Assembly: GCF_964020195.1 (NCBI RefSeq)
Contig: NZ_OZ026539.1
Coordinates: 186,001-250,000 of the forward strand
DNA length: 64,000 bases
Direction of reading: 5' to 3'
Source of the DNA: Spiroplasma endosymbiont of Lasioglossum villosulum
GTDB taxonomy: Bacteria; Bacillota_I; Bacilli_A; Mycoplasmatales; VBWQ01
Both the position numbers and the translations under genes were made by a program. The stretch's first letter is position 1. Every line of letters begins with the position of its first letter. Of this stretch, positions 1 to 64,000 are shown one piece after another. A model generated the notes under the pieces. The model had not been told where the DNA came from. It was given only the letters and a program-made list of their open reading frames with translations, and made no database searches.

Positions 1-582
1 AACAATGGTATTGCTATTCGCAATCAAAAGTTAAGTTCAGAAGAATTACTAATGATTAAACCTTATAATTTTTTAACTGCTAAACCAATAATTGTTATTG
101 CTAATATTAATGAAAAAGATTTAATAACTAAAACTAATAAATATGTTGAACAATTACAACAATATATGAGCAAAAAAAATATTACTGTAATTGTTGTTTG
201 TGCTAAGACAGAATGTGAACTTTCTGAATTAGAAGCAGAAGAAAAAAAAGAAATGTTTAAAGAGTTAAATATTTTTGAATCAGGAATTGATCAAATTGTA
301 TTAGCAACTTATAAACTATTAAATTTAGGTACTTATTTTACTGTTGGACCCAAAGAAGTTCATGCTTGAACTTTTATTAAAGGAATGAAAGCACCAGAGT
401 GTGCTGGTATCATTCATACAGATTTCATGAAAGGTTTTATTAGAGTTAAAGTTTATAATTATCAAGATATAGAATTATTGGGTAGTGAAAAAAATGTTCA
501 GGAAAAGGGAAAAATGAGAGTTGAAGGTAAAAATTATATAGTTGAAGATGGTGATATTTGTCATTTCCTTTTTAATGTTTAG
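1..582 (+). CDS. ychF: Redox/ribosome-associated ATPase YchF (OLA1), C-terminal part
   Basis: This is the C-terminal half of the universal P-loop NTPase YchF/OLA1, which binds ribosomes and nucleic acid; the GTPase domain lies before the window. Frame 1 is open from base 1 and stops with TAG. The helical region ends and a TGS domain follows, with the family string 'GTYFTVGPKEVHAW' (Trp from TGA) and 'GIIHTDFMKGFIR', then 'GKNYIVEDGDICHFLFNV' at the C-terminus. This matches the normal family ending, so the gene looks intact on this side. The gene stands upstream of three small membrane-protein genes with its own spacing of about 85 bases, so they are probably transcribed separately. Confidence 0.93.
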
Positions 583-599
583 TTTTAAGATAATATTAA

Positions 600-628
600 T
601 TATAAAAAGGTTATAGTTTTGTTATAAT
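600..628 (+). promoter_or_regulatory. Putative promoter for the 668-2545 membrane-gene cluster
   Basis: A perfect TATAAT lies at 623-628 with a weak -35 (ttataa) 17 bases upstream, about 40 bases before the first start codon. The -35 is poor, so only the -10 is persuasive. Confidence 0.35.
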
Positions 629-667
629 TAATTTGAAAATATACTAGCAAGAAAGGAAAAAATTATT

Positions 668-1171
668 ATGTTAAAAAGTAATTTACAAAATCCTGATTCT
701 GACATTCAAGAAAACAATTATGTTCCAAATAAAAAAACTAAAAAGTTTGATGTTCTTAATAAAATAAAAGTTTCAAGAGCTTTACTTTTTTGATCACCAA
801 TTGTGCAAATTATTGGTAGTATTGCTTTTTTAATACTATTAATAGTTAATACATTTGTTGGACAAAAAATGGGGTTTGAATTTAGTAAACTACAATTAGC
901 TTTATCATTATCATATGTTGGAGTTGCAATTTTAGTCAGTATTATTTGTTTTATGATACCAGCAAAGAAACTTAAAAAGAAATCTTCATTTAGAATTACT
1001 GCTATTTCAACATTAATATTATCAACATTAATGTTAAGCGGTAGTCTAGTTTTTTGATCAATACCAGTATTATTATTTTTTTCATTAATCTCATTAATTG
1101 TATGAATATGTGAAGTAATAGCAGCGATTATTTTAATTTTAGTAGTTGAAGAATTACCTAATGAAAAATAA
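668..1171 (+). CDS. Four-TM membrane protein, unknown function
   Basis: I do not recognise this family. The ATG at 668 follows an 'agaaagga' ribosome-binding site and opens a 167-residue protein that uses TGA for Trp. About 45 polar residues rich in Asn and Lys come first, then four hydrophobic segments separated by short loops, the second loop being very basic (KKLKKKS). No catalytic motif is visible. It is followed after 14 bases by another membrane-protein gene and then a third, so 668-2545 looks like one operon of small integral membrane proteins, probably lineage-specific. Confidence is high that it is a gene, low for any role. Confidence 0.75.
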
Positions 1172-1185
1172 AGTAGGTGAAAATA

Positions 1186-1845
1186 ATGAAAATTAAAGAT
1201 TTAGATAATCTTAAAAACAAAGAAACATGTTTTATTCCATATGAACAAAAAACTAAAAATGCATATTTTGTTTATTTGACAATATCAATAGTTCTTTTTT
1301 TATCAGTTTTTATTTTTTTATTATTTGCTGCTATTAATGTATCAAAATATAAATTATATAATGTAAAACTTACTGATTTTAATTATCCTATTTTGAATTT
1401 ATTTTATGTACCAATTGTTTGTTTAATTGCAATTACTGTAAGTATGATTTTATTAATATTTGCTCCTAGAGTAAGTATTGTCTCTTCAAAGTATAGCAGT
1501 AGAATGTTTTATACTGCTTTTTGATTATTAATTCTTAGTGTAATGTTAAGTTCAGAAGTACAATTAACTTATATTTCACAATCTGGAATATTATATAATG
1601 AAAATTATCATTGAATTAATCCAATTATTGCAAGAATATTTATTATTTTTAGTCTTTTTTTAATTTTGATTACACAACTATTTTTTTGAATTATGCGTAG
1701 AAAGTTTACATTTATGAACTCAGATTATGAAATTTATACTACTAGAAGTATGGAAAAAAAACAAAGACGAATTAGAAAACAAGAATTAAAAAAAATTAAA
1801 AAACAAGAAAAGGGATTTAGTAAAAAAACTTTGAATATTAAATAA
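1186..1845 (+). CDS. Membrane protein with basic C-terminal tail, unknown
   Basis: Unrecognised 219-residue membrane protein. I chose ATG 1186 because 'taggtga' sits just upstream; the in-frame GTG at 1177 would overlap that site. Four hydrophobic segments can be seen (near residues 25-50, 70-95, 110-130 and 150-175), with Trp encoded by TGA. The last 40 residues are extremely basic (KKQRRIRKQELKKIKKQEK), which suggests a cytoplasmic tail able to touch nucleic acid or lipid. It lies between two other small membrane proteins and is probably co-transcribed with both. Confidence 0.75.
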
Positions 1846-1858
1846 GGGGGACAGATTT

Positions 1859-2545
1859 ATGAGAATTCGTAATTGGTGGTTTATTAGTTTTTATTTATTA
1901 TTAAGCACATTTATTATTTATGAATTATTTTTTTTAATTGCTTTGTCAAAAAATACAGTTTTAAAAGATTTATATTATTATGGTTTTCAAATTGCAGAAC
2001 CTTCACCAAGTTTTAATCCTTCAAGTTATACTACAGTTTATTATTTACCAGTAATAGGTTTGATTGTAAGTAGTTTTGGGTTGATAAGTTGTATTTTTAC
2101 GGCAAGAGTTTTTCTTGAAAAATCTCCTCGTTTTAAATTTGTATTTTTAGTTGTAAACTTTATAATTTTTGTTGTTGGATTTTTAATAAGTTTTTCTGGT
2201 CAATTGCTTTATTGTGAATGAAGTAATGATAGTGCACAAATAATACCTAATAGGGGTGGAACAATTGAAACACCAAGTTTTTATTATCGAAATTGAGTTT
2301 CTTCAACAATTGTTTGATCAATTTTTGGTTTTTATTTTGCATTACTTGTTGCAGCAGTTATTTTATTACTTAAATTAAATTTAATTAATGTTCAAACATA
2401 TCACTTTTATCGTCAACGTATTGAACAAGCAATTGAATTTGAACCAGAATTAAAACAACCATTACCAAGTTCTAATGAATTTGATCCAAATGATACACAG
2501 ACTATTACAATTTTTCTTGATGAAGAAGTAAATGAAAAATTATAA
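1859..2545 (+). CDS. Membrane protein with acidic tail, unknown
   Basis: Unrecognised 228-residue protein starting at ATG 1859 behind 'aagggggaca'. Four hydrophobic segments are evident, with an extracytoplasmic-looking loop after the first and a polar tail of about 50 residues rich in Glu, Pro and Gln. It shares size and topology with the two preceding genes, and the three may be distant paralogues, although I cannot align them convincingly by eye. It ends about 120 bases before gltX; the gap is A-rich and holds no gene. Confidence 0.75.
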
Positions 2546-2610
2546 TCTAAAACTAATCGTAAAAAAATAATAAAAAAAATTAAATTCTAAAAAAAAGACT
2601 AATAAAGTAG

Positions 2611-4110
<1,500 letters not shown>

Positions 4111-4300
4111 AGAAAAATAATTATTATTACTTATATAGAAAATATAATATTTACTTTTGTTATAAATAAAAATTATAAAATTGTTCTTTTCACTCAAAAT
4201 AATTATTAAAATAGAAGAAAAATTTTATATTATGTTACTATTAAAATAAAAAATTAATAATACCTAAAATTTATAAGATATTAATGAGAGGTTAAAATTT

Positions 4301-5494
4301 ATGTCAAGCAATAATTATAAAGTAACTTTTATTCGTGACGCTATACACAAAAATATTAATATCAGCGAACCCGTTATTCAGGTGTTAATATCTTGTAAAG
4401 AATTTCAAAGATTAAGATGAATTAATCAACTTGGTGGTGTCCAAATTGCTTTTCCTAATGCAACTTATACTAGATATGTTCATAGTATCGGTGTTTATCA
4501 TATATTAAATCGTGTTCTTAGTGAAGTTGAAGGTTCTTCTTTATTAACTAAAGAGGAAAAAATAAACATTAAAATTGCTGGTTTATTACATGATTTAGGA
4601 CATGGTCCTTTTTCACACACTTTTGAAAAAATCATAAACCTTAATGTTAATAAAAAAGAAAATTTTACTCATGAAGATTATACTTGTGCTATTATTAATG
4701 ATAATAGTACTGAAATTAACATGATTTTAAAACAATTTAATATTAATATTAATGCTATTATTGGTATCCTTAAGAAGGATTATAAAAATTATCCTAAATA
4801 TCAAATTCAATTGGTATCATCGCAATTAGATTGTGATCGTATTGATTATTTAATGCGTGATGGATATTTTACAGGAGTTGGTTATGGAAGTATTGATATT
4901 GATTGAATTATTACAAATATGATAATTGATATTAAAGAGGGTTTAGTTTTTTCATACAAGGCAATTTCTGCTATTGAAAATTATTTAATCACAAGGTTCC
5001 ATATGTATTCTCAAGTTTATTATCATAAAAGTGGAATTCTTTTTGATCTTAATTTACAAAAATTATTTTCAAGAATAACTGAATTATATTTTGATAAAAC
5101 TTATTCATTTAAAGTCAATATTCATGATTTTATTGCTATTTTTGAGGGAAAAAGCGTTGAAATACAAACATATTTAAATTGAACAGATGCTACTTTAATT
5201 AAGTTAATGCAAGATATTATTAATTTTGAAAACGATAATGAGTTAGTAAAAATATCAAAAGTAATTTTATTTTGTTTTAACTGAGAAAATGAATTGTTGT
5301 TATTAACAAGTCAAAATAACACTAATGTTATTGGGGTTAAACAAGATTTAAAAAATGTACTTTATTATTTTAAAAAAGATCCAATTATTATTAAAACAAA
5401 AAACGAAGAGTATATTACTTTAGAAAAAATCTCACAAATTTTGCAAGATCCAATTAAAGCACCAAATACAATTTATTTTTTAAAAAAGAAATAG
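4301..5494 (+). CDS. HD-domain phosphohydrolase (dNTPase/SAMHD1-like, YwfO type)
   Basis: HD superfamily metal-dependent phosphohydrolase of 397 residues. The N-terminal 'QRLRWINQLGG' is followed by 'TRYVHSIGVYH', then the HD motif 'LLHDLGHGPFSHTFE' beginning at about residue 95, and the later Asp helix 'QLDCDRIDYLMRDG'. Together these give the H...HD...D metal set of the SAMHD1/YwfO group. By family analogy it removes triphosphate from dNTPs, which would affect the nucleotide pool; the exact substrate is not shown by the sequence. Start ATG 4301 has 'gagaggtt' upstream. The next gene begins 31 bases after the stop, so they are likely co-transcribed. Confidence 0.88.
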
Positions 5495-5525
5495 AAATTT
5501 AAAACTGTTATAAAATGAGGTAATT

Positions 5526-6617
5526 ATGAAAATTTTAAAATCAATTAATAAAGTTTTTGAGTATCCAAATATTTTAGATTTAACGCCAGGAGATTTTTAC
5601 TTAAATTCACATGAGTATCACTTAGCAACGCAAGAAGTAATAGTGATATTGGGCGTATTAATTAATAAAGAAAAAATTGAAAATGCTATTAAAACTTTAA
5701 ATTTTACTTGAATAAATTTTAAAGAAAAAGTAATAGTTTATTTTTCTATTTTTGCCTACCTTATAATAGGTAATGAATATAATGATTTAAAATCAGTTAA
5801 AATAAATCAAATTAAATTTAAAGATAATACGTTAAAAATTAAATTTAAAGAAACATTACTTACAATGATTAATAAGTTTCCAAGAACGTTGCATTTAACT
5901 AATGTTTTGGGTAATGATAATGATCGCGCTAATATGTATGCAGTTAACGCTATTTTAAATATTAAAAAAGGGATTGGATATGATAATTTTCATATTACTC
6001 TTTTTTCAGTATATCAATCGTTAGAATTAAAACTAAAGCATTGTTTAAGAAAATATATTCAAGTTGAACCTTCAGCTAGTAAGAAAAAATTTAATTTTCA
6101 TAATTTAATAAGATTGCTTAAATTAATTAGTACTACAAGAGTTGAAAGTGAGGAAATGAGTAAAATATTATTAAATTTAAGAGAACGTTTGCGTTATTTT
6201 GAACAAATTAATCCTGGTGGTCAAGCAGCAAGATATGAAGCTGAGATAAATCATAATTATTTTCATAATTTAAATTCGTATATAATTAATGAACAAGAAT
6301 TACTAAGTAATTTTGTCAAGGCTTTAAGTTTATTACAAGAATTATATTTAAAATTAATAGAATTATATAAAGATGATAATACTAAAGTTAAAATGCAAAA
6401 AAAAATTGATTTAGAATTAGTTAAAGTTTCAGGAATTAAGATCGAAGATGATCCAAAAAAAATTAATGATAAATTAAGAAATGTACTGGATAATCAAATT
6501 TTTGGTAACTATCAAGAATTAATTGATTTAAATTACAATGATGTTGCTATTTTGGAATTTTTAATCAGAATTGGATTTATACAGTATGTTAATGATACAA
6601 TTGAGCAACTTTTATAA
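5526..6617 (+). CDS. Conserved hypothetical, mostly helical
   Basis: I do not recognise this 363-residue protein. It starts at ATG 5526 behind 'gaggtaat' and is one continuous frame once TGA is Trp. It is soluble, rich in Leu, Ile, Asn and Lys, and long stretches look alpha-helical, with no signal peptide and no transmembrane segment. The middle contains an unusual Gly-rich spot, 'NPGGQAARYEAE'. It sits between the HD phosphohydrolase and argS, in the same direction. A role linked to nucleotide or RNA metabolism would be only a guess from position. Confidence 0.7.
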
Positions 6618-6700
6618 AAAAGTATTTATTTTTATTTTTTTATATGATATAAATTAAATTTATGAGTATAATATTTTAGATATTGAAAGGGGTCTGAACT

Positions 6701-8341
6701 GTGGACAGTTATGTTATTAATGAACTCACTACTATTATTCTTGATGCAGTAGCATTTGCAAATTATGAAATAGAATTGAATCAAGTTGTTATTGAAATTA
6801 ATAAAAATAATGACTTAGGTGATTATTCTACATCAATAGCAATGATATTAGCAAAAAAATATAAACAAAAACCATTAGACATTGCTGAAATTATAGTTAA
6901 AAATATTCATCAGAAACACCCATTAATTAAAAAAATTGATTATATTACTCCTGGTTTTATTAATATTAATATTAATGTTGAAGTATTTAGTTTGTTATTA
7001 ATGAAAATTATTAATGAGAAATCATTATATGGTCAATCTAATAAAAAAAATATTACTTATAATATTGAATTTATTAGTGCCAATCCAACCGGACTTTTAC
7101 ATTTAGGACATGCAAGAAATGCGGCTATTGGTGATAGTTTAGCTAATATATTAGAACATAGAGGATATAATATAGTTAGAGAATACTATATTAATGATGC
7201 TGGTAATCAAATTAATGTTTTGGCCAATTCAATTTTCATAAATTATCAAAATCTTTGTGGTAATGCTGTTGAATTACCAAAAGAAAGTTATCGTGGTTCT
7301 GAAATTTTAACTGCTGCACAATCATTTTTGAAATTAAATGGTAATAAATTTGCAAATAAACCTTTTGATGAAACCTCTTCTTTAATTTTTAAAGAATTTG
7401 GTATTAATTATATGCTTTCAGAAATTAAAAAAGATTTAAAAAAATTTAAAGTTAAAATTAATATTTGATTTTCTGAATCATTTTTATATAAAGAAAATAT
7501 TATTTCTAATTTAATCAAACAATTTGAAATGCAAGGCAATACTTATCAACTTGATGGTGCTATTTTTTTAAAAACTACTTTATTTGAAGATGATAAAGAT
7601 CGTGTAATTGTTAAGAAAGACAAAACTTATACATATATGCTTCCTGACTTAGCTTATCATCATATTAAATTTCAACGTAGTGATGTGTTAATTAATATTT
7701 GAGGAGCAGATCATTATGGCTATATTCCACGAATTAAAGCAGGATTATATATGCTTAATAATGATGCCACTAAACTTGATATTTTATGTATGCAAATGGT
7801 AAAGGTTATTGATAATGGCAAAGAACAAAAAATGTCAAAAAGAGCAGGAACATCAATAACTTTAAGACATATGATAGATTTAATTGGAAAGGATGCTTTA
7901 CGTTATTTTTTAGTATCAAGATCAGTTGAATCACATCTTGATATTGATTTAGCACTTGCTAAACAACAATCTAACGAAAATCCTGTTTATTATGCACAAT
8001 ATGTTCATGCACGTATAAATCAAATTATAGAGAATTATCCAAAATTTGAAATTGCAAATAGTATTAATTTATTAACAGAACAAAAGGAAAAAGAAGTATT
8101 GATTACATTAGATGAATATATAATTATTTTGCAAAAAATTGAAAAACAGCATCAACCGCATTTACTTACAAATTATATTCAGAAATTAGCTAAGTTATTT
8201 CATTCTTATTATAATAAACATAAAGTTATTAGTGAAGATCAACAATTAACAATTCAACGATTAACATTAGTTTTAGCAATAAAACAAATAATGGCCAATG
8301 CTTTAAATTTAATTGGTGTGGATGCGCCTAAAAAGATGTAA
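6701..8341 (+). CDS. argS: Arginyl-tRNA synthetase
   Basis: Class I enzyme charging tRNA-Arg, 546 residues, normal length. GTG 6701 is preceded by 'gaaagggg'. The N-terminal additional domain ends before 'FISANPTGLLHLGHARNA', with the HIGH signature HLGH at residue 134; 'EYYINDAGNQI' follows as in other ArgRS proteins. A KMSKR loop at residues 377-381 is unusual for ArgRS, which often lacks it, but is seen in the Gram-positive type. The DALR anticodon-binding domain ends in 'ALNLIGVDAPKKM'. Trp codons include TGA. Confidence 0.97.
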
Positions 8342-8392
8342 AAAATATATTTTTTATTATTTATAATATACAATTTAGAAGGTGATTAAGAA

Positions 8393-8800
8393 ATGCAAAA
8401 CAAACAAACATTAGTAGAAGTAGCATATAGTTTTTTATGCAAAAAGAAAAAAAGCAGTTTTAATGAAATTTGAACACATGTTAAAAAACAATGTAATATT
8501 TCTAAAGAAGATGAAGAAAAAATTGCTGGTGAACTTTATACTGGAATTATTTTAAATACCAATTTTTTCTTAAAAAATGATAAACTTTGATATCCACGTA
8601 ATGAAGTCTCATTAGAGGAAATTAAAGAACATATGACAAGAGTAGAAATTCCAAGTAATACAAAAGACGAAATTGATAGTACTGAAACAGTTACAGATAA
8701 TGATGAAACTATAGATTTAAGTGAAGACGTAGAAGATGAAGATGATGATTTAGATACCATTAGTATTAAACCATTAGAAGATAGTTATGATGATGAATAA
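8393..8800 (+). CDS. rpoE: RNA polymerase delta subunit
   Basis: Delta subunit of Gram-positive RNA polymerase (not a sigma factor), 135 residues. It binds core enzyme and increases release and recycling. The start follows 'gaaggtgat'. A folded N-terminal HARE-HTH-like domain of about 80 residues carries the family string 'FNEIWTHVKKQ' and 'KNDKLWYPRNE', then a tail made almost only of Asp and Glu with Thr, Ser and Ile. The gene lies immediately upstream of pyrG, the classical rpoE-pyrG order of Firmicutes, which supports the call. Confidence 0.93.
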
Positions 8801-8836
8801 TAATGATATTATTAATTAATATTTAGGAGAAAACTA

Positions 8837-10441
8837 ATGAATTCAAAGTATATATTTATTACTGGTGGTGTTGTATCATCTTTAGGTAAAGGAATTACAG
8901 CAGCATCGCTTGGGTGTATATTAAAGCAAAAAAATATTAAGATTTTTATGCAAAAATTTGACCCTTATATTAATGTTGACCCAGGTACTATGAGTCCTTA
9001 TCAACACGGTGAAGTATATGTAACTAGTGATGGTGCTGAAACTGATTTAGATTTAGGTCATTATGAACGTTTTATTGATGAAAATCTGACTAGAGATTCC
9101 AATATTACTGCCGGAAAAGTATACCAAACTGTTTTAAAAAAGGAACGTGATGGTTTTTATGAAGGGAAAACTGTACAAGTTGTACCTCATGTTACTGATG
9201 AAATTAAAAAACATATTTTTAATTCCGCAATTAATAGTAAGGCTGATGTTATTATTACCGAAATTGGTGGAACAGTTGGTGATATTGAATCATTAGCTTT
9301 TATTGAAGCCATTAGACAAGTTAAAAACGAAAAAGGTCATGAAAATGTTATTGTTATTCACACTACATTAATTCCTTATTTATATTCGGTTGGTGAATTT
9401 AAAACGAAACCCAGTCAACATTCAGTAAAAGAAATATTATCATTAGGTATTCAACCTGATATTTTGGTTTGTCGTAGTGAAACTATGCCACCTGATCATA
9501 TTTTTGATAAATTATCTTTATTTTGTAATATTAAACGCAGTCATGTTTTAGCAATTCCTGATTGTGATAATATTTATAAAGTGCCATTATCTTTAGAACA
9601 ACAAAAAATTGATGAAGTAGTTTCAGAATTATTAAAGTTAAATAAAACTAAACCAGATATGTCAGAATGACATGTAATTGTTAAAAAGTTAGATAATATT
9701 AATCAAGAAGTTACTGTTGGTATTGTGGCAAAGTATTCGAATTTAAGTGATGCTTACTTATCAGTAATTGAATCATTGAAAATTGCAGGTTATAGTCTTA
9801 ATACTAAAGTTAATTATAAAATTATTAACGCCGAAAGTTTAGATAGTAAAAACATTAATTCTATGCTTTCCCCTTTCCAAGCAATAATTGTTCCTGGTGG
9901 CTTTGGTAATCGTGGTGTTGAAGGCAAAATCAATGCAATTAATTATACTCGAGTTAATAAAGTTCCTTTCTTGGGATTATGTTTAGGTATGCAGTTAGCT
10001 TGTATTGAATATGCTCGTAATGTATGTAATTTACAAGATGCTAATTCTACTGAATTTAATGAAAAAACTAAAAATCCTATTTTTGATTTATTACGTGGTA
10101 AAAATAAAAATGATCAAATTGGGGGAACTTTAAGATTGGGTAATTATCCAACCACTTTAATTAATGATTCATTAGCAAAATCTCTTTATAAACAAACTAT
10201 TATTATTGAACGTCATCGTCATCGTTATGAATTTAATAATAGTTATAAAACATTACTTGCAAAAAATGGATTAATTTTTAGTGGTATATATAATAAAGAA
10301 GATTTGGTAGAAGTGATTGAGTTACCAAAAGAAGTACATCCATTCTTTATTGCAAGTCAGTTTCATCCTGAATTCACATCAAGAATTAATAAACCAAATC
10401 CTTTATTTTTAGGATTAATTAAAAGTATTATTAAAAAATAA
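8837..10441 (+). CDS. pyrG: CTP synthase
   Basis: Makes CTP from UTP with ATP and glutamine. The 534-residue length is typical. The start reads '[17 protein letters not shown]', the synthetase P-loop, followed by '[19 protein letters not shown]'. The C-terminal glutaminase domain shows the nucleophile elbow 'GLCLGMQLA' and the His-Glu pair in 'SQFHPEFTS', with the linker 'MSEWHVI' between. ATG 8837 has 'taggagaa' upstream, and the gap to rpoE is 36 bases, so the pair is an operon. Confidence 0.98.
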
Positions 10442-10578
10442 TGATTAAGTAAGAAAATTTAATTTTAAAATTGTTATAATTTTTATGAATTGTATATTCT
10501 CAAAATATATATGCAACTAGATTTTTTATGAAAATATATAATATAAGGTTATAATATTTTAAGAAAGAAGGAAAAGAA

Positions 10579-11448
10579 ATGAATAAATTTGTTAGTGCAA
10601 AAAATATGATTGATAAAGCAAAAGCAGATAAATATGCCATTGCTCACTTTAATATTAATAATTTAGAATGAACAAGATCTATTCTTGAAGTTGCACAAGA
10701 AACTAAATCATCTGTTATTTTAGGTGTTTCAGAAGGTGCTATTAAATACATGGGTGGATTTAACACAGTTGTTAGTATGACTTTAGCGTTATTGAATGAT
10801 TTAAATATTACTATTCCAGTGGCATTACATTTAGATCATGGTCAATCAGTAGATTCTTGTAAGAAAGCATTAGATGCTGGTTTTAGTTCAGTTATGTTTG
10901 ATGGTTCTCATTTAGATTTTAATGAAAATATAAAAGGTACCAAAGAAGTAGTTACTTATGCTAAGAAAAAAAATGCATCTGTTGAAGCAGAAGCAGGTAC
11001 TATTGGTGGTGAAGAAGATGGAGTTATTGGTAGTGGTGAGATTGCTAGTGAGGAAGATTGTAAATCATTAGCAGCTTTAGGAATTGACTTTTTAGCAGCC
11101 GGAATAAATAATATTCATGGAAAGTATCCTAAAAATTGAGATGGTTTAAATTTTGATGTGTTAAAAAATTTATCAGTAGTTTCAAATAAGCCAATGGTAT
11201 TACATGGTGGTTCTGGAATTCCAAAAGATCAGGTTAAAAAAGCTATTAATTTAGGAATTAGTAAAATTAATGTTAATACTGAATTACAAGAAGTATTCGC
11301 CGCAGCTATTGAAAAATATGTTACGGAAGGAAAACTTAATGAAGATAAAGGGTTTGATCCTAGAAAAATTTTTAAGCCAGGAATGGAAGCAATTAAACTT
11401 AAAGCTAAAGAATTATTAACAGAATTTGGTTCATTAGGAAAATCTTAA
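10579..11448 (+). CDS. fba: Fructose-bisphosphate aldolase, class II
   Basis: Zinc-dependent aldolase splitting fructose 1,6-bisphosphate in glycolysis; 289 residues, usual for the short Gram-positive form. Start ATG 10579 follows 'aagaaggaaaag'. Metal and substrate motifs are visible: 'VALHLDHGQS' (zinc His), 'SVMFDGSHLDF', 'VEAEAGTIGGEEDG', 'NNIHGKY', 'LHGGSGIP' and 'KINVNTELQ'. Several TATAAT-like boxes lie in the 137-base gap upstream, so it is probably its own transcription unit, closed by the hairpin just after the stop. Confidence 0.97.
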
Positions 11449-11455
11449 AAAAATT

Positions 11456-11485
11456 GTCATATTATTACTAATATGACCATTTTTA
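11456..11485. terminator. Intrinsic terminator between fba and the converging PPC gene
   Basis: An 8-bp stem (gtcatatt / aatatgac) with a 6-base loop is followed by a T-run on the plus strand and, read in reverse, also by T residues. It can therefore end both fba and the convergent minus-strand gene. Confidence 0.75.
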
Positions 11486-11501
11486 AATAATTTTCCTTAA
11501 A

Positions 11502-11939
11502 TTAAGATAAATTTCAAATATGAAAATTACTTTTATTATCAATAACTTGTGATATTTTTTCATTACTTAAAATATCAATTATTATTTCGGCCTTAATAGC
11601 AACTTTCGCGTCTAACATATGACCACCAATTACGTTAAAATTATCATCACCAAAAGTAGTATGACAATGAATAATTGGTTTATTTCTATCTTTTTCATCT
11701 CAAATGATTGTTCCAATTGTTGATAACAATTCATATTGTTCAAGAAAAGTTTTTTTTACATAATCAGTACTTTTTTTAGGAATGTAGCCTAAAGTGACAT
11801 TAGTAATAGCACCAATCATTTGGAATTGTGCCATTCCTATGTTTTCTTTAATAGCAAATTGCTCTAAAGTTTTAATAATCATTTCATCTTTTTCAATAAT
11901 TAATGCATACTTATTTCCGATCATTTTTTTAATTTTCAT
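11502..11939 (-). CDS. PPC/DUF296 domain protein (putative DNA-binding)
   Basis: A 145-residue single-domain protein of the plants-and-prokaryotes-conserved (PPC, DUF296) fold. Visible family features are the N-terminal 'YALIIEKDEMIIKTLEQFA', then 'QMIGAITNVTLGYI', 'ELLSTIGTII' and the metal-site string 'PIIHCHTTFGDD' followed by 'GGHMLDAKVA'. Prokaryotic PPC proteins form trimers with a His-containing metal site; their function is unclear, and DNA binding is only proposed. The start ATG is preceded by 'aaaggtgag'. It is convergent with fba and divergent from rpiB. Confidence 0.85.
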
Positions 11940-12126
11940 AATAAGAATCTCACCTTTCTTTTAGCAGTATTTTAACATATTTATTAATAGCAATAATGAT
12001 TAAAATTGATTATTATAGGAAAAAAATATTTTTTTTGTAATAAAAATTATTTTAAAAAGAAAATATATTAATTTTAAAATTAATAGGTATAATAAAACTA
12101 ATATTTAAACTAAGGAAGTGATAAAG

Positions 12127-12570
12127 TTGAAAACTAATGGTTTAGTAATTGCTATTGGTAATGATCATACCGCTTATGAATTTAAACAACCAATTATTAA
12201 ATTTTTACATACAGAAGGCTATCAAATTTTAGATTTAGGAACAAATAGCAGTGAACCTGTTGATTATCCTAATTTTGGTTTTAATGTTGCAAATGCTATT
12301 GTTAGTAAAAAAGCAGATTTTGGTATTGTAATTTGTGGTACTGGTATTGGTATTAGTATTGCTACCAATCGTATTAATGGTGTTCGTTGTGCTCTTTGCT
12401 ATGAGGAAGAAACAGTAAGATTGGCAAGACTTCATAATGACGCTAATGTTTTAGCAGTAGGTGCTAGAATTATTTCTGATTATAAAGCAGTAGAACTTGT
12501 GAAATTATTTTTAAATACTAAAACAAGTGATGAAAAAAGACATCAATTAAGAGTTGCAAAACTAAAATAA
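12127..12570 (+). CDS. rpiB: Ribose-5-phosphate isomerase B
   Basis: Interconverts ribose 5-phosphate and ribulose 5-phosphate in the pentose phosphate pathway. 147 residues. I chose TTG 12127 because 'aaggaagtga' sits seven bases upstream; the GTG at 12118 lies inside that site. The family signatures are clear: 'AIGNDHTAYEFK', 'DLGTNSSEPVDYPNF' and 'GIVICGTGIGISIATN' with the catalytic Cys, then 'RLARLHNDANVLAVGAR'. It is 37 bases ahead of glyA and probably co-transcribed with it. Confidence 0.95.
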   Translation: MKTNGLVIAIGNDHTAYEFKQPIIKFLHTEGYQILDLGTNSSEPVDYPNFGFNVANAIVSKKADFGIVICGTGIGISIATNRINGVRCALCYEEETVRLARLHNDANVLAVGARIISDYKAVELVKLFLNTKTSDEKRHQLRVAKLK

Positions 12571-12607
12571 TTTTACTATTAAATTATTAAAGAGAGGATG
12601 TTTAAAA

Positions 12608-13909
12608 ATGGATAAATCTTTTAATAAAGGTCTTGACCCAGAATTAAAAAAAATTGTGAAAGATGAATGACAACGTCAACAAAATCATATTGAATTAATA
12701 GCTTCAGAAAACTATGTATCACCAGCTGTACTTACACTCGCTGGAACAATATTAACTAATAAGTATGCAGAAGGTTATCCGGGCAGAAGATATTATAATG
12801 GTTGCGAAAATGTTGATAAAATTGAAAATTTGGCAATAGAGCGTTTTAAACAATTATTTAATTGTAGTCATAAACCAGGTCAATGTAAAAAAGGTAATTT
12901 TCATGCTAATGTACAACCTCATTCTGGTAGTCAAGCTAATGCTGAAGCATATGCTGCTATATTACGTCCAGGTGATACTATTCTTGGTATGGAACTTGAT
13001 GCCGGTGGTCATTTAACTCATGGTTATAAAATTAATTTTTCTGGTAAAATTTATCACGGTGTTAATTATGGTGTAAGTAAAAAGGATGAATATTTAGATT
13101 ATGATGAAATTTTAAAAATTGCTAAAGAATGTAAACCAAAAATTATTGTAGCAGGAGCTAGTGCTTATTCAAGACTTATTGATTGATCAAAGTTTCGTAA
13201 AATTGCTGATACTGTTGGAGCATATTTAATGGTTGATATGGCGCATATTGCTGGATTAATTGCTGCTGGATTACATCAAAATCCTATTTGTTATGCTGAT
13301 ATTACAACAACAACAACTCATAAAACATTAAGAGGACCACGTGGTGGTGCTATTCTTTGCACTGAAGAATTAAAAAAGAAAATTGATAGTGCGGTATTTC
13401 CTGGTAATCAAGGTGGACCATTGGAACATATTATTGCAGCAAAAGCACAAGCTTTTTATGAAGCATTAACACCAGAATTTAAAACTTATCAAATGCAAGT
13501 AATTAAAAATGCGCAAGCATTAGCAAAAACTTTTCTTGATGCAAAATTTCATGTAGTGGCGGGTGGAACTGATAATCATTTATTAACTGTTAATGTTACT
13601 AATATTAATGGTTTAAATGGTAAAGAAGCTGTTGATATTTTAGAAAAGATTAATATTGTTGCTAATAAGAATGGTGTTCCCTTTGATCCTTTACCAGCTG
13701 TTATTACTAGTGGTGTTCGTTTTGGTAGTCCAGCAATGACAACGAGAGGTTTTAAAGAAGAGCAGTTTATTGAATTAGGAAAGATTATTATTAGTGCTTG
13801 AAAATTATCTAAGGGTATTAATGATGATGGTTTACATGAATTAAGAAAAAAAGTTGATATACTTTTAAATAAATTTCCCATTTATGAAGATATAAAATTA
13901 CCTCAATAA
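12608..13909 (+). CDS. glyA: Serine hydroxymethyltransferase
   Basis: PLP enzyme converting serine and tetrahydrofolate to glycine and 5,10-methylene-THF, a source of one-carbon units. 433 residues. The start ATG 12608 has 'agagaggatg' upstream. Signatures include '[14 protein letters not shown]', '[13 protein letters not shown]', '[14 protein letters not shown]' and the PLP-lysine segment '[18 protein letters not shown]'. The C-terminal domain is complete. It is closed by a long perfect palindrome. Confidence 0.98.
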
Positions 13910-13940
13910 TAAAATAATTATTTTACATTTGGAATATGAA

Positions 13941-13974
13941 AATAAGTTTTCTGTTAATTAACAGAAAACTTATT
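13941..13974. terminator. Bidirectional terminator between glyA and ftsK
   Basis: A 34-base perfect palindrome has a 15-bp stem (aataagttttctgtt) and an aatt loop, followed by T-rich sequence. It lies between the ends of two convergent genes; the ftsK stop codon begins at the next base. Confidence 0.85.
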
Positions 13975-16250
13975 TTATTTTTTTGAATCTTTAATTTCTT
14001 TTATTTTTTCAATAAAATTATTATCATATTTAACCGAAGATTGTTCTTTAATAAACTTTATTAATTTCGAAACATCTTCATCACTAATTCATGGTGCTTG
14101 TAAGCGATTGATATTATTTTGTCCTGGAGCTAAAAATAACATATCGCCTTTACCTAATAATTTTTCTGCTCCAGCAGTATCAAGGATTGTTTTTGAATCA
14201 ATTCAAGATGCAACTTTAAAAGCAATTCTTGCTGGAATATTATTTTTAATTACGCCAGTAATTACATCTACTGATGGTCTTTGTGTTGCTATTACTAAAT
14301 GAATTCCTGCCGCTCGACCCATTTGTGTAATTCGCATGATTCCTTTTTCAATTTGCTTGCTTGCTTGTACCATTAAATCTGCTAATTCATCAATAACAAT
14401 AATATAATAAGGTAATTTATCAATTTCTTGACTTATTTTTTTATTATAACTTTCAATATCACGATTTCCATTTTTTGCAAATAGTTGGTATCGACGCATC
14501 ATTTCTAAAATTACTACTTGTAATGCTGCTGGTGTTTTGTTTGCTTCTTTAATTACTGGAATAATTAAATGTGGGATATCATTATAAATTGCTAATTCTA
14601 CTCATTTAGGATCGATTAATATTAGTTTTATTTCATGAGGTTTGTATTGTAAGAGCAAAAAAATTAGTAAATCATTAATAAAAACGGATTTTCCTGAACC
14701 AGTACTACCAGCAATTAATAAGTGGGGCATTTCTTTTAATGAATGAAAGATGTAATCACCAGTAGTATTTCTACCAATACTAATTAATAATTTTTTATTT
14801 TTATATTTTTCGCTTATATTTTCAAATTGTTCTTGCATATTAATTGGAACAATATTTTTATTACTAACTTCAATTCCAATCATTGATTTACCAGCTATTG
14901 GTGCTTCGATTCTAATATTATTATTTGCTAAAACTAGTTTTAGTTCTTCTTCTAAGTTAGTAATTTTGTTAATTTTCATTCCTGAAGTGATTGAAACCTC
15001 GTATTTTGTTACTGTTGTACCAATAGTAAAATCATTTACTTTTCCTTGAACAGAAAATTCTTTAAATAACTGATTAATTTTTTCTTTATTTTCTAAAGCA
15101 TATTTTTCATTTTCTTCTTGCTTTTTTATTAGATTATCTGATTTTTAGTTAATTTTAATGTTGGTAAAATATATTTTTGATTAATTATAGTTTGTTCAGG
15201 AAGAAAAAATTTTGTTTTTTCTTGATTGTTATTTTGTTTTTCATTTTGATTAATAATTTTGTTTTGCTCTTTAATTTTTGTTTCATTATTTTCTAATTTT
15301 TGATTATTAATTTTGTTATTTTCTTGTAATAATTCCTTATTGGTTTCTATATCAAAGTTTATTTTTTCGTTTTTTACTTTATTGTTTGCTAAATTTTCTT
15401 TTGTAAATTGTTTAGTTTCTAATTTAGATTGCTTATTATTGTTTTTTGCTTGTTGTTTATTTATTTTTAGTTCTTTTTTTAGATTATTGATTTTGATAGT
15501 ATTATTTTGTGTCAAAGTAAGTTTTTTTTGTTTTTCTTTTGCTTTTTCTAATTTATTAATTTTTTGATCTTTTCGCTTAACTTTAAAATCTAAAATTGTT
15601 TCTTTGATATGATTTGAAATAGTGATAAATAAAATTAAGGGACGGTTAAAAAATAATCAACTAAAACAAATAATAATCATTAATATATTTAATATAAAAT
15701 TAACAAAAAAAGTTGTGTAACCTAAAAATTCTAGTATGGTATTACCAATTAATCCACCAACAAGATAAGAAGGAAAGAAACTATCAATAGTTCAATTATT
15801 AAAGGAAATAGGTGATTTGAAAAATCCGTGATAGTTATTAAAAATAGTTGAATTTCATCAAGATTGATAATAATCATTAATTAAATTAATATGAAATTTA
15901 TTGTTAAATCAAATATTATCATAACGACTAATAATAGTAATAGTTTCAATTGTTCAAACGCAGCATATAATAGTAGTAATTATTGTTCAAACAAATGAAG
16001 CTTTAAATTTAAAATAATAATTAAAACAAAGTGGAATTAAAGATATATATAATAATATATAAATTAAATATTTGCTTCATCCAAATAAAAAAGAAAATAT
16101 AAAGTCGTCTAAAAATTTACCAATTGGTAGTAGTCGTAATAAACTAAAAGTTATTAATAACAATAAAATTAGAGTACCTAATAAGATACCAATTTTATTA
16201 TTATTACTATTTTTAATTTGTTTAATTTTAATATTTTTAAAATCTTTCAT
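13975..16250 (-). pseudogene. ftsK: DNA translocase FtsK/SpoIIIE, frameshifted in a poly-A run
   Basis: FtsK/SpoIIIE hexameric DNA pump. The N-terminal part (start at 16250, 'taggagttt' upstream) has four transmembrane segments and a Lys/Asn/Gln-rich linker, then 'LPTLKLTKNQII' and a TAA at 15129-15131. The motor resumes in the next frame: 'GTTVTKYEVS', 'RIEAPIAGKSMIGIEV', Walker A 'GSTGSGKSVF', Walker B 'KLILIDPK', 'VIDELADLM', '[12 protein letters not shown]'. Adding one A to the A5 tract (15142-15146, T on plus) restores a 758-residue protein that aligns with SpoIIIE at this point. The C-terminal gamma DNA-reading domain is present ('APWISDEDVSKLI'). It may be a real break, a sequencing indel or slippage; I call it a pseudogene only by reading frame. 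Confidence 0.85.
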
Positions 16251-16652
16251 AATTTTAAACTCCTAACTTTTCTATTTTAAATTTATTGGTTGAGTGATTG
16301 TATAAAAATAATATCATATATAGGGGTGTTTGTTACTACTTACTAACCATTTTAATAAATATTATTATGATGTGAACTATTAGTAATTTTTAATTATTTT
16401 TTTAAAAAATATACAATATATATAAATTAAAATATTATTAATATAAGGAGTAAAAAATGATATTTGAGTAATTTTATTTTGTATGTGTTTAGTAGTGATA
16501 ATTATATTGACAATTTTTTAAATATTATTAGTACTTTAATTGATTATATGGTTATATATAATAAACAATATCCATAGTTTAAATCTTGAAAAAGAATAAA
16601 AAATAAATTAAAAGAGAAAAGTAAAAATTAAAGATTGAAAGTGAATTAAAAA
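16251..16652. other. Intergenic stretch with a possible peptide remnant
   Basis: This is 400 bases without a solid gene. 'ataaggag' followed by ATG at 16457 opens only four codons, while another frame from about 16459 encodes about 20 mostly hydrophobic residues (ILFCMCLVVIII) before TAA. This looks like a leader peptide or the broken start of a small membrane protein related in style to the gene at 16653. I see nothing else. Confidence 0.4.
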
Positions 16653-17096
16653 ATGTATAATACTGAAATGAATAATAATGATTTAATGTTTATGATTATA
16701 GGTTTGCCTATAATAGTTATTGTTATAGGAGTTATTATAGTTTGTGTAGTTACTTCAATTGATAGTAGTTCTAGAGTAGATACAGTTAATAATGCAATTG
16801 AAAAAGAAATAAAATATTTTTTATTGAATAAAAATGATATAAATTATGTTTTTAAAAATGGTAATTTATATCAACAAATGAAAAATGAGGTAAAGACTGC
16901 AATAATAGATTTGAGATATAATAAATATACGCTTAATAAATCATATATTAATAGATCTGAAAATAAGATTAAACAAATACAACGTATTATTAATAAATAT
17001 TATAAATTAGATAAAAAAAATATTATTGAAATTGATAATGAAGAAGTTACTAATAATATTATTTTAATAGAAAACAAAGAAATTGATAATGAATAA
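16653..17096 (+). CDS. Single-TM protein with helical tail, unknown
   Basis: Unrecognised 147-residue protein. Residues 9-35 form one strong hydrophobic segment (LMFMIIGLPIIVIVIGVIIV), followed by a charged, probably helical cytoplasmic tail rich in Asn, Lys and Ile. The ribosome-binding site is weak ('gaaagtga'). No motif is visible. It is followed by a hairpin and by about 200 bases without genes. Likely a real, lineage-specific membrane protein, but the start is uncertain. Confidence 0.6.
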   Translation: MYNTEMNNNDLMFMIIGLPIIVIVIGVIIVCVVTSIDSSSRVDTVNNAIEKEIKYFLLNKNDINYVFKNGNLYQQMKNEVKTAIIDLRYNKYTLNKSYINRSENKIKQIQRIINKYYKLDKKNIIEIDNEEVTNNIILIENKEIDNE

Positions 17097-17122
17097 AATA
17101 AAGTTACCTAAATAACTTTATT
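17097..17122 (+). terminator. Hairpin after the 16653 gene
   Basis: A 10-bp stem (aataaagtta / taactttatt) with a 6-base loop directly overlaps the stop of the preceding gene. The T-tract is interrupted, so termination strength is uncertain. Confidence 0.5.
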
Positions 17123-17320
17123 AATAATATTATTGGATTAAATAATGACTTTGTTGTATTCTTATCTTATAACTGAGTAAATAATAAAATATTTTATTAT
17201 TGAATTCATTTTAATTATTATTGTGCTTGGATTTTATATAGCATATTTTATTATATAAGACATTTTAATATGACTGTTTAATGAAAAATTATCTATTTAA
17301 ATTAGCAGTTATATTAATTT

Positions 17321-18850
17321 TTATTCAGTGTCGACTTTAATAATTTCAGTTTTTGTTTTTTGTTTAAATAGTGTATTATTAATTTTTATAAAATAGATTT
17401 TAATATTATTTCAGAAAGTAAAAATTAAAGTAAATAATAAAACAGTAATAGCTCCTAGCGTCAAGCCAATAGTTAGAAATATAAAAGAATTACTAATTAT
17501 ATTATTAATTAATTGATATAAAGCAAAGACCAAGTTAATTAAAATAATTGTTGGAATAAGGATTAAACATAAATATTTGAAACCTTTATTTCATTTAACT
17601 CATGAATATTGATTATTAAATTCTTTTAAACTATCATAACATTTTCAAATAAGGATAACACCAATTAATTCACAAATACCAATAATCATTTGTCAAATAC
17701 CAGTAACTCATATTGCGAGCCCATCAATTAAAGGACTACTATTATTAAAGCAGAATATTAAACCAAGCATAAAACTACTAATAATCATTATTAATAATGC
17801 TTGATAACGTTTAATACCATAATAACTAATTAGAGGATTAACAACGGCTTCAGCTATTGCTATTAATGAAGATATACCAGCAAAAAATACTGATAAAAAG
17901 AAAAGGAAAGCTAAAGTGTGACTTAAAAATGGAAGATGTGTTTGCTCAGTAATGATTGCAAAAACTTGTGGAAAAACTTGAAAAATTAAAGTTGGACCCG
18001 AAATAAATACTTCATCAATAGTTTTATGCTGATTATATGCAATTGCACCAATTCCTCCAAAAACAGTACATGTTGTTAATAAAGCAACAATAACAGTACC
18101 AACCATAATAATTAAACCTTTATTAGTATTACTAGTACCAATTGGCGCATGACTTGAAAAAATAATAATAACACCTGTACAAGTTGAAAGCATAAAGAAG
18201 GCTTGTCCAAAAGCATCAGTTCAAATGCTACTAGTTAATATTTTTTCACTATTAAAACTAAACATTGTTTTTAAACCATCTAGAGCACCAAGCAAAGTTA
18301 AAACGTAAATCATCATCATTAAAATCATGATAAATAGACTAGGAATAAAAATTTTATTTGCTAAATCAATCCCTTTAACAACGCCACCCAACAAAATAAC
18401 ACCAGTAATAATTCAAACCATAATTAAACTAATTAAAACTCAAATACTAATATTACCCAATTGACTAAAACTTTGTGGTACATCGTTGGAAGTTTGACCA
18501 ATTAATTTATTTAAGAAAAATCCTTGTTGATTTAAACCAGGAAGAAAAGACATAACTATTGCCAATAATGATCAAGCGACAAGAACACTATAAAATACAC
18601 CCATTATTCAAACAACTGCAGTTTGTAAAAATCCAAAGAAAGTCCCGGGAGTTTTTGCTAAATCTTTAAAAATTTCAACATGATTTTTACGATATTTATT
18701 ACCTAAATTGATTTCAATTAATAAAATTGGTAAAGCACAGACAATTAGTGCAATAAAGAATGGAATTAAAAAGATACCACCATGTTTATTCATTTGATTT
18801 GGAAATCCCCAAATACTTCCTAATCCTACAGCAGCACCTAGTACTGACAT
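17321..18850 (-). CDS. Sodium-dependent neurotransmitter-symporter family transporter
   Basis: LeuT/NSS-type Na+-coupled symporter, likely for an amino acid. About 12 transmembrane segments over 509 residues. TM1 carries the signature 'AVGLGSIWGFPNQMNKHGG' (sodium and substrate site); TM6-TM8 regions are recognisable, for example 'WTDAFGQAFFMLSTCTGV' read from the minus strand. ATG 18850 has 'tgagga' upstream. However, in-frame codons before it read T-T-W-G-F-I, which matches the family's start of TM1, so translation may begin further upstream at a non-AUG codon; no upstream ATG exists in frame. The C-terminal tail is basic and ends near 17321. Confidence 0.9.
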
Positions 18851-19097
18851 AATAAATCCTCATGTAGTTATGTTTTTTTTCTTTTTGCCTTTCAGATAAT
18901 CAGTGCCTTTATTTTTAGATAGTATTATGAATTTTACACAATAGTTATCAAAGTTACAATATATATTAGTAATATATTTTTAATCTTTAGTTAAAAGTTA
19001 TATTTTTTTAAAACCATTAAAATTCAAATTTAAAAATATCAATGTATAATATTCTTAGTTATGTATATTTGATTTTTGTTTATTAGGAGGAAAATAG

Positions 19098-19415
19098 ATG
19101 ATAAAGATATTACTTACGTGTTCAGCTGGTATGAGCACTTTAAGACTAGAAGCAAATATGAAAGAGTATATTAAAGAGTTAAATTTAGATTATGAAGTGA
19201 AAGCATTAGGTGCTACTGAAGCAAAAGCATCTTTTGCTAAAGGTGAAAAATGGGATGTTGTTTTATTAGGACCACAAGTAAGTTATATGAAAAATGATTT
19301 TACTAATATTATTGGAAATGCTGCTCTTAATGTTATTCCAGCAGCAGTTTATGCGATGGTTCAAGGTAAAGAAACGTTAGAATTAGCAATGAGTTTATTA
19401 GAAATTAAAAAATAA
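19098..19415 (+). CDS. PTS lactose/cellobiose-type EIIB
   Basis: Phosphotransferase system enzyme IIB of the lactose/cellobiose/chitobiose class, 105 residues. It takes phosphate from IIA onto a Cys and passes it to the sugar at IIC. The N-terminus 'IKILLTCSAGMST' contains the phospho-Cys at residue 8, followed by 'AKGEKWDVVLLGPQVSYM', as in cellobiose IIB. The start follows 'taggagga'. The matching IIA gene follows five bases later; no IIC permease gene is present in the window. Confidence 0.93.
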   Translation: MIKILLTCSAGMSTLRLEANMKEYIKELNLDYEVKALGATEAKASFAKGEKWDVVLLGPQVSYMKNDFTNIIGNAALNVIPAAVYAMVQGKETLELAMSLLEIKK

Positions 19416-19419
19416 TACT

Positions 19420-19767
19420 ATGAGCATTAAAGAAAAAGAGAAAAGTAGTAATATTGATTTTGAAAAAATTTCACTTGAAATAATTTCTTCTGCTGGAAAA
19501 GCAAAATTTTTAGCAATAGAAGCAATTACTCTCGCTAAGGAAGCACAATTTGAAACAGCATTAAAAATGATTGATGAAGCAAATGATAATATTACTAAAG
19601 CTTTGCAATCACATATGAGCGTCATTGTTGAAGAAGGTAAAGGTTATCAATTACCTTTTTCAGTATTGTTTATGCATTCTGAAGATCATTTGTTAACAAC
19701 ACAAATGATGATTGAAATTAGTAAAGAATTTATTAATTTATATCAATTTATAAACAGAAAAAAATAA
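19420..19767 (+). CDS. PTS lactose/cellobiose-type EIIA
   Basis: Enzyme IIA partner of the preceding IIB; 115 residues forming the three-helix family fold. 'ISSAGKAKFLAIEAITLAK' and the active His segment 'LFMHSEDHLLTT' (His about 86 or 90) are typical. There is no clear ribosome-binding site before ATG 19420, and the gap to the IIB stop is four bases, so translation probably depends on coupling to IIB. An intrinsic terminator follows at once, so this is a two-gene operon. Confidence 0.92.
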   Translation: MSIKEKEKSSNIDFEKISLEIISSAGKAKFLAIEAITLAKEAQFETALKMIDEANDNITKALQSHMSVIVEEGKGYQLPFSVLFMHSEDHLLTTQMMIEISKEFINLYQFINRKK

Positions 19768-19789
19768 AAATAGGCAAATGCCTATTTTT
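19766..19789. terminator. Intrinsic terminator after PTS IIA
   Basis: A stem of ten pairs (aaaaataggc / gcctattttt) with an aaat loop ends in a T-run. It overlaps the stop of the IIA gene and can also serve the convergent minus-strand genes. Confidence 0.85.
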
Positions 19790-19804
19790 ATTTAAAGTAT
19801 AAAA

Positions 19805-19942
19805 TTAATCTTTTGGTTTTTTTTCAAAATCTTCTCCATCTTTTTCTAATCCTTTGATTGGACAAAGTAGAGGATAATTTTCTTTACAATAATCACAATG
19901 TCATTTTTTCTTTTTGAAAATTTCTTTAAATTTTTTAAACAT
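19805..19942 (-). CDS. Small CxxC protein, possible zinc binder
   Basis: A 45-residue gene too short for usual ORF filters. ATG at 19942 is preceded by 'aaagagagaaaa', and Trp is TGA. A very basic N-terminus (FKKFKEIFKKKKW) is followed by 'HCDYCKENYPLLCP' and an acidic and basic tail ending in KKPKD. One CxxC pair plus a third Cys and a neighbouring His could hold zinc, but one ligand set is incomplete, so this is only suggested. It lies between the PTS operon and a secreted-protein gene. Confidence 0.6.
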
Positions 19943-19988
19943 TATATTTTTTCTCTCTTTCTTTTCATTATTTTTTTGTGAGTATATT

Positions 19989-20762
19989 TTATTCTTGTTC
20001 AAGTTCTGTTCATGAGCCAGTAGTGTTAGTGACTACTTTTCATCCTGTATTACTATTTTCGAATTTAGTTTTTAATTGATTAAAATTCTCAATAATTTTT
20101 TCAGATAAAGTATATAAATCTTCGTTTGAAATATAACCTTTTCAACCACTTGCATCTCATTCGGGAAATCTAGAAATAATATTAAAAATTTCAGTTTTAT
20201 TTTTATTAGTATTTAAAATTTTTTGTCATTCATATCGACTTATTGCAATTTTTAAAGTATCATGTCATAAAAATTTATAATATTTTTCTATTATATTTTT
20301 ATCGTGAGTATTTGGTGAAAATTGTGGTTTTTTATTAAACAAATTTCCAAAATAGTAACATAGTTCAACTCCGTATGTATTGTATCCACGTACACTAGTT
20401 AAATAATTAAGAACATTCATTAATATTTTTGATAATTTATATATATTAGGTTTTGGTCAATTATTTCCTTGATAAGGAAATTTTATGGTATCATATTATA
20501 TTTTTTCTCTTAATTTTTCAAGGTCATTTAAAGAAAAAAGTTTAAATCAACTATCTAAAGTACTACTTTTTATATACACTAATGTTGCAGGACTTTTTCA
20601 ATTTTCTTTTCAGACAATAGAAATTTTATTTTCACCATCATATTTTATTGGTTCATTATTTAAAATATTTGTAGTTTTAATTTCGGTGCTTAAAATAGAA
20701 TTTAAGTTTCCTGTGGTTGTTGCAAATGTTAAAAGACTTACTGTTGTTAATAGTGTTTTCAT
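19989..20762 (-). pseudogene. Secreted protein split by an in-frame TAA
   Basis: One 258-codon frame is interrupted only by a TAA at 20496-20498. The start (20762, 'aaggggggat' upstream) gives a signal-peptide-like N-terminus 'MKTLLTTVSLLTFATTTGNL' with no lipobox Cys. After the TAA the frame continues for about 168 codons, with many Trp (TGA), to 'WTELEQE'. The C-terminal 90 residues resemble the C-terminal region of the secreted SGNH hydrolase at 51220-52629 (shared 'EDLYT'/'DDIYT', 'II..F', 'VTNxxGSW'). The first part alone would be a truncated 88-residue secreted peptide. Probably a recently broken extracellular protein. Confidence 0.7.
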
Positions 20763-21073
20763 AATCATCCCCCCTTATTTAGTTTCTTTACTTTATATAA
20801 AAATTATTTTAATTATCTGGCTAAAATTTTACTATATTTTAAGTAAAATAAAATATAAAAGATAATAACTCAATTTTAAACATTGGATTTATTTGATACT
20901 AAACTTTAAATTTTTTAAGAAATTTATTATAATTTTTTATACTTATAAAAATTAAAAAATAAGTATAGTATTTATATTGTTTTATAATAATTTTAATTAT
21001 ATAAAAGTTTTATTATTATTTTATTTAAAATAATATGGTATTGTATATAGAAGTTTTAAAGGAATATAAAGTT
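20763..21073. other. Intergenic region upstream of uvrB
   Basis: No gene seen. It holds an 8-bp hairpin (atacttat / ataagtat, about 20941-20968) and AT-rich promoter-like sequence for divergent transcription of the secreted gene and uvrB. An in-frame ATG at 21035 exists but has no ribosome-binding site. Confidence 0.5.
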
Positions 21074-23059
21074 ATGTTTAAATTAAAAGCACCTTATAAA
21101 CCAACAGGTGATCAACCCGAAGCAATTAGAAAATTAGTAGTAGCTATTAAAAATAATATTAAATACCAAGTATTATTGGGAGCCACTGGTACGGGTAAAA
21201 CTTTTACAATGGCCAATGTTATTGCGCAAGTGCAAAAACCAACTTTAATTTTAGTACATAATAAAACATTAGCTATGCAATTATATGGAGAATTGAAAAC
21301 TTTTTTTCCTGAAAATCGCGTTGAATATTTTGTCTCATATTTTGATTTTTATCAACCTGAGGCATATTTACCAAAAACCGATACTTATATTGATAAAAAT
21401 TCTAAACAAAATCAAGAAATTGAAATGTTAAGATTAAGTGCTTTAAATGGTTTATCTATTAGTAAAGATGTTATTGTTGTGGCATCGGTAGCAGCAATTT
21501 ATGGTGAACAAGAACCAACAGCATATAAAGATAACTTTTTTGAATTGAGAAAAGGACAAAAAATTAATAGAAAAGATTTATTATTAAGACTAATTAAAAA
21601 TGGATATGTACGTAATGATATTACATTAGAACCGGGTAGTTTTAGTGCAAAAGGTGATTTAATAAAGTTAGCTCCATCTTGAAATGATCAATTTTATTTA
21701 AGAATTAGTTTATTTGGTGATGAAATTGAAGAAATAGCACGTATTGATACATTAGGCGCTAATGTTTTAGAGCGTTTTTCCTTTATTACAATTTTTCCTG
21801 CGCAAAATTATATTACTAGTAAAAATCGTGTTGATCAGGCAATTATTAAAATTACTGAAGAGTTAAAAATAACATTAGCACAACTAAGAAAAAATAATAT
21901 GTTAGTAGAAGCGCAAAGATTAGAACAAAGAACAGAACATGATCTAGAATCCTTAAAAGAATTTGGTATTTGTAGTGGTATTGAAAATTATTCTCGTCAT
22001 TTAGAAAATAGAGAAGTGGGTTCAGCACCATATACTTTAATTGATTTTTTTCCAGATGATTTTTTAACAATTATTGATGAATCTCATATGACATTACCGC
22101 AAATTAGAGGAATGTATAATACTGATCGTAGCAGAAAAGAAACATTAGTAAAATATGGCTTTCGTTTACCTAGTGCTTTGGATAATCGTCCTTTAAATTT
22201 TAATGAATTTTCTAATAAGTTAAAGCAAGTTATTTATACTTCAGCAACTCCTGCTGATTATGAATTAGCATTAATTAAAAATGAAGTTGAGCCTTTTAAT
22301 GTACCAGTTCAACAAATTATTCGTCCCACAGGTTTATTAGATCCAACAATTGAAATTAAACCAACTAAAAATCAAATGGAAGATATTATTAATCAAATAA
22401 AATTACGAACAAAAAATAATGAAAGAGTATTTATTACTACTTTAACAATTAGAATGGCAGAAGAATTATCAAATTTTTTACAAGAACAAAAAATTAAAGT
22501 TGCTTATATTCATAATGAATTAAAAACATTAGAACGTACTAAAGTTTTGTTAGATTTAAGAAAAGGTGTTTTTGATGTTATTGTTGGTATTAATTTATTA
22601 CGTGAAGGATTAGACGTACCAGAAGTATCATTAATCTGTATTTTGGATGCTGATAAATCTGGTTTTTTACGTAATACTAAATCATTAATCCAAACTATTG
22701 GTCGCGCAGCACGAAATGTTAATGGTCATGTTATACTATATGGAGATATTAAGACAGAGGCAATGACACAAGCAATTGAAGAAACGCAAAGAAGAAGAGA
22801 AATTCAACTTGCTTATAATAAAAAACATAATATAGTACCAGTTACTGTTAAAAAACCGTTGAGTGAAATCGTAAGTACTAGAGAATTAGATGTTGATTTA
22901 AAAATTTTAAATTCAAGTAAAGGTAAAACAAAAATAGCTGCTAAAACAAAGATAATTGCTGATTTAAGAGTTGAAATGTTACAAGCAGCTAAAGATTTAA
23001 ATTTTGAAAAGGCAGCTTCACTTCGTGATTTAATTTTGAGTATTGAAAGTGAAAAATAA
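21074..23059 (+). CDS. uvrB: Excinuclease ABC subunit B
   Basis: DNA-damage verification helicase of nucleotide excision repair, 661 residues. ATG 21074 follows 'aaaggaata'; the earlier ATG at 21035 lacks such a site. The N-terminus '[12 protein letters not shown]' precedes Walker A 'GATGTGKT' near residue 36, the beta-hairpin region '[14 protein letters not shown]', '[16 protein letters not shown]', '[16 protein letters not shown]' and the motif VI 'QTIGRAARN'. A UvrC-binding UVR motif ends the protein ([19 protein letters not shown]). uvrA is also in this window, about 6.4 kb away. Confidence 0.98.
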
Positions 23060-23073
23060 AGGAGTAAAATAAG

Positions 23074-23784
23074 TTGACCGATAAAGCACAAAAAGGTATT
23101 TTGATAAGTCCAAATACTAAAATTAATCCTCATATACCAACAATATTTTTAATAAAAAATTATATTACTAAACCTAAAATTTTTATTGGTGATTATACTT
23201 ATTATCATGATTTTAATGGTGAGCAAGCAGCTATTGATTTTGAAAATAAAAATATAATTTATCATTTTCCAAATATGATAAATGATGAATTAATTATTGG
23301 TAAATTTTGTTCAATTGCACAAGGTGTTTTATTTATAATGAATGGTGGCAATCATAATTATTGTGCAGTTTCAACATTTCCTTTACCATTATTTTATAAA
23401 TCATTAAATTTATCAGAAGTTACAGAAAAAGATAAATTAGATAAATTTCCGATTAAATCACCAACAGTGATAGAAAATGATGTTTGAATTGGTCATGATG
23501 TGACAATCTTAAGAGGGGTAACTATTGGTAATGGGACAGTAATTGCAGCTAAAAGTGTAGTTACAAAAAATGTGCCTCCTTATGCTATTGTTGGTGGTAA
23601 TCCTGCTAAAATTATAAAATATCGTTTTTCTAAAAAAATAGTTCAAAAATTACAAAATATAAAGTGATGAGATTGATCTATTGAAAAGATTATTGAAAAT
23701 TCAGATTTGTTAAAACAAAATTTTGATAATAAAATATTACAAAAACTTGTAAAAGAAAGTAATAGTTTAAATGCTAAATTGTAA
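23074..23784 (+). CDS. Xenobiotic (Vat/CatB-like) acetyltransferase, 3' end altered by IS insertion
   Basis: Left-handed beta-helix acetyltransferase of the Vat/CatB group, 236 residues; relatives acetylate streptogramin A or chloramphenicol, but the substrate here is unknown. The start is TTG 23074 behind 'aaaggagt'. '[10 protein letters not shown]', the catalytic-His segment '[15 protein letters not shown]', hexapeptide repeats ('[20 protein letters not shown]') and '[19 protein letters not shown]' are visible. The last codons and the TAA belong to an IS30 element. Removing it restores N-K-I-K-G-stop, so only the final residues changed. The original stop lay just ahead of ogt. Confidence 0.88.
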
Positions 23785-24852
23785 AGGTAAGTGCAACTAA
23801 ATTATTTTTCTATCCAAATATTCGATTGGTGAAAGATAATTTAGTATTTTTCTTGGTCTTTGGTTTAAAGACAATATAAATTTATGAACTTCATTTTTAT
23901 TAGTTTTTGAAAAAATAAATTTTTTAGGAAATTTTTCTCTAATTAAACCATTAGTATTTTCATTAGTACCTCTTTGTCAAGGTGAATATGGATTGGCAAA
24001 ATAAATTTTTATATCTAAATTTTTTTCAAGTTGTTGTCAATTTGAAAATTCTTTGCCACGATCAAAAGTAATAGTTTTAACAATGTTTTTAGGAAGAATT
24101 GATAAATAATAACTAACATTTTTATTAATAACTTTAGTAGTTCTGTTTTTAACTAATATTGCTAAAGTAAATCGTGATACTCTTTCAACTAAAGTTATTA
24201 AACATGATTTGCTTTTACCTCGTGATGATACTATAGTATCTCCTTCTCAATGACCAAGTGTTATACGATCATTAACATTTATATCTCGTTCTTTAATTGA
24301 TTTACCATTAAACTTGCCACGATTTTCTTTAGATTTTCGTTTTTTACCTTTTCTTCTTAAATTTTTACTAGTAACTTTATCAAGCATTCCAAAATAAATT
24401 CAAGTATAAATTGTTTTAAAACTAATAACTCACTCTTTATGAAAATTTTTAATTCTGCCATAAATTTGTTCAGGTGATCAACCTAATAGTAATTTTTGTT
24501 GTACATATTTTACTAAATTCTTATTTTTAAACTTATGAAAACTAATATGTGATTGTTTTCGATTTTCAGCTTTATTTTGTGCAATTAATGAAAAATAATG
24601 ATTATTATCTTTATTTCTATTAATTTCTCGAATAATAGTACTAATACTTCGATTAAGATTTTTAGCTATTTCACTAATTTTAAATTTAAATTTCAATTGA
24701 TTCTCAATATAAATCCTTTCATCTATGCCAAGATGTTTATAACTCATATAAAAACTCCTTACTTTTTTCTAAACTAAATTTAGCATTATGAAATTTTTAT
24801 ATGAGAATTTTTTGCAATTTTATTTACTTGCACTTACAAGTATAACTCAGCA
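23772..24852. mobile_element. IS30-family insertion sequence, copy 1
   Basis: A 1081-bp element ends TGCT...AGCA, with imperfect inverted ends of about 30 bp that share the core 'gtaagtgcaa'. It carries one minus-strand transposase and is flanked by the 2-bp repeat AA. The right flank is the ogt ribosome-binding region. A copy of equal length lies at 56376-57456; comparing the copies fixed the boundaries exactly. Confidence 0.92.
23797..24747 (-). CDS. IS30-family transposase
   Basis: A 316-residue DDE transposase. The N-terminus 'YKHLGIDERIYIENQL' and 'ISEIAKNLNRSISTIIREI' is the IS30 helix-turn-helix. The catalytic residues sit in 'LGHWEGDTIV' (D), 'TITFDRGKEF' (D) and 'GTNENTNGLIR' (E). 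The ending 'RPRKILNYLSPIEYL' is the family C-terminus. The start ATG has 'aaggag' upstream. The frame is intact, so the element may be active. Confidence 0.95.
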
Positions 24853-24878
24853 AATAAAATAAAGGGGTAATAAAAAAT

Positions 24879-25334
24879 ATGAAAAAATATGGTTATTTAA
24901 CTACTAAAATAGGTTTAATTGAAATCATAGTAGTTGCAGAACAAGTAGTAAAAGTTAGTTTCGTTAATACTCGTCAAGTTGCTAAGGATAGTAGTAATAT
25001 AGTGGTAGTTAATTGTTTAAAACAACTAGCAATGTATTTTGATAAAAAATTAAGTGATTTTAACTTACCAATAGCTTTAAAAGGAACTCCTTTTCAAGAA
25101 TTAGTATGGAGTAAAACTTGTACTATTCAATTTGGGACAACTTTAACTTATCAAGAATTAGCGCAAAAAATAGGTTATCCAAAAGCAAGTAGGGCAGTGG
25201 GTTCGGCTTTAAGTAAAAATCCATTAGCAATTATTGTTCCTTGTCATCGAGTTGTTAATAAAAATAAGAATATTGTTAATTATCTTTATGGTGCCCATAT
25301 TAAAAATTTTTTATTAGCACAAGAAAGTAAATAA
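24879..25334 (+). CDS. ogt: Methylated-DNA--protein-cysteine methyltransferase
   Basis: Suicide repair protein that moves the methyl group from O6-methylguanine to its own Cys; 151 residues. The core 'GTPFQELVWSKTCTIQFGTT', the DNA-binding helix 'YPKASRAVGSALSKNP' and the active site 'IIVPCHRVV' are clear. The loop after the active site differs from the usual GYAGG ('NIVNYLYGAHIKN'). ATG 24879 follows 'aaagggg'. Before the IS30 insertion it directly followed the acetyltransferase gene and was probably co-transcribed with it. Confidence 0.93.
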   Translation: MKKYGYLTTKIGLIEIIVVAEQVVKVSFVNTRQVAKDSSNIVVVNCLKQLAMYFDKKLSDFNLPIALKGTPFQELVWSKTCTIQFGTTLTYQELAQKIGYPKASRAVGSALSKNPLAIIVPCHRVVNKNKNIVNYLYGAHIKNFLLAQESK

Positions 25335-25351
25335 GGTATAAGATTATTTTT

Positions 25352-26764
25352 TTATGATTGATTATCTTTTTTTTGATTTTTAAAATTGTTAACAATTTTA
25401 ACTACATAATTTTTAATATAGTAAACAGGATATCCTGCTAACATAACAGCAATTAAAATTAGTGAATTTCATAATGCTCACATATTATTATTTTGTGTAC
25501 CATAATAATACATTGCTAAAAATGATCCAACAATAGCAATTATTGCTCCTAAATAACCAATAATAATGAAAAAATAAAATCAAAAATTATTAAAAATCTT
25601 TTGATAGTCTGGATGTTTGCGCCTTAAAAAGATAATGACTGAATTAACAATTAATTTTAAAAAACTAATAGCAATAATAAAGTAATTAGTTACTTCATAC
25701 AATTGATTTCATAAAATATAAATTAAAGTAGCAAATATTAATAGTAGCATAGCAGCTCATGGCATATTAGTTCTTTTAGTTGTTTTTTGAAAAAATTTAA
25801 ACAAATCTTTTTCTTCACTCATTTTAAAAATTAAACGTGATTGATAAAGCAGAAATGCATTTAGTGAACCAACAAATAATAAAATTGCTAGTCCTGAAAA
25901 AATATAAGCTAAAACGCGAGGAATATTAGGATTATTGATAATAGCATAATATCAAACGTTACTAAATCCTTTATTTTCATCTAATCATAAAAGTGGTTCA
26001 TTAATAGTTAACAAAGCAATTAATAGTATTAAATATAAAAAAATAATTAGTCCTGTTGCAATAATTAAAACTCAAAGTACATTTTTTCTTGGATTTTCTA
26101 CTTCTTCAGTAACATAAGTTATTGCTTCAATTCCTGAATAGGCAAATAGTGTCATTGTTGTAGCTGGTAATAAAACATAAGTTGCAAGAAAAATTTTTGA
26201 TAAATCTTTTTGAACTATTTCACTATTAAAACTATCTGTATTTCCATAAATCATAGCAATAAATAAAACAAAAGTAATTGGTAATCCTTTTAAAATTGTA
26301 AAAATAATTTGTGTTTTTCCAGAACTATTTTTAATAAATATTTGGACTATAGCTAATGCAAATAAAATTAAAATTCCAAATAATTTTATCAACCATTGGT
26401 TAGTAATATGAGCTAAAGTACCGATAATATTACCTAATGCTAAAGTAGCAGAAGCAACGGCAGTAGCACTAACCATTAAAACTAAAATCCATCCCAATCA
26501 AAACGAACAAGCCATTCAATTTGCTTTTTTTAATCAATAATAAGCACTTCCATTTCCCGGAAAAGAAATAGCAGTTTCTGCTAGTAATAACATTTCTGGC
26601 AAAATTAAAATACCACCTAAAATTCAGGCACATATCATTAAAATCGGATTAAATCCACTTTGAAATGCTACTTGTCCAAATGAAATTAGTACTGATGATC
26701 CAACTGTGGCAGAAATTGCCATCATTAATATTACTCAAAACGAATACTTCTTTTTTAATTTCAT
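25352..26764 (-). CDS. APC-family amino acid permease
   Basis: A 470-residue amino acid-polyamine-organocation transporter with about 12 transmembrane segments. Typical features are TM1 'ISATVGSSVLISFGQ', 'SFPGNGSAYYWLKKA' in TM2-TM3, and the TM6 region 'LFAYSGIEAITYVTEEVENP', a classic APC signature. The cytoplasmic C-terminus is polar. It is convergent with ogt (17 bases apart) and lies 15 bases downstream of the hydrolase gene, so the two minus-strand genes form an operon. The substrate cannot be told. Confidence 0.92.
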
Positions 26765-26779
26765 GTCTTTTTCCTATCT

Positions 26780-27841
26780 CTATTTTTTTATTTCGTATGT
26801 ATTGATAAAACTTTTTATTTTATTAATATAAGTTTGATAAGCATTTGGTAAGGTTTCAATATGACCAATATTTTCCAAAAATAAATAATCATAATTTTTA
26901 TAATGGAGTTTAACTTGATAATTATGAATGACATTAGCCATGAAAAATGGGACAAAATTATCTTTTTTACCGTGAATTAATAAAGTAGGAACTTGAAAAC
27001 CTGTTTTGCTTTTTTTTAATAAATCATATTCTAAAATATTTGTATTTGTAAATTTTTGATATCTTTTTGTTAAACTATTACTAATTAATCATCAAGGTTT
27101 TTTATAGCGATATTGCATGACGTAACGAAATTGAACAAGTAGATTAGAGAATCCACAATCAGTAATTGCCCAGTTAATTAAATTGGTTACTTTATAATTA
27201 AATAAATAATAATTAATTGTTGATGCACCCATACTATTACCAATTAAACCAATACTGCTAATTTGATAATTATCTTTTATTCAATTAATTAAACAGTTAA
27301 TATTTTCAGCACAAGTAAGACCAATGTCACTATATTGGCCATCAGTTTTACCGTGAGCAACACTATCAAAAGTTAAAATATTGTATCCTTCTTCATAAAA
27401 TCATGAGACTAATCTTAATGCTAAATATTTATTTTCTGTTCAACCATGAAAACCAATAACTCATTTATCACTTTTCTTTTTTTGAATGACAGTTAGACAA
27501 CTAATGTTTTGATTATTATCATTTTTAATGGTAAATTCTTGATAATTTTCTTTTTTTCAATCAATTGGATAGCCATATTTATTAAGATTTTTAATTTGAC
27601 AATCATATTGATGATAATTAAAACTATTAATATCAACTGTTTGTTCGTTATTTATTTTAAATTTACCTTCTTTTTGATAAGAAAAGCAAAATTCTAAAAA
27701 TTGTTTTTGATATTTTTTTGAATAAAAATAAACAAAAGGAAATAATAGAATAACTAATAAAATTTTGCTAAAAGAATAACAAAATCTTTTATAACCAGTT
27801 AATAAAATTTTTTGATTCACAGATGTGTTGATTACTGTCAT
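26780..27841 (-). CDS. Alpha/beta hydrolase, membrane-anchored
   Basis: A 353-residue alpha/beta-hydrolase (BAAT/FrsA-like or acylaminopeptidase-like). An N-terminal hydrophobic stretch (residues about 24-42, ILLVILLFPFVYFY) anchors it in the membrane. 'VIGFHGWTENKYLALRL' is the oxyanion region, 'LTFDSVAHGKTDG' the next strand, and 'IGLIGNSMGASTINYY' the nucleophile elbow (G-N-S-M-G). A catalytic Asp in 'LIHGKKDNFVP' and a His in 'NIGHIET' complete the triad. Starts at 27841 behind 'aaaaggc'. Substrate unknown; it precedes the permease in one operon. Confidence 0.88.
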
Positions 27842-28200
27842 TTTTTAAGCCTTTTCTAAACTACTAAACTACTAATTATTTTACACTATCTTATCAAATG
27901 TTTAAAATATTAATGTATGTTAATTTAATTATTTTAAAATAATTAAATTAATAATTTTTTATAACTTAATTGTTTTTCAATTTTAATAATAATTTTTAAT
28001 ATTTAATTTTATTAATAATTGCTTTCTAGGAAAGTTTATTGTATAGTAATTTTTTCAGTTGTAAACTTTAAGTGAGATTTATTTAAAATTATCTTTAAAT
28101 AAATCTTATTTAAAATTGAAACAAAATAATATTTTCAATAATTTTCATTATTAATAAAAATAGTATACGAGAATTTTAATAAAAAGGAGGATACTTAAAA
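27842..28200. other. Intergenic region with a leader hairpin
   Basis: No gene seen in 360 bases. A perfect 13-bp hairpin (agatttatttaaa, arms 28075-28087 and 28094-28106) lies about 95 bases ahead of the coiled-coil gene and may be a leader structure or terminator-like element. Divergent promoters are expected here. Confidence 0.5.
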
Positions 28201-29031
28201 ATGATAAATGAAAAAAATAAGACAGTAGAAGAAGATAGTTGAGAAAGTGTTACTACTGTTAATGTTGATGATAGCGACTGTCAAGCAAAAATGGAAAAAT
28301 TAAATAAAAAATTACAAGAAACAGCTAATGAATTAGAAGAAATAAGTAGTCTTTATGCAAAATCAGTAAAAGAATCATTAGATAAATCAAAAAAAATTAA
28401 AGAACTAGAAGATAAAATTGATGAATTAGAAGAACAATTAAAAGCATGTAGAGAAAAAAATAAAAAATTAGAAGGTCTTGAAGATAAAGTTAAAAAATTA
28501 GAAGAAGATTTAAAAGAATGTAAAGAAAAAAATAAAAAATTAGAAGAAGATTTAAAAGAATGTAAAGAAAAAAGAGAAGAACTAGAAGAACAATTAAAAA
28601 ATTGTCAAGAAAAAAATAAAAAATCAGATGAAAGTAAAGGACAATGAATTCCTGGTGAATATAAATGAATGCCTGTTGGATCAAAAATGCCAGAAGGTTG
28701 AGTAAAAGTAGATCTTGCTAAAGGTTTAACAATAGTTCAGAGTGATAAAGAAGGACAAACATCAGGAAGTGTTGGAAAGCATAATCATACATTTTTAAAT
28801 AATGGTCAGGTATGAACCACTCCTGCTTCAGCAAAACTAGCTTTTATTAATGAAAGAACTTCAGGATCATTAGGTTCTAAATATGTACCATTCTTAGGTA
28901 GTTATAATGATCTTTTGCGAACTAAAACAACTGCTGATACTGGAAAAGGCATATCTAATACCGAGAATAATTTAGCTGCTGGAATATTTGCTGAACTTTG
29001 ACAATATCAAGGAGAAAATAGTAGTAGTTAA
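28201..29031 (+). CDS. Coiled-coil protein with tail-collar-like C-terminus
   Basis: I cannot name this 276-residue protein. ATG 28201 has a perfect 'aaggagg'. Residues about 30-145 are one heptad coiled coil, with a repeated 14-residue unit (KKLEEDLKECKEKN) that places Cys at regular spacing. Then 'WIPGEYKWMPVGSKMPEGW' leads to a Gly/Ser/Thr-rich C-terminal domain with 'GKHNHTFLNNG', a His-x-His motif like those in phage tail-fibre and collar proteins. No signal peptide. The Cys ladder could cross-link the coil. It could be a phage-derived fibre or a cytoskeletal/adhesin-like protein; a strong terminator follows. Confidence 0.75.
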
Positions 29032-29107
29032 AGTTAATAAAAAAGAAAGAAAAAAATAATATAAATAAAGTTAATGGATAAATTTATATAATTTAAGTAA
29101 ATAAAAT

Positions 29108-29146
29108 TATTCCAATTATTTTTTCTAATAAAAAATAATTGGAATA
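29108..29146. terminator. Strong hairpin terminator after the coiled-coil gene
   Basis: A 17-bp perfect stem (tattccaattatttttt / aaaaaataattggaata) with a 5-base loop. The arms themselves carry the T-tract and A-tract, so it can act in both directions. Confidence 0.75.
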
Positions 29147-29368
29147 TAACATTTTTTAGTAATAATTAATTCTAATTTTTAAATTTTATTATAAAATGAG
29201 CAATTGCTGTATTTCATTTTTGAATATATATTGTTCATTTTTTTGTAATTTAAGTTTTTATATACTTTCTTTTGCAATAAATAATTTTAAAATTTTAAAT
29301 ATTGATTTAGATAATATTTTAAACTAATTATAATTGATATTCTTTAATATTAATTAGCAATAATGCTA

Positions 29369-29396
29369 TTAAAGTTAACTATATATAGTATATAAT
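29369..29396 (+). promoter_or_regulatory. Putative uvrA promoter
   Basis: TATAAT at 29391-29396 with a ttaaag box 16 bases upstream, 33 bases before the uvrA start. Only the -10 matches consensus well. Confidence 0.4.
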
Positions 29397-29428
29397 TAAT
29401 TAGAAAGAGCATATAAGTGGAGGAATAA

Positions 29429-32299
29429 ATGACAGATAATCAAAAATATATTACTGTTAAAGGTGCACGTGAACATAATTTAAAAAATGTTAATATTAAA
29501 ATTCCAAAGTATAAGTTAGTAGTTATTACTGGTGTCTCAGGAAGTGGTAAATCATCATTAGCTTTTAATACAATTTATGCAGAAGGAAGGCGAAGATATG
29601 TTGAATCACTTTCAGCCTATGCTCGTCAATTTTTAGGAAACAGTGAAAAACCTGATGTTGATGCTATTGATGGTTTAGCACCAGCAATTTCTATTGATCA
29701 AAAAACTACAAGTAATAATCCTCGCAGTACTGTTGGTACTGTTACTGAAATTTATGATTATTTGCGTTTACTTTATGCACGAATTGGAACTCCTTATTGT
29801 AATAAGGGTCATGGTCCAATTAGCACGCAAACTTTAAAAGAAATGGTTAATAAAATTAAAACGTTAGAAGATAATACTAATATTGAAATTTTAGCACCAG
29901 TTATTAATGCTAAAAAAGGTAGTCATCAAGATTTATTAGCAAAATTAAAACAAGAAAATTTTTTGCGAGTTAAAATTAATAATAAAATATATAGTTTAGA
30001 TGAACCAATTGAATTGAATAAATCATTACGTCATGATATTGATATTGTTATTGATCGTATTAAATTTACCAATGATGATAATACTATTTCACGAATTCAT
30101 GATGCTTTAGAAGTTGCTTTAAATCATAGTAATGGTTTAGCAAAGGTTATTTTATCGCAAACAAATGAAACGTGATTATTTTCTCAAAAATATGCTTGTA
30201 AAATTTGTGGATTTTCAATTCCCAGTTTAGAACCGCGTTTATTTTCTTTTAATGCACCAAGTGGAGCGTGTTTTGATTGTAAAGGCTTGGGAGTAAAATT
30301 AGAAGTTGACGAAGAATTATTAATGCCAGATTTAAAACTATCAATTAATGATGGTGGCATTGAGTATTATAAAAACTTAGTTGGTACTAGTAATTTAGAA
30401 TGACAAAAATTAAAAGTTCTTTGTTATCATTATTTAATTGATTTGAATCAGCCATTAAAAAATTTAACAAAAACACAACTTAATTATATTATGCGTGGTA
30501 GTGATGAAGCCATTACTTTCAGTATTATTTCGGCAAATGGTCGTAAATATCCTAATCATGATTATATTGAAGGCATTGCCACTTTAATTGAAAGACGTTT
30601 TTTAGAAACAACTAGTGATTTTGCCCGTGATTATTATCGTAAATTTATGAGTGAACGCACTTGTTTAACTTGTCAAGGAACAAGATTAAATGAATTTGCA
30701 TTGGCAGTTAAAATTAAAGATGAAAATAATAAAGAAATGAATATTAGTCATTATACTAATTTAGACATCGAAGAAAGTTTAACATTTATGTTAAATATTA
30801 AATTATTAGCTTATCAACAAGAAATTGCTAAATTAATATTAGTAGAAATCATTAATCGTTTAAGTTTTTTAACTAATGTTGGTTTAGGTTATTTAAACTT
30901 ATCACGAATGGCACAAACTTTATCTGGTGGTGAATCACAACGAATTCGATTAGCAACTCAAATTGGTTCACAATTAACGGGAGTATTGTATGTTCTTGAT
31001 GAACCTTCAATTGGTTTACATCAACGTGATAATGTTAAGTTAATTGAAACTTTAAAACAAATGCGAGATCTTGATAATACATTATTAGTAGTAGAACACG
31101 ATGAAGATACAATGTGAGCAGCAGATTGATTAATTGATATTGGTCCAAAAGCCGGAATTTATGGTGGTGAAGTAATTGCTGAAGGTACACCACAGCAAGT
31201 TGCTAATAATCCTAATTCAATTACTGGAAAATATTTAAATGGTGAAAAATTTATTGCGTTACCTAAATCAAGAAGAAGTGGTAATGGTAAAGTTATTGAA
31301 ATTCAAGAAGCACAAGCTAATAATTTACGTAAAATAAATGTTAAATTACCTTTAGGTAAATTTATTTGTGTTACTGGTGTTTCAGGAAGTGGTAAATCAA
31401 CGCTTGTTAATGATATTTTATATACTAGTATTCAAAAGTATTTGGGTTTAAAGGGACAACGACTAGGAAAACATAAAGCAATAAAAGGGATTGAATTTAT
31501 TGATAAAATTGTTGCTATTTCGCAAGAACCAATTGGCAGAACACCAAGGAGTAATCCGGCTACTTATACTTCAGTTTTTGATGATATTCGTGATTTATTT
31601 ACACAAATACCAGAAGCAAAAATTAGAGGATATGCTAAAGGTAGATTTTCATTTAATGTACCAGGAGGAAGATGTGAACGTTGTTCTGGCGATGGTGTTA
31701 TTAAAATTGCGATGCATTTTTTACCAGATGTTTATGTAACTTGCGAAATTTGTGAAGGAAAACGTTATAATAGTGAAACATTACAAGTTAAATATAAAGG
31801 TAAAAATATTTATGATGTACTAGAACTGCCTGTTGATTTAGCATTAACTTTTTTTGCTAATCATCCAAAAATCCATAAAAAATTAGCAATGATACAAGAA
31901 GTGGGATTAGGATACGTAAAATTAGGGCAACCTGCTACTGAATTATCTGGTGGTGAAGCACAAAGAGTGAAGCTAGCTAAAGAATTACAAAAACGTGCTA
32001 CTGGCAAAACTATGTATATTTTAGATGAACCAACTACTGGTTTACACGTTGATGATATTAAAAGGTTAATTGAAGTTTTAAATAAAATCGTTAATCATGG
32101 TGATACTGTTGTTGTAATTGAACATAACTTAGAAGTTATTAAAGTTGCTGATTACATTATTGATCTAGGACCTGAGGGTGGTAAATTTGGTGGTGAAATC
32201 ATTGCTACAGGAACACCAGAACAAGTAATAACAAATCCTAAGTCTTATACTGGACAATATTTAAAAGAAGTTATTAATCGCGATTTGAATAGAAAATAA
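29429..32299 (+). CDS. uvrA: Excinuclease ABC subunit A
   Basis: Damage-sensing ABC-type ATPase of nucleotide excision repair, 956 residues, full length. ATG 29429 follows 'agtggagg'. The first Walker A '[12 protein letters not shown]' and '[17 protein letters not shown]' are at the start. Zinc ligands appear as 'CKICGF...C..C' and '[11 protein letters not shown]...CEICEGKRY'. The signature '[16 protein letters not shown]' and '[15 protein letters not shown]' belong to the two ABC modules, and the second Walker A is '[11 protein letters not shown]'. Works with UvrB at 21074. Confidence 0.98.
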
Positions 32300-32354
32300 T
32301 TAAAATATTTTCTGTAGTATTCTTGAATTTTAACAAAAGAAGTGGAGAAATAAA

Positions 32355-33218
32355 ATGTCTTTAGAAGTAGTACCAAATTTAAAAGAAATACTTATAAATT
32401 CAACTATACAAAATGTTAAAAGTAATATAATAAAGTTAAAAGAAGTTTTTAGTACTTCTTCTAATATACAATACTTAGAATATTGATTTATTTTTTTTGA
32501 AAAAGATTTTTTTAAAAAAAATTTAAAAATAATGGAAAAACAGTATCAATGAATGCAAAAATTTTTAGTGAAAGTAAAAGACGAAGTAATTAATGATGAA
32601 AGAAAAGAACTTGAATTTCTTTCTTTTAAGTTTGAAAAAGAAAATTTTTTCCCATGAGATAAAGAACTAGAGTTTGAATTACTTGAATTTACTTTAATAT
32701 GAGAGGAACAAAAACAGAAGGAAAAGGATAAACTCATTGATAAAATTACAGCATTAAAAATAGAATTAAATTGTAAATTAAGTAGTAAAAAATGAGAATT
32801 AAAAGAGAAATTATATAAAATTAATAATCAACAAGAAATTATTTTAAATTTTCATAATAATAGTCTTAAAAAATTAGAAGTTTTTCAAAAACAAAAAACA
32901 AGTAAGATTTTTAAATTTAAAAGTAAATTAGTTAAGTTTTTAACTTTTGGTTATTATAATTTTGAAATAAGATTAGTTAATAGAATAGAATGTGAAAAAG
33001 TTGTTTTAAATAATCAAAAAGAGCAACTTTATAAAATTGGATTAAAAATTTGTAATATCAAAAAAAGTTTGAATAAAGTTGAAATAAAAATTAGAAAAAA
33101 AAGACAAAGACTTAATTTATTTAAAGAAAATATTGTCTCTCTTGTTAAGGAAATAAATTCAATTAATGTACAAAATACTGAAATTTCAACAAATAATAGA
33201 TTAATAACACAACTATAG
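32355..33218 (+). CDS. Long coiled-coil protein with 'TFG' hydrophobic patch, unknown
   Basis: Unrecognised 287-residue protein, start ATG 32355 behind 'aagtggaga'. It is highly charged (Lys/Glu) and predicted helical over most of its length, interrupted at about residues 190-215 by 'KFKSKLVKFLTFGYYNF', a short hydrophobic patch flanked by basic residues. The protein at 45825-46244 has the same layout (KFKK..., then KIFTFGK). Such a patch could be a re-entrant membrane anchor. It lies 55 bases after uvrA but is probably unrelated to repair; it opens a stretch of lineage-specific genes. Confidence 0.7.
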
Positions 33219-33313
33219 TTATTCTTTTTATTTGTAATCTAAAATTGGAGAAAATTATTTTCATTTATATGATAAAATCTTACTTATATATAGACATGAA
33301 AGGATTTGTCACT

Positions 33314-33838
33314 TTGGAAAAAAGAGTATATTTTTTAAATTTTAATAAAAAAATTCTTAAAATGGATTTAATAAGTTTTGGAACTGGTTTAATAGGTATT
33401 TTTTTGGGAATTCTAAGTATTTTAGCATTACAACCTTTTTGAGATAATGATAAAGCATCACTTTGAATAACTGTTGTTGCAATTTTTTTTGATATTACTA
33501 GTTTTACTTTAGCTTTTCTACCTTTTTTCTTAATGTTCCGTTTAATTAGATTAAAGAAAACTTTGATAAAACAAAATATGAAATTATATCGAAAAGATCA
33601 ATTTAGTATTTCGCTTGATTTTATTAGTTTTTGTTTAGGTATTATTGGAACAAGTTGCGAAATTATTAGTGTTATTGTGCTTTTACCTCAATTTAATGAT
33701 AATAAAGTTTTTTCATATCAAATTACTATTGTTGCTGTTGTTTTAAATATTATTAGTTGTATTACTTGTTTAATGGCAACATTAATTACTATTAATATTA
33801 TTAAAGATTATAAACAAAGAGGAAATTCTATTATTTAA
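33314..33838 (+). CDS. Four-TM membrane protein, unknown
   Basis: A 174-residue protein with four hydrophobic segments in two similar pairs: 'MDLISFGTGLIGIFLGILSI' and, later, 'LDFISFCLGIIGTSCEIISV', each followed by another segment. This looks like an internal duplication. I chose TTG 33314 because 'aaagga' lies about eight bases upstream; ATG 33296 is in frame but lacks a site. No known family is apparent. It is the second gene of the accessory run leading to the Nudix-SLOG gene. Confidence 0.65.
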
Positions 33839-34034
33839 ATTAAGATAATTATTTTCAGTAATATCACAAAGTTAAAATAATACAATTATTTATTTATTTT
33901 ATTTAAATAATTAATTTTTATAAAATTATTAAAATATAATAAATATTAAGATAAATTTTAGTATTAAAATTTTAAAAAAATATGTTAATTTGTTTAAAAG
34001 TAATAAACAAGTTTTAAGTCAGGAGTAATTATGA

Positions 34035-34949
34035 ATGTTAAGTAGTATTTGAAAAAAATTAGAAAATAAAGATATTAAAATAAAATCTCAATTAGAAATT
34101 GTAAAAGATAATATTACTGAAATTATTACTTGTTATTATGAAAATAATAGAGATCGTTTAAAGTATCAACATTATTATAATATTGAAGATGCATTTAATT
34201 TGGCTTCTGATAAAATATTTGATTGTTCAAATTTTAAAATTTTATTAAAACAAAATCCAGAATATGAAAATATATTAGATGTAAATGTAAAGTTATTACT
34301 AGATTCTAATAAACATAAGCAGTTATTATTACATAGTTTAGAATTTTTTTATAATATTTTTAATACGGTACAATTATTTTTAAATAGTAATGTTGGAAAT
34401 TATGTTTTAGATTATACAAATGTAACTTATAAATATAAAAAAGTAAATAATGAAATAAATAAATTAATAAAATTATTAGGTTATGCATTTATTGAATTTA
34501 AGAATCTAAATCAAGAACATGCTACTTGAAAGATTTATCATATAATTAAAGATAAAACTATTGGTTTGCTAGAAAAAATTTCTATAGAAAAAAATATTAA
34601 AGATATTTTATTAGACTTAAGCATTGAAAATAATGAAATAGAGCAATTAAAAAGTAATCTGATTAGGATTTATCACGAATATTTAGAAAATAGTAAAGAA
34701 GATTTTATAAAATATTTTGGTAATAAATTTACAGATAGAATTTGAATTTTATATAATGATACAGGATTATTAAAACATAAAAAACCAACTAAAGTTGAAA
34801 AAATAAATAAACTTAAAAAAGAAGATATAAAAGATGCATTAATTTGATTGAAGGATATAATAATTTTTTATTTTGTTTGTTATAATAAAAAAACAGCTGA
34901 TAAATTATTTGATAATCTTTCAAAAATAAATTTAGAAAAAAATAATTAA
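34035..34949 (+). CDS. All-helical cytosolic protein, unknown
   Basis: Unrecognised 304-residue protein. ATG 34035 is favoured over ATG 34031, because the latter meets TAG after four codons; 'aggag' is nine bases upstream. The sequence is rich in Leu, Ile, Asn and Lys, helical, without signal peptide; one C-terminal hydrophobic stretch (ALIWLKDIIIFYFVCY) might associate with membrane. The next gene (SGNH hydrolase) starts 26 bases after the stop, so the two are likely co-transcribed. Confidence 0.7.
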
Positions 34950-34975
34950 AAATTAAAATAAATAAAGGAGAAGTT

Positions 34976-35932
34976 ATGAATAATAATGAAAAAATAAAAG
35001 GTAACTTTTATGTTCTGGGAAATAGTTTATCAGACACAGGAGCATTAGTAAGTGGTTTTACAGCTCTTTTTAAGCATTTAAAGATATCTAAAATAGTTAA
35101 AATGTTGCCACCATTTTATAAAAATTCTTTTTCTAATGGTCCTGTGGCAGCACAAATTATTGCCGATTATTTGCATATAAATTTAACTTCTGCTTGAAGA
35201 TTTGACCTTTTTTTATTTGCTGATGAGCAAATTGGTAATAATTATGCAGTTAGTGGAGCTTTAGCTAGTAGAAAAAAAGAATTAACAGTAGAAAGTTTTG
35301 TTATTAATCATTTTGATATTATTCATCAAGTAGATGCTTTAATTAGTCAGCATCATATTAATAGTAATGATATAATTTTAGTAGAGTTTGGTGGTAATGA
35401 TATTTTATATGCTTTTAAACAATTATTATTAAACGACCAAGAAGAAATTATTAATAAAGCAGTTGAGTTAATAAAAAATGCTTTAACTAAATTGATAAAT
35501 AAGGGTGCTCAACGTATTTTATTATGTAATGTTCCTAATATGAGTATTATCCCTTTATTTAAAAATAAAGAAAAAGATAAGGAACGTATTTTAAATTTAA
35601 CTACTAATTTTAATAAAATGTTAGATAGTGTTATTGAAGAATTAAATAAAAATAAAAAAAATATTATTAAATATGATATGTTTGCAGCGATAACAAATGC
35701 TATTAATAAGTTTAAAAGCTTGAATATTAATAACAATATTATTGATGCAGCAGTTACTACTGATTTTAGTGAAATAATTAATAATGGTATTATTGTTCCT
35801 CATTTCAATGAAGGTGTTAATGAAGAAAATATTAATAATTATTTCTTTTTTGATAGCATTCATCCTAATAAATGAGCACATAATATTATCGCTCAAGAAT
35901 TAATTAAATTAATAAATAATAATAAGAATTAA
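34976..35932 (+). CDS. SGNH/GDSL-type hydrolase, cytosolic, with GNSL block
   Basis: GDSL-family esterase/lipase-like protein of 318 residues without signal peptide. The nucleophile block reads 'FYVLGNSLSDTGALVSG', so the usual Asp of GDSL is Asn while the Ser is kept. Block II Gly is in 'NNYAVSGALAS', block III 'LVEFGGNDILYA', and block V 'FFFDSIHPNKWAH' supplies the Asp and His. The overall layout follows the thermolabile haemolysin/PlaA type. It is a shorter, non-secreted relative of the protein at 51220-52629. Start ATG 34976 follows 'aaaggagaag'. The Nudix-SLOG gene begins 54 bases downstream. Confidence 0.88.
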
Positions 35933-35986
35933 TTAGAAATATTTATTTATAAGAGTTATAATTTTATTATAAAGGAAAAAATAAAT

Positions 35987-37162
35987 ATGAAAAAAGAATG
36001 AGTTAAATTAATTAAAGTAGACTTTATGCATGGTGTTGAAGAACCTTGATGTAATAACAAAGGTGTTGCAATATTACCATTTATAATTAAAGATGATGGT
36101 AGTCGTTATTTTATGCAAACATGTGAGAGTAATCCTTTATTTAATAAAAATAAGCTGGGTAAATATAGTTCAATTACTGGTGGAGTGGAAAATAATAATC
36201 CTTTGGAAACAGTTTATAATGAAATGAGAGAAGAAACTGGTATTTTTTTAACAAAAGATACACCTATTTACTTTTTAGGTACTCATTATGCTTCAAAAAT
36301 AAGCACTAAAGTATGATATTATTATGCAATTGATTTAACTGCACTTAATTTGGATATTAATGATAAATATTATGGTGTTGGCGATGGAACAATAGGAGAA
36401 AATAGTTTATATAGTAAATTTATTCCTGAAACAGAATTACGGTTTTCAAACGATTCTTTTTCTCTGACAATTTATGGTGAGTTATTCAATTCTATAAGTC
36501 ACAATTGTTTTAAAAACATTAATTTTAAAACATTATTATTAAACAATTATTGCGATTCAAAAGCAGAAATATTTAATTCTGCAACTAATAATAATTTGAA
36601 GAGAAATATTTTTATTTCGGGTATAGCTAATAAATATGAAGAATTTGGTACTATAAAGAAAAGTAAAAAATTTGTATTTGATTTATCAAATTTCTTATGT
36701 AAAGAAAATAAGAAAATAATAAATGCATTTGGAATCGGCGTTGGTGATGAAATAGTAAGTGGTGCTGTTAAGTATGCTAAAGAAAATAGTATTGTTTTGG
36801 ATAATATTCTTGATGTATGACCATTTCCGCAACAACTTAAAAAAAGTTGACCAGAATATCGTAATCAGTTAATAGATAAAGCAGACATTGTACTATTTAT
36901 TTTTGGTAATAAAATGGATAAAAATAATAATATTGTTTTATCAAAAGGTGTATTAAATGAATTTGAAATTGCTAGAAATAAAAATAAAATAATAATTCCT
37001 ATAGCTTCAACTGGTTATGCTGCTAAAGAAATATTTATAAAAATAGAAAATGATATAGAAAATTTTAAATATTTAAAAGATTATTTACATGTTCTTAAGA
37101 ATGAAAAAAATGCTGCAAAGATAGTTAAAACTATTATTCAAATTTTAGATAATATTAACTAG
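35987..37162 (+). CDS. Nudix domain fused to a ThsA-type SLOG domain
   Basis: A 391-residue two-domain protein. Residues about 20-165 form a Nudix-like domain with the box 'ITGGVENNNPLETVYNEMR' running into EETGI: the metal Glu residues are kept, but the Arg of REUXEE is Asn and the loop is about two residues short. Residues about 205-391 match the C-terminal SLOG domain of Thoeris ThsA in order: 'IFISGIANKYEE', 'AFGIGVGDEIVSGAV', 'WPFPQ', 'YRNQL', 'LFIFGNKMD', 'VLNEFEIA', 'PIASTGYAAKEI'. In ThsA this domain senses a cyclic ADP-ribose isomer. The Arg of the family's RPFPQ is Trp here (TGA). No SIR2 domain is present. Start follows 'aaagga'. Possible nucleotide-signal sensor or defence gene; function inferred. 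Confidence 0.82.
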
Positions 37163-37172
37163 TAATATTTAT

Positions 37173-37402
37173 TTATATTTTATTTCTTGGTGGTAATTGT
37201 GGAGGCGTGCCACTTCCATTTGGACTTAGTTGTCCTAAATAATTAATAAAATGATAATCTCATTTTTCAGAAACTAAATCACCAGTATTTTTTCATTCTT
37301 ATTTTTATCAATAGTTTCATAAATATGATTTAAATTTTGATTGATAGATGATGAGATAATATTTTTTAATACTAATTGAAAAGGAATATAGTTGCTATTC
37401 AT
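37173..37402 (-). pseudogene. Small broken ORF with Pro-rich end
   Basis: From ATG 37402 the frame runs 38 codons ('NSNYIPFQLVLKN...') to a TAG. Adding one A to the A6 tract (T at 37288-37293 on plus) continues it to 'GDLVSEKWDYHFINYLGQL' and a Pro-rich end 'GSGTPPQLPPRNKI', about 76 residues in all. No family is recognised and the ribosome-binding site is weak. It could be a gene fragment left over in the accessory region. The rest of 37403-37650 holds no gene. Confidence 0.45.
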
Positions 37403-37650
37403 AAAAAGTTAACACTAATTTCTAATATTTTAATTTTTAACAATTTTTAAAGAATTATATCATAATAATTTTTATTTGATAATGAAATGTTTAGTAATTT
37501 TTTATTATATTATTCAATAGTTTTTTTAATGTTTTTAGAAACTTATGTATATTTTTGTTAATAATAAACTTTCTGTTGATATATTATATATAATTATATT
37601 ATGTTTAAAATTAATCAAAAATTTTAATTATAAAAGGCAGGAAATTAAGT

Positions 37651-38598
37651 ATGGAAAATCTTAGTGTTGGCGAAATAGTAACAAAATTTAATTTAACAAT
37701 TTTATATATTAATCCCAAAATTCCAATTGAAAAAAGAATTATTACTAATATTGGTACTAATCGTGGTGGTTTAGAGTTAACAGGATTTAAAACTAAACAA
37801 ATCTCACGTAGTCGTCGTATAATTTTATTAAGCAGTAAAGAAAGCGAATATATTTCCTCTTTACCAAAAACAGAATTTAAGAACCATTTTAGTAATATTT
37901 TAGAAGATCATATTCCTGCTATTTTTGTAACACCTAATTTTAAATTTAAAAAAGAATTATGTGACTGTGCTAAATCAATTAATTCAACAGTTCCAATTAT
38001 TGAAGTATTATTTTTTACTTCTGAATTTGCAGCAACAGTTTCTACGTATATTGTTGAACGTTTATCTGAATCTAAACGTTTACATGGTACTTTAGTAAAT
38101 ATTTTTGGTTATGGTGTCCTAATTACAGGTGAAAGTGGTATTGGTAAATCAGAAACAACATTAGATTTATTACGTAATGGGCACTTATTTGTTGGTGATG
38201 ATAGTATTGATATTTTAAAAGTCAATAATAAAATTGTAGGAAAAGTTAATCCGATTATTAAAAATTTAATTTAAATTAGAGGAATAGGTATCCTAGATAT
38301 TACCAAAATGTATTGATATCATGTTATAATGCATGAGAGTCAAGTAAATTTAATTATTAATTTAATTAGAATTGAAAATGATGGTTGAACTAAAGTTGAT
38401 CGACTTGGTGATCATAATAACTTTGATGTTTTTTTTGAAATTAAAGTGCCTAAAATAATTATTCCTGTTAGTCCAGGAAGAAATTTAGCTGATTTAATTG
38501 AAGCAGCAGTTATTAGTTTAAAATTAAAAGATGAAAGTCAAGACGCTACTGCTAGTTTTCAAAAACAAATAATTAGAAATTTAACAAAAAAGAAATAA
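37651..38598 (+). pseudogene. hprK: HPr kinase/phosphorylase, interrupted by TAA in the signature motif
   Basis: HprK/P phosphorylates Ser46 of HPr and couples glycolytic state to PTS uptake and gene control. 315 codons match the family end to end: 'PAIFVTPNF', 'STYIVERLSESKRLHGTLVN', Walker A 'GESGIGKSETTLDLL', 'GHLFVGDDSIDIL', then 'NLI' - TAA (38272-38274) - 'IRGIGILDITKMY', and 'VSPGRNLADLIEAAVI'. Relatives have Glu where the TAA stands (LLEIRGLGI), so a single G-to-T change (GAA to TAA) explains it. No good start follows for the second part. The upstream piece alone (207 aa) lacks the catalytic signature. Start follows 'aggcagga'. Confidence 0.88.
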
Positions 38599-38631
38599 TT
38601 TAATTATTAAATTATCAAAAAGGAAAAAAAT

Positions 38632-39834
38632 ATGATTAATGATGATGGATACAATAGTTTAATTACCGATATTCCGGGAACGGGAATTCATATTTATTCG
38701 GTATTAATGGCAGTAGGGTTTTTAACTGCTGTCATTGCTTCATGAATAAAATTATATTGTCGTAATATTCCAACTAAAACTTTAGAATGAGGAACATTAG
38801 TTATTGCATTAGCAGGATTAATAGGAGCAAGAGCATGATATGTTCTTAATAATACTAGCACAATTGAAAATGCACTTGATGTAGTTGCCGTTTGAAGAGG
38901 TGGTATGGCAATTGAAGGAGGCGTTACAGTTGGAATGATAGTAGGATTCTTTATTTTTTATCGTACTTCAAAGCAGTTACAAATTTCAATGTGAGTTTTT
39001 ATTGATTGTATTGTTCCAAATATTTTATTAGGTCAAGCAATTGGTAGATGAGGTAATTTTTTTAATCAAGAATTACTAGGAACTGATGTTGGTCATCCTT
39101 TCAGTTGATTACCAACATGAATAAATAATCATTTACATTATGGTTTTAATAGTGATAAACCAGATCCTGTTGCTGTTTATCGTCAACCTTTATTTTTATA
39201 TGAGTCATTATCTTCATTATTTGGTTGATTCTTTTTAACGTTTTTTGTACCAAAAACAGGACAAATATTTAATAAAAAACCATGAAAATTAGATTCTTCG
39301 CAATTTATTTTGCCTTTAAAGACTAATCCAATTGTTGTAAAAGATTTTTTAAAACCTTGAACAGTTATTAAAAAAATTCATGGATATCGTAAATTTAAAT
39401 ATGAAAGTTGAAAACAAGCATATTTTGATTTTATACCCAATAAGAATAGTGTTAAAAGTGTTGAAAAAATACCTTGAAAAGATGTTAAAAAACATTCAAA
39501 AGTTAAATCAAAGATAAAAAAATGATATTTAAAGATTAAATATAATATGCAACCACATTCTAAATCTTTAAATACTATGTATAATCCTAATAATTATCGA
39601 GTAACATATGCAGGAGTATCAGGTAGTTTATACTTTGTCTTTTATGGTATTATTAGAATGATTTTAGAACCACTTCGTGATAATAGAGACATTATGAAAA
39701 TAGCCAATGTTTCAACTTCAATGATAGTTTCTGGAATGTGAATTATTTTAGGTGTTATTTTAGTAATATTTGCACAAATTATTGCACCATCAAGATTTCG
39801 TAAAGGAGAATGATTATATGAAAAATCATACTAA
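38632..39834 (+). CDS. lgt: Prolipoprotein diacylglyceryl transferase, extended
   Basis: Membrane enzyme that adds diacylglycerol to the lipobox Cys of prolipoproteins. At 400 residues it is over 100 longer than usual. Seven or so transmembrane segments are seen, with 'VAVWRGGMAIEGGV' and the signature 'GQAIGRWGNFFNQELLG'. The extra length is a basic, Trp-rich stretch at residues about 215-310, between the 'QPLFLYESL' segment and 'RVTYAGVSGSLYFVFYG'. The start follows 'aaaaagga'. Its last 17 bases overlap trxB, which is therefore translationally coupled. Confidence 0.93.
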
Positions 39835-40783
39835 TAAAGAAAATAAATATGATTATGATTTAGTAGTTATTGGTGGTGGTCCAGCAGGAATGACAGCTGC
39901 TATTTATGCACAAAGAGCAAATCTTAAAACTGTGATTATTGAAAAATATATTGTTGGTGGAAAAATGATTAAAACTTCTGAAATTGAAAATTATCCAGGT
40001 TATGATTATATTTTAGGGCCTGAATTATCAGAAAAAATGCAAAAGCAAGTTGAGAAACTACAAGTTGAATTTGTTACTGATGAAGTTATTAAAATTACAG
40101 ATAGTGAAAATCATAAAATTAAAACAGTCCTTTTAAGTAGTGGTGATATTCTTATTGCTAAAGGAGTAATTATAGCTACTGGTTCATTAGAACGTAAAAT
40201 TGGTGTTCCTGGTGAAGAGGAATATTCTAATCGTGGTGTTTCTTATTGTGCTGTTTGTGATGGTGCTTTATTTAAGAATAAAATTATTAGTGTAGTTGGT
40301 GGTGGTTATGCTGCTTGTGAAGAATCTTTATATTTAACAAGATTTACTAATAAAGTTAATCTTATTCATCGTCGTGATCAATTTCGTGCTGATGATAAAA
40401 CCGTTAATAAAGTTAAAAATAATGAAAATATTAATTTAATAACTGATCATGTTGTATTAAAAGTATTAGGTACTGAGGATAAGAAAAAAGTAGGTAAATT
40501 AGAAATTCAAAATATTAAGACTAAGGAAATTAGTGAAATTACTACTGATGCCTTATTTCCTTATATTGGTTCTGATCCTGTTACAAAATTTGTTAAAGAT
40601 TTAGATATTTACGATAGCAATGGTTATATTATAGTTAATGATAAGTGTCAAACTAAAATCCCGGGATTATATGCAGCTGGTGATGTAATTGCTAAAAATT
40701 TAAGACAAATAGTAACTGCTGTTAACGATGGAGCGATTGCAGCACAATATTTAATAAATTTTATTGATAATTTTAATGAATAA
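39818..40783 (+). CDS. trxB: Thioredoxin reductase
   Basis: FAD/NADPH enzyme that reduces thioredoxin; 321 residues. The FAD-binding 'YDLVVIGGGPAGMTAAIYA' is near the start, the redox pair is in 'SYCAVCDGALF', the NADPH-binding 'ISVVGGGYAACEES' follows, and the C-terminal FAD contact is 'GLYAAGDVIAKNLRQIVTA'. ATG 39818 lies within the end of lgt behind 'aaaggagaa'. Coupling with lgt is common in Firmicutes and Mollicutes. Confidence 0.97.
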   Translation: MKNHTNKENKYDYDLVVIGGGPAGMTAAIYAQRANLKTVIIEKYIVGGKMIKTSEIENYPGYDYILGPELSEKMQKQVEKLQVEFVTDEVIKITDSENHKIKTVLLSSGDILIAKGVIIATGSLERKIGVPGEEEYSNRGVSYCAVCDGALFKNKIISVVGGGYAACEESLYLTRFTNKVNLIHRRDQFRADDKTVNKVKNNENINLITDHVVLKVLGTEDKKKVGKLEIQNIKTKEISEITTDALFPYIGSDPVTKFVKDLDIYDSNGYIIVNDKCQTKIPGLYAAGDVIAKNLRQIVTAVNDGAIAAQYLINFIDNFNE

Positions 40784-40806
40784 AGTGTACAATTGAGGTG
40801 ATAGTA

Positions 40807-41754
40807 ATGATATCATTTACAACAAGTGTAAAAGATGAAATCTGTCAAAAAAGTTTTAAAAATTGTTGTCAGAAATCTTTGCTATCAGCATATTCGCTTA
40901 TTAATGGTAAGATTACAAATTCAGATAAAATAAATAATGAGATTATTATTCATAGTTTTCATAACAAAACCACTAGGTTAATATATAAATTTTTAAAAAA
41001 TCAATATAAAGACGTAAAATTGATAGTTATGGTGGATGTTTTAAATAAATTTGAGCGTCCAAAGGTGTATAATATTCGTATTAATAATAAAATTGATTTT
41101 ATTATTAATGATTTAATGCTTCAAGATAAATATCTTTTTATTGAGAAAGAAGCTATGCACCAGCATATAATAAAAGAGCATTGTATAAGAGCGTATATCG
41201 CAGGAATCTTCCTTGTAGTTGGCAGTATCAATTCTCCTTCAACACCTAACTACCATTTGGAATTACAATTTCATAATGATATGTTGGCTAAAAAAATTAA
41301 AAATATTTTATTACAAACTTTTAAATTAAACTTTAAAACAATAAAACGTCGTAATAAAACGGTGCTTTATCTAAAAAAATCTAATGTAATTTCTGACTTT
41401 TTAAAAATAATTGATTGTCCACAAGCAGTTTTCGCTTTTGAAGATAAACGTATTTCACGAGAATTATTTAATAATATTAATCGTTTTAATAATATTGATA
41501 TTTTTAATCAACAAAAAATTTTAAATGCTGGAGACCAGCAAGTTATAATGATTTCTGTTTTAAAAGATAAAAAACTTTTCAAAGCGTTGTCATTAAAAGC
41601 TCAAATTATTTCAAATTTAAGATTAAAAAATCCTGAAGCATCACTTTCAGAATTGGGTGAACTTTACTATCAAGAAACCGGTTTTGTCATTACTAAGTCT
41701 GGGGTTAATCATTTAATTCGCGAAATTAAGAAAAAGTATCAAGAAACATTGTAA
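40807..41754 (+). CDS. whiA: WhiA-like DNA-binding protein
   Basis: A 315-residue protein with a degenerate LAGLIDADG homing-endonuclease-like N-domain and a C-terminal helix-turn-helix. 'FTTSVKDEICQ' at the start, 'CIRAYIAGIFLVVGSINSP' (LAGLIDADG-like core) and the end 'NPEASLSELGELYYQETG' into 'ITKSGVNHLIREIKK' are typical. In Firmicutes it influences cell division and often sits near trxB, as here. ATG 40807 has a strong 'gaggtgat' ribosome-binding site. Confidence 0.93.
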   Translation: MISFTTSVKDEICQKSFKNCCQKSLLSAYSLINGKITNSDKINNEIIIHSFHNKTTRLIYKFLKNQYKDVKLIVMVDVLNKFERPKVYNIRINNKIDFIINDLMLQDKYLFIEKEAMHQHIIKEHCIRAYIAGIFLVVGSINSPSTPNYHLELQFHNDMLAKKIKNILLQTFKLNFKTIKRRNKTVLYLKKSNVISDFLKIIDCPQAVFAFEDKRISRELFNNINRFNNIDIFNQQKILNAGDQQVIMISVLKDKKLFKALSLKAQIISNLRLKNPEASLSELGELYYQETGFVITKSGVNHLIREIKKKYQETL

Positions 41755-41787
41755 GTTAATAATAAAAGTATAAGAGGAGGCCATACA

Positions 41788-42084
41788 ATGAAAAAGAAAG
41801 AAATTTTAAGCAAAGGTCGTCAAAATTTATTGAATGCTTTTGGAAAACGAATGAAAACTTTACGTAATCAAAAAGGTAGAAAATTTTCACAAGAGAAACT
41901 TGGAGAAGCAAGCGGCCTACATCGTAATTATATTTCTGATGCTGAAAGAGGAACAAGAAACGTATCTTTAGTTGCAATCTTAAAAATAATTAATGGGTTG
42001 GATTCATCTATTAGTGAGTTTTTTGCTGTAGGGTTTGATAATATTGATACTTCAAATTTATATGACACATTTAGTGTTGAATAA
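41788..42084 (+). CDS. XRE-family helix-turn-helix regulator
   Basis: A 98-residue Cro/C1-type DNA-binding protein. The helix-turn-helix covers 'FSQEKLGEASGLHRNYISDA' followed by 'ERGTRNVSLVAILKII'; the last 30 residues are acidic and might give dimerisation. Start ATG 41788 follows a perfect 'aggagg'. It could be a controller of the kind found beside restriction systems or phage genes, but no methylase or endonuclease gene is near. A terminator follows. Confidence 0.92.
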   Translation: MKKKEILSKGRQNLLNAFGKRMKTLRNQKGRKFSQEKLGEASGLHRNYISDAERGTRNVSLVAILKIINGLDSSISEFFAVGFDNIDTSNLYDTFSVE

Positions 42085-42104
42085 AATCAATTTAATACAC
42101 TTTT

Positions 42105-42137
42105 AGTAGTACTTTATAAACAAGTACTACTTTTTTA
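42105..42137 (+). terminator. Intrinsic terminator after the XRE regulator
   Basis: A ten-pair stem (agtagtactt / aagtactact) is followed by six T residues, 20 bases past the stop. It closes the trxB-whiA-XRE run. Confidence 0.85.
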
Positions 42138-42321
42138 TTATTTTATTTTTTATTAAAAATAAATTTGAGAAAAGTTATTAGTACTTTTTATAAAATTAAT
42201 TGATATTCACTAGTAATTATTTTATCTTAATGAAGATTATGAAATTTATTCACCTTATATTAGGAATAATTAATCATTAAAATGTTATAATTTAATTATT
42301 GATTATCATTAAGGAGTTATT

Positions 42322-42780
42322 ATGACAATAGAAAATACAGAAGTTGAAATTGAAAATGTTACTACTAATGTTGATAACGCTAAAAAAGAACCTTATCAAT
42401 TAAGTAGTATTATTTCACCTATATTTGGTCTTAATCATCAAAAAATAACTACGATTCCAATTAATATTAAAAAAGCCGATAGCAGTTCTAGCACTATTGA
42501 GCAATATGTTGATAAAAAAACTAAAGAAAATATTTTTCGTGAAAAAGAAGTAGCGTATAATAATTCTAGTAATCTTGATAATACTAGAATTGCACAAATT
42601 AAAAAAAATAGAGAACAACAACAAATATATGATAGTTTACCATCGCGCTATCTAGAATTTCGCGATAAAATATTTAAAGAAACTACATCTATTAATTACA
42701 ATAATGCAAGTAATAATAACGATACAGTTATTACAACTATTGATTTGTTAGTTGATGATATTTTAGATGAAAATAAATAG
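42322..42780 (+). CDS. Conserved hypothetical upstream of tyrS
   Basis: Unrecognised 152-residue soluble protein. ATG 42322 follows 'aaggagtt'. It is mostly low-complexity and acidic/Asn-rich, except for a conserved-looking core 'EPYQLSSIISPIFGLNH' near residue 30, which might be a short interaction motif. Its TAG overlaps the ribosome-binding site of tyrS, so the two genes are co-transcribed and probably coupled. No transmembrane or signal segment. Confidence 0.7.
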   Translation: MTIENTEVEIENVTTNVDNAKKEPYQLSSIISPIFGLNHQKITTIPINIKKADSSSSTIEQYVDKKTKENIFREKEVAYNNSSNLDNTRIAQIKKNREQQQIYDSLPSRYLEFRDKIFKETTSINYNNASNNNDTVITTIDLLVDDILDENK

Positions 42781-42788
42781 GAGATGCT

Positions 42789-44405
42789 ATGAATAATATA
42801 ATAAATTCCAATATTATTGACGAATTAAAATGACGTAATATCTTAAAAGATATTAGTAGCATAGATAAAGTAATTAATGCAGGAAAATTAGGAAAAGGAA
42901 TATATTGTGGTTTTGATCCAAGTAATGATTCATTACATTTAGGTAATTTACTACAAATTATTTTATTGCATCGTTTTGCTATATTTGGTTTTCAACCAAT
43001 TGCTGTTATTGGTGGTACAACGGCAATGATCGGTGATCCAAGTGGTAAAAATAAAGAACGTAATTTATTAGATGAAAATGTGTTACAAACTAATGTTAGA
43101 AAAATAAAAGAGCAGTTAGTGACATTATTAAGTTATGAAAATATTGATAATTTAACATCATTAGAATTAATTAAAACATGTAATTTATTAAATGATAAAG
43201 AATATGAAACATTAGAAATGATTATTAAAAGTATTAATCCAAATAATCAATATCAACAGACTTTAAGTAGTATTTTAAAAACATTGCCCTTACCTTGAGA
43301 AGAATTAGGATTATCAGCATCATTATTAAAAACTTTATATGAAATTTGTAATTTTGATCAAAAGTGAGTTACTATGAAAAGTGATTTAAATAATCTTTCT
43401 TTTAAACAATTGTTAAATTATTGTGATAGTTATGTAGAAACTTGAATTACATTTTTAAAATTACCATTGGGAACATTAAACAATAAAATTAAGCCAATTA
43501 AAATTATTAATAATCAAACATGATTAGGTCCACTAACAATTACAACTTTTTTGCGTGATATTGGTAAGCATTTTAATGTTAATCAAATGTTAGGCAAAGA
43601 AATGATTGCTAATCGTTTAAATTCTGGAATTTCTTATACTGAATTTTCTTATATGGTATTACAAGCGTATGATTTTTATCATTTATATGAAAAAGAGCAA
43701 TGTTATATTCAATCTGGTGGTAGTGATCAATGAGGAAATATTACTGTCGGTTTAGATTTAATTAGAAAACAAAAAGGTGATGAACATCATGCTGCTGGTA
43801 TTACTATTAATTTATTAACTAAATCTAATGGTGAAAAATTTGGTAAAAGCGAAAAAGGTGCTATATTTTTAAATAGTGAAAAAACTTCACCTTATGAGTT
43901 ATATCAATTTTTATTTAATCAAGAAGATAAAGATTTGCCTACTTTTTTTAATTCTTTAACTTTATTTAGTGAAGAACAAATAGCAAAAATTTTAGTAATT
44001 CATAATAGTGATGTTAAGCAACATTATGGACAAAAGATTTTAGCAGCTTTATTAACAGTATTTATTCATAAATTAAATGGATATTTTAGTGCTATTAATA
44101 TTACTAATGCTTTTTTCCACGATCGGATTCATCAAATGAAATCATCTGAGATTTTACAGGTTTTAAAAGATGTACCACATTTTAATCTTAATCATAATGA
44201 ACAAATAATTGATTTTTTAGTTAATAATCAAATTTGTAATTCAAAAAGAATAGCAAGAGAACTAATTATGCAAGGTTCAATTGTTGTTAATGGTGAAAGA
44301 ATTACCAATATAAATTTTCTTATTAGTAAAAAAAACGCAATTAATAATCAAGTAACAGTTATAAAAAAAGGTAAGCGTCATTATTTTATAGTTGTTCATA
44401 AATAA
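42789..44405 (+). CDS. tyrS: Tyrosyl-tRNA synthetase with about 110-residue insertion
   Basis: Class I enzyme charging tRNA-Tyr, 538 residues instead of about 420. The active-site strings are normal: '[19 protein letters not shown]' (HIGH = HLGN), 'QSGGSDQWGNI' and '[11 protein letters not shown]' (KMSKS). The C-terminal S4 domain is complete ('[18 protein letters not shown]'). Between 'VRKIKEQL' (residue 110) and '[20 protein letters not shown]' (about 242) relatives have about 20 residues; here there are about 130, helical, with no similarity that I recognise. ATG 42789 follows 'taggag'. Confidence 0.95.
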
Positions 44406-44421
44406 GGAAGGGTATTTAAAT

Positions 44422-45498
44422 ATGATATTTATTAATGTTTCTCCATTATTATGGGATATTATTATTTTTGTTATTATTATTTTTGCTATTGTTACTGGTT
44501 TTTTTATTGGGGGAAGAGCATTAATATTTATTAGTGCTGGTAATTTACTTAGTATTGGTTTAATGTTGGCATTTAAACCAATGTTAATAAATTCTTTTAA
44601 AAATATGGTATCACCATGGTTTAGTGACCTTAGTGGTAGTTTTGCTTTATTTAAGAATTTATTAACTGATAATATTGGATTTTTGATATATGCTATTGTT
44701 TGAATTATTGGCATTAATATTTTATTTTGAATAATCTATATTATTTTATATTTTGTACTTTTTAATAAAAATAAAATTGAACACAAAGCAATAAATGCTA
44801 CAGCTGGAATTTTAATTAATTTTATTAGAATGAGTATTTTAGGTAGTATCGTAATTATTATGATGGGTACTAGTGTTTTCGGTAATAAATCATTAAGTTA
44901 TGGTGTTATTAAAAATGAAATACCGACAACTTCTGTTACTCATAAAATATTTAGTAGTATTGATAATAATCTTCCTTTTTTAAATGTTAATGTAACAGAC
45001 ATTAACACTGTTATTGATTTATATCAAAATAGTGAAACATTAAAACAAAGTATAAATGAATTAAAAAATAATACAACTTATGAGGAATGTTACAGTACTG
45101 TTGAAAAGTTAAAAATGATAGGTATATTAAGAGTAGATGAAACTGATAAAATTGCTAATGCTCTAAAAGAGATGGAATCAACAGGTGATATCATTGCTAA
45201 TAAAAAAATAATTATAGATCTCTTGCAACAACATGGAGTTGATAATTTTTTAGATGTTAATTATATGGTATCAGTTTTTAATGCTTATGCTAATATACTT
45301 AATTTATATTCGGAAGTAGTACAAATATTCGATGATAATTTAAAAGATATGCCAATAATAGATACTACACTTCCACAAAATATGGGTCGTTATAATCTTT
45401 TAAAGCCTAAAATTTCTGCTTTTACTAATTCAATTAAAGATGTAATAGTGAGAGAACATATTATTCAAAATTTAAAAAATATTTATAATCCGTTTTAA
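44422..45498 (+). CDS. CvpA-like membrane protein with long C-terminal domain
   Basis: A 358-residue protein starting at ATG 44422 ('aaggaaggg'). The first 160 residues contain four or five hydrophobic segments arranged like the colicin V production protein family ('LLWDIIIFVIIIFAIVTGFF' at the start). The remaining 200 residues are soluble and helical. The family link rests on topology and the first segment only. It follows tyrS by 16 bases and is probably in the same operon. Confidence 0.65.
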
Positions 45499-45577
45499 AA
45501 AAAATAAAAAAATATTTTTTTCTATTTCAATATTTTTATAAAAAAATAGTTGAGGGATTTAATTTTATTTATAACTG

Positions 45578-45594
45578 GAGTAGTATTTTTTCTT
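45578..45594 (+). repeat. 17-bp direct repeat, left (candidate target-site duplication)
   Basis: The string gagtagtattttttctt is identical to 47729-47745. The pair flanks the ISNCY-like element and differs in the next base on both sides, so the repeat is exactly 17 bp. Confidence 0.75.
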
Positions 45595-45599
45595 GTCAA

Positions 45600-45622
45600 T
45601 ATCGAGTGAAAATTTCCCAAAA
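45600..45622 (+). repeat. Left inverted repeat of the ISNCY-like element
   Basis: Starts tatcgagtg and ends tttcccaaaa; it matches the reverse complement of 47675-47697 at 22 of 23 positions. Confidence 0.8.
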
Positions 45623-45769
45623 ATATTTATAAAAAAATAAATTATTTTGGAAAGTTACAGTGTTAAATAAATATAAACACGAATTCCAAATAAACGTTAA
45701 AAATTTAGCTTTAAATTTTGATTTGCGAACTTTTTTTGTATAATTTAATTAAGTTTAATATAAGTTTTT

Positions 45770-45806
45770 AACTCATTGCTTTAATTTCAAAGTAAATGAG
45801 TTTTTA
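45770..45806 (+). promoter_or_regulatory. Leader hairpin/terminator before the 45825 gene
   Basis: Arms aactcattgcttt and aaagtaaatgagtt pair with one irregularity and are followed by a T-run, ending about 19 bases before the start codon. A terminator ahead of a gene suggests attenuation or shielding from outside transcription. Confidence 0.5.
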
Positions 45807-45824
45807 TTTTGAAAGGATGAAAAA

Positions 45825-46244
45825 ATGAATAAAAATTTACAAGAAGAATATGAATGAATTAATAGAGAATTGAAAAAAATAATTATTAATAAAAATCAAT
45901 TTACTCCAGAAATTATTAGTAATAGAGTTAATTTAGCTCAAACTACTATTGTTGATATTAATGAAAATTTAAAAAAACAAAAGATTAGCAAATTTAAAAA
46001 AATTAGTTATTCAATATTGAAAATATTTACTTTTGGAAAAATTGATAAAAATAAAATAATTAAAGAAAAAAATGATTTTTTTATAAAAATATCAAAAGAA
46101 CTTTTTGGAAATATTAAAAAAGTAAAAGAATTATATATAAGAAAATCAAATAGTGAAATAAATATAGATGTTAATAAAATTAATAATGTAACTTTAAATA
46201 ATTTATTAATAAATCCGACTAAATCAAACTTACCACAAATGTAA
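45825..46244 (+). CDS. Passenger protein with 'TFG' hydrophobic patch, unknown
   Basis: Unrecognised 139-residue protein; ATG 45825 follows 'gaaagga', with Trp at codon 11 as TGA. It is basic and helical, with the segment 'KFKKISYSILKIFTFGKID' in the middle and Asn-rich ends. The same basic-hydrophobic-TFG layout occurs in the coiled-coil protein at 32355-33218. It lies inside the inverted repeats of the ISNCY-like element, on the strand opposite the transposase, so it looks like cargo carried by that element or an older insertion target. Confidence 0.65.
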
Positions 46245-46396
46245 AAACGAGAGATTGCAATTACAATTTCTTTTATATTTAAAATCAATTTTAGAACACC
46301 AAATTTGCTCATACGCAAACGTTTTAAAATTTTATATGGTTTAGTATTTATAAAATTAAATATCTTATAAAATAGATTTTTAATTTTAATTAAGAA

Positions 46397-47634
46397 TTAT
46401 TGATATCCATATCTTCAAGGATGATTTTTATTGGGTATATAAACTTTTTTAGTTTTTATTAAATTTTCTTTTATAATTGGTTTTTGTGCTATTTCTTTTA
46501 GTTCATACATTTGATTATTGTAACTAAGATATAATTCATTAATAAATGATTTAAGTACAATTACATCAGTTCTAGGTTGTATGTATTGAACTTTGTTATT
46601 TTTATAAGGAAAATACTTTTTACCATAATATGTTATGGTTGAACCACTATCTGTTTTTCTTTTAGAAAATCTTGAAAGATAAATATTGATTTCTTCCTGT
46701 GTAGGAGCTTTAGCCATAGCAGATTTAGTATCATCAATAGGAAAGGCAAATTGTTTATTAAAAGTACTTATGTATGTTTTAAGAAATTTGTTAGCTTCTT
46801 CTAAATTTCTAATTTTATTAAGTCGTAATTCACTAATTAAACGACTTTGAAGTGTTCCAAATAAGCGTTCAACGCGACCTTTAGCTTGCGGAATTGAAGT
46901 TCTGATTATTTCACAACATCTAAATCATTACAGGACTTTTGAAATTGAGTATAAGTGTCATTTTCTGTATTTATTTTTCCTGCATCAACTTTTTTCTTAT
47001 ATCCAAAAACTGTTCTATTATCGGTATAAAATGTTTTTGGTATTCCATAATTAGTTAAAATTTGATAAAAAATATTATAATAACCATCTAATGTTTCTTG
47101 ATGATCAAATCATAGTCCAACAATATTTCCTGTAGCATCATCAATTGCAGCATGTAAAAATTATTTTGGTTTATCGTTACCAAATCAATGATGATTACTG
47201 GCGTCCATTTGAATTAATTCACCAAAATTTGTTCTTCGATTTCTTGTTGGATGTAAGTTATTTTTTTTATTTTTATGTCTTTTTGGTGAAGTAATTTTTT
47301 TTTTAATTAATATAGTATAAAGTGTGTTATATGAAATCTTAATTTTTTCTTCATTAATTAATTTCTCATGAAAATGTTGAAAATTAAAATTATAATATTT
47401 TGTTTTATACAAGTTTATAATCTTAATTTTGATTTCAAAATTTGTTGCCTTATTAGAAATTTTATTACGAGATTTATGAATAAAATCAACTTTACCTTCT
47501 CTATTAAAAATTTGAATTAATTGGTTAATTCTTCTAATAGTTAGATTAAGTTTATTCTTGGCTTGATGTTTAGATAATTTATTAATAATAATATCATTTA
47601 TAATTTTGTATTTATATTTTTATTTCATAGTCAT
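46397..47634 (-). pseudogene. ISNCY (IS1202-like) transposase, inactivated
   Basis: A DDE transposase of about 410 codons with three lesions: a TAA at 47620-47622 (codon 5), a TAA at 47161-47163, and a two-base frameshift near 46911-46916. The fold is still readable: helix-turn-helix 'KHQAKNKLNLTIRRINQLI', then 'GELIQMDASNHHWFGN' (first D), 'HAAIDDATGNIVGLWFD', 'IPKTFYTDNRTVFGYKKK' (second D), 'QAKGRVERLFGTLQSRL' (E) and a C-terminal domain ending 'HPWRYGYQ'. These match the ISNCY/IS1202 pattern. It cannot make a functional enzyme as written. Confidence 0.85.
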
Positions 47635-47674
47635 ACTTCTTTCCATATTTATCACCAAGTATATTTAACTTCAC

Positions 47675-47697
47675 TTTTGGGAAATTTTTACTCGATA
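47675..47697 (-). repeat. Right inverted repeat of the ISNCY-like element
   Basis: Reverse-complement partner of 45600-45622 with one mismatch. About 30 bases separate it from the right direct repeat, more than on the left side. Confidence 0.8.
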
Positions 47698-47728
47698 ACT
47701 AATAGGAAATTATCACTAAATAATGACA

Positions 47729-47745
47729 GAGTAGTATTTTTTCTT
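47729..47745 (+). repeat. 17-bp direct repeat, right
   Basis: Identical to 45578-45594; see the element entry. Confidence 0.75.
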
Positions 47746-47798
47746 TGTGTTTTAAAAAAAATATGATATTATTACTTAGTAATTTAATAAATGTTCTT

Positions 47799-47834
47799 TC
47801 CTAATATAGATATTTTCTATATTAGGATTTTTAT
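47799..47834 (+). promoter_or_regulatory. Leader hairpin/terminator before the 47871 gene
   Basis: A perfect 12-bp stem (tcctaatataga / tctatattagga), 5-base loop and T-tract lie 37 bases ahead of the start codon, the same arrangement as at 45770. It may be an attenuator, or the terminator of an unseen upstream transcript. Confidence 0.6.
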
Positions 47835-48222
47835 TAAGTTAATTTTAATAAGCAAAGGAAGATAAAGAATATGTTAGATGATTTATTAAGAAAAACATTA
47901 GAAAACACACCTAAAGAATATAAGAAAAATATGATTGATAATTTCAGAATAAATATAGGTAAATTAATTAATAATATTAATGACTATATAGAAGTTGAAG
48001 AGAAAATTTATAATGCAGAAAGTAAAGCAGGATATTCTGTTTCCTATACTCCTTTTTATATGTCACTTCAACATCGAATTAATATCCAACTATTAAAAGA
48101 AAAAGAAATAGTAAATGTTCTTAATAATGTTGATGAATTAGAAAAGTTTAAAAAATTAGAAGAAATATATAAAGAATTAGTTACTAGAAAAGAAGAAATT
48201 GAAGCACCAAATTCAAGATGAA

Positions 48223-48300
48223 AAAAACGCTAATAAATATAAAGAACCTAATAATCCTGATTTGCAAACAAGAATTAATCAAATTTTAGAAAATGGTCCA
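48223..48300 (+). repeat. 78-bp direct repeat, copy 1
   Basis: Identical over 78 bases to 48580-48657 (from aaaaacgctaat to aaaatggtcca). It marks the boundary of the duplicated protein module and could support recombination between copies. Confidence 0.85.
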
Positions 48301-48579
48301 AATGCAAAAGAAGAAAGTATCAACGAAAATATTAATATTATCATTAATTATTTAAAAGTTGAAGAGAAAATTTATAATGCAGAAAAAAATGCAGGTTATA
48401 TTATTGCTGGTACTCCTTTTTATATGTCAACTTATAGTGATATTACTAAGCTAATTTCTGCAGCATCAACGGCTATTAAAGATGAAGATGAAAGTAGAAA
48501 AATTATGAAATTAAGAAATATAGAGAAAAGTATATTAGAAATAAGAAATAGAATTGAAGAAAATAATTCTGGCATTTGG

Positions 48580-48657
48580 AAAAACGCTAATAAATATAAA
48601 GAACCTAATAATCCTGATTTGCAAACAAGAATTAATCAAATTTTAGAAAATGGTCCA
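48580..48657 (+). repeat. 78-bp direct repeat, copy 2
   Basis: Second copy. Here the leading A-run is 5 A after TGG, giving the open frame, whereas copy 1 has two more A (one of them belonging to TGA). Confidence 0.85.
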
Positions 48658-48784
48658 ATAAGACAACAAAATTTTATCGATGCAGCAAATCAAGAACATA
48701 TTCCTAATAATAGTAATGGTTCAAATAATTTTCTTAATGCTATATAGTATGAACTTATATTAAGATCATTATTTATAGAGAACA

Positions 48785-48817
48785 TGTAAAAGTTACCCCA
48801 AAGGGTAACTTTTACAA
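48785..48817. terminator. Bidirectional intrinsic terminator
   Basis: A stem of about 13 pairs (gtaaaagttaccc / gggtaacttttac) with a caaa loop. It lies between two convergent genes and overlaps the stop of the minus-strand one. Confidence 0.85.
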
Positions 48818-49111
48818 TATTTTATTTTTTATTAAATCAATAGTATTTTCTACTTGTTTATTATTAATTTCTTTTTTGTCTTTTATCTTAATAAATCCAT
48901 AAGTACTAACGATTAAAAAACCTATATAAATTAAATAAGATATCGTTAGTATTGATATTAGTAAAATATTGTCATAATAATTTTTAGTAAAAAATGAAAA
49001 TACGCTACTAAAAATTAAAGGAATTATAGCTATTCATAAAATTAAATATTTCTTTTTATTTTTCCTTTCCTCATCTCTAATTAACATTATATCATTTAAT
49101 TTAATTGACAT
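48812..49111 (-). CDS. Two-TM small membrane protein, unknown
   Basis: A 99-residue protein too interrupted by TGA for a standard-code ORF. A basic N-terminus (RDEERKNKKY) precedes two hydrophobic segments ('LILWIAIIPLIFSSVFSFF' and 'ILLISILTISYLIYIGFLIV'), then a charged tail. There is no clear ribosome-binding site before the ATG, so the start could be the internal ATG eight codons later. It is 29 bases downstream of rpsD and may be read from the same transcript. Confidence 0.6.
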
Positions 49112-49140
49112 AGTAGTAGGAGAAAAATTAATTATTAATT

Positions 49141-49752
49141 TTAAGCACGTCCATATGATTCAACAACTAATGCTTCATTAATATCAGTATTTAGTTCGTC
49201 ACGTAGTGGATGACGTACATATGTACCAATAAATGTTTTTTTATTGAATTCAATAAATGGTAATGTTGAAGCATTAGCGCTTAATGCTTCAATAATTTTT
49301 ACATTTTTTTGTGCTTTTTCAGTAATAGTAATTTTATCTCCTATTTTAACACGATATGAAGGAATATTAACTTTTTTACCATTAACTAAAACATGACCAT
49401 GATTTACTAATTGACGAGCACCTTTTCTTGTTAAAGATAAACCTAAACGAAAAACAATATTATCTAATCTTGATTCTAAGAATACCAACAAGTTAGTACC
49501 AGTAACACCATGAGTTTTTTTTGATTCATCAAATAAATTTTTCATTTGACGAGCATTTAAACCATAAGTGAAACGAATTTTTTGTTTTTCTTGTAATTGT
49601 AATCCATAGTTAGAAAGTTTAATTCTTTTTTGACCGTGTTGTCCAGGAGCGAATGTTCGCTTTTTTCCTTTTGCAAATTCTTTACCAGATTCAAGAATTG
49701 AGAAGTTTAATCTTCTTGATTTTCTAAAAACTGGACCAGTATATCTTGACAT
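49141..49752 (-). CDS. rpsD: 30S ribosomal protein S4
   Basis: Primary-binding protein of the small subunit, and a repressor of its own synthesis in Firmicutes; 203 residues. The start 'SRYTGPVFRKSRRLNFSIL' and 'FAPGQHGQKRIKLSNYGLQ' are typical, and the S4 RNA-binding domain runs from 'RLDNIVFRLGLSLTRKGARQ' to 'GHVLVNGKKVNIPSYRVK'. ATG 49752 follows the ideal 'aaggagg'. It has a consensus promoter and a long structured leader. Confidence 0.98.
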   Translation of the reverse strand: MSRYTGPVFRKSRRLNFSILESGKEFAKGKKRTFAPGQHGQKRIKLSNYGLQLQEKQKIRFTYGLNARQMKNLFDESKKTHGVTGTNLLVFLESRLDNIVFRLGLSLTRKGARQLVNHGHVLVNGKKVNIPSYRVKIGDKITITEKAQKNVKIIEALSANASTLPFIEFNKKTFIGTYVRHPLRDELNTDINEALVVESYGRA

Positions 49753-49946
49753 AATAAAAACCTCCTTGGAATGTATACAAACACAAAGAGACTTTAATAA
49801 GTTCTCATTAAGATAGTTTACAATTCGCCAGAACAGCACTGGTTACTATTAAGATTAATAGAAAATTCTACTAATAAAAAGAATAATCTTTGAGGGTAAA
49901 CTATTTGCAACTTAATAATACTTATTTGCTGCTTTCGTGAATGCTT
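49753..49946 (-). promoter_or_regulatory. Structured leader of rpsD (S4 autoregulation candidate)
   Basis: The 190-base leader can pair agtttac (49896-49902, read minus) with gtaaact (49815-49821), enclosing a ccag/ctgg hairpin. Firmicutes rpsD genes carry an S4-binding leader of this size. The exact fold was not computed. Confidence 0.55.
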
Positions 49947-49950
49947 GTTA

Positions 49951-49979
49951 ATTATAGGATAAGTAATGTTATTTGTCAA
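49951..49979 (-). promoter_or_regulatory. Consensus sigma-A promoter of rpsD
   Basis: TTGACA, 17-base spacer, TATAAT, both boxes perfect, read on the minus strand. This is the best promoter in the window. Confidence 0.9.
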
Positions 49980-50165
49980 ATATTATTTTTACAATTAAAT
50001 ATCATTAAATTTTAGTTATTATTTTTTTTAAAAAATAATTTAAATTTATATAATAAAATTTAGGATTTAACTTAAAAAGTTAGTTATTGAATTTTGGCAT
50101 TTTTTGATATCAGTTACTCCTGAATTCCAGAAAAAATCAATATATTCTATTACTTTTTCTACTTT

Positions 50166-50891
50166 TTAAAGCGAAAGATCTTGATTAAATTTTTTTGCAT
50201 CATAGAACATAAAATTCATATCTTTTACATTAGAAGTATCTCAATCTGAAAGATCTTGATTAAATTTTTCGGCACCAGCAAACATACTACGCATGTCTAT
50301 TACTTTTTCTACATTTCATTTTGAAAGATCTTTATCAAATTCAAGAGCATTACAAAACATGTAACTCATATCTGTTACTTTAGAAGTATTTCATTTTGAA
50401 ATATTTCCATTAAAGTATTTTGCATAGTAAAACATGTAACTAATATTTGTTACATTAGAAGTATTTCAGTTTGAAAGATCTTGATTGAATTTTGAAGCAC
50501 CACCAAACATATTATGCATAGTTGTTACATTTGAAACATTTCATTTTGAAATATTTTGATTGAATGATTGTGTAAGAGAAAACATTGATGTCATATTTGT
50601 CACTTTTGAAGTGTCTCAGTTTGAAATGTCTTGGTTGAATTTTGAGGTACCAGAAAACATTTCTTGCAATGATGTTATTTCTGATGGTAGTTTGTCAGGT
50701 ACTTTTTCAATTATTCTTAGCATTTTAACAACTTGAATTTCTCCAATTTTATTTTCATAAAATCCAATTTGAACAATTTCAGTAGTTTTTATATCTGATA
50801 AGTCTATTTTACTAGTTGTTTGCTCTTCTCCATTACTATCAACGTAAATTGTATTTTGTAGTATTTTATATGTTTTTAATAATGTTCTCAT
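50166..50891 (-). CDS. BspA/DUF285-type repeat protein, truncated
   Basis: A 241-residue protein with an N-terminal domain of about 65 residues and then repeats of about 25 residues of the BspA-like (DUF285) type: 'FNQDISNWDTSKVTNMTSMF', 'FNQNISKWNVSNVTTMHNMF', and three or four more. Such proteins form leucine-rich-repeat-like solenoids on mollicute surfaces, but no signal peptide is seen here. The frame stops at a TAA where other repeats have Trp (TGA). In the same frame, degenerate repeat sequence continues to about 50067. ATG 50891 follows 'aaaggggggtt'. Confidence 0.85.
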
Positions 50892-51219
50892 TAATAAAAC
50901 CCCCCTTTTTATTACTTTTAATATTTTTTAGATAAATATAATTGATAGACTTATTATTTTAAACTTATATTTATGAATTTATATAGTTTTTTATTATTAT
51001 CTTAAGATTTATTTAAAAATATTTACTTTTAATTTATAATAATATTTTTATTTAAGTTCATAATTATGATATTAAAGATAAGCAATATAGTTTTGATAAA
51101 TCTTAATTAAAGTTTATATGTGAAAAAATTAATATACAATAAAAAATATTTAATGTTAATTATTATGAGTAAACTTGATTAAAATTTTTTAATTATTTAT
51201 TTTTAATACCATTTTTTAT
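50892..51219. other. Intergenic region with a promoter-like block
   Basis: No gene. A block of about 60 bases near 51108-51168 is similar to one at about 52712-52776 upstream of the next minus-strand gene, including 'aatatacaataaaaaa'-like sequence. It may be a shared promoter or regulator site for both surface/secreted genes. Confidence 0.45.
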
Positions 51220-52629
51220 TTATTGACTAAAAACACCCATACTATCATTTTTATCTCATGAACCAATTCTATTTGTAACAAGCCTTATTCCTTGATCTTC
51301 TGGTAGTCTTTTAAAAAAATTATTTATTTCTTGAAAATGATCAATAATAACTTTTATTGTTGTATAAATATCATCTTGACTTATACTACCACCCAATCCA
51401 GTATCGTCTTCTTTTGCAAATTTATTGATAATTTTAAAAAATAATTGTTTAAAATTTTCTTGTTTTTCAGTATTATAGATATTTTGGATATGTAAAAAGT
51501 TATCATAACTAATTTTTACTTTTATTCAATCATGTGCAGCAGGACGATAATCTACTTCAAATAGATTTTTATTATTAAATTTGTATAAAAATTTGTATAA
51601 AAATTTGTATAAATCATTAGCAATTTGTTCTTGAACTCATTTTGTTGGATGAAATTGATCTAAAAAAAAGTAATTATCAATATTTTGTGAGTTTGCACCA
51701 GAAACATATTGAGGTTGTAATATTCCATTTTTTCTAAGAGTATTTATATCAATTTTAGTAGCATTTGAATCTTGGTATTGACTTCCTCTATTTTTGAATT
51801 GTTCAAATAGTTTATTAAATTTTGAAAAAACATCATACTCTTTAATATTTGTTTTTTCAAAGTTTTTATTTGCTTTTTTAATTTCTTCAGTTAATTTTAA
51901 GTTAAATTTATTTACAAGATTTGTCATTGGTTGTTGATTAATAGTTTCTTTATAGTTAGGAATTAATCCCATATCAGCAATATTTGTTATAACTATTTTT
52001 TTAATATTTTTATTAATTAATTCTGTTAAATCTTCATCAAGTTTATTAATAATTTTATTAATAGCATTATCAATATCAGTAATGTTATGATCAATTATTC
52101 ACATTAAATCATTAGTTCCAATGTTTATAAAAACTAAATCATCATTATAAAAATCACTATGTTGTTTTATTAATGATTTTATTTGCTCATCAAGTGAAAA
52201 TTTATTTAAAAATAAACCTTCAAGACCATAAACTTTTTCTATAAATGTTCCACCAACAGCGTAGTTAGTACCTATTTGTGAAAAATGTTGACCATTTAAT
52301 GCTATAAAGTCTCATCCAGCTGTAACTTTTTGTTTTAATTTTTTACTAATTAATTCGGTTGCAACAGGGCCATTACATCAAGATCGATTTTGATAATAAG
52401 GAGGTTTTAATTGTACATCATGAGATTTCATAAGTTCCTCTGGGAGGGGAATATTTTGAAAAAATTGACTTCCTGCACCAACCAATGCTCCTACATCTGA
52501 TAAACTGTCTCCTAAAGTATAAAAATTATTTTGAAAATTACTTGTATTATGATTTGCATTACTTAATGTTGAGATTATGTTTGTCATTAATAAAGAACAT
52601 GTTGTCATTAGTTTTATTAAATTTTTCAT
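51220..52629 (-). CDS. Secreted GDSL lipase/esterase with extra C-terminal module
   Basis: A 469-residue secreted SGNH hydrolase. A signal peptide spans residues 1-25 ('MKNLIKLMTTCSLLMTNIIS'). Block I 'FYTLGDSLSDVGALVGAG', block II 'GTNYAVGGTF', block III 'VFINIGTNDLMW' and block V 'FFLDQFHPTKW' give the full catalytic set. After residue 340 comes a three-fold 'YKF/L' repeat from a 15-base tandem DNA repeat, then a region of about 100 residues ('HDWIKVKIS' to 'VTNRIGSWDKND') that resembles the end of the secreted protein at 19989-20762. Likely acts on host or membrane lipids. Confidence 0.9.
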
Positions 52630-52893
52630 AGTTATTTATTCTCCTTTTAATTTATTTTTAGTTTTTAATTTATTGTTTAAATAATGATATATTTTGGTAT
52701 ATATTTTTTAATTTAAGTTTATAATTGAAAAAAATAATATATAATAAAAAAATGTTTAATGTAATTATTTTTAGAAAATAATACTATATTTTTAAAAAAT
52801 AAATATTTTTATAAGAGTTAGTTATAACTTTTAATTATTTATTTTGTAATCGATAATTTTGTGTAAAAATAATTATTAAATCTTTGATAATAC

Positions 52894-52922
52894 TTGTTTT
52901 TTTAAATAAGTTTCTATATAAT
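52894..52922 (+). promoter_or_regulatory. rplM-rpsI promoter
   Basis: TTGTTT, 17-base spacer, perfect TATAAT; it ends 56 bases before the rplM start. Confidence 0.75.
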
Positions 52923-52929
52923 TATTAAT

Positions 52930-52977
52930 GCTTTAAGCAATGTAGTCCCGGTAAAAATTACACTGTAAGGAGAAAAA
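52930..52977 (+). promoter_or_regulatory. Candidate L13 leader
   Basis: A short leader richer in G+C ('gctttaagcaatgtagtccc', then 'ttacactgtaagg') lies between promoter and start. Position and size match the L13 leader of Firmicutes, where r-protein L13 controls its own operon. The fold was not computed. Confidence 0.45.
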
Positions 52978-52978
52978 A

Positions 52979-53419
52979 ATGCGTCAAACAACAATGAATT
53001 TCAGTAACATTGAAAAAAAGTGATATGTTATTGATGCCAGTGGTTTAATTTTAGGACGTCTTGCAACTAAAGTTGCAATGATATTGCGTGGTAAAAATAA
53101 ACCTTCATTTACACCACATTTAGATTGTGGAGATTATATCATTATTATTAATGCAAACAAAATTAAATTAACAGGTAATAAATTACAAGATAAGAAGTAT
53201 TATAACCATTCACAATATCCTGGTGGATTACGTGTACGTAATGCACAAAGTATGATTGCTAAAGATGCTTCTGAATTAGTAGAAATAGCGATTAAAGGTA
53301 TGCTACCAAATACTACCTTAGGTCGTAAGCAATTTACACATCTTCATGTTTATAACCATGATCAACATCAACATCAAGCCCAAAACCCCGAAGTTTTAAT
53401 ATTAGGCCAAGAGGAGTAG
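52979..53419 (+). CDS. rplM: 50S ribosomal protein L13
   Basis: Large-subunit protein needed early in 50S assembly, 146 residues. '[20 protein letters not shown]' and '[20 protein letters not shown]' are conserved, followed by '[17 protein letters not shown]' and '[14 protein letters not shown]'. ATG 52979 follows 'aaggagaa'. The rpsI gene starts six bases after the stop, the conserved L13-S9 operon. Confidence 0.98.
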
Positions 53420-53425
53420 ACTTTT

Positions 53426-53833
53426 ATGACAACATCTAATAAACCCGTAACTTATTCAAGTTCAGGCGGACGTAAAACGTCAACTGCCCGTGTTCATTTA
53501 AAAAATACTGGTCAATCAAAAATATTAATTAATGGTTTTGAGCCTTTAAAATATTTAGAACAAGAAATCTTAGTTCAAGATATGTTATTACCTTTAAAAG
53601 TAACTAATACGTTAGAAAACTTTGAAATTAATATCAAAGTTGAAGGTGGTGGAAGAACTGGTCAAGCTGGTGCAGCACGTTTAGCTTTATCTAATGTTTT
53701 AGTTAAGGTGTCAGAAGATTATCGAACATTATTAAGACAATTTGGATTATTAACTCGTGATGCACGTAAGAAAGAACGTAAAAAATATGGTTTAAAAGCA
53801 GCCAGAAAAGCACCACAATTTTCAAAACGTTAA
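53426..53833 (+). CDS. rpsI: 30S ribosomal protein S9
   Basis: Small-subunit protein whose C-terminal tail reaches the P-site tRNA; 135 residues. 'GGRKTSTARVHL', 'KVEGGGRTGQAGAARLALS' and the tail 'LLTRDARKKERKKYGLKAAR' into KAPQFSKR are diagnostic, including the terminal Lys-Arg. ATG 53426 follows 'gaggagta'. An intrinsic terminator lies eight bases after the stop. Confidence 0.98.
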   Translation: MTTSNKPVTYSSSGGRKTSTARVHLKNTGQSKILINGFEPLKYLEQEILVQDMLLPLKVTNTLENFEINIKVEGGGRTGQAGAARLALSNVLVKVSEDYRTLLRQFGLLTRDARKKERKKYGLKAARKAPQFSKR

Positions 53834-53840
53834 TATAATA

Positions 53841-53868
53841 AAAAAAGAGTCTCAGACTCTTTTTTTAT
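53841..53868 (+). terminator. Intrinsic terminator of rplM-rpsI
   Basis: A 12-bp stem (aaaaaagagtct / gactctttttt) with a tiny loop and a T-tract. Confidence 0.9.
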
Positions 53869-54136
53869 TATTTTTATAGTATTACTAGAATTTTATATAT
53901 TATTTTTGCTTATAATTTATTTTTTTATTTAAATAACTTTCTTTTTTTAATTTGTATTTCTTTAGATAAATTGGAGGTGTTTTTATTATAAACACTATAT
54001 ATGTGTAAAATAAGAATATCAATAATTTGTTTTAAGAATAATGTAAAATTAATTTACAAAAATTTAATAAAATTAAGGAGAGATTTTAATTTATGCCAAA
54101 AGAAATTAGAAGAAAAAGAAAAGAGTTATTGTAGGA

Positions 54137-55195
54137 ATGGTTGGTGGGACAGTTTTGGCTGGTGGATTAATCGGGGGTATTATAGCAATTTCTGAAATAT
54201 TAGTTCAAAATGAGGGGGTATATCAAGAAAAATTAAATATTTTTAATTGACCTGAATCTTATGGTGCAATATCAACTTTATTAAATATAAAAAATGATTT
54301 ATATGTCGGAACTAGTAATGGTGTATATAAAATTAAAGATAATGCAAGTAATACAAAAGATAAAATAATAACACCAATTACTGGTATTAATGGTTATATT
54401 TCTAGTTTAGTTGTTACTAATGATGGAACTGTTTATGTAGCAACTTTTGCTAATGGACTTTTTAGATATTCTCCTGAACAAAATATTTTGACACAAATAT
54501 CAGAAATAACAGGAGAAGTTTATAGTTTAGTAGTTATGGGCAATAATGTATATGTTGGAACAAGAACTTCTGATTGTTATGGTAAGTTATTTATGATTGA
54601 ATCTAATAGAAAAGTATCAGAAATTAAGGATTGAATTGAAACATATGGTGAAGTTAGAAGTTTAGCGGTTATTGATAATGATTTGTATATTGGTACTAAA
54701 ACTGGTACATATACTGGAAATTTATTAATATTTAAACCTAATGGAATATTAGAATTGTTAAAAAAATGAAATCAAAATAATGGTGAAGTTTGGAGTTTAA
54801 TAGTTTTTGGTAATAATTTATATGTTGGAAGTAGAAATCAACTATATGAAAGTAGACTATTTAAACTTTCTCTTAAAGGAGAAAAAATAACAGAAACTAT
54901 TGGTTGAAAAAATAATAAAAATTATGGTGAGATTTGAAGTTTAGCTGTTGTTAATAATGATTTATATGTTGGAAGTAGAGTTCAAGTTATTGATAATAAA
55001 TTTTTTAAAGGTGGATTATATAAGTCATCTGATGGTGGTATTACTTTTACTGAAGTATTTGGTTGAAATAAAGATTATGGTGTTGTAGTGAGTTTATTAC
55101 CTGTAGATAATAATTTATATATTGGAAGCAAAAATTATAATGATAAAACTAATCAAAATTATCAAGGGAAGTTATTTTTTAAAAGAATAAAATAA
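54137..55195 (+). CDS. Beta-propeller-like surface protein; true start probably frameshifted
   Basis: A protein of 352 residues or more with seven similar units of about 45 residues, each containing 'G-x-x-x-SL-x-V-x-x-N-x-LY-[VI]-G' (for example 'GEVYSLVVMGNNVYVGTRTS', 'GEIWSLAVVNNDLYVGSR'), which suggests a seven-bladed propeller. A hydrophobic Gly-rich segment ('MVGGTVLAGGLIGGIIAI') begins it and acts as signal or anchor. ATG 54137 has a poorly placed site. ATG 54093, with 'aaggag' upstream, gives MPKEIRRK in another frame and would join if one A were added to the A5 tract at 54113-54117, making a normal basic signal-anchor start. Confidence 0.75.
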
Positions 55196-55312
55196 AATTA
55201 TTAAAAAAATAAAAAACATTATAATGTTTATAGAATATTTAGTTAAAACAAACCTTAGCAAAATTAAGTTTCATTTTTAAAATATTAATAAGATAAAGTA
55301 TATTAATAAAAA

Positions 55313-55728
55313 TTAATGAACATAGTAATTATTAATTATTTTACAATTTTCGATTGCATCTCAAAAATTATTATTTTTTTCTCTTATTTTAAAAACAAAA
55401 ATAATTACTATGAATAGAAATACTGTATATAGTAAGATTGGAGTGATAATTATACAAAAAATAACTCCAATTTGTAATTGAATTCAAGGATAGTAATTAT
55501 CAGGAAAATGACTTAAATTACAGAAAGAACTTGCTGAAGTGCTAATACTATAACTTAAACCAAAATGTTTTAACATTGTATATCCATCTTTAAAATTTGA
55601 ATGGCATTGTTCATTATTATTGAATTTAAAATAAAAGTTACTAAATCAAATTAAGTATAGACCAGTAATTATAATTAAAACCGTGATTGCAAATAATATT
55701 AAGAAAATATTTGAATATTTTCTTAATA
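55313..55728 (-). pseudogene. Two-TM fragment, probable frameshifted continuation of 55729-55986
   Basis: From about 55742 down to TAA 55313 one frame encodes two hydrophobic segments ('IFLILFAITVLIIITGLYLI' and 'GVIFCIIITPILLYTVFLFI') around a loop with three Cys, then a polar tail ending 'IINNYYVH'. It has no ATG, GTG or TTG start of its own. Adding one A to the A4 tract at 55732-55735 fuses it to the gene upstream. It is therefore either the second half of one broken gene or uses a rare start. Confidence 0.5.
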
Positions 55729-55986
55729 TTATTTTGATTTATTAATTTGATTCAATATTCTACTTGCATCTAAATTAAATGGTATTACAATAATTTCATA
55801 GTGAATAATTTCGCGATTAGGGTATCCAAATTTTGTTACTATTTCTTTAAAACTTAGATGAAATAGTGTTGCTAATTGTAATGTTTCAAATGCTTTATAT
55901 TTTATGTCATCACTTTGATTTGTTTTATATTTTAATAAATAAATTTCTTTGAGTTTTATTTTCATTTCATTTTTATTGCCATTCAT
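55729..55986 (-). CDS. Small soluble protein, probably the N-terminal part of a split gene
   Basis: Unrecognised 85-residue protein. I chose ATG 55986 because 'gagaggt' lies six bases upstream; the frame extends further up without such a site. It is helical, charged, with 'FHLSFKEIVTKFGYPNREII' in the middle. Its last codons overlap the start-less membrane segment downstream, and a one-base change would fuse them into a protein of about 225 residues with a cytosolic head and two transmembrane segments. Confidence 0.55.
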   Translation of the reverse strand: MNGNKNEMKIKLKEIYLLKYKTNQSDDIKYKAFETLQLATLFHLSFKEIVTKFGYPNREIIHYEIIVIPFNLDASRILNQINKSK

Positions 55987-56109
55987 TTTTTTACCTCTCA
56001 AACTTATATAATTTAACAAGTAAATTATATATAAATTATATCATTTTACTTAATTAATATTTAGTATTTTTTATTAAAAAATTTTAATAAATATACAATA
56101 AAAATATGA

Positions 56110-56271
56110 TTATGAAAACGTAGGTGATTTTGCAATAATATCATCATTAATTTTTTCTATATTCTCATTCTCATTTATATCTTTTATATCATCATCATTT
56201 AGTGTTGCTTCTTTTCCTAAATTTTGATTTCATTTTTCAATTTTTAAGATATGTATTTTAATCTTTGTCAT
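56110..56271 (-). CDS. Small acidic protein, unknown
   Basis: A 53-residue gene below usual length limits. ATG 56271 is preceded by 'gagggga', and one Trp is TGA. The first 20 residues are basic and helical (TKIKIHILKIEKWNQNL), the rest acidic with repeated Asp, Asn and Glu (NDDDIKDINENENIEKIN). No function can be suggested. It lies just before the second IS30 copy. Confidence 0.5.
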
Positions 56272-56375
56272 TCTCAATCCCCTCTTAATAAAAAACCTTG
56301 TATGAATAAATTATACAAAAATTTTTTTTACTTTTAAAAATATAAATTTTTATTATAAGAATATTAAATAAAAAT

Positions 56376-57456
56376 TGCTAAATTGTAAAGGTAAGTGCAA
56401 CTAAATTATTTTTCTATCCAAATATTCGATTGGTGAAAGATAATTTAGTATTTTTCTTGGTCTTTGGTTTAAAGACAATATAAATTTATGAACTTCATTT
56501 TTATTAGTTTTTGAAAAAATAAATTTTTTAGGAAATTTTTCTCTAATTAAACCATTAGTATTTTCATTAGTACCTCTTTGTCAAGGTGAATATGGATTGG
56601 CAAAATAAATTTTTATATCTAAATTTTTTTCAAGTTGTTGTCAATTTGAAAATTCTTTGCCACGATCAAAAGTAATAGTTTTAACAATGTTTTTAGGAAG
56701 AATTGATAAATAATAACTAACATTTTTATTAATAACTTTAGTAGTTCTGTTTTTAACTAATATTGCTAAAGTAAATCGTGATACTCTTTCAACTAAAGTT
56801 ATTAAACATGATTTGCTTTTACCTCGTGATGATACTATAGTATCTCCTTCTCAATGACCAAGTGTTATACGATCATTAACATTTATATCTCGTTCTTTAA
56901 TTGATTTACCATTAAACTTGCCACGATTTTCTTTAGATTTTCGTTTTTTACCTTTTCTTCTTAAATTTTTACTAGTAACTTTATCAAGCATTCCAAAATA
57001 AATTCAAGTATAAATTGTTTTAAAACTAATAACTCACTCTTTATGAAAATTTTTAATTCTGCCATAAATTTGTTCAGGTGATCAACCTAATAGTAATTTT
57101 TGTTGTACATATTTTACTAAATTCTTATTTTTAAACTTATGAAAACTAATATGTGATTGTTTTCGATTTTCAGCTTTATTTTGTGCAATTAATGAAAAAT
57201 AATGATTATTATCTTTATTTCTATTAATTTCTCGAATAATAGTACTAATACTTCGATTAAGATTTTTAGCTATTTCACTAATTTTAAATTTAAATTTCAA
57301 TTGATTCTCAATATAAATCCTTTCATCTATGCCAAGATGTTTATAACTCATATAAAAACTCCTTACTTTTTTCTAAACTAAATTTAGCATTATGAAATTT
57401 TTATATGAGAATTTTTTGCAATTTTATTTACTTGCACTTACAAGTATAACTCAGCA
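56376..57456. mobile_element. IS30-family insertion sequence, copy 2
   Basis: 1081 bp, the same length and apparently the same sequence as 23772-24852, with the same TGCT...AGCA ends. It is flanked by the 2-bp repeat AT. It landed 27 bases upstream of the tRNA-Ile promoter without harming it. Confidence 0.93.
56401..57351 (-). CDS. IS30-family transposase (copy 2)
   Basis: A 316-residue transposase that appears identical to the product of 23797-24747, with all three catalytic acidic residues and an intact frame. Identity of the two copies implies recent transposition or gene conversion. Confidence 0.95.
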
Positions 57457-57482
57457 ATTAAATAAAATATTGTTATTATATA

Positions 57483-57511
57483 TTGCAATCGTGCTTGAAC
57501 AAATATATAAT
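57483..57511 (+). promoter_or_regulatory. tRNA-Ile promoter
   Basis: TTGCAA, 17-base spacer, perfect TATAAT, 19 bases before the tRNA 5' end. Confidence 0.85.
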
Positions 57512-57529
57512 ATCTCTGTTGCTCTTTTT

Positions 57530-57606
57530 GGGACTATAGCTCAGCTGGTTAGAGCGCACGCTTGATAAGCGTGAGGTCGATGGTTCAAGTCCATTTAGTC
57601 CCACCA
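57530..57606 (+). tRNA. tRNA-Ile (anticodon GAU), CCA encoded
   Basis: A 77-base cloverleaf: acceptor GGGACTA/TAGTCCC, D-arm GCTCAGCTGGTTAGAGC, anticodon stem CACGC/GCGTG with loop TTGATAA (anticodon GAT), T-arm ATGG-TTCAAGT-CCAT, discriminator A and genomic CCA. It stands alone with its own promoter and terminator. Confidence 0.97.
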
Positions 57607-57623
57607 TTATATGTGAAATTATG

Positions 57624-57650
57624 AAATAAACAGTTTTGTTTATTTTTTTT
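57624..57650 (+). terminator. Terminator after tRNA-Ile
   Basis: A 9-bp stem (aaataaaca / tgtttattt) is followed by a long T-run. Confidence 0.85.
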
Positions 57651-57724
57651 ATTATTTAAATCAAATTGAAATTATAATAAAGATATAAATCAATTGATTT
57701 ATTAAGAATATAAAAAGTTATATT

Positions 57725-57772
57725 AAAAACCTATCATTAATCAGATATTTTAATTAGTGATAGGTTTTTAGT
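57725..57772. terminator. Second hairpin terminator, downstream of the tRNA
   Basis: Long arms (aaaaacctatca / tgataggttttt, extended with one mismatch) and T-run. It has no gene directly upstream, so it may close read-through from the tRNA, an unseen small RNA, or minus-strand transcripts. Confidence 0.7.
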
Positions 57773-57908
57773 AATTGTTATTCTTTTTTAGTATTTTTTA
57801 TATTATTAATTTTTTTATTTTTGAATTATAAATTAATATATAATATATCAGTATTAAGTATATTAATCATATAGTAATTATTATATTTAAGTAGTTAGGA
57901 GAATGAGT

Positions 57909-58997
57909 ATGAAAAAACAAGAAATATTAAAACCAGTTATTAATAGTTCTTTAGTTGAAGATGATGTTAATGCTAAATCAAAAGAAAAACATAAATTTCT
58001 AAATTTTATTAAATCATATTTTAAAAACTGACGTAATCATTATAACCGTAATGTAATAGTTAATCCTGAAGATGCTCAATATGCAATTTTAATTCGTGAT
58101 TTTACTAAACAGTTTAAAAAAATTAAAGCTGTTGATAATGCTATTATTAAAGTTAAAAAAGGTACTATTCATGGTTTTATTGGTCCAAATGGATCAGGCA
58201 AAACCACTACTATTAAATGTTTAATTAGCGCTATGGTTGAAACACACGGTGATTTAATTATTCATGGTAAGCGTTCATGAACAGTTGAAGCAAAAAAACA
58301 AGTTGGTTATATTCCAGAAGCTGCAAGATTTCCTAAACGAATTACTACTTATGATTATTTAATTTCAATGGGACAAATTAGCGGTTTGAAATATAAAGTT
58401 GCTAAGGAAAAGACAGAAATGATTTTAAAGGAATTAGATTTATGAAAGTTTAAAAAACGTAATCCTAATGCTTATTCTTCGGGTATGAAGAAAAAGGTGT
58501 TATTAGCACAATCACTATTAAATAATCCAGATGTCTTAATTTTAGATGAACCAGCCGCTAATCTTGATCCAACAGCGAGAACAGAATTGTTTAATGATTT
58601 AAGAAAACTTCGTGAGCAAGGTAAAACTGTTTTTATTTCATCACATATTTTATCTGAATTACAAAATTTAGCTGATGAAGTTACTGTTTTAAATTATAGT
58701 AAAGTTGTTTATACAGGATTGGTTAATAAAACTGATTCATTATATGAAATAAGTTCTAATAATGATAATAATAAATTAATGAAGTTATTAATAGATAAAA
58801 AATTTTTAGTAGATGTTAATGAAAATCGTTTATTGGTAAATATTAAAACTGAGGCACAAGTTGCAGCAGTATTAGCAATTGCTTTAAATGCTAATATTAT
58901 CATTACTTATTTAAAACCATATACTGTTGATTTACAAACAATGTATGAACGAATTGTTATGGAAGCCAATGATAAAAATAAGAAGGGAGAAAAATAA
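57909..58997 (+). CDS. ABC transporter ATP-binding protein
   Basis: A 362-residue ATPase subunit of an ABC-2/ CcmA-like exporter. After a 65-residue N-terminal extension come Walker A 'GFIGPNGSGKTTTIKCLI', the Q-loop region 'QVGYIPEAARFPK', the signature 'AYSSGMKKKVLLAQSLL' (S-S-G-M form), Walker B 'VLILDEPAANLDP' and the H-loop 'FISSHILSEL'. I chose ATG 57909 because 'aggag' is seven bases upstream; ATG 57903 is too close. Its stop overlaps the ATG of the permease gene. Confidence 0.95.
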
Positions 58998-60409
58998 TGC
59001 CAATATTTCGTTATACTTTTAAAAAGATGATTGCTACTCCTTCAACTTGAATTATTTTTATTATAACTTTAATTTTTCTTGCTTTATCTTGGTCTTTAAT
59101 TTCGTTATTTGTGGGTTCTGAAGCAATAAAACAATTAACTTATGATCAAGCATTAAATTTTTATGTACCACAATGAAAAGTATTATCATTCTCGGTACTT
59201 TTATCAATTATGATTTTTGTATTTATTTCAGTTAAAGCAACACAAGTTTTTCGTGATGAAATTGATGATGGTACTTTATTGATTTTAGTATCAAAACCAG
59301 TTAGTAGAACTAAAATTTGGACTGAAAAGTTATTATCTTTACAAGTGGTAATTATTTTATATTTATTTTTATCTATTTTTATTGCTAGTTTTGTCATTAC
59401 TATTCCTGGCATTGGTAGTTCAACTATTTATAGTGCGGTATTTCCTTATTTATGAATTTTATTTGGTGTTGCTATTATTTTTGATTTAATTATTTCTTCA
59501 ATTGCTATTTTATTTTCATTAATTTTAAATGCTAAGGCTTTAGTTGCAATTATGATTGGAATGGCTGCTTTATTCAATATTTTTGCGACATTAATTAATG
59601 GTTTAGTAACATTTGATCCTACATATTATGTTGTTTCACAGTCATTAGCAGTTTATAATAATGTAAAAGCTAAATTAGATAAAACTGATATTGATTGAAT
59701 TAATGATGTATATAGAAAACACCCAACAACTACTATTGAATCTATTCAAAAGGCTATGTTTAGTATTTACGATACATATATTAAAGAAGTTAAGTATCCA
59801 AATAATTATGATTATCAAAAAGAACAAACAATAGTATTAGCAATTAAGAATGGTAGTACTATTACTCCACCAACTACTGATGCTCCTAAAGACTTAGTTA
59901 CTCATATTTACAATATTAGTAATGCTTTTCGTCAATGAAAAGAACAAAGTTTTGAAGAATTAATGACAGGTAAAAAAGTTGGACTTGATAACCTTGATCT
60001 CAAAAGATCAAATGGTGTTGGTAGCAATGATGTTGATTATTCAGTAAATCTTATGATTACGAATTTAAATACATCTCTTTCTCAATCACAATATGATGCT
60101 CTTAATACTAAGACATCACAAGTTAAAGCAATGCGTTATTTAAATATTTTTTATCAATTAAAATATATTTGAGATGGAATATCGACTAAACAAGGTTCAA
60201 TCTTTTCTTATCCAGGGGAGTATGCTATGACAGCAGATCCTTATTTAGTTAGTTTTAATAAAGTTAACACAAATTATCAAGTTGATACCAATAAAGCAAC
60301 TAATAGTAAAATTCTTAATTTTCCAGTTTTATTGACTGTCTATGTTTTGATTGGTATTGGTTTATTTTGTTCTTCATGATTAGTATTTAATCGTAGAGAT
60401 TTTACTTAG
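58997..60409 (+). CDS. ABC-2 type permease
   Basis: A 470-residue membrane partner of the preceding ATPase, whose stop it overlaps by one base. It has six transmembrane segments: one at the N-terminus, four at about residues 70-210, and one at the end ('LLTVYVLIGIGLFCSSWLV'). 'RDEIDDGTLLILVSKPVSRT' is the typical coupling helix of ABC-2 permeases. A large extracellular loop of about 230 residues between the fifth and sixth segments may bind the cargo. Substrate unknown. Ends at a strong terminator. Confidence 0.9.
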
Positions 60410-60427
60410 TAGTTTAGTATCTTTTAT

Positions 60428-60458
60428 AAAAAATCAACATCAAAGATGTTGATTTTTT
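60428..60458 (+). terminator. Terminator of the ABC operon
   Basis: A 14-bp stem (aaaaaatcaacatc / gatgttgatttttt) with an aaa loop; the T-tract is part of the right arm. Confidence 0.9.
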
Positions 60459-60542
60459 ATATATTAAATTTCAAACCTCATTATTTAAATGATGTAAAAT
60501 TATTATTATAATATAGAGCAAATTAATGATAAGGGTGAAATT

Positions 60543-62366
60543 ATGAAAATTAGTGGATTTAAAATTAATAATAGAGCAAATCCACATAAAATTAGTAATT
60601 TTTTTGCTACTAAAAAATGATATTTATTAGCATTAATGATTATTATTCCAGCAGTATTGCAACAAATATTATCAGCATCAATGAATTTACTAGATAATAT
60701 TATGGTTGGAGAATTAAAGGATAGTTTTATTAGTGATTTAAAGCCAATGAATAATCATATTAGGGATATTTTTAATTCATTAGGACTTTGAGATAATTGA
60801 AGTTGATGAAAAGATAATGGTTTAGAACATTTTTATCATTTGCAATATTCAGCAGGACAAATTGCTGTTTCGGGAGTTACTGCTTCTAATCAAATTTTTG
60901 TTATTATTTATGCCGTTATGGGAGGTTTTATCAACGGTGTTAGTATTTTTGGTGCTCAATTTTATGGAGCTGGAAGATATGGTTCTTTAAGACAAACAGT
61001 AAGAATGAGAATTATTTTTGGATTTTTAATTGGAGTAATAGTTATTATTTTATCTTATACAGTAGGCGAATATTTAATTTCTTATACTACTAGTCCTAGT
61101 AGTGCATTGGATAAATTTAATCAATTATGTGCTGCTAAAGGATTAACTCTTAATGATATTAATGAGTTAAAGGACATTTTAAATTTTAATCATCCTTTTA
61201 GTGAAAATTCACTTATTGATTTTATGAATATTCATAATATTGATAAAAATGATCCCCAATTTGTACAAATTATTTTACGTTATTATGAATTTCATTCAGC
61301 ATCTTTAGCAACAGCACAAGGTATTGATTATAATCAATGAATTGTTTTTTCTTATCCATTATTAGGAATAAACTTTGCTTTTGTTTCAGTATTTCGCGAA
61401 ACAAAACGTGGTTATATTCCATTAATATTAACTTTTGTTTCAGTATTTATTAACTTTTTATTAAATTTATTATTAATTAATGGTATTGGTGCAGTTACAG
61501 GAATTGGAGCACGAGGTTCAGCAGTTGCTACTTTAACAGCGAGAATTGCTCAGTTGGCATTAATTAGTGGTTTTATTATATGAAAGAAATATGAATTTCA
61601 ACCAAAAGTTTTGAAAATGTTTAAGATTAGGGGTGATTTATTTAAAAAAATTATAATTAAAACATGGCCATTAATGTTAAATGATTTATTATTTGCAGTT
61701 GCTACGACAATGATTATTAGATTAATTTCGCAATGAAGCTTTGAAGCATTAAGTGGTTCGGCAATTGCTTCCACGATTAATACCATGTTCTATACTTTAT
61801 ATATTGGATTTGGTATTGCTTCTTCGGTGTTAATTGCCAATCGTTTAGGTGCCGATGATTTGATTGGTGCTAAATATAATGCTAAACATTTAATTAGGTT
61901 AGGCTTTTTTGTATCATTATTTTTTGCTGGCTTATTAGTTTTATCTTCATTTTTTTTACCACAATTATTATTTAATGCAACAACAGAAGCCTTACGAATT
62001 TCTAGTTGAATGATGCGTGTTGATGCTATAGTTTTTAGTGCTTATACTATTTTGTATACTTGTATTTATGCATTTCGTGCTGGTGGCTTAGCAATTACTG
62101 TTTTACTTGTTGATAGTTGTTTTACTTGGTGTTTTTCAATATTAATTTTATTTATTGAGGTACAGTATAGTCCTTTAGATATTGTTTATATTTATGCTAT
62201 TATGCGTTCTTGTGATGTTCTTAAGATGATTATTGCTTTATTTATTTATCATCGTGGTAAATGAGTAAGAAATTTAGCAAGTAGTATGAATAAAGTATAT
62301 CCAGAATCTCCACCAGTAATTGATATACCAAAAGCAAAAGATAAAGTTGATATTGCTAATTTTTAA
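60543..62366 (+). CDS. MATE-family efflux transporter with large loops
   Basis: Multidrug and toxin extrusion exporter, 607 residues against the usual 450. ATG 60543 follows 'aagggtga'. MATE features include 'IIPAVLQQILSASMNLLDNI' and 'MVGEL' in the first segment, 'GFINGVSIFGAQFYGAG' and, in the second half, 'FYTLYIGFGIASSVLIANRL'. The extra length lies in two polar insertions, one after TM1 (about 50 residues, Trp-rich) and one after TM4 (about 95 residues). It probably exports small organic cations or toxins by Na+ or H+ exchange. Confidence 0.92.
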
Positions 62367-62391
62367 AGATTGAAAATTTCTTTAATATATA

Positions 62392-62427
62392 ATTTAAATA
62401 AACGCCATAAAAGGCGTTTATTTAAAT
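62392..62427. terminator. Terminator after the MATE gene
   Basis: A 15-bp perfect stem (atttaaataaacgcc / ggcgtttatttaaat) with a 6-base loop, between convergent genes. Confidence 0.88.
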
Positions 62428-62438
62428 ATGTTTAATTT

Positions 62439-62747
62439 TTAAAATTTTACTATTCTTGAATTACTTGGCTTTATTCTTTGCTTATAATTTTTTGTTGGAA
62501 TATCATTTTCATATTTACGTAGTGTTTGTTCTCAAGGGATGTTCTTTTCTTTTTGTTTATTAATGGGGTTAGATATTTGTAGTTTTGGTTGCATTTTTAG
62601 AGGTACTGAAATATCTGAATTTAAAGAATCTGTTGATGTGGATTTTGAATTAAAACCTTCATCACTACTGTTAGATAATAATTGATTTTCCAAATCACAA
62701 ATTTTTTCATTAAGTTGAAATATTTCTGATTCAAATTGTTCAACCAT
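62439..62747 (-). CDS. Hypothetical protein, possibly a 5'-truncated remnant
   Basis: A 102-residue polar protein: a short coiled coil ('EQFESEIFQLNEKICDLENQ'), a Ser/Thr/Asp-rich linker and a basic tail ending 'SNSRIVKF'. The frame is open above the ATG for about 18 more codons ('LWQPPQQEKETIVEVNEQ') back to a TAA at 62802-62804. An ATG with a better position upstream (62833 region) is in another frame. The piece may thus be the C-terminal end of a larger gene that has lost its start. Confidence 0.5.
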
Positions 62748-62964
62748 TTGTTCATTGACTTCGACAATTGTTTCTTTTTCTTGCTGGGGCGGTTGTCAAA
62801 GTTACGAAATAATTAATTATCATATTAGTAACTTATTTCCAAAATTACCATTTAAAAATGATGATAGACAAATTAAATTCTCTTTTACCCTTAAATTTAA
62901 ATTTATATTCGACGTATTTTAAAAAATATACATTTAAAAGATAAAATAAAAATTATTAACAAGG

Positions 62965-62995
62965 AAAAAGACAAGAAATAATCTTGTCTTTTTTT
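62965..62995 (+). terminator. Hairpin terminator
   Basis: A 12-bp stem (aaaaagacaaga / tcttgtcttttt) is followed by T. No plus-strand gene ends just before it; 62805-62964 holds no gene that I can see. Confidence 0.8.
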
Positions 62996-63035
62996 GTAAT
63001 TGTAAAATTTTAAAATTTTTATTATTAACATCCTT

Positions 63036-63370
63036 TAAATATCTACTACACGCAGTGACCAAGTAGGAGAAGTTAATAATTAATAACCGTCTTTAACGCT
63101 ATTATCAACACGTGTTAGGGAACTAAAAAAGTGAACTACAACACAGTTGTTAAAAATAGTAGCTAGTATGTGGACTTGCATGGATAAATAAAAAGTGGAG
63201 TGATACCTAATAAAATATACTAACCATTAATGGTAATTCTTGGGGTGGGAGCGAATTGGAAACTAGTATATATAGACCTGTTGTAGGGACCTATTGTATT
63301 AATTCTATTCTTTATTTAACCAACCTTGCCACTCCCCAGTGAGCAAGTGTTGGTTTTATTTTTTATTTTT
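63036..63370 (+). ncRNA. Structured RNA candidate, possibly a T-box-like leader
   Basis: About 330 bases without ORFs, with clearly higher G+C (about one third) than its surroundings. It ends in a multi-part hairpin (AACCAAC-CTTGC-CACT / AGTG-GCAAG-GTTGGTT) and T-tract. 'GGGGTGGGAGCGAA' at 63242-63255 resembles the T-box sequence, and its GGGG and GC-AA can pair with CCCC and TTGC inside the terminator's left arm, giving a competing antiterminator. 'CCAAGTAGGAGAAG' near the 5' end resembles the base of T-box stem I. The match to the T-box consensus is imperfect. It contains no RNase P, tmRNA or SRP core motifs that I can find. Confidence 0.45.
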
Positions 63371-63507
63371 TTAAAATTTCATAATTTATTTTTGAGCCCA
63401 GTTTTCATGGAATGAATAAAACGAATAGTAGTATTATTAATAATCTAAAAATCAAAATATATGTTCTTTATGCTAGAAGCAACAGAACATATTAGGAAAG
63501 GATTATT

Positions 63508-64000
63508 ATGCAAATATAATTTAAAAAAGAACAAATTGTTAAAGATAGACCACAATCTATTCTTATTGATTATGGTGAATATAAATTACAATGTCCAAAA
63601 TGAATGGTTAAAAATAATAGTTTTATTGCTGATGATAAATATACATATTGAGTTTTTAATTTAGAAAATATTAAAAGAGAATTAAGTGGTAATGAATTAA
63701 TAAAATTATTAGAACCATATATTAAAGACCAAAAAATAACTGTTAATAAACCAACTGCTCCAAAAGAATATTATCTTAATGATATAAAACTTGAACCATT
63801 AAAATTTTATGAACAGCATAATAGTTGATTTATCGGTGAAATAACAGATAACAAAACTAAAATTACTAATCCTTGTTTTAAATATAACATTACGTGAGAA
63901 GAAAACAGAAAAGGTTTTAAAATAAATAATCCATATAAACATGATGATTTACCAATTAATTATATAGTTACTTCTTATAAGGAAATTTCAAATCATAATG
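63508..64000 (+). pseudogene. Unknown gene with TAA at codon 4, running off the window
   Basis: ATG 63508 has 'aggaaagga' upstream, but codon 4 is TAA (63517-63519). The same frame is then open for 160 codons, with Trp as TGA, to the end of the window. The protein reads 'FKKEQIVKDRPQSILIDYGE', 'LQCPKWMVKNNSFIADD', then Lys/Asn/Tyr-rich sequence with no signal peptide and no recognised family. It resembles mollicute plasmid or viral proteins in composition only. Either the gene is broken, or translation starts after the TAA at a non-standard codon. Confidence 0.6.

Follow-up and report, generated by a model that had tools for sequence, protein, structure and literature searches.

A frame-broken leader ahead of a predicted seven-bladed propeller gene, probably a young pseudogene, in a Spiroplasma genome

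Introduction

Among the closest described systems to the locus reported here is Vaa, a surface protein of Mycoplasma hominis whose gene is turned on or off by the length of a single poly-A tract: 8 A is on, and 7 or 9 A is off (PMC524362). Like vaa, the gene studied here probably encodes a mollicute surface protein and has a 5'-proximal frame break in A-rich DNA, but the run at its break is A5-G-A4, and we found no evidence of two states. A second comparison is offered by the Reg_prop sensor BT4673 of Bacteroides, which takes Foldseek ranks 6 and 7 for the propeller model described below; BT4673 is a sensor, whereas the reading frame studied here is without a signalling domain. The propeller proteins of lipoprotein type found in Spiroplasma and other mollicutes (G000:36078, G000:1452791, and G022:1172893) have similar repeat units (33, 37, and 41% identical where they align with ours) and share with our gene an export signal ahead of the propeller. 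Their signal peptides contain a cysteine (by eye), whereas the leader of our gene is cysteine-less and its frame is broken. The G022 protein passes the NCBIfam lipoprotein model (33 vs 24 bits); G000:36078 does not (16.7 bits). Since there are papers that mention both Spiroplasma and beta-propellers, we make no claim that such propellers are unreported.

Gene decay is documented in the genus: PMC13375240 gives 286 pseudogenes, a moderate load, for the Spiroplasma symbiont of Mallada, and PMC8208695 likewise concerns pseudogenes in Spiroplasma. Here we argue that a gene in the window (the whole 64,000-nt stretch that was analysed, to which all coordinates without a genome prefix refer) is probably a recently inactivated copy, that is, a young pseudogene, of a gene for an exported seven-bladed propeller. 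The genome that carries it, G000, consists of one contig of 1.51 Mb and probably belongs to the ixodetis group, in which PMC8025503 places the Spiroplasma endosymbiont of Danaus chrysippus. The latter is referred to below as G003, and G039 is a genome of the same species as G000.

The propeller body

The window was read under code 4 (TGA=W), under which long frames are open that table 11 interrupts. Positions 54137-55195 of the plus strand encode 352 residues with seven GxxxSLxxxxNxLYVG-like units, all in one frame and starting at 54263, 54392, 54512, 54647, 54782, 54926, and 55079. Six of the seven were returned by the pattern search; the first, GAISTLLNIKNDLYVG, has no SL pair and was taken from the translation. 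The propeller frame is open over 54110-55192, the remaining two plus-strand frames of 54137-55195 contain 24 and 47 stops, and none of 2000 single-base shuffles of that interval was free of stops.

The product is supported as a seven-bladed beta-propeller, whose blades would close into a ring. AlphaFold2, run on the single sequence, returned a propeller-type model (pTM 0.78, mean pLDDT 74) with 28 strands of at least 3 residues; residues 1-30 fall below 50 in this model, and the others of the five models have mean pLDDT values of 50-71. A Foldseek search of the PDB with the model gave 1315 matches at E <= 0.001, and the best 50 of these, among which the highest TM-score by query length is 0.68, are what we take to be propeller proteins, including WD40, kelch, and designed propellers as well as BT4673. 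At the sequence level, Pfam Reg_prop (PF07494) exceeds its cut-off in one stretch, residues 84-104 (21.1 vs 20.4 bits), six further Pfam matches all lie below theirs, no NCBIfam model reached its cut-off on this protein, and a search of solved structures gave a single match at E <= 1 (CFAP52, 2.7e-5). A preliminary description, made from the letters of the window, had proposed a closed propeller of seven units and named structure prediction as a check; the seven in-frame units, the 28 predicted strands, and the propeller matches in Foldseek bear out a seven-bladed propeller.

The propeller probably lies outside the cell, because several paralogues, in this genome and in others, bear what look by eye like lipoprotein-type signals before similar units. 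From its fold, it may also have had a role in binding the host.

A leader split between two frames

The gene lies downstream of two genes that we take, from their sequences, to be rplM and rpsI. A terminator-like hairpin stands between rpsI and the gene (Table 1), so that the gene probably has a promoter of its own; a promoter scan gave no more than the shuffles did (16 found vs 15.2 expected).

Table 1. Positions of features at the window gene, and of leader sites elsewhere in the genome that carries it.
Feature	Position	Strand	Remarks
Terminator-like hairpin between rpsI and the window gene	53835..53871	+	1 found in 53820-55320 vs 0.0 expected from shuffles
Ribosome-binding site AAGGAG	54075..54080	+	12 bases before ATG 54093
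Leader start part, frame 0: MPKEIRRKRKELL, then TAG 54132-54134	54093..54134	+	by eye, similar to MAKEVKKGK in the paralogue
Purine run A5-G-A4 in the Lys/Arg stretch	54113..54122	+	within the 54110-54131 overlap of both open frames
Hydrophobic segment VIVGMVGGTVLAGGLIGGIIAIS, propeller frame (-1 to ATG 54093)	54125..54193	+	matches the leader profile
First ATG of the propeller frame	54137..54139	+	2 bases after the frame-0 TAG; without a well-placed ribosome-binding site
Predicted seven-bladed beta-propeller, seven units	54263..55192	+	from unit calls, AlphaFold2, and Foldseek
Leader sites in G000	347589, 542311, 728408, 1233135, 1242620, window 54093		Lys-rich start, hydrophobic segment, mostly an acidic stretch too
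Gene D	G000:728345-728557		copies L065, L067, L130

Translation from ATG 54093 begins MPKEIRRK and ends at a TAG after 13 codons. The only ribosome-binding-site-like letters at ATG 54137 are AGGA, directly abutting it, and the N-terminus that would start there is hydrophobic (hydropathy 2.07 over 19 residues), with no basic residues ahead. The paralogue at G000:542311 runs from its MAKEV start through the hydrophobic segment without a change of frame (MAKEVKKGKIITAIVGGTTLVGGATAG), and its spacing from AAGGAG to ATG is identical (by eye). Because the paralogue leader is continuous, the break in the window gene falls within a formerly uninterrupted leader. The hydrophobic segment of the window gene matches the paralogue leader alone at E 0.0024 and the leader profile A1, of which the window row is itself part, at E 8.1e-15. 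Two further points of the preliminary description therefore stand: the better start, with its ribosome-binding site and basic residues, is one base out of frame, as the AAGGAG, the TAG, and the -1 frame attest, and the segment in the other frame is a signal-type leader, export being supported by homology to the paralogue and to the profile. The paralogue is also broken, its propeller lying in another frame behind the leader. At G000:542311-544910 (L012, L063) there is a tandem pair of propeller genes, the first with its leader in the other frame and the second open.

We suggest that the Lys/Arg-rich start, the hydrophobic segment, and the propeller once formed one continuous frame, and that the product, either anchored in the single membrane or secreted through it, would have had its propeller outside, in the manner of the lipoprotein-type Spiroplasma propellers, and most likely bound something of the host there. 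A net one-base frame change in the Lys/Arg codons would then have made translation from the real start end after 13 codons. The propeller would now be severed from its leader, with at most a low-level product, made by re-initiation at ATG 54137 and lacking the basic residues. Judged from its sequence, the gene has presumably lost its function.

The propeller frame is fully open over its 352 codons, which counts against a pseudogene: either the frame was broken recently or translation of the protein continues. A tolerated break, in which the propeller is made through re-initiation at ATG 54137 or through a -1 slip of the ribosome at AAAAG, would fit the intact body and the distance of 2 bases between the TAG and that ATG, and PMC5009743 describes how slippage on long poly-A tracts corrects frames in insect endosymbionts. 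We nonetheless consider it improbable, as the 22-base overlap of the two frames contains no X XXY YYZ heptamer (by eye), two downstream stretches examined for pseudoknot-free folds give no clear sign of a stimulatory structure (z -1.71, equalled or bettered by 14 of 200 shuffles, and z -0.02), and the arrangement is preserved in no conserved copy among the relatives examined. Tracts of A4 and A5 are, moreover, short for transcript slippage.

The locus in related genomes

In the Danaus chrysippus symbiont, the DNA upstream of the gene is conserved to 53989 and is followed by a transposase gene that we take to be IS3-like and then by the last 63 codons of the propeller gene, about 1 kb having been lost. 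The 63 codons in common show 4 nonsynonymous and 2 synonymous differences, one of the nonsynonymous ones at the junction, too few to speak for or against selection. In G039, rplM-rpsI is intact and 99.6% identical, and the match ends at 53934, giving way to a transposase, presumably IS30-like, and other sequence. The G039 stretch behind rpsI has no further match to window 52900-64000 save the same IS30-like element, and no close copy of the gene was found elsewhere in G039 (best protein E 1.1e-6, all 9 candidates being scored; of 676 candidates in the DNA search, 40 were scored). In three other species (G001, G002, and G004), the gene is matched nowhere in the stretches of 6.6 to 8.2 kb taken behind rpsI, and a search of 9 family genomes, G000 included, found no second full copy. 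Absent or truncated in these relatives, the gene is dispensable there.

Wider searches returned no relative from the protein scan of genome contigs, from viral contigs, or from plasmid and phage records (the latter two by protein searches); a DNA pattern taken from the 3' end of the gene matched one record, the Danaus chrysippus symbiont. Two marks of a pseudogene, a start and body in separate frames and loss in relatives, are found here.

Pfam identifies integrase cores in the transposases and, in the window element, HTH_38 too. The window copy, an open IS30-like transposase gene, lies at 56401-57351 (minus strand), and in G039, where 40 of 676 candidates were scored, at least 41 relatives of nearly full length are 92-95% identical to it. 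The gene next after the propeller gene, at about 55313-55750 (minus strand), encodes a small membrane protein; comparison with the G003 copy shows that its 5' end has been lost.

A family of leaders, most of them broken

The leader family is defined here as a Lys/Arg-rich start with a hydrophobic segment like KIIxxIxGxxxLxGGATAG, and profile A1 was made from eight such leaders. In 8 genomes searched, the profile found 11 sites at E <= 1.4e-11 (six in G000, three in G001, and two in G003), eight of them rows of A1 itself, with the next match at E 0.127. The same-species genome G039 added three sites at E <= 1.4e-16, for a total of 14 in four genomes. The bodies behind the leaders vary, comprising propellers, DUF285 repeats, and three more types for which Pfam gives nothing at E <= 0.01.

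By our own reading of the frames, 13 of the 14 leader genes are broken. Eight contain nonsense codons or have a body that is lost or disrupted: gene C in G000 and G003, gene D in G001 and G003, gene E in G000, G001, and G039, and gene F in G001. In the other five, the lesions are confined to frame shifts (the window gene, G000:542311, gene C in G039, and gene D in G000 and G039), and the one member not judged broken is gene F of G000 (G000:1242620), open over 608 codons. Start and hydrophobic segment are in different frames in three genes, namely the window gene and gene C of G003 and of G039. The shift lies within or behind the leader in G000:542311, in genes C and D of G000, in gene D of G001 and G039, and in gene E of G001; gene C of G039 has a second shift so placed.

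Tract lengths differ between genomes in two genes. Gene C has A6 then A8 in G000, A5 then A8 in G039, and A7 then A9 in G003, where the A7 arose by a G-to-A substitution; the G000 copy begins in frame, but one base is missing from its hydrophobic segment and its body is interrupted by a TAG. In gene D, an A8 puts the leader out of frame with the body in G000, G039, and G001, and with the A9 of G003 the two are in frame. Its body of 108 codons is open in G000 and G039 and has a TAA in G001 and G003. Because the gene D shift is common to both genomes of the species and the body is open, it is not brand new.

For a pseudogene, then, speak the break in a homologous leader, the loss or truncation of the locus in relatives, the 13 broken leader genes, and the 5' loss in the neighbouring gene. 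Counted against it are the lesions that consist of shifts only (5 of 13), the open bodies of gene D, and the variation of leader tracts (5/30 vs 6/143).

Tract-length variation and the case for a switch

Tracts of A or T in G000 were aligned with those of relatives, tracts with substitutions or altered neighbours being excluded. Length differences were seen in 4/200 comparisons for tracts of 5, 1/85 for 6, 4/51 for 7, 2/12 for 8, and 0/1 for 9. By place, the leaders of genes C to F differed in 5/30, non-ORF DNA in 6/143, and other ORFs in 0/176 comparisons. The contrast between leaders and non-ORF DNA gives a Fisher p = 0.024 on comparisons that are not independent. The excess is weak, because the 5/30 counts one gene D event twice, the leader class was picked after viewing, some of the non-ORF DNA belongs to broken genes, and most leader genes are broken; the ORF control is weak because its ORFs were selected as open in G000. 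The leader figure covers genes C to F, the window's own tract being kept in no relative examined.

A reversible phase switch, in which slippage in the A-rich run of the leader alternately joins the anchor to the reading frame and uncouples it, would have its precedent in the A-tract of vaa (PMC524362) and would account for gene C having a different tract state in each of three genomes, of which two belong to the same species, for leader tracts varying more often than non-ORF tracts, and for open bodies behind shifted leaders in gene D of G000 and G039. Against it, the tract at the window break is just A5-G-A4, shorter than other runs of the same gene (one A7 at 54760-54766, in the body and the longest, and three A6), and tracts of 5 are those that vary in only 4/200 comparisons. 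Two G5 runs, at 54173 and 54214, are inside the propeller frame, downstream of the break. The in-frame copies of genes C and D are themselves damaged, by the one-base loss and TAG in gene C of G000 and the TAA in gene D of G003. A phase-variable protein should have a long homopolymer or simple repeat at its break and an intact coding sequence in relatives; here the run is short, and behind rpsI in five other genomes the gene is absent in four (G001, G002, G004, and G039) and truncated in G003. With the short tract, the losses in relatives, and the nonsense and body-loss lesions of sibling genes, the earlier proposal that a switchable signal sequence governs surface display finds no support, and we regard such a switch as unlikely.

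A related reading is that the A-rich Lys codons of a shared cassette act as a common contingency switch with which ixodetis-type Spiroplasma turn surface display on and off, a switch that would now be decaying; the window gene would have been caught in the off state while the family, with its propellers, DUF285 repeats, and other bodies, is being lost. We give this reading little credence.

A one-base sequencing or assembly error, conceivable in A-rich DNA, appears very improbable in view of the intact rplM-rpsI stretch and its near identity to that of G039, the gene D A8 shift in the separate assemblies G001 and G039, and the unvarying tracts of other ORFs, the last a weak control for the reason given above.

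If the window gene is only a pseudogene, as we think probable, it records how this Spiroplasma group lost a surface propeller and, with it, a set of leader-tagged proteins, and it cautions that a start in a different frame does not by itself make a switch. Were the leader tracts to switch, a heritable insect symbiont would have a phase-variable surface; among titles on Spiroplasma, phase variation, and the surface, which form part of the matching literature, we found no such claim.

Two other genes of the window, both on the minus strand, deserve mention. A DUF285 repeat protein (233 bits) is encoded at 50166-50891; it resembles leader gene C in its N-terminal part, but without that leader. 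A GDSL-like lipase is encoded at 51220-52629 and has, by eye, a signal-like N-terminus.
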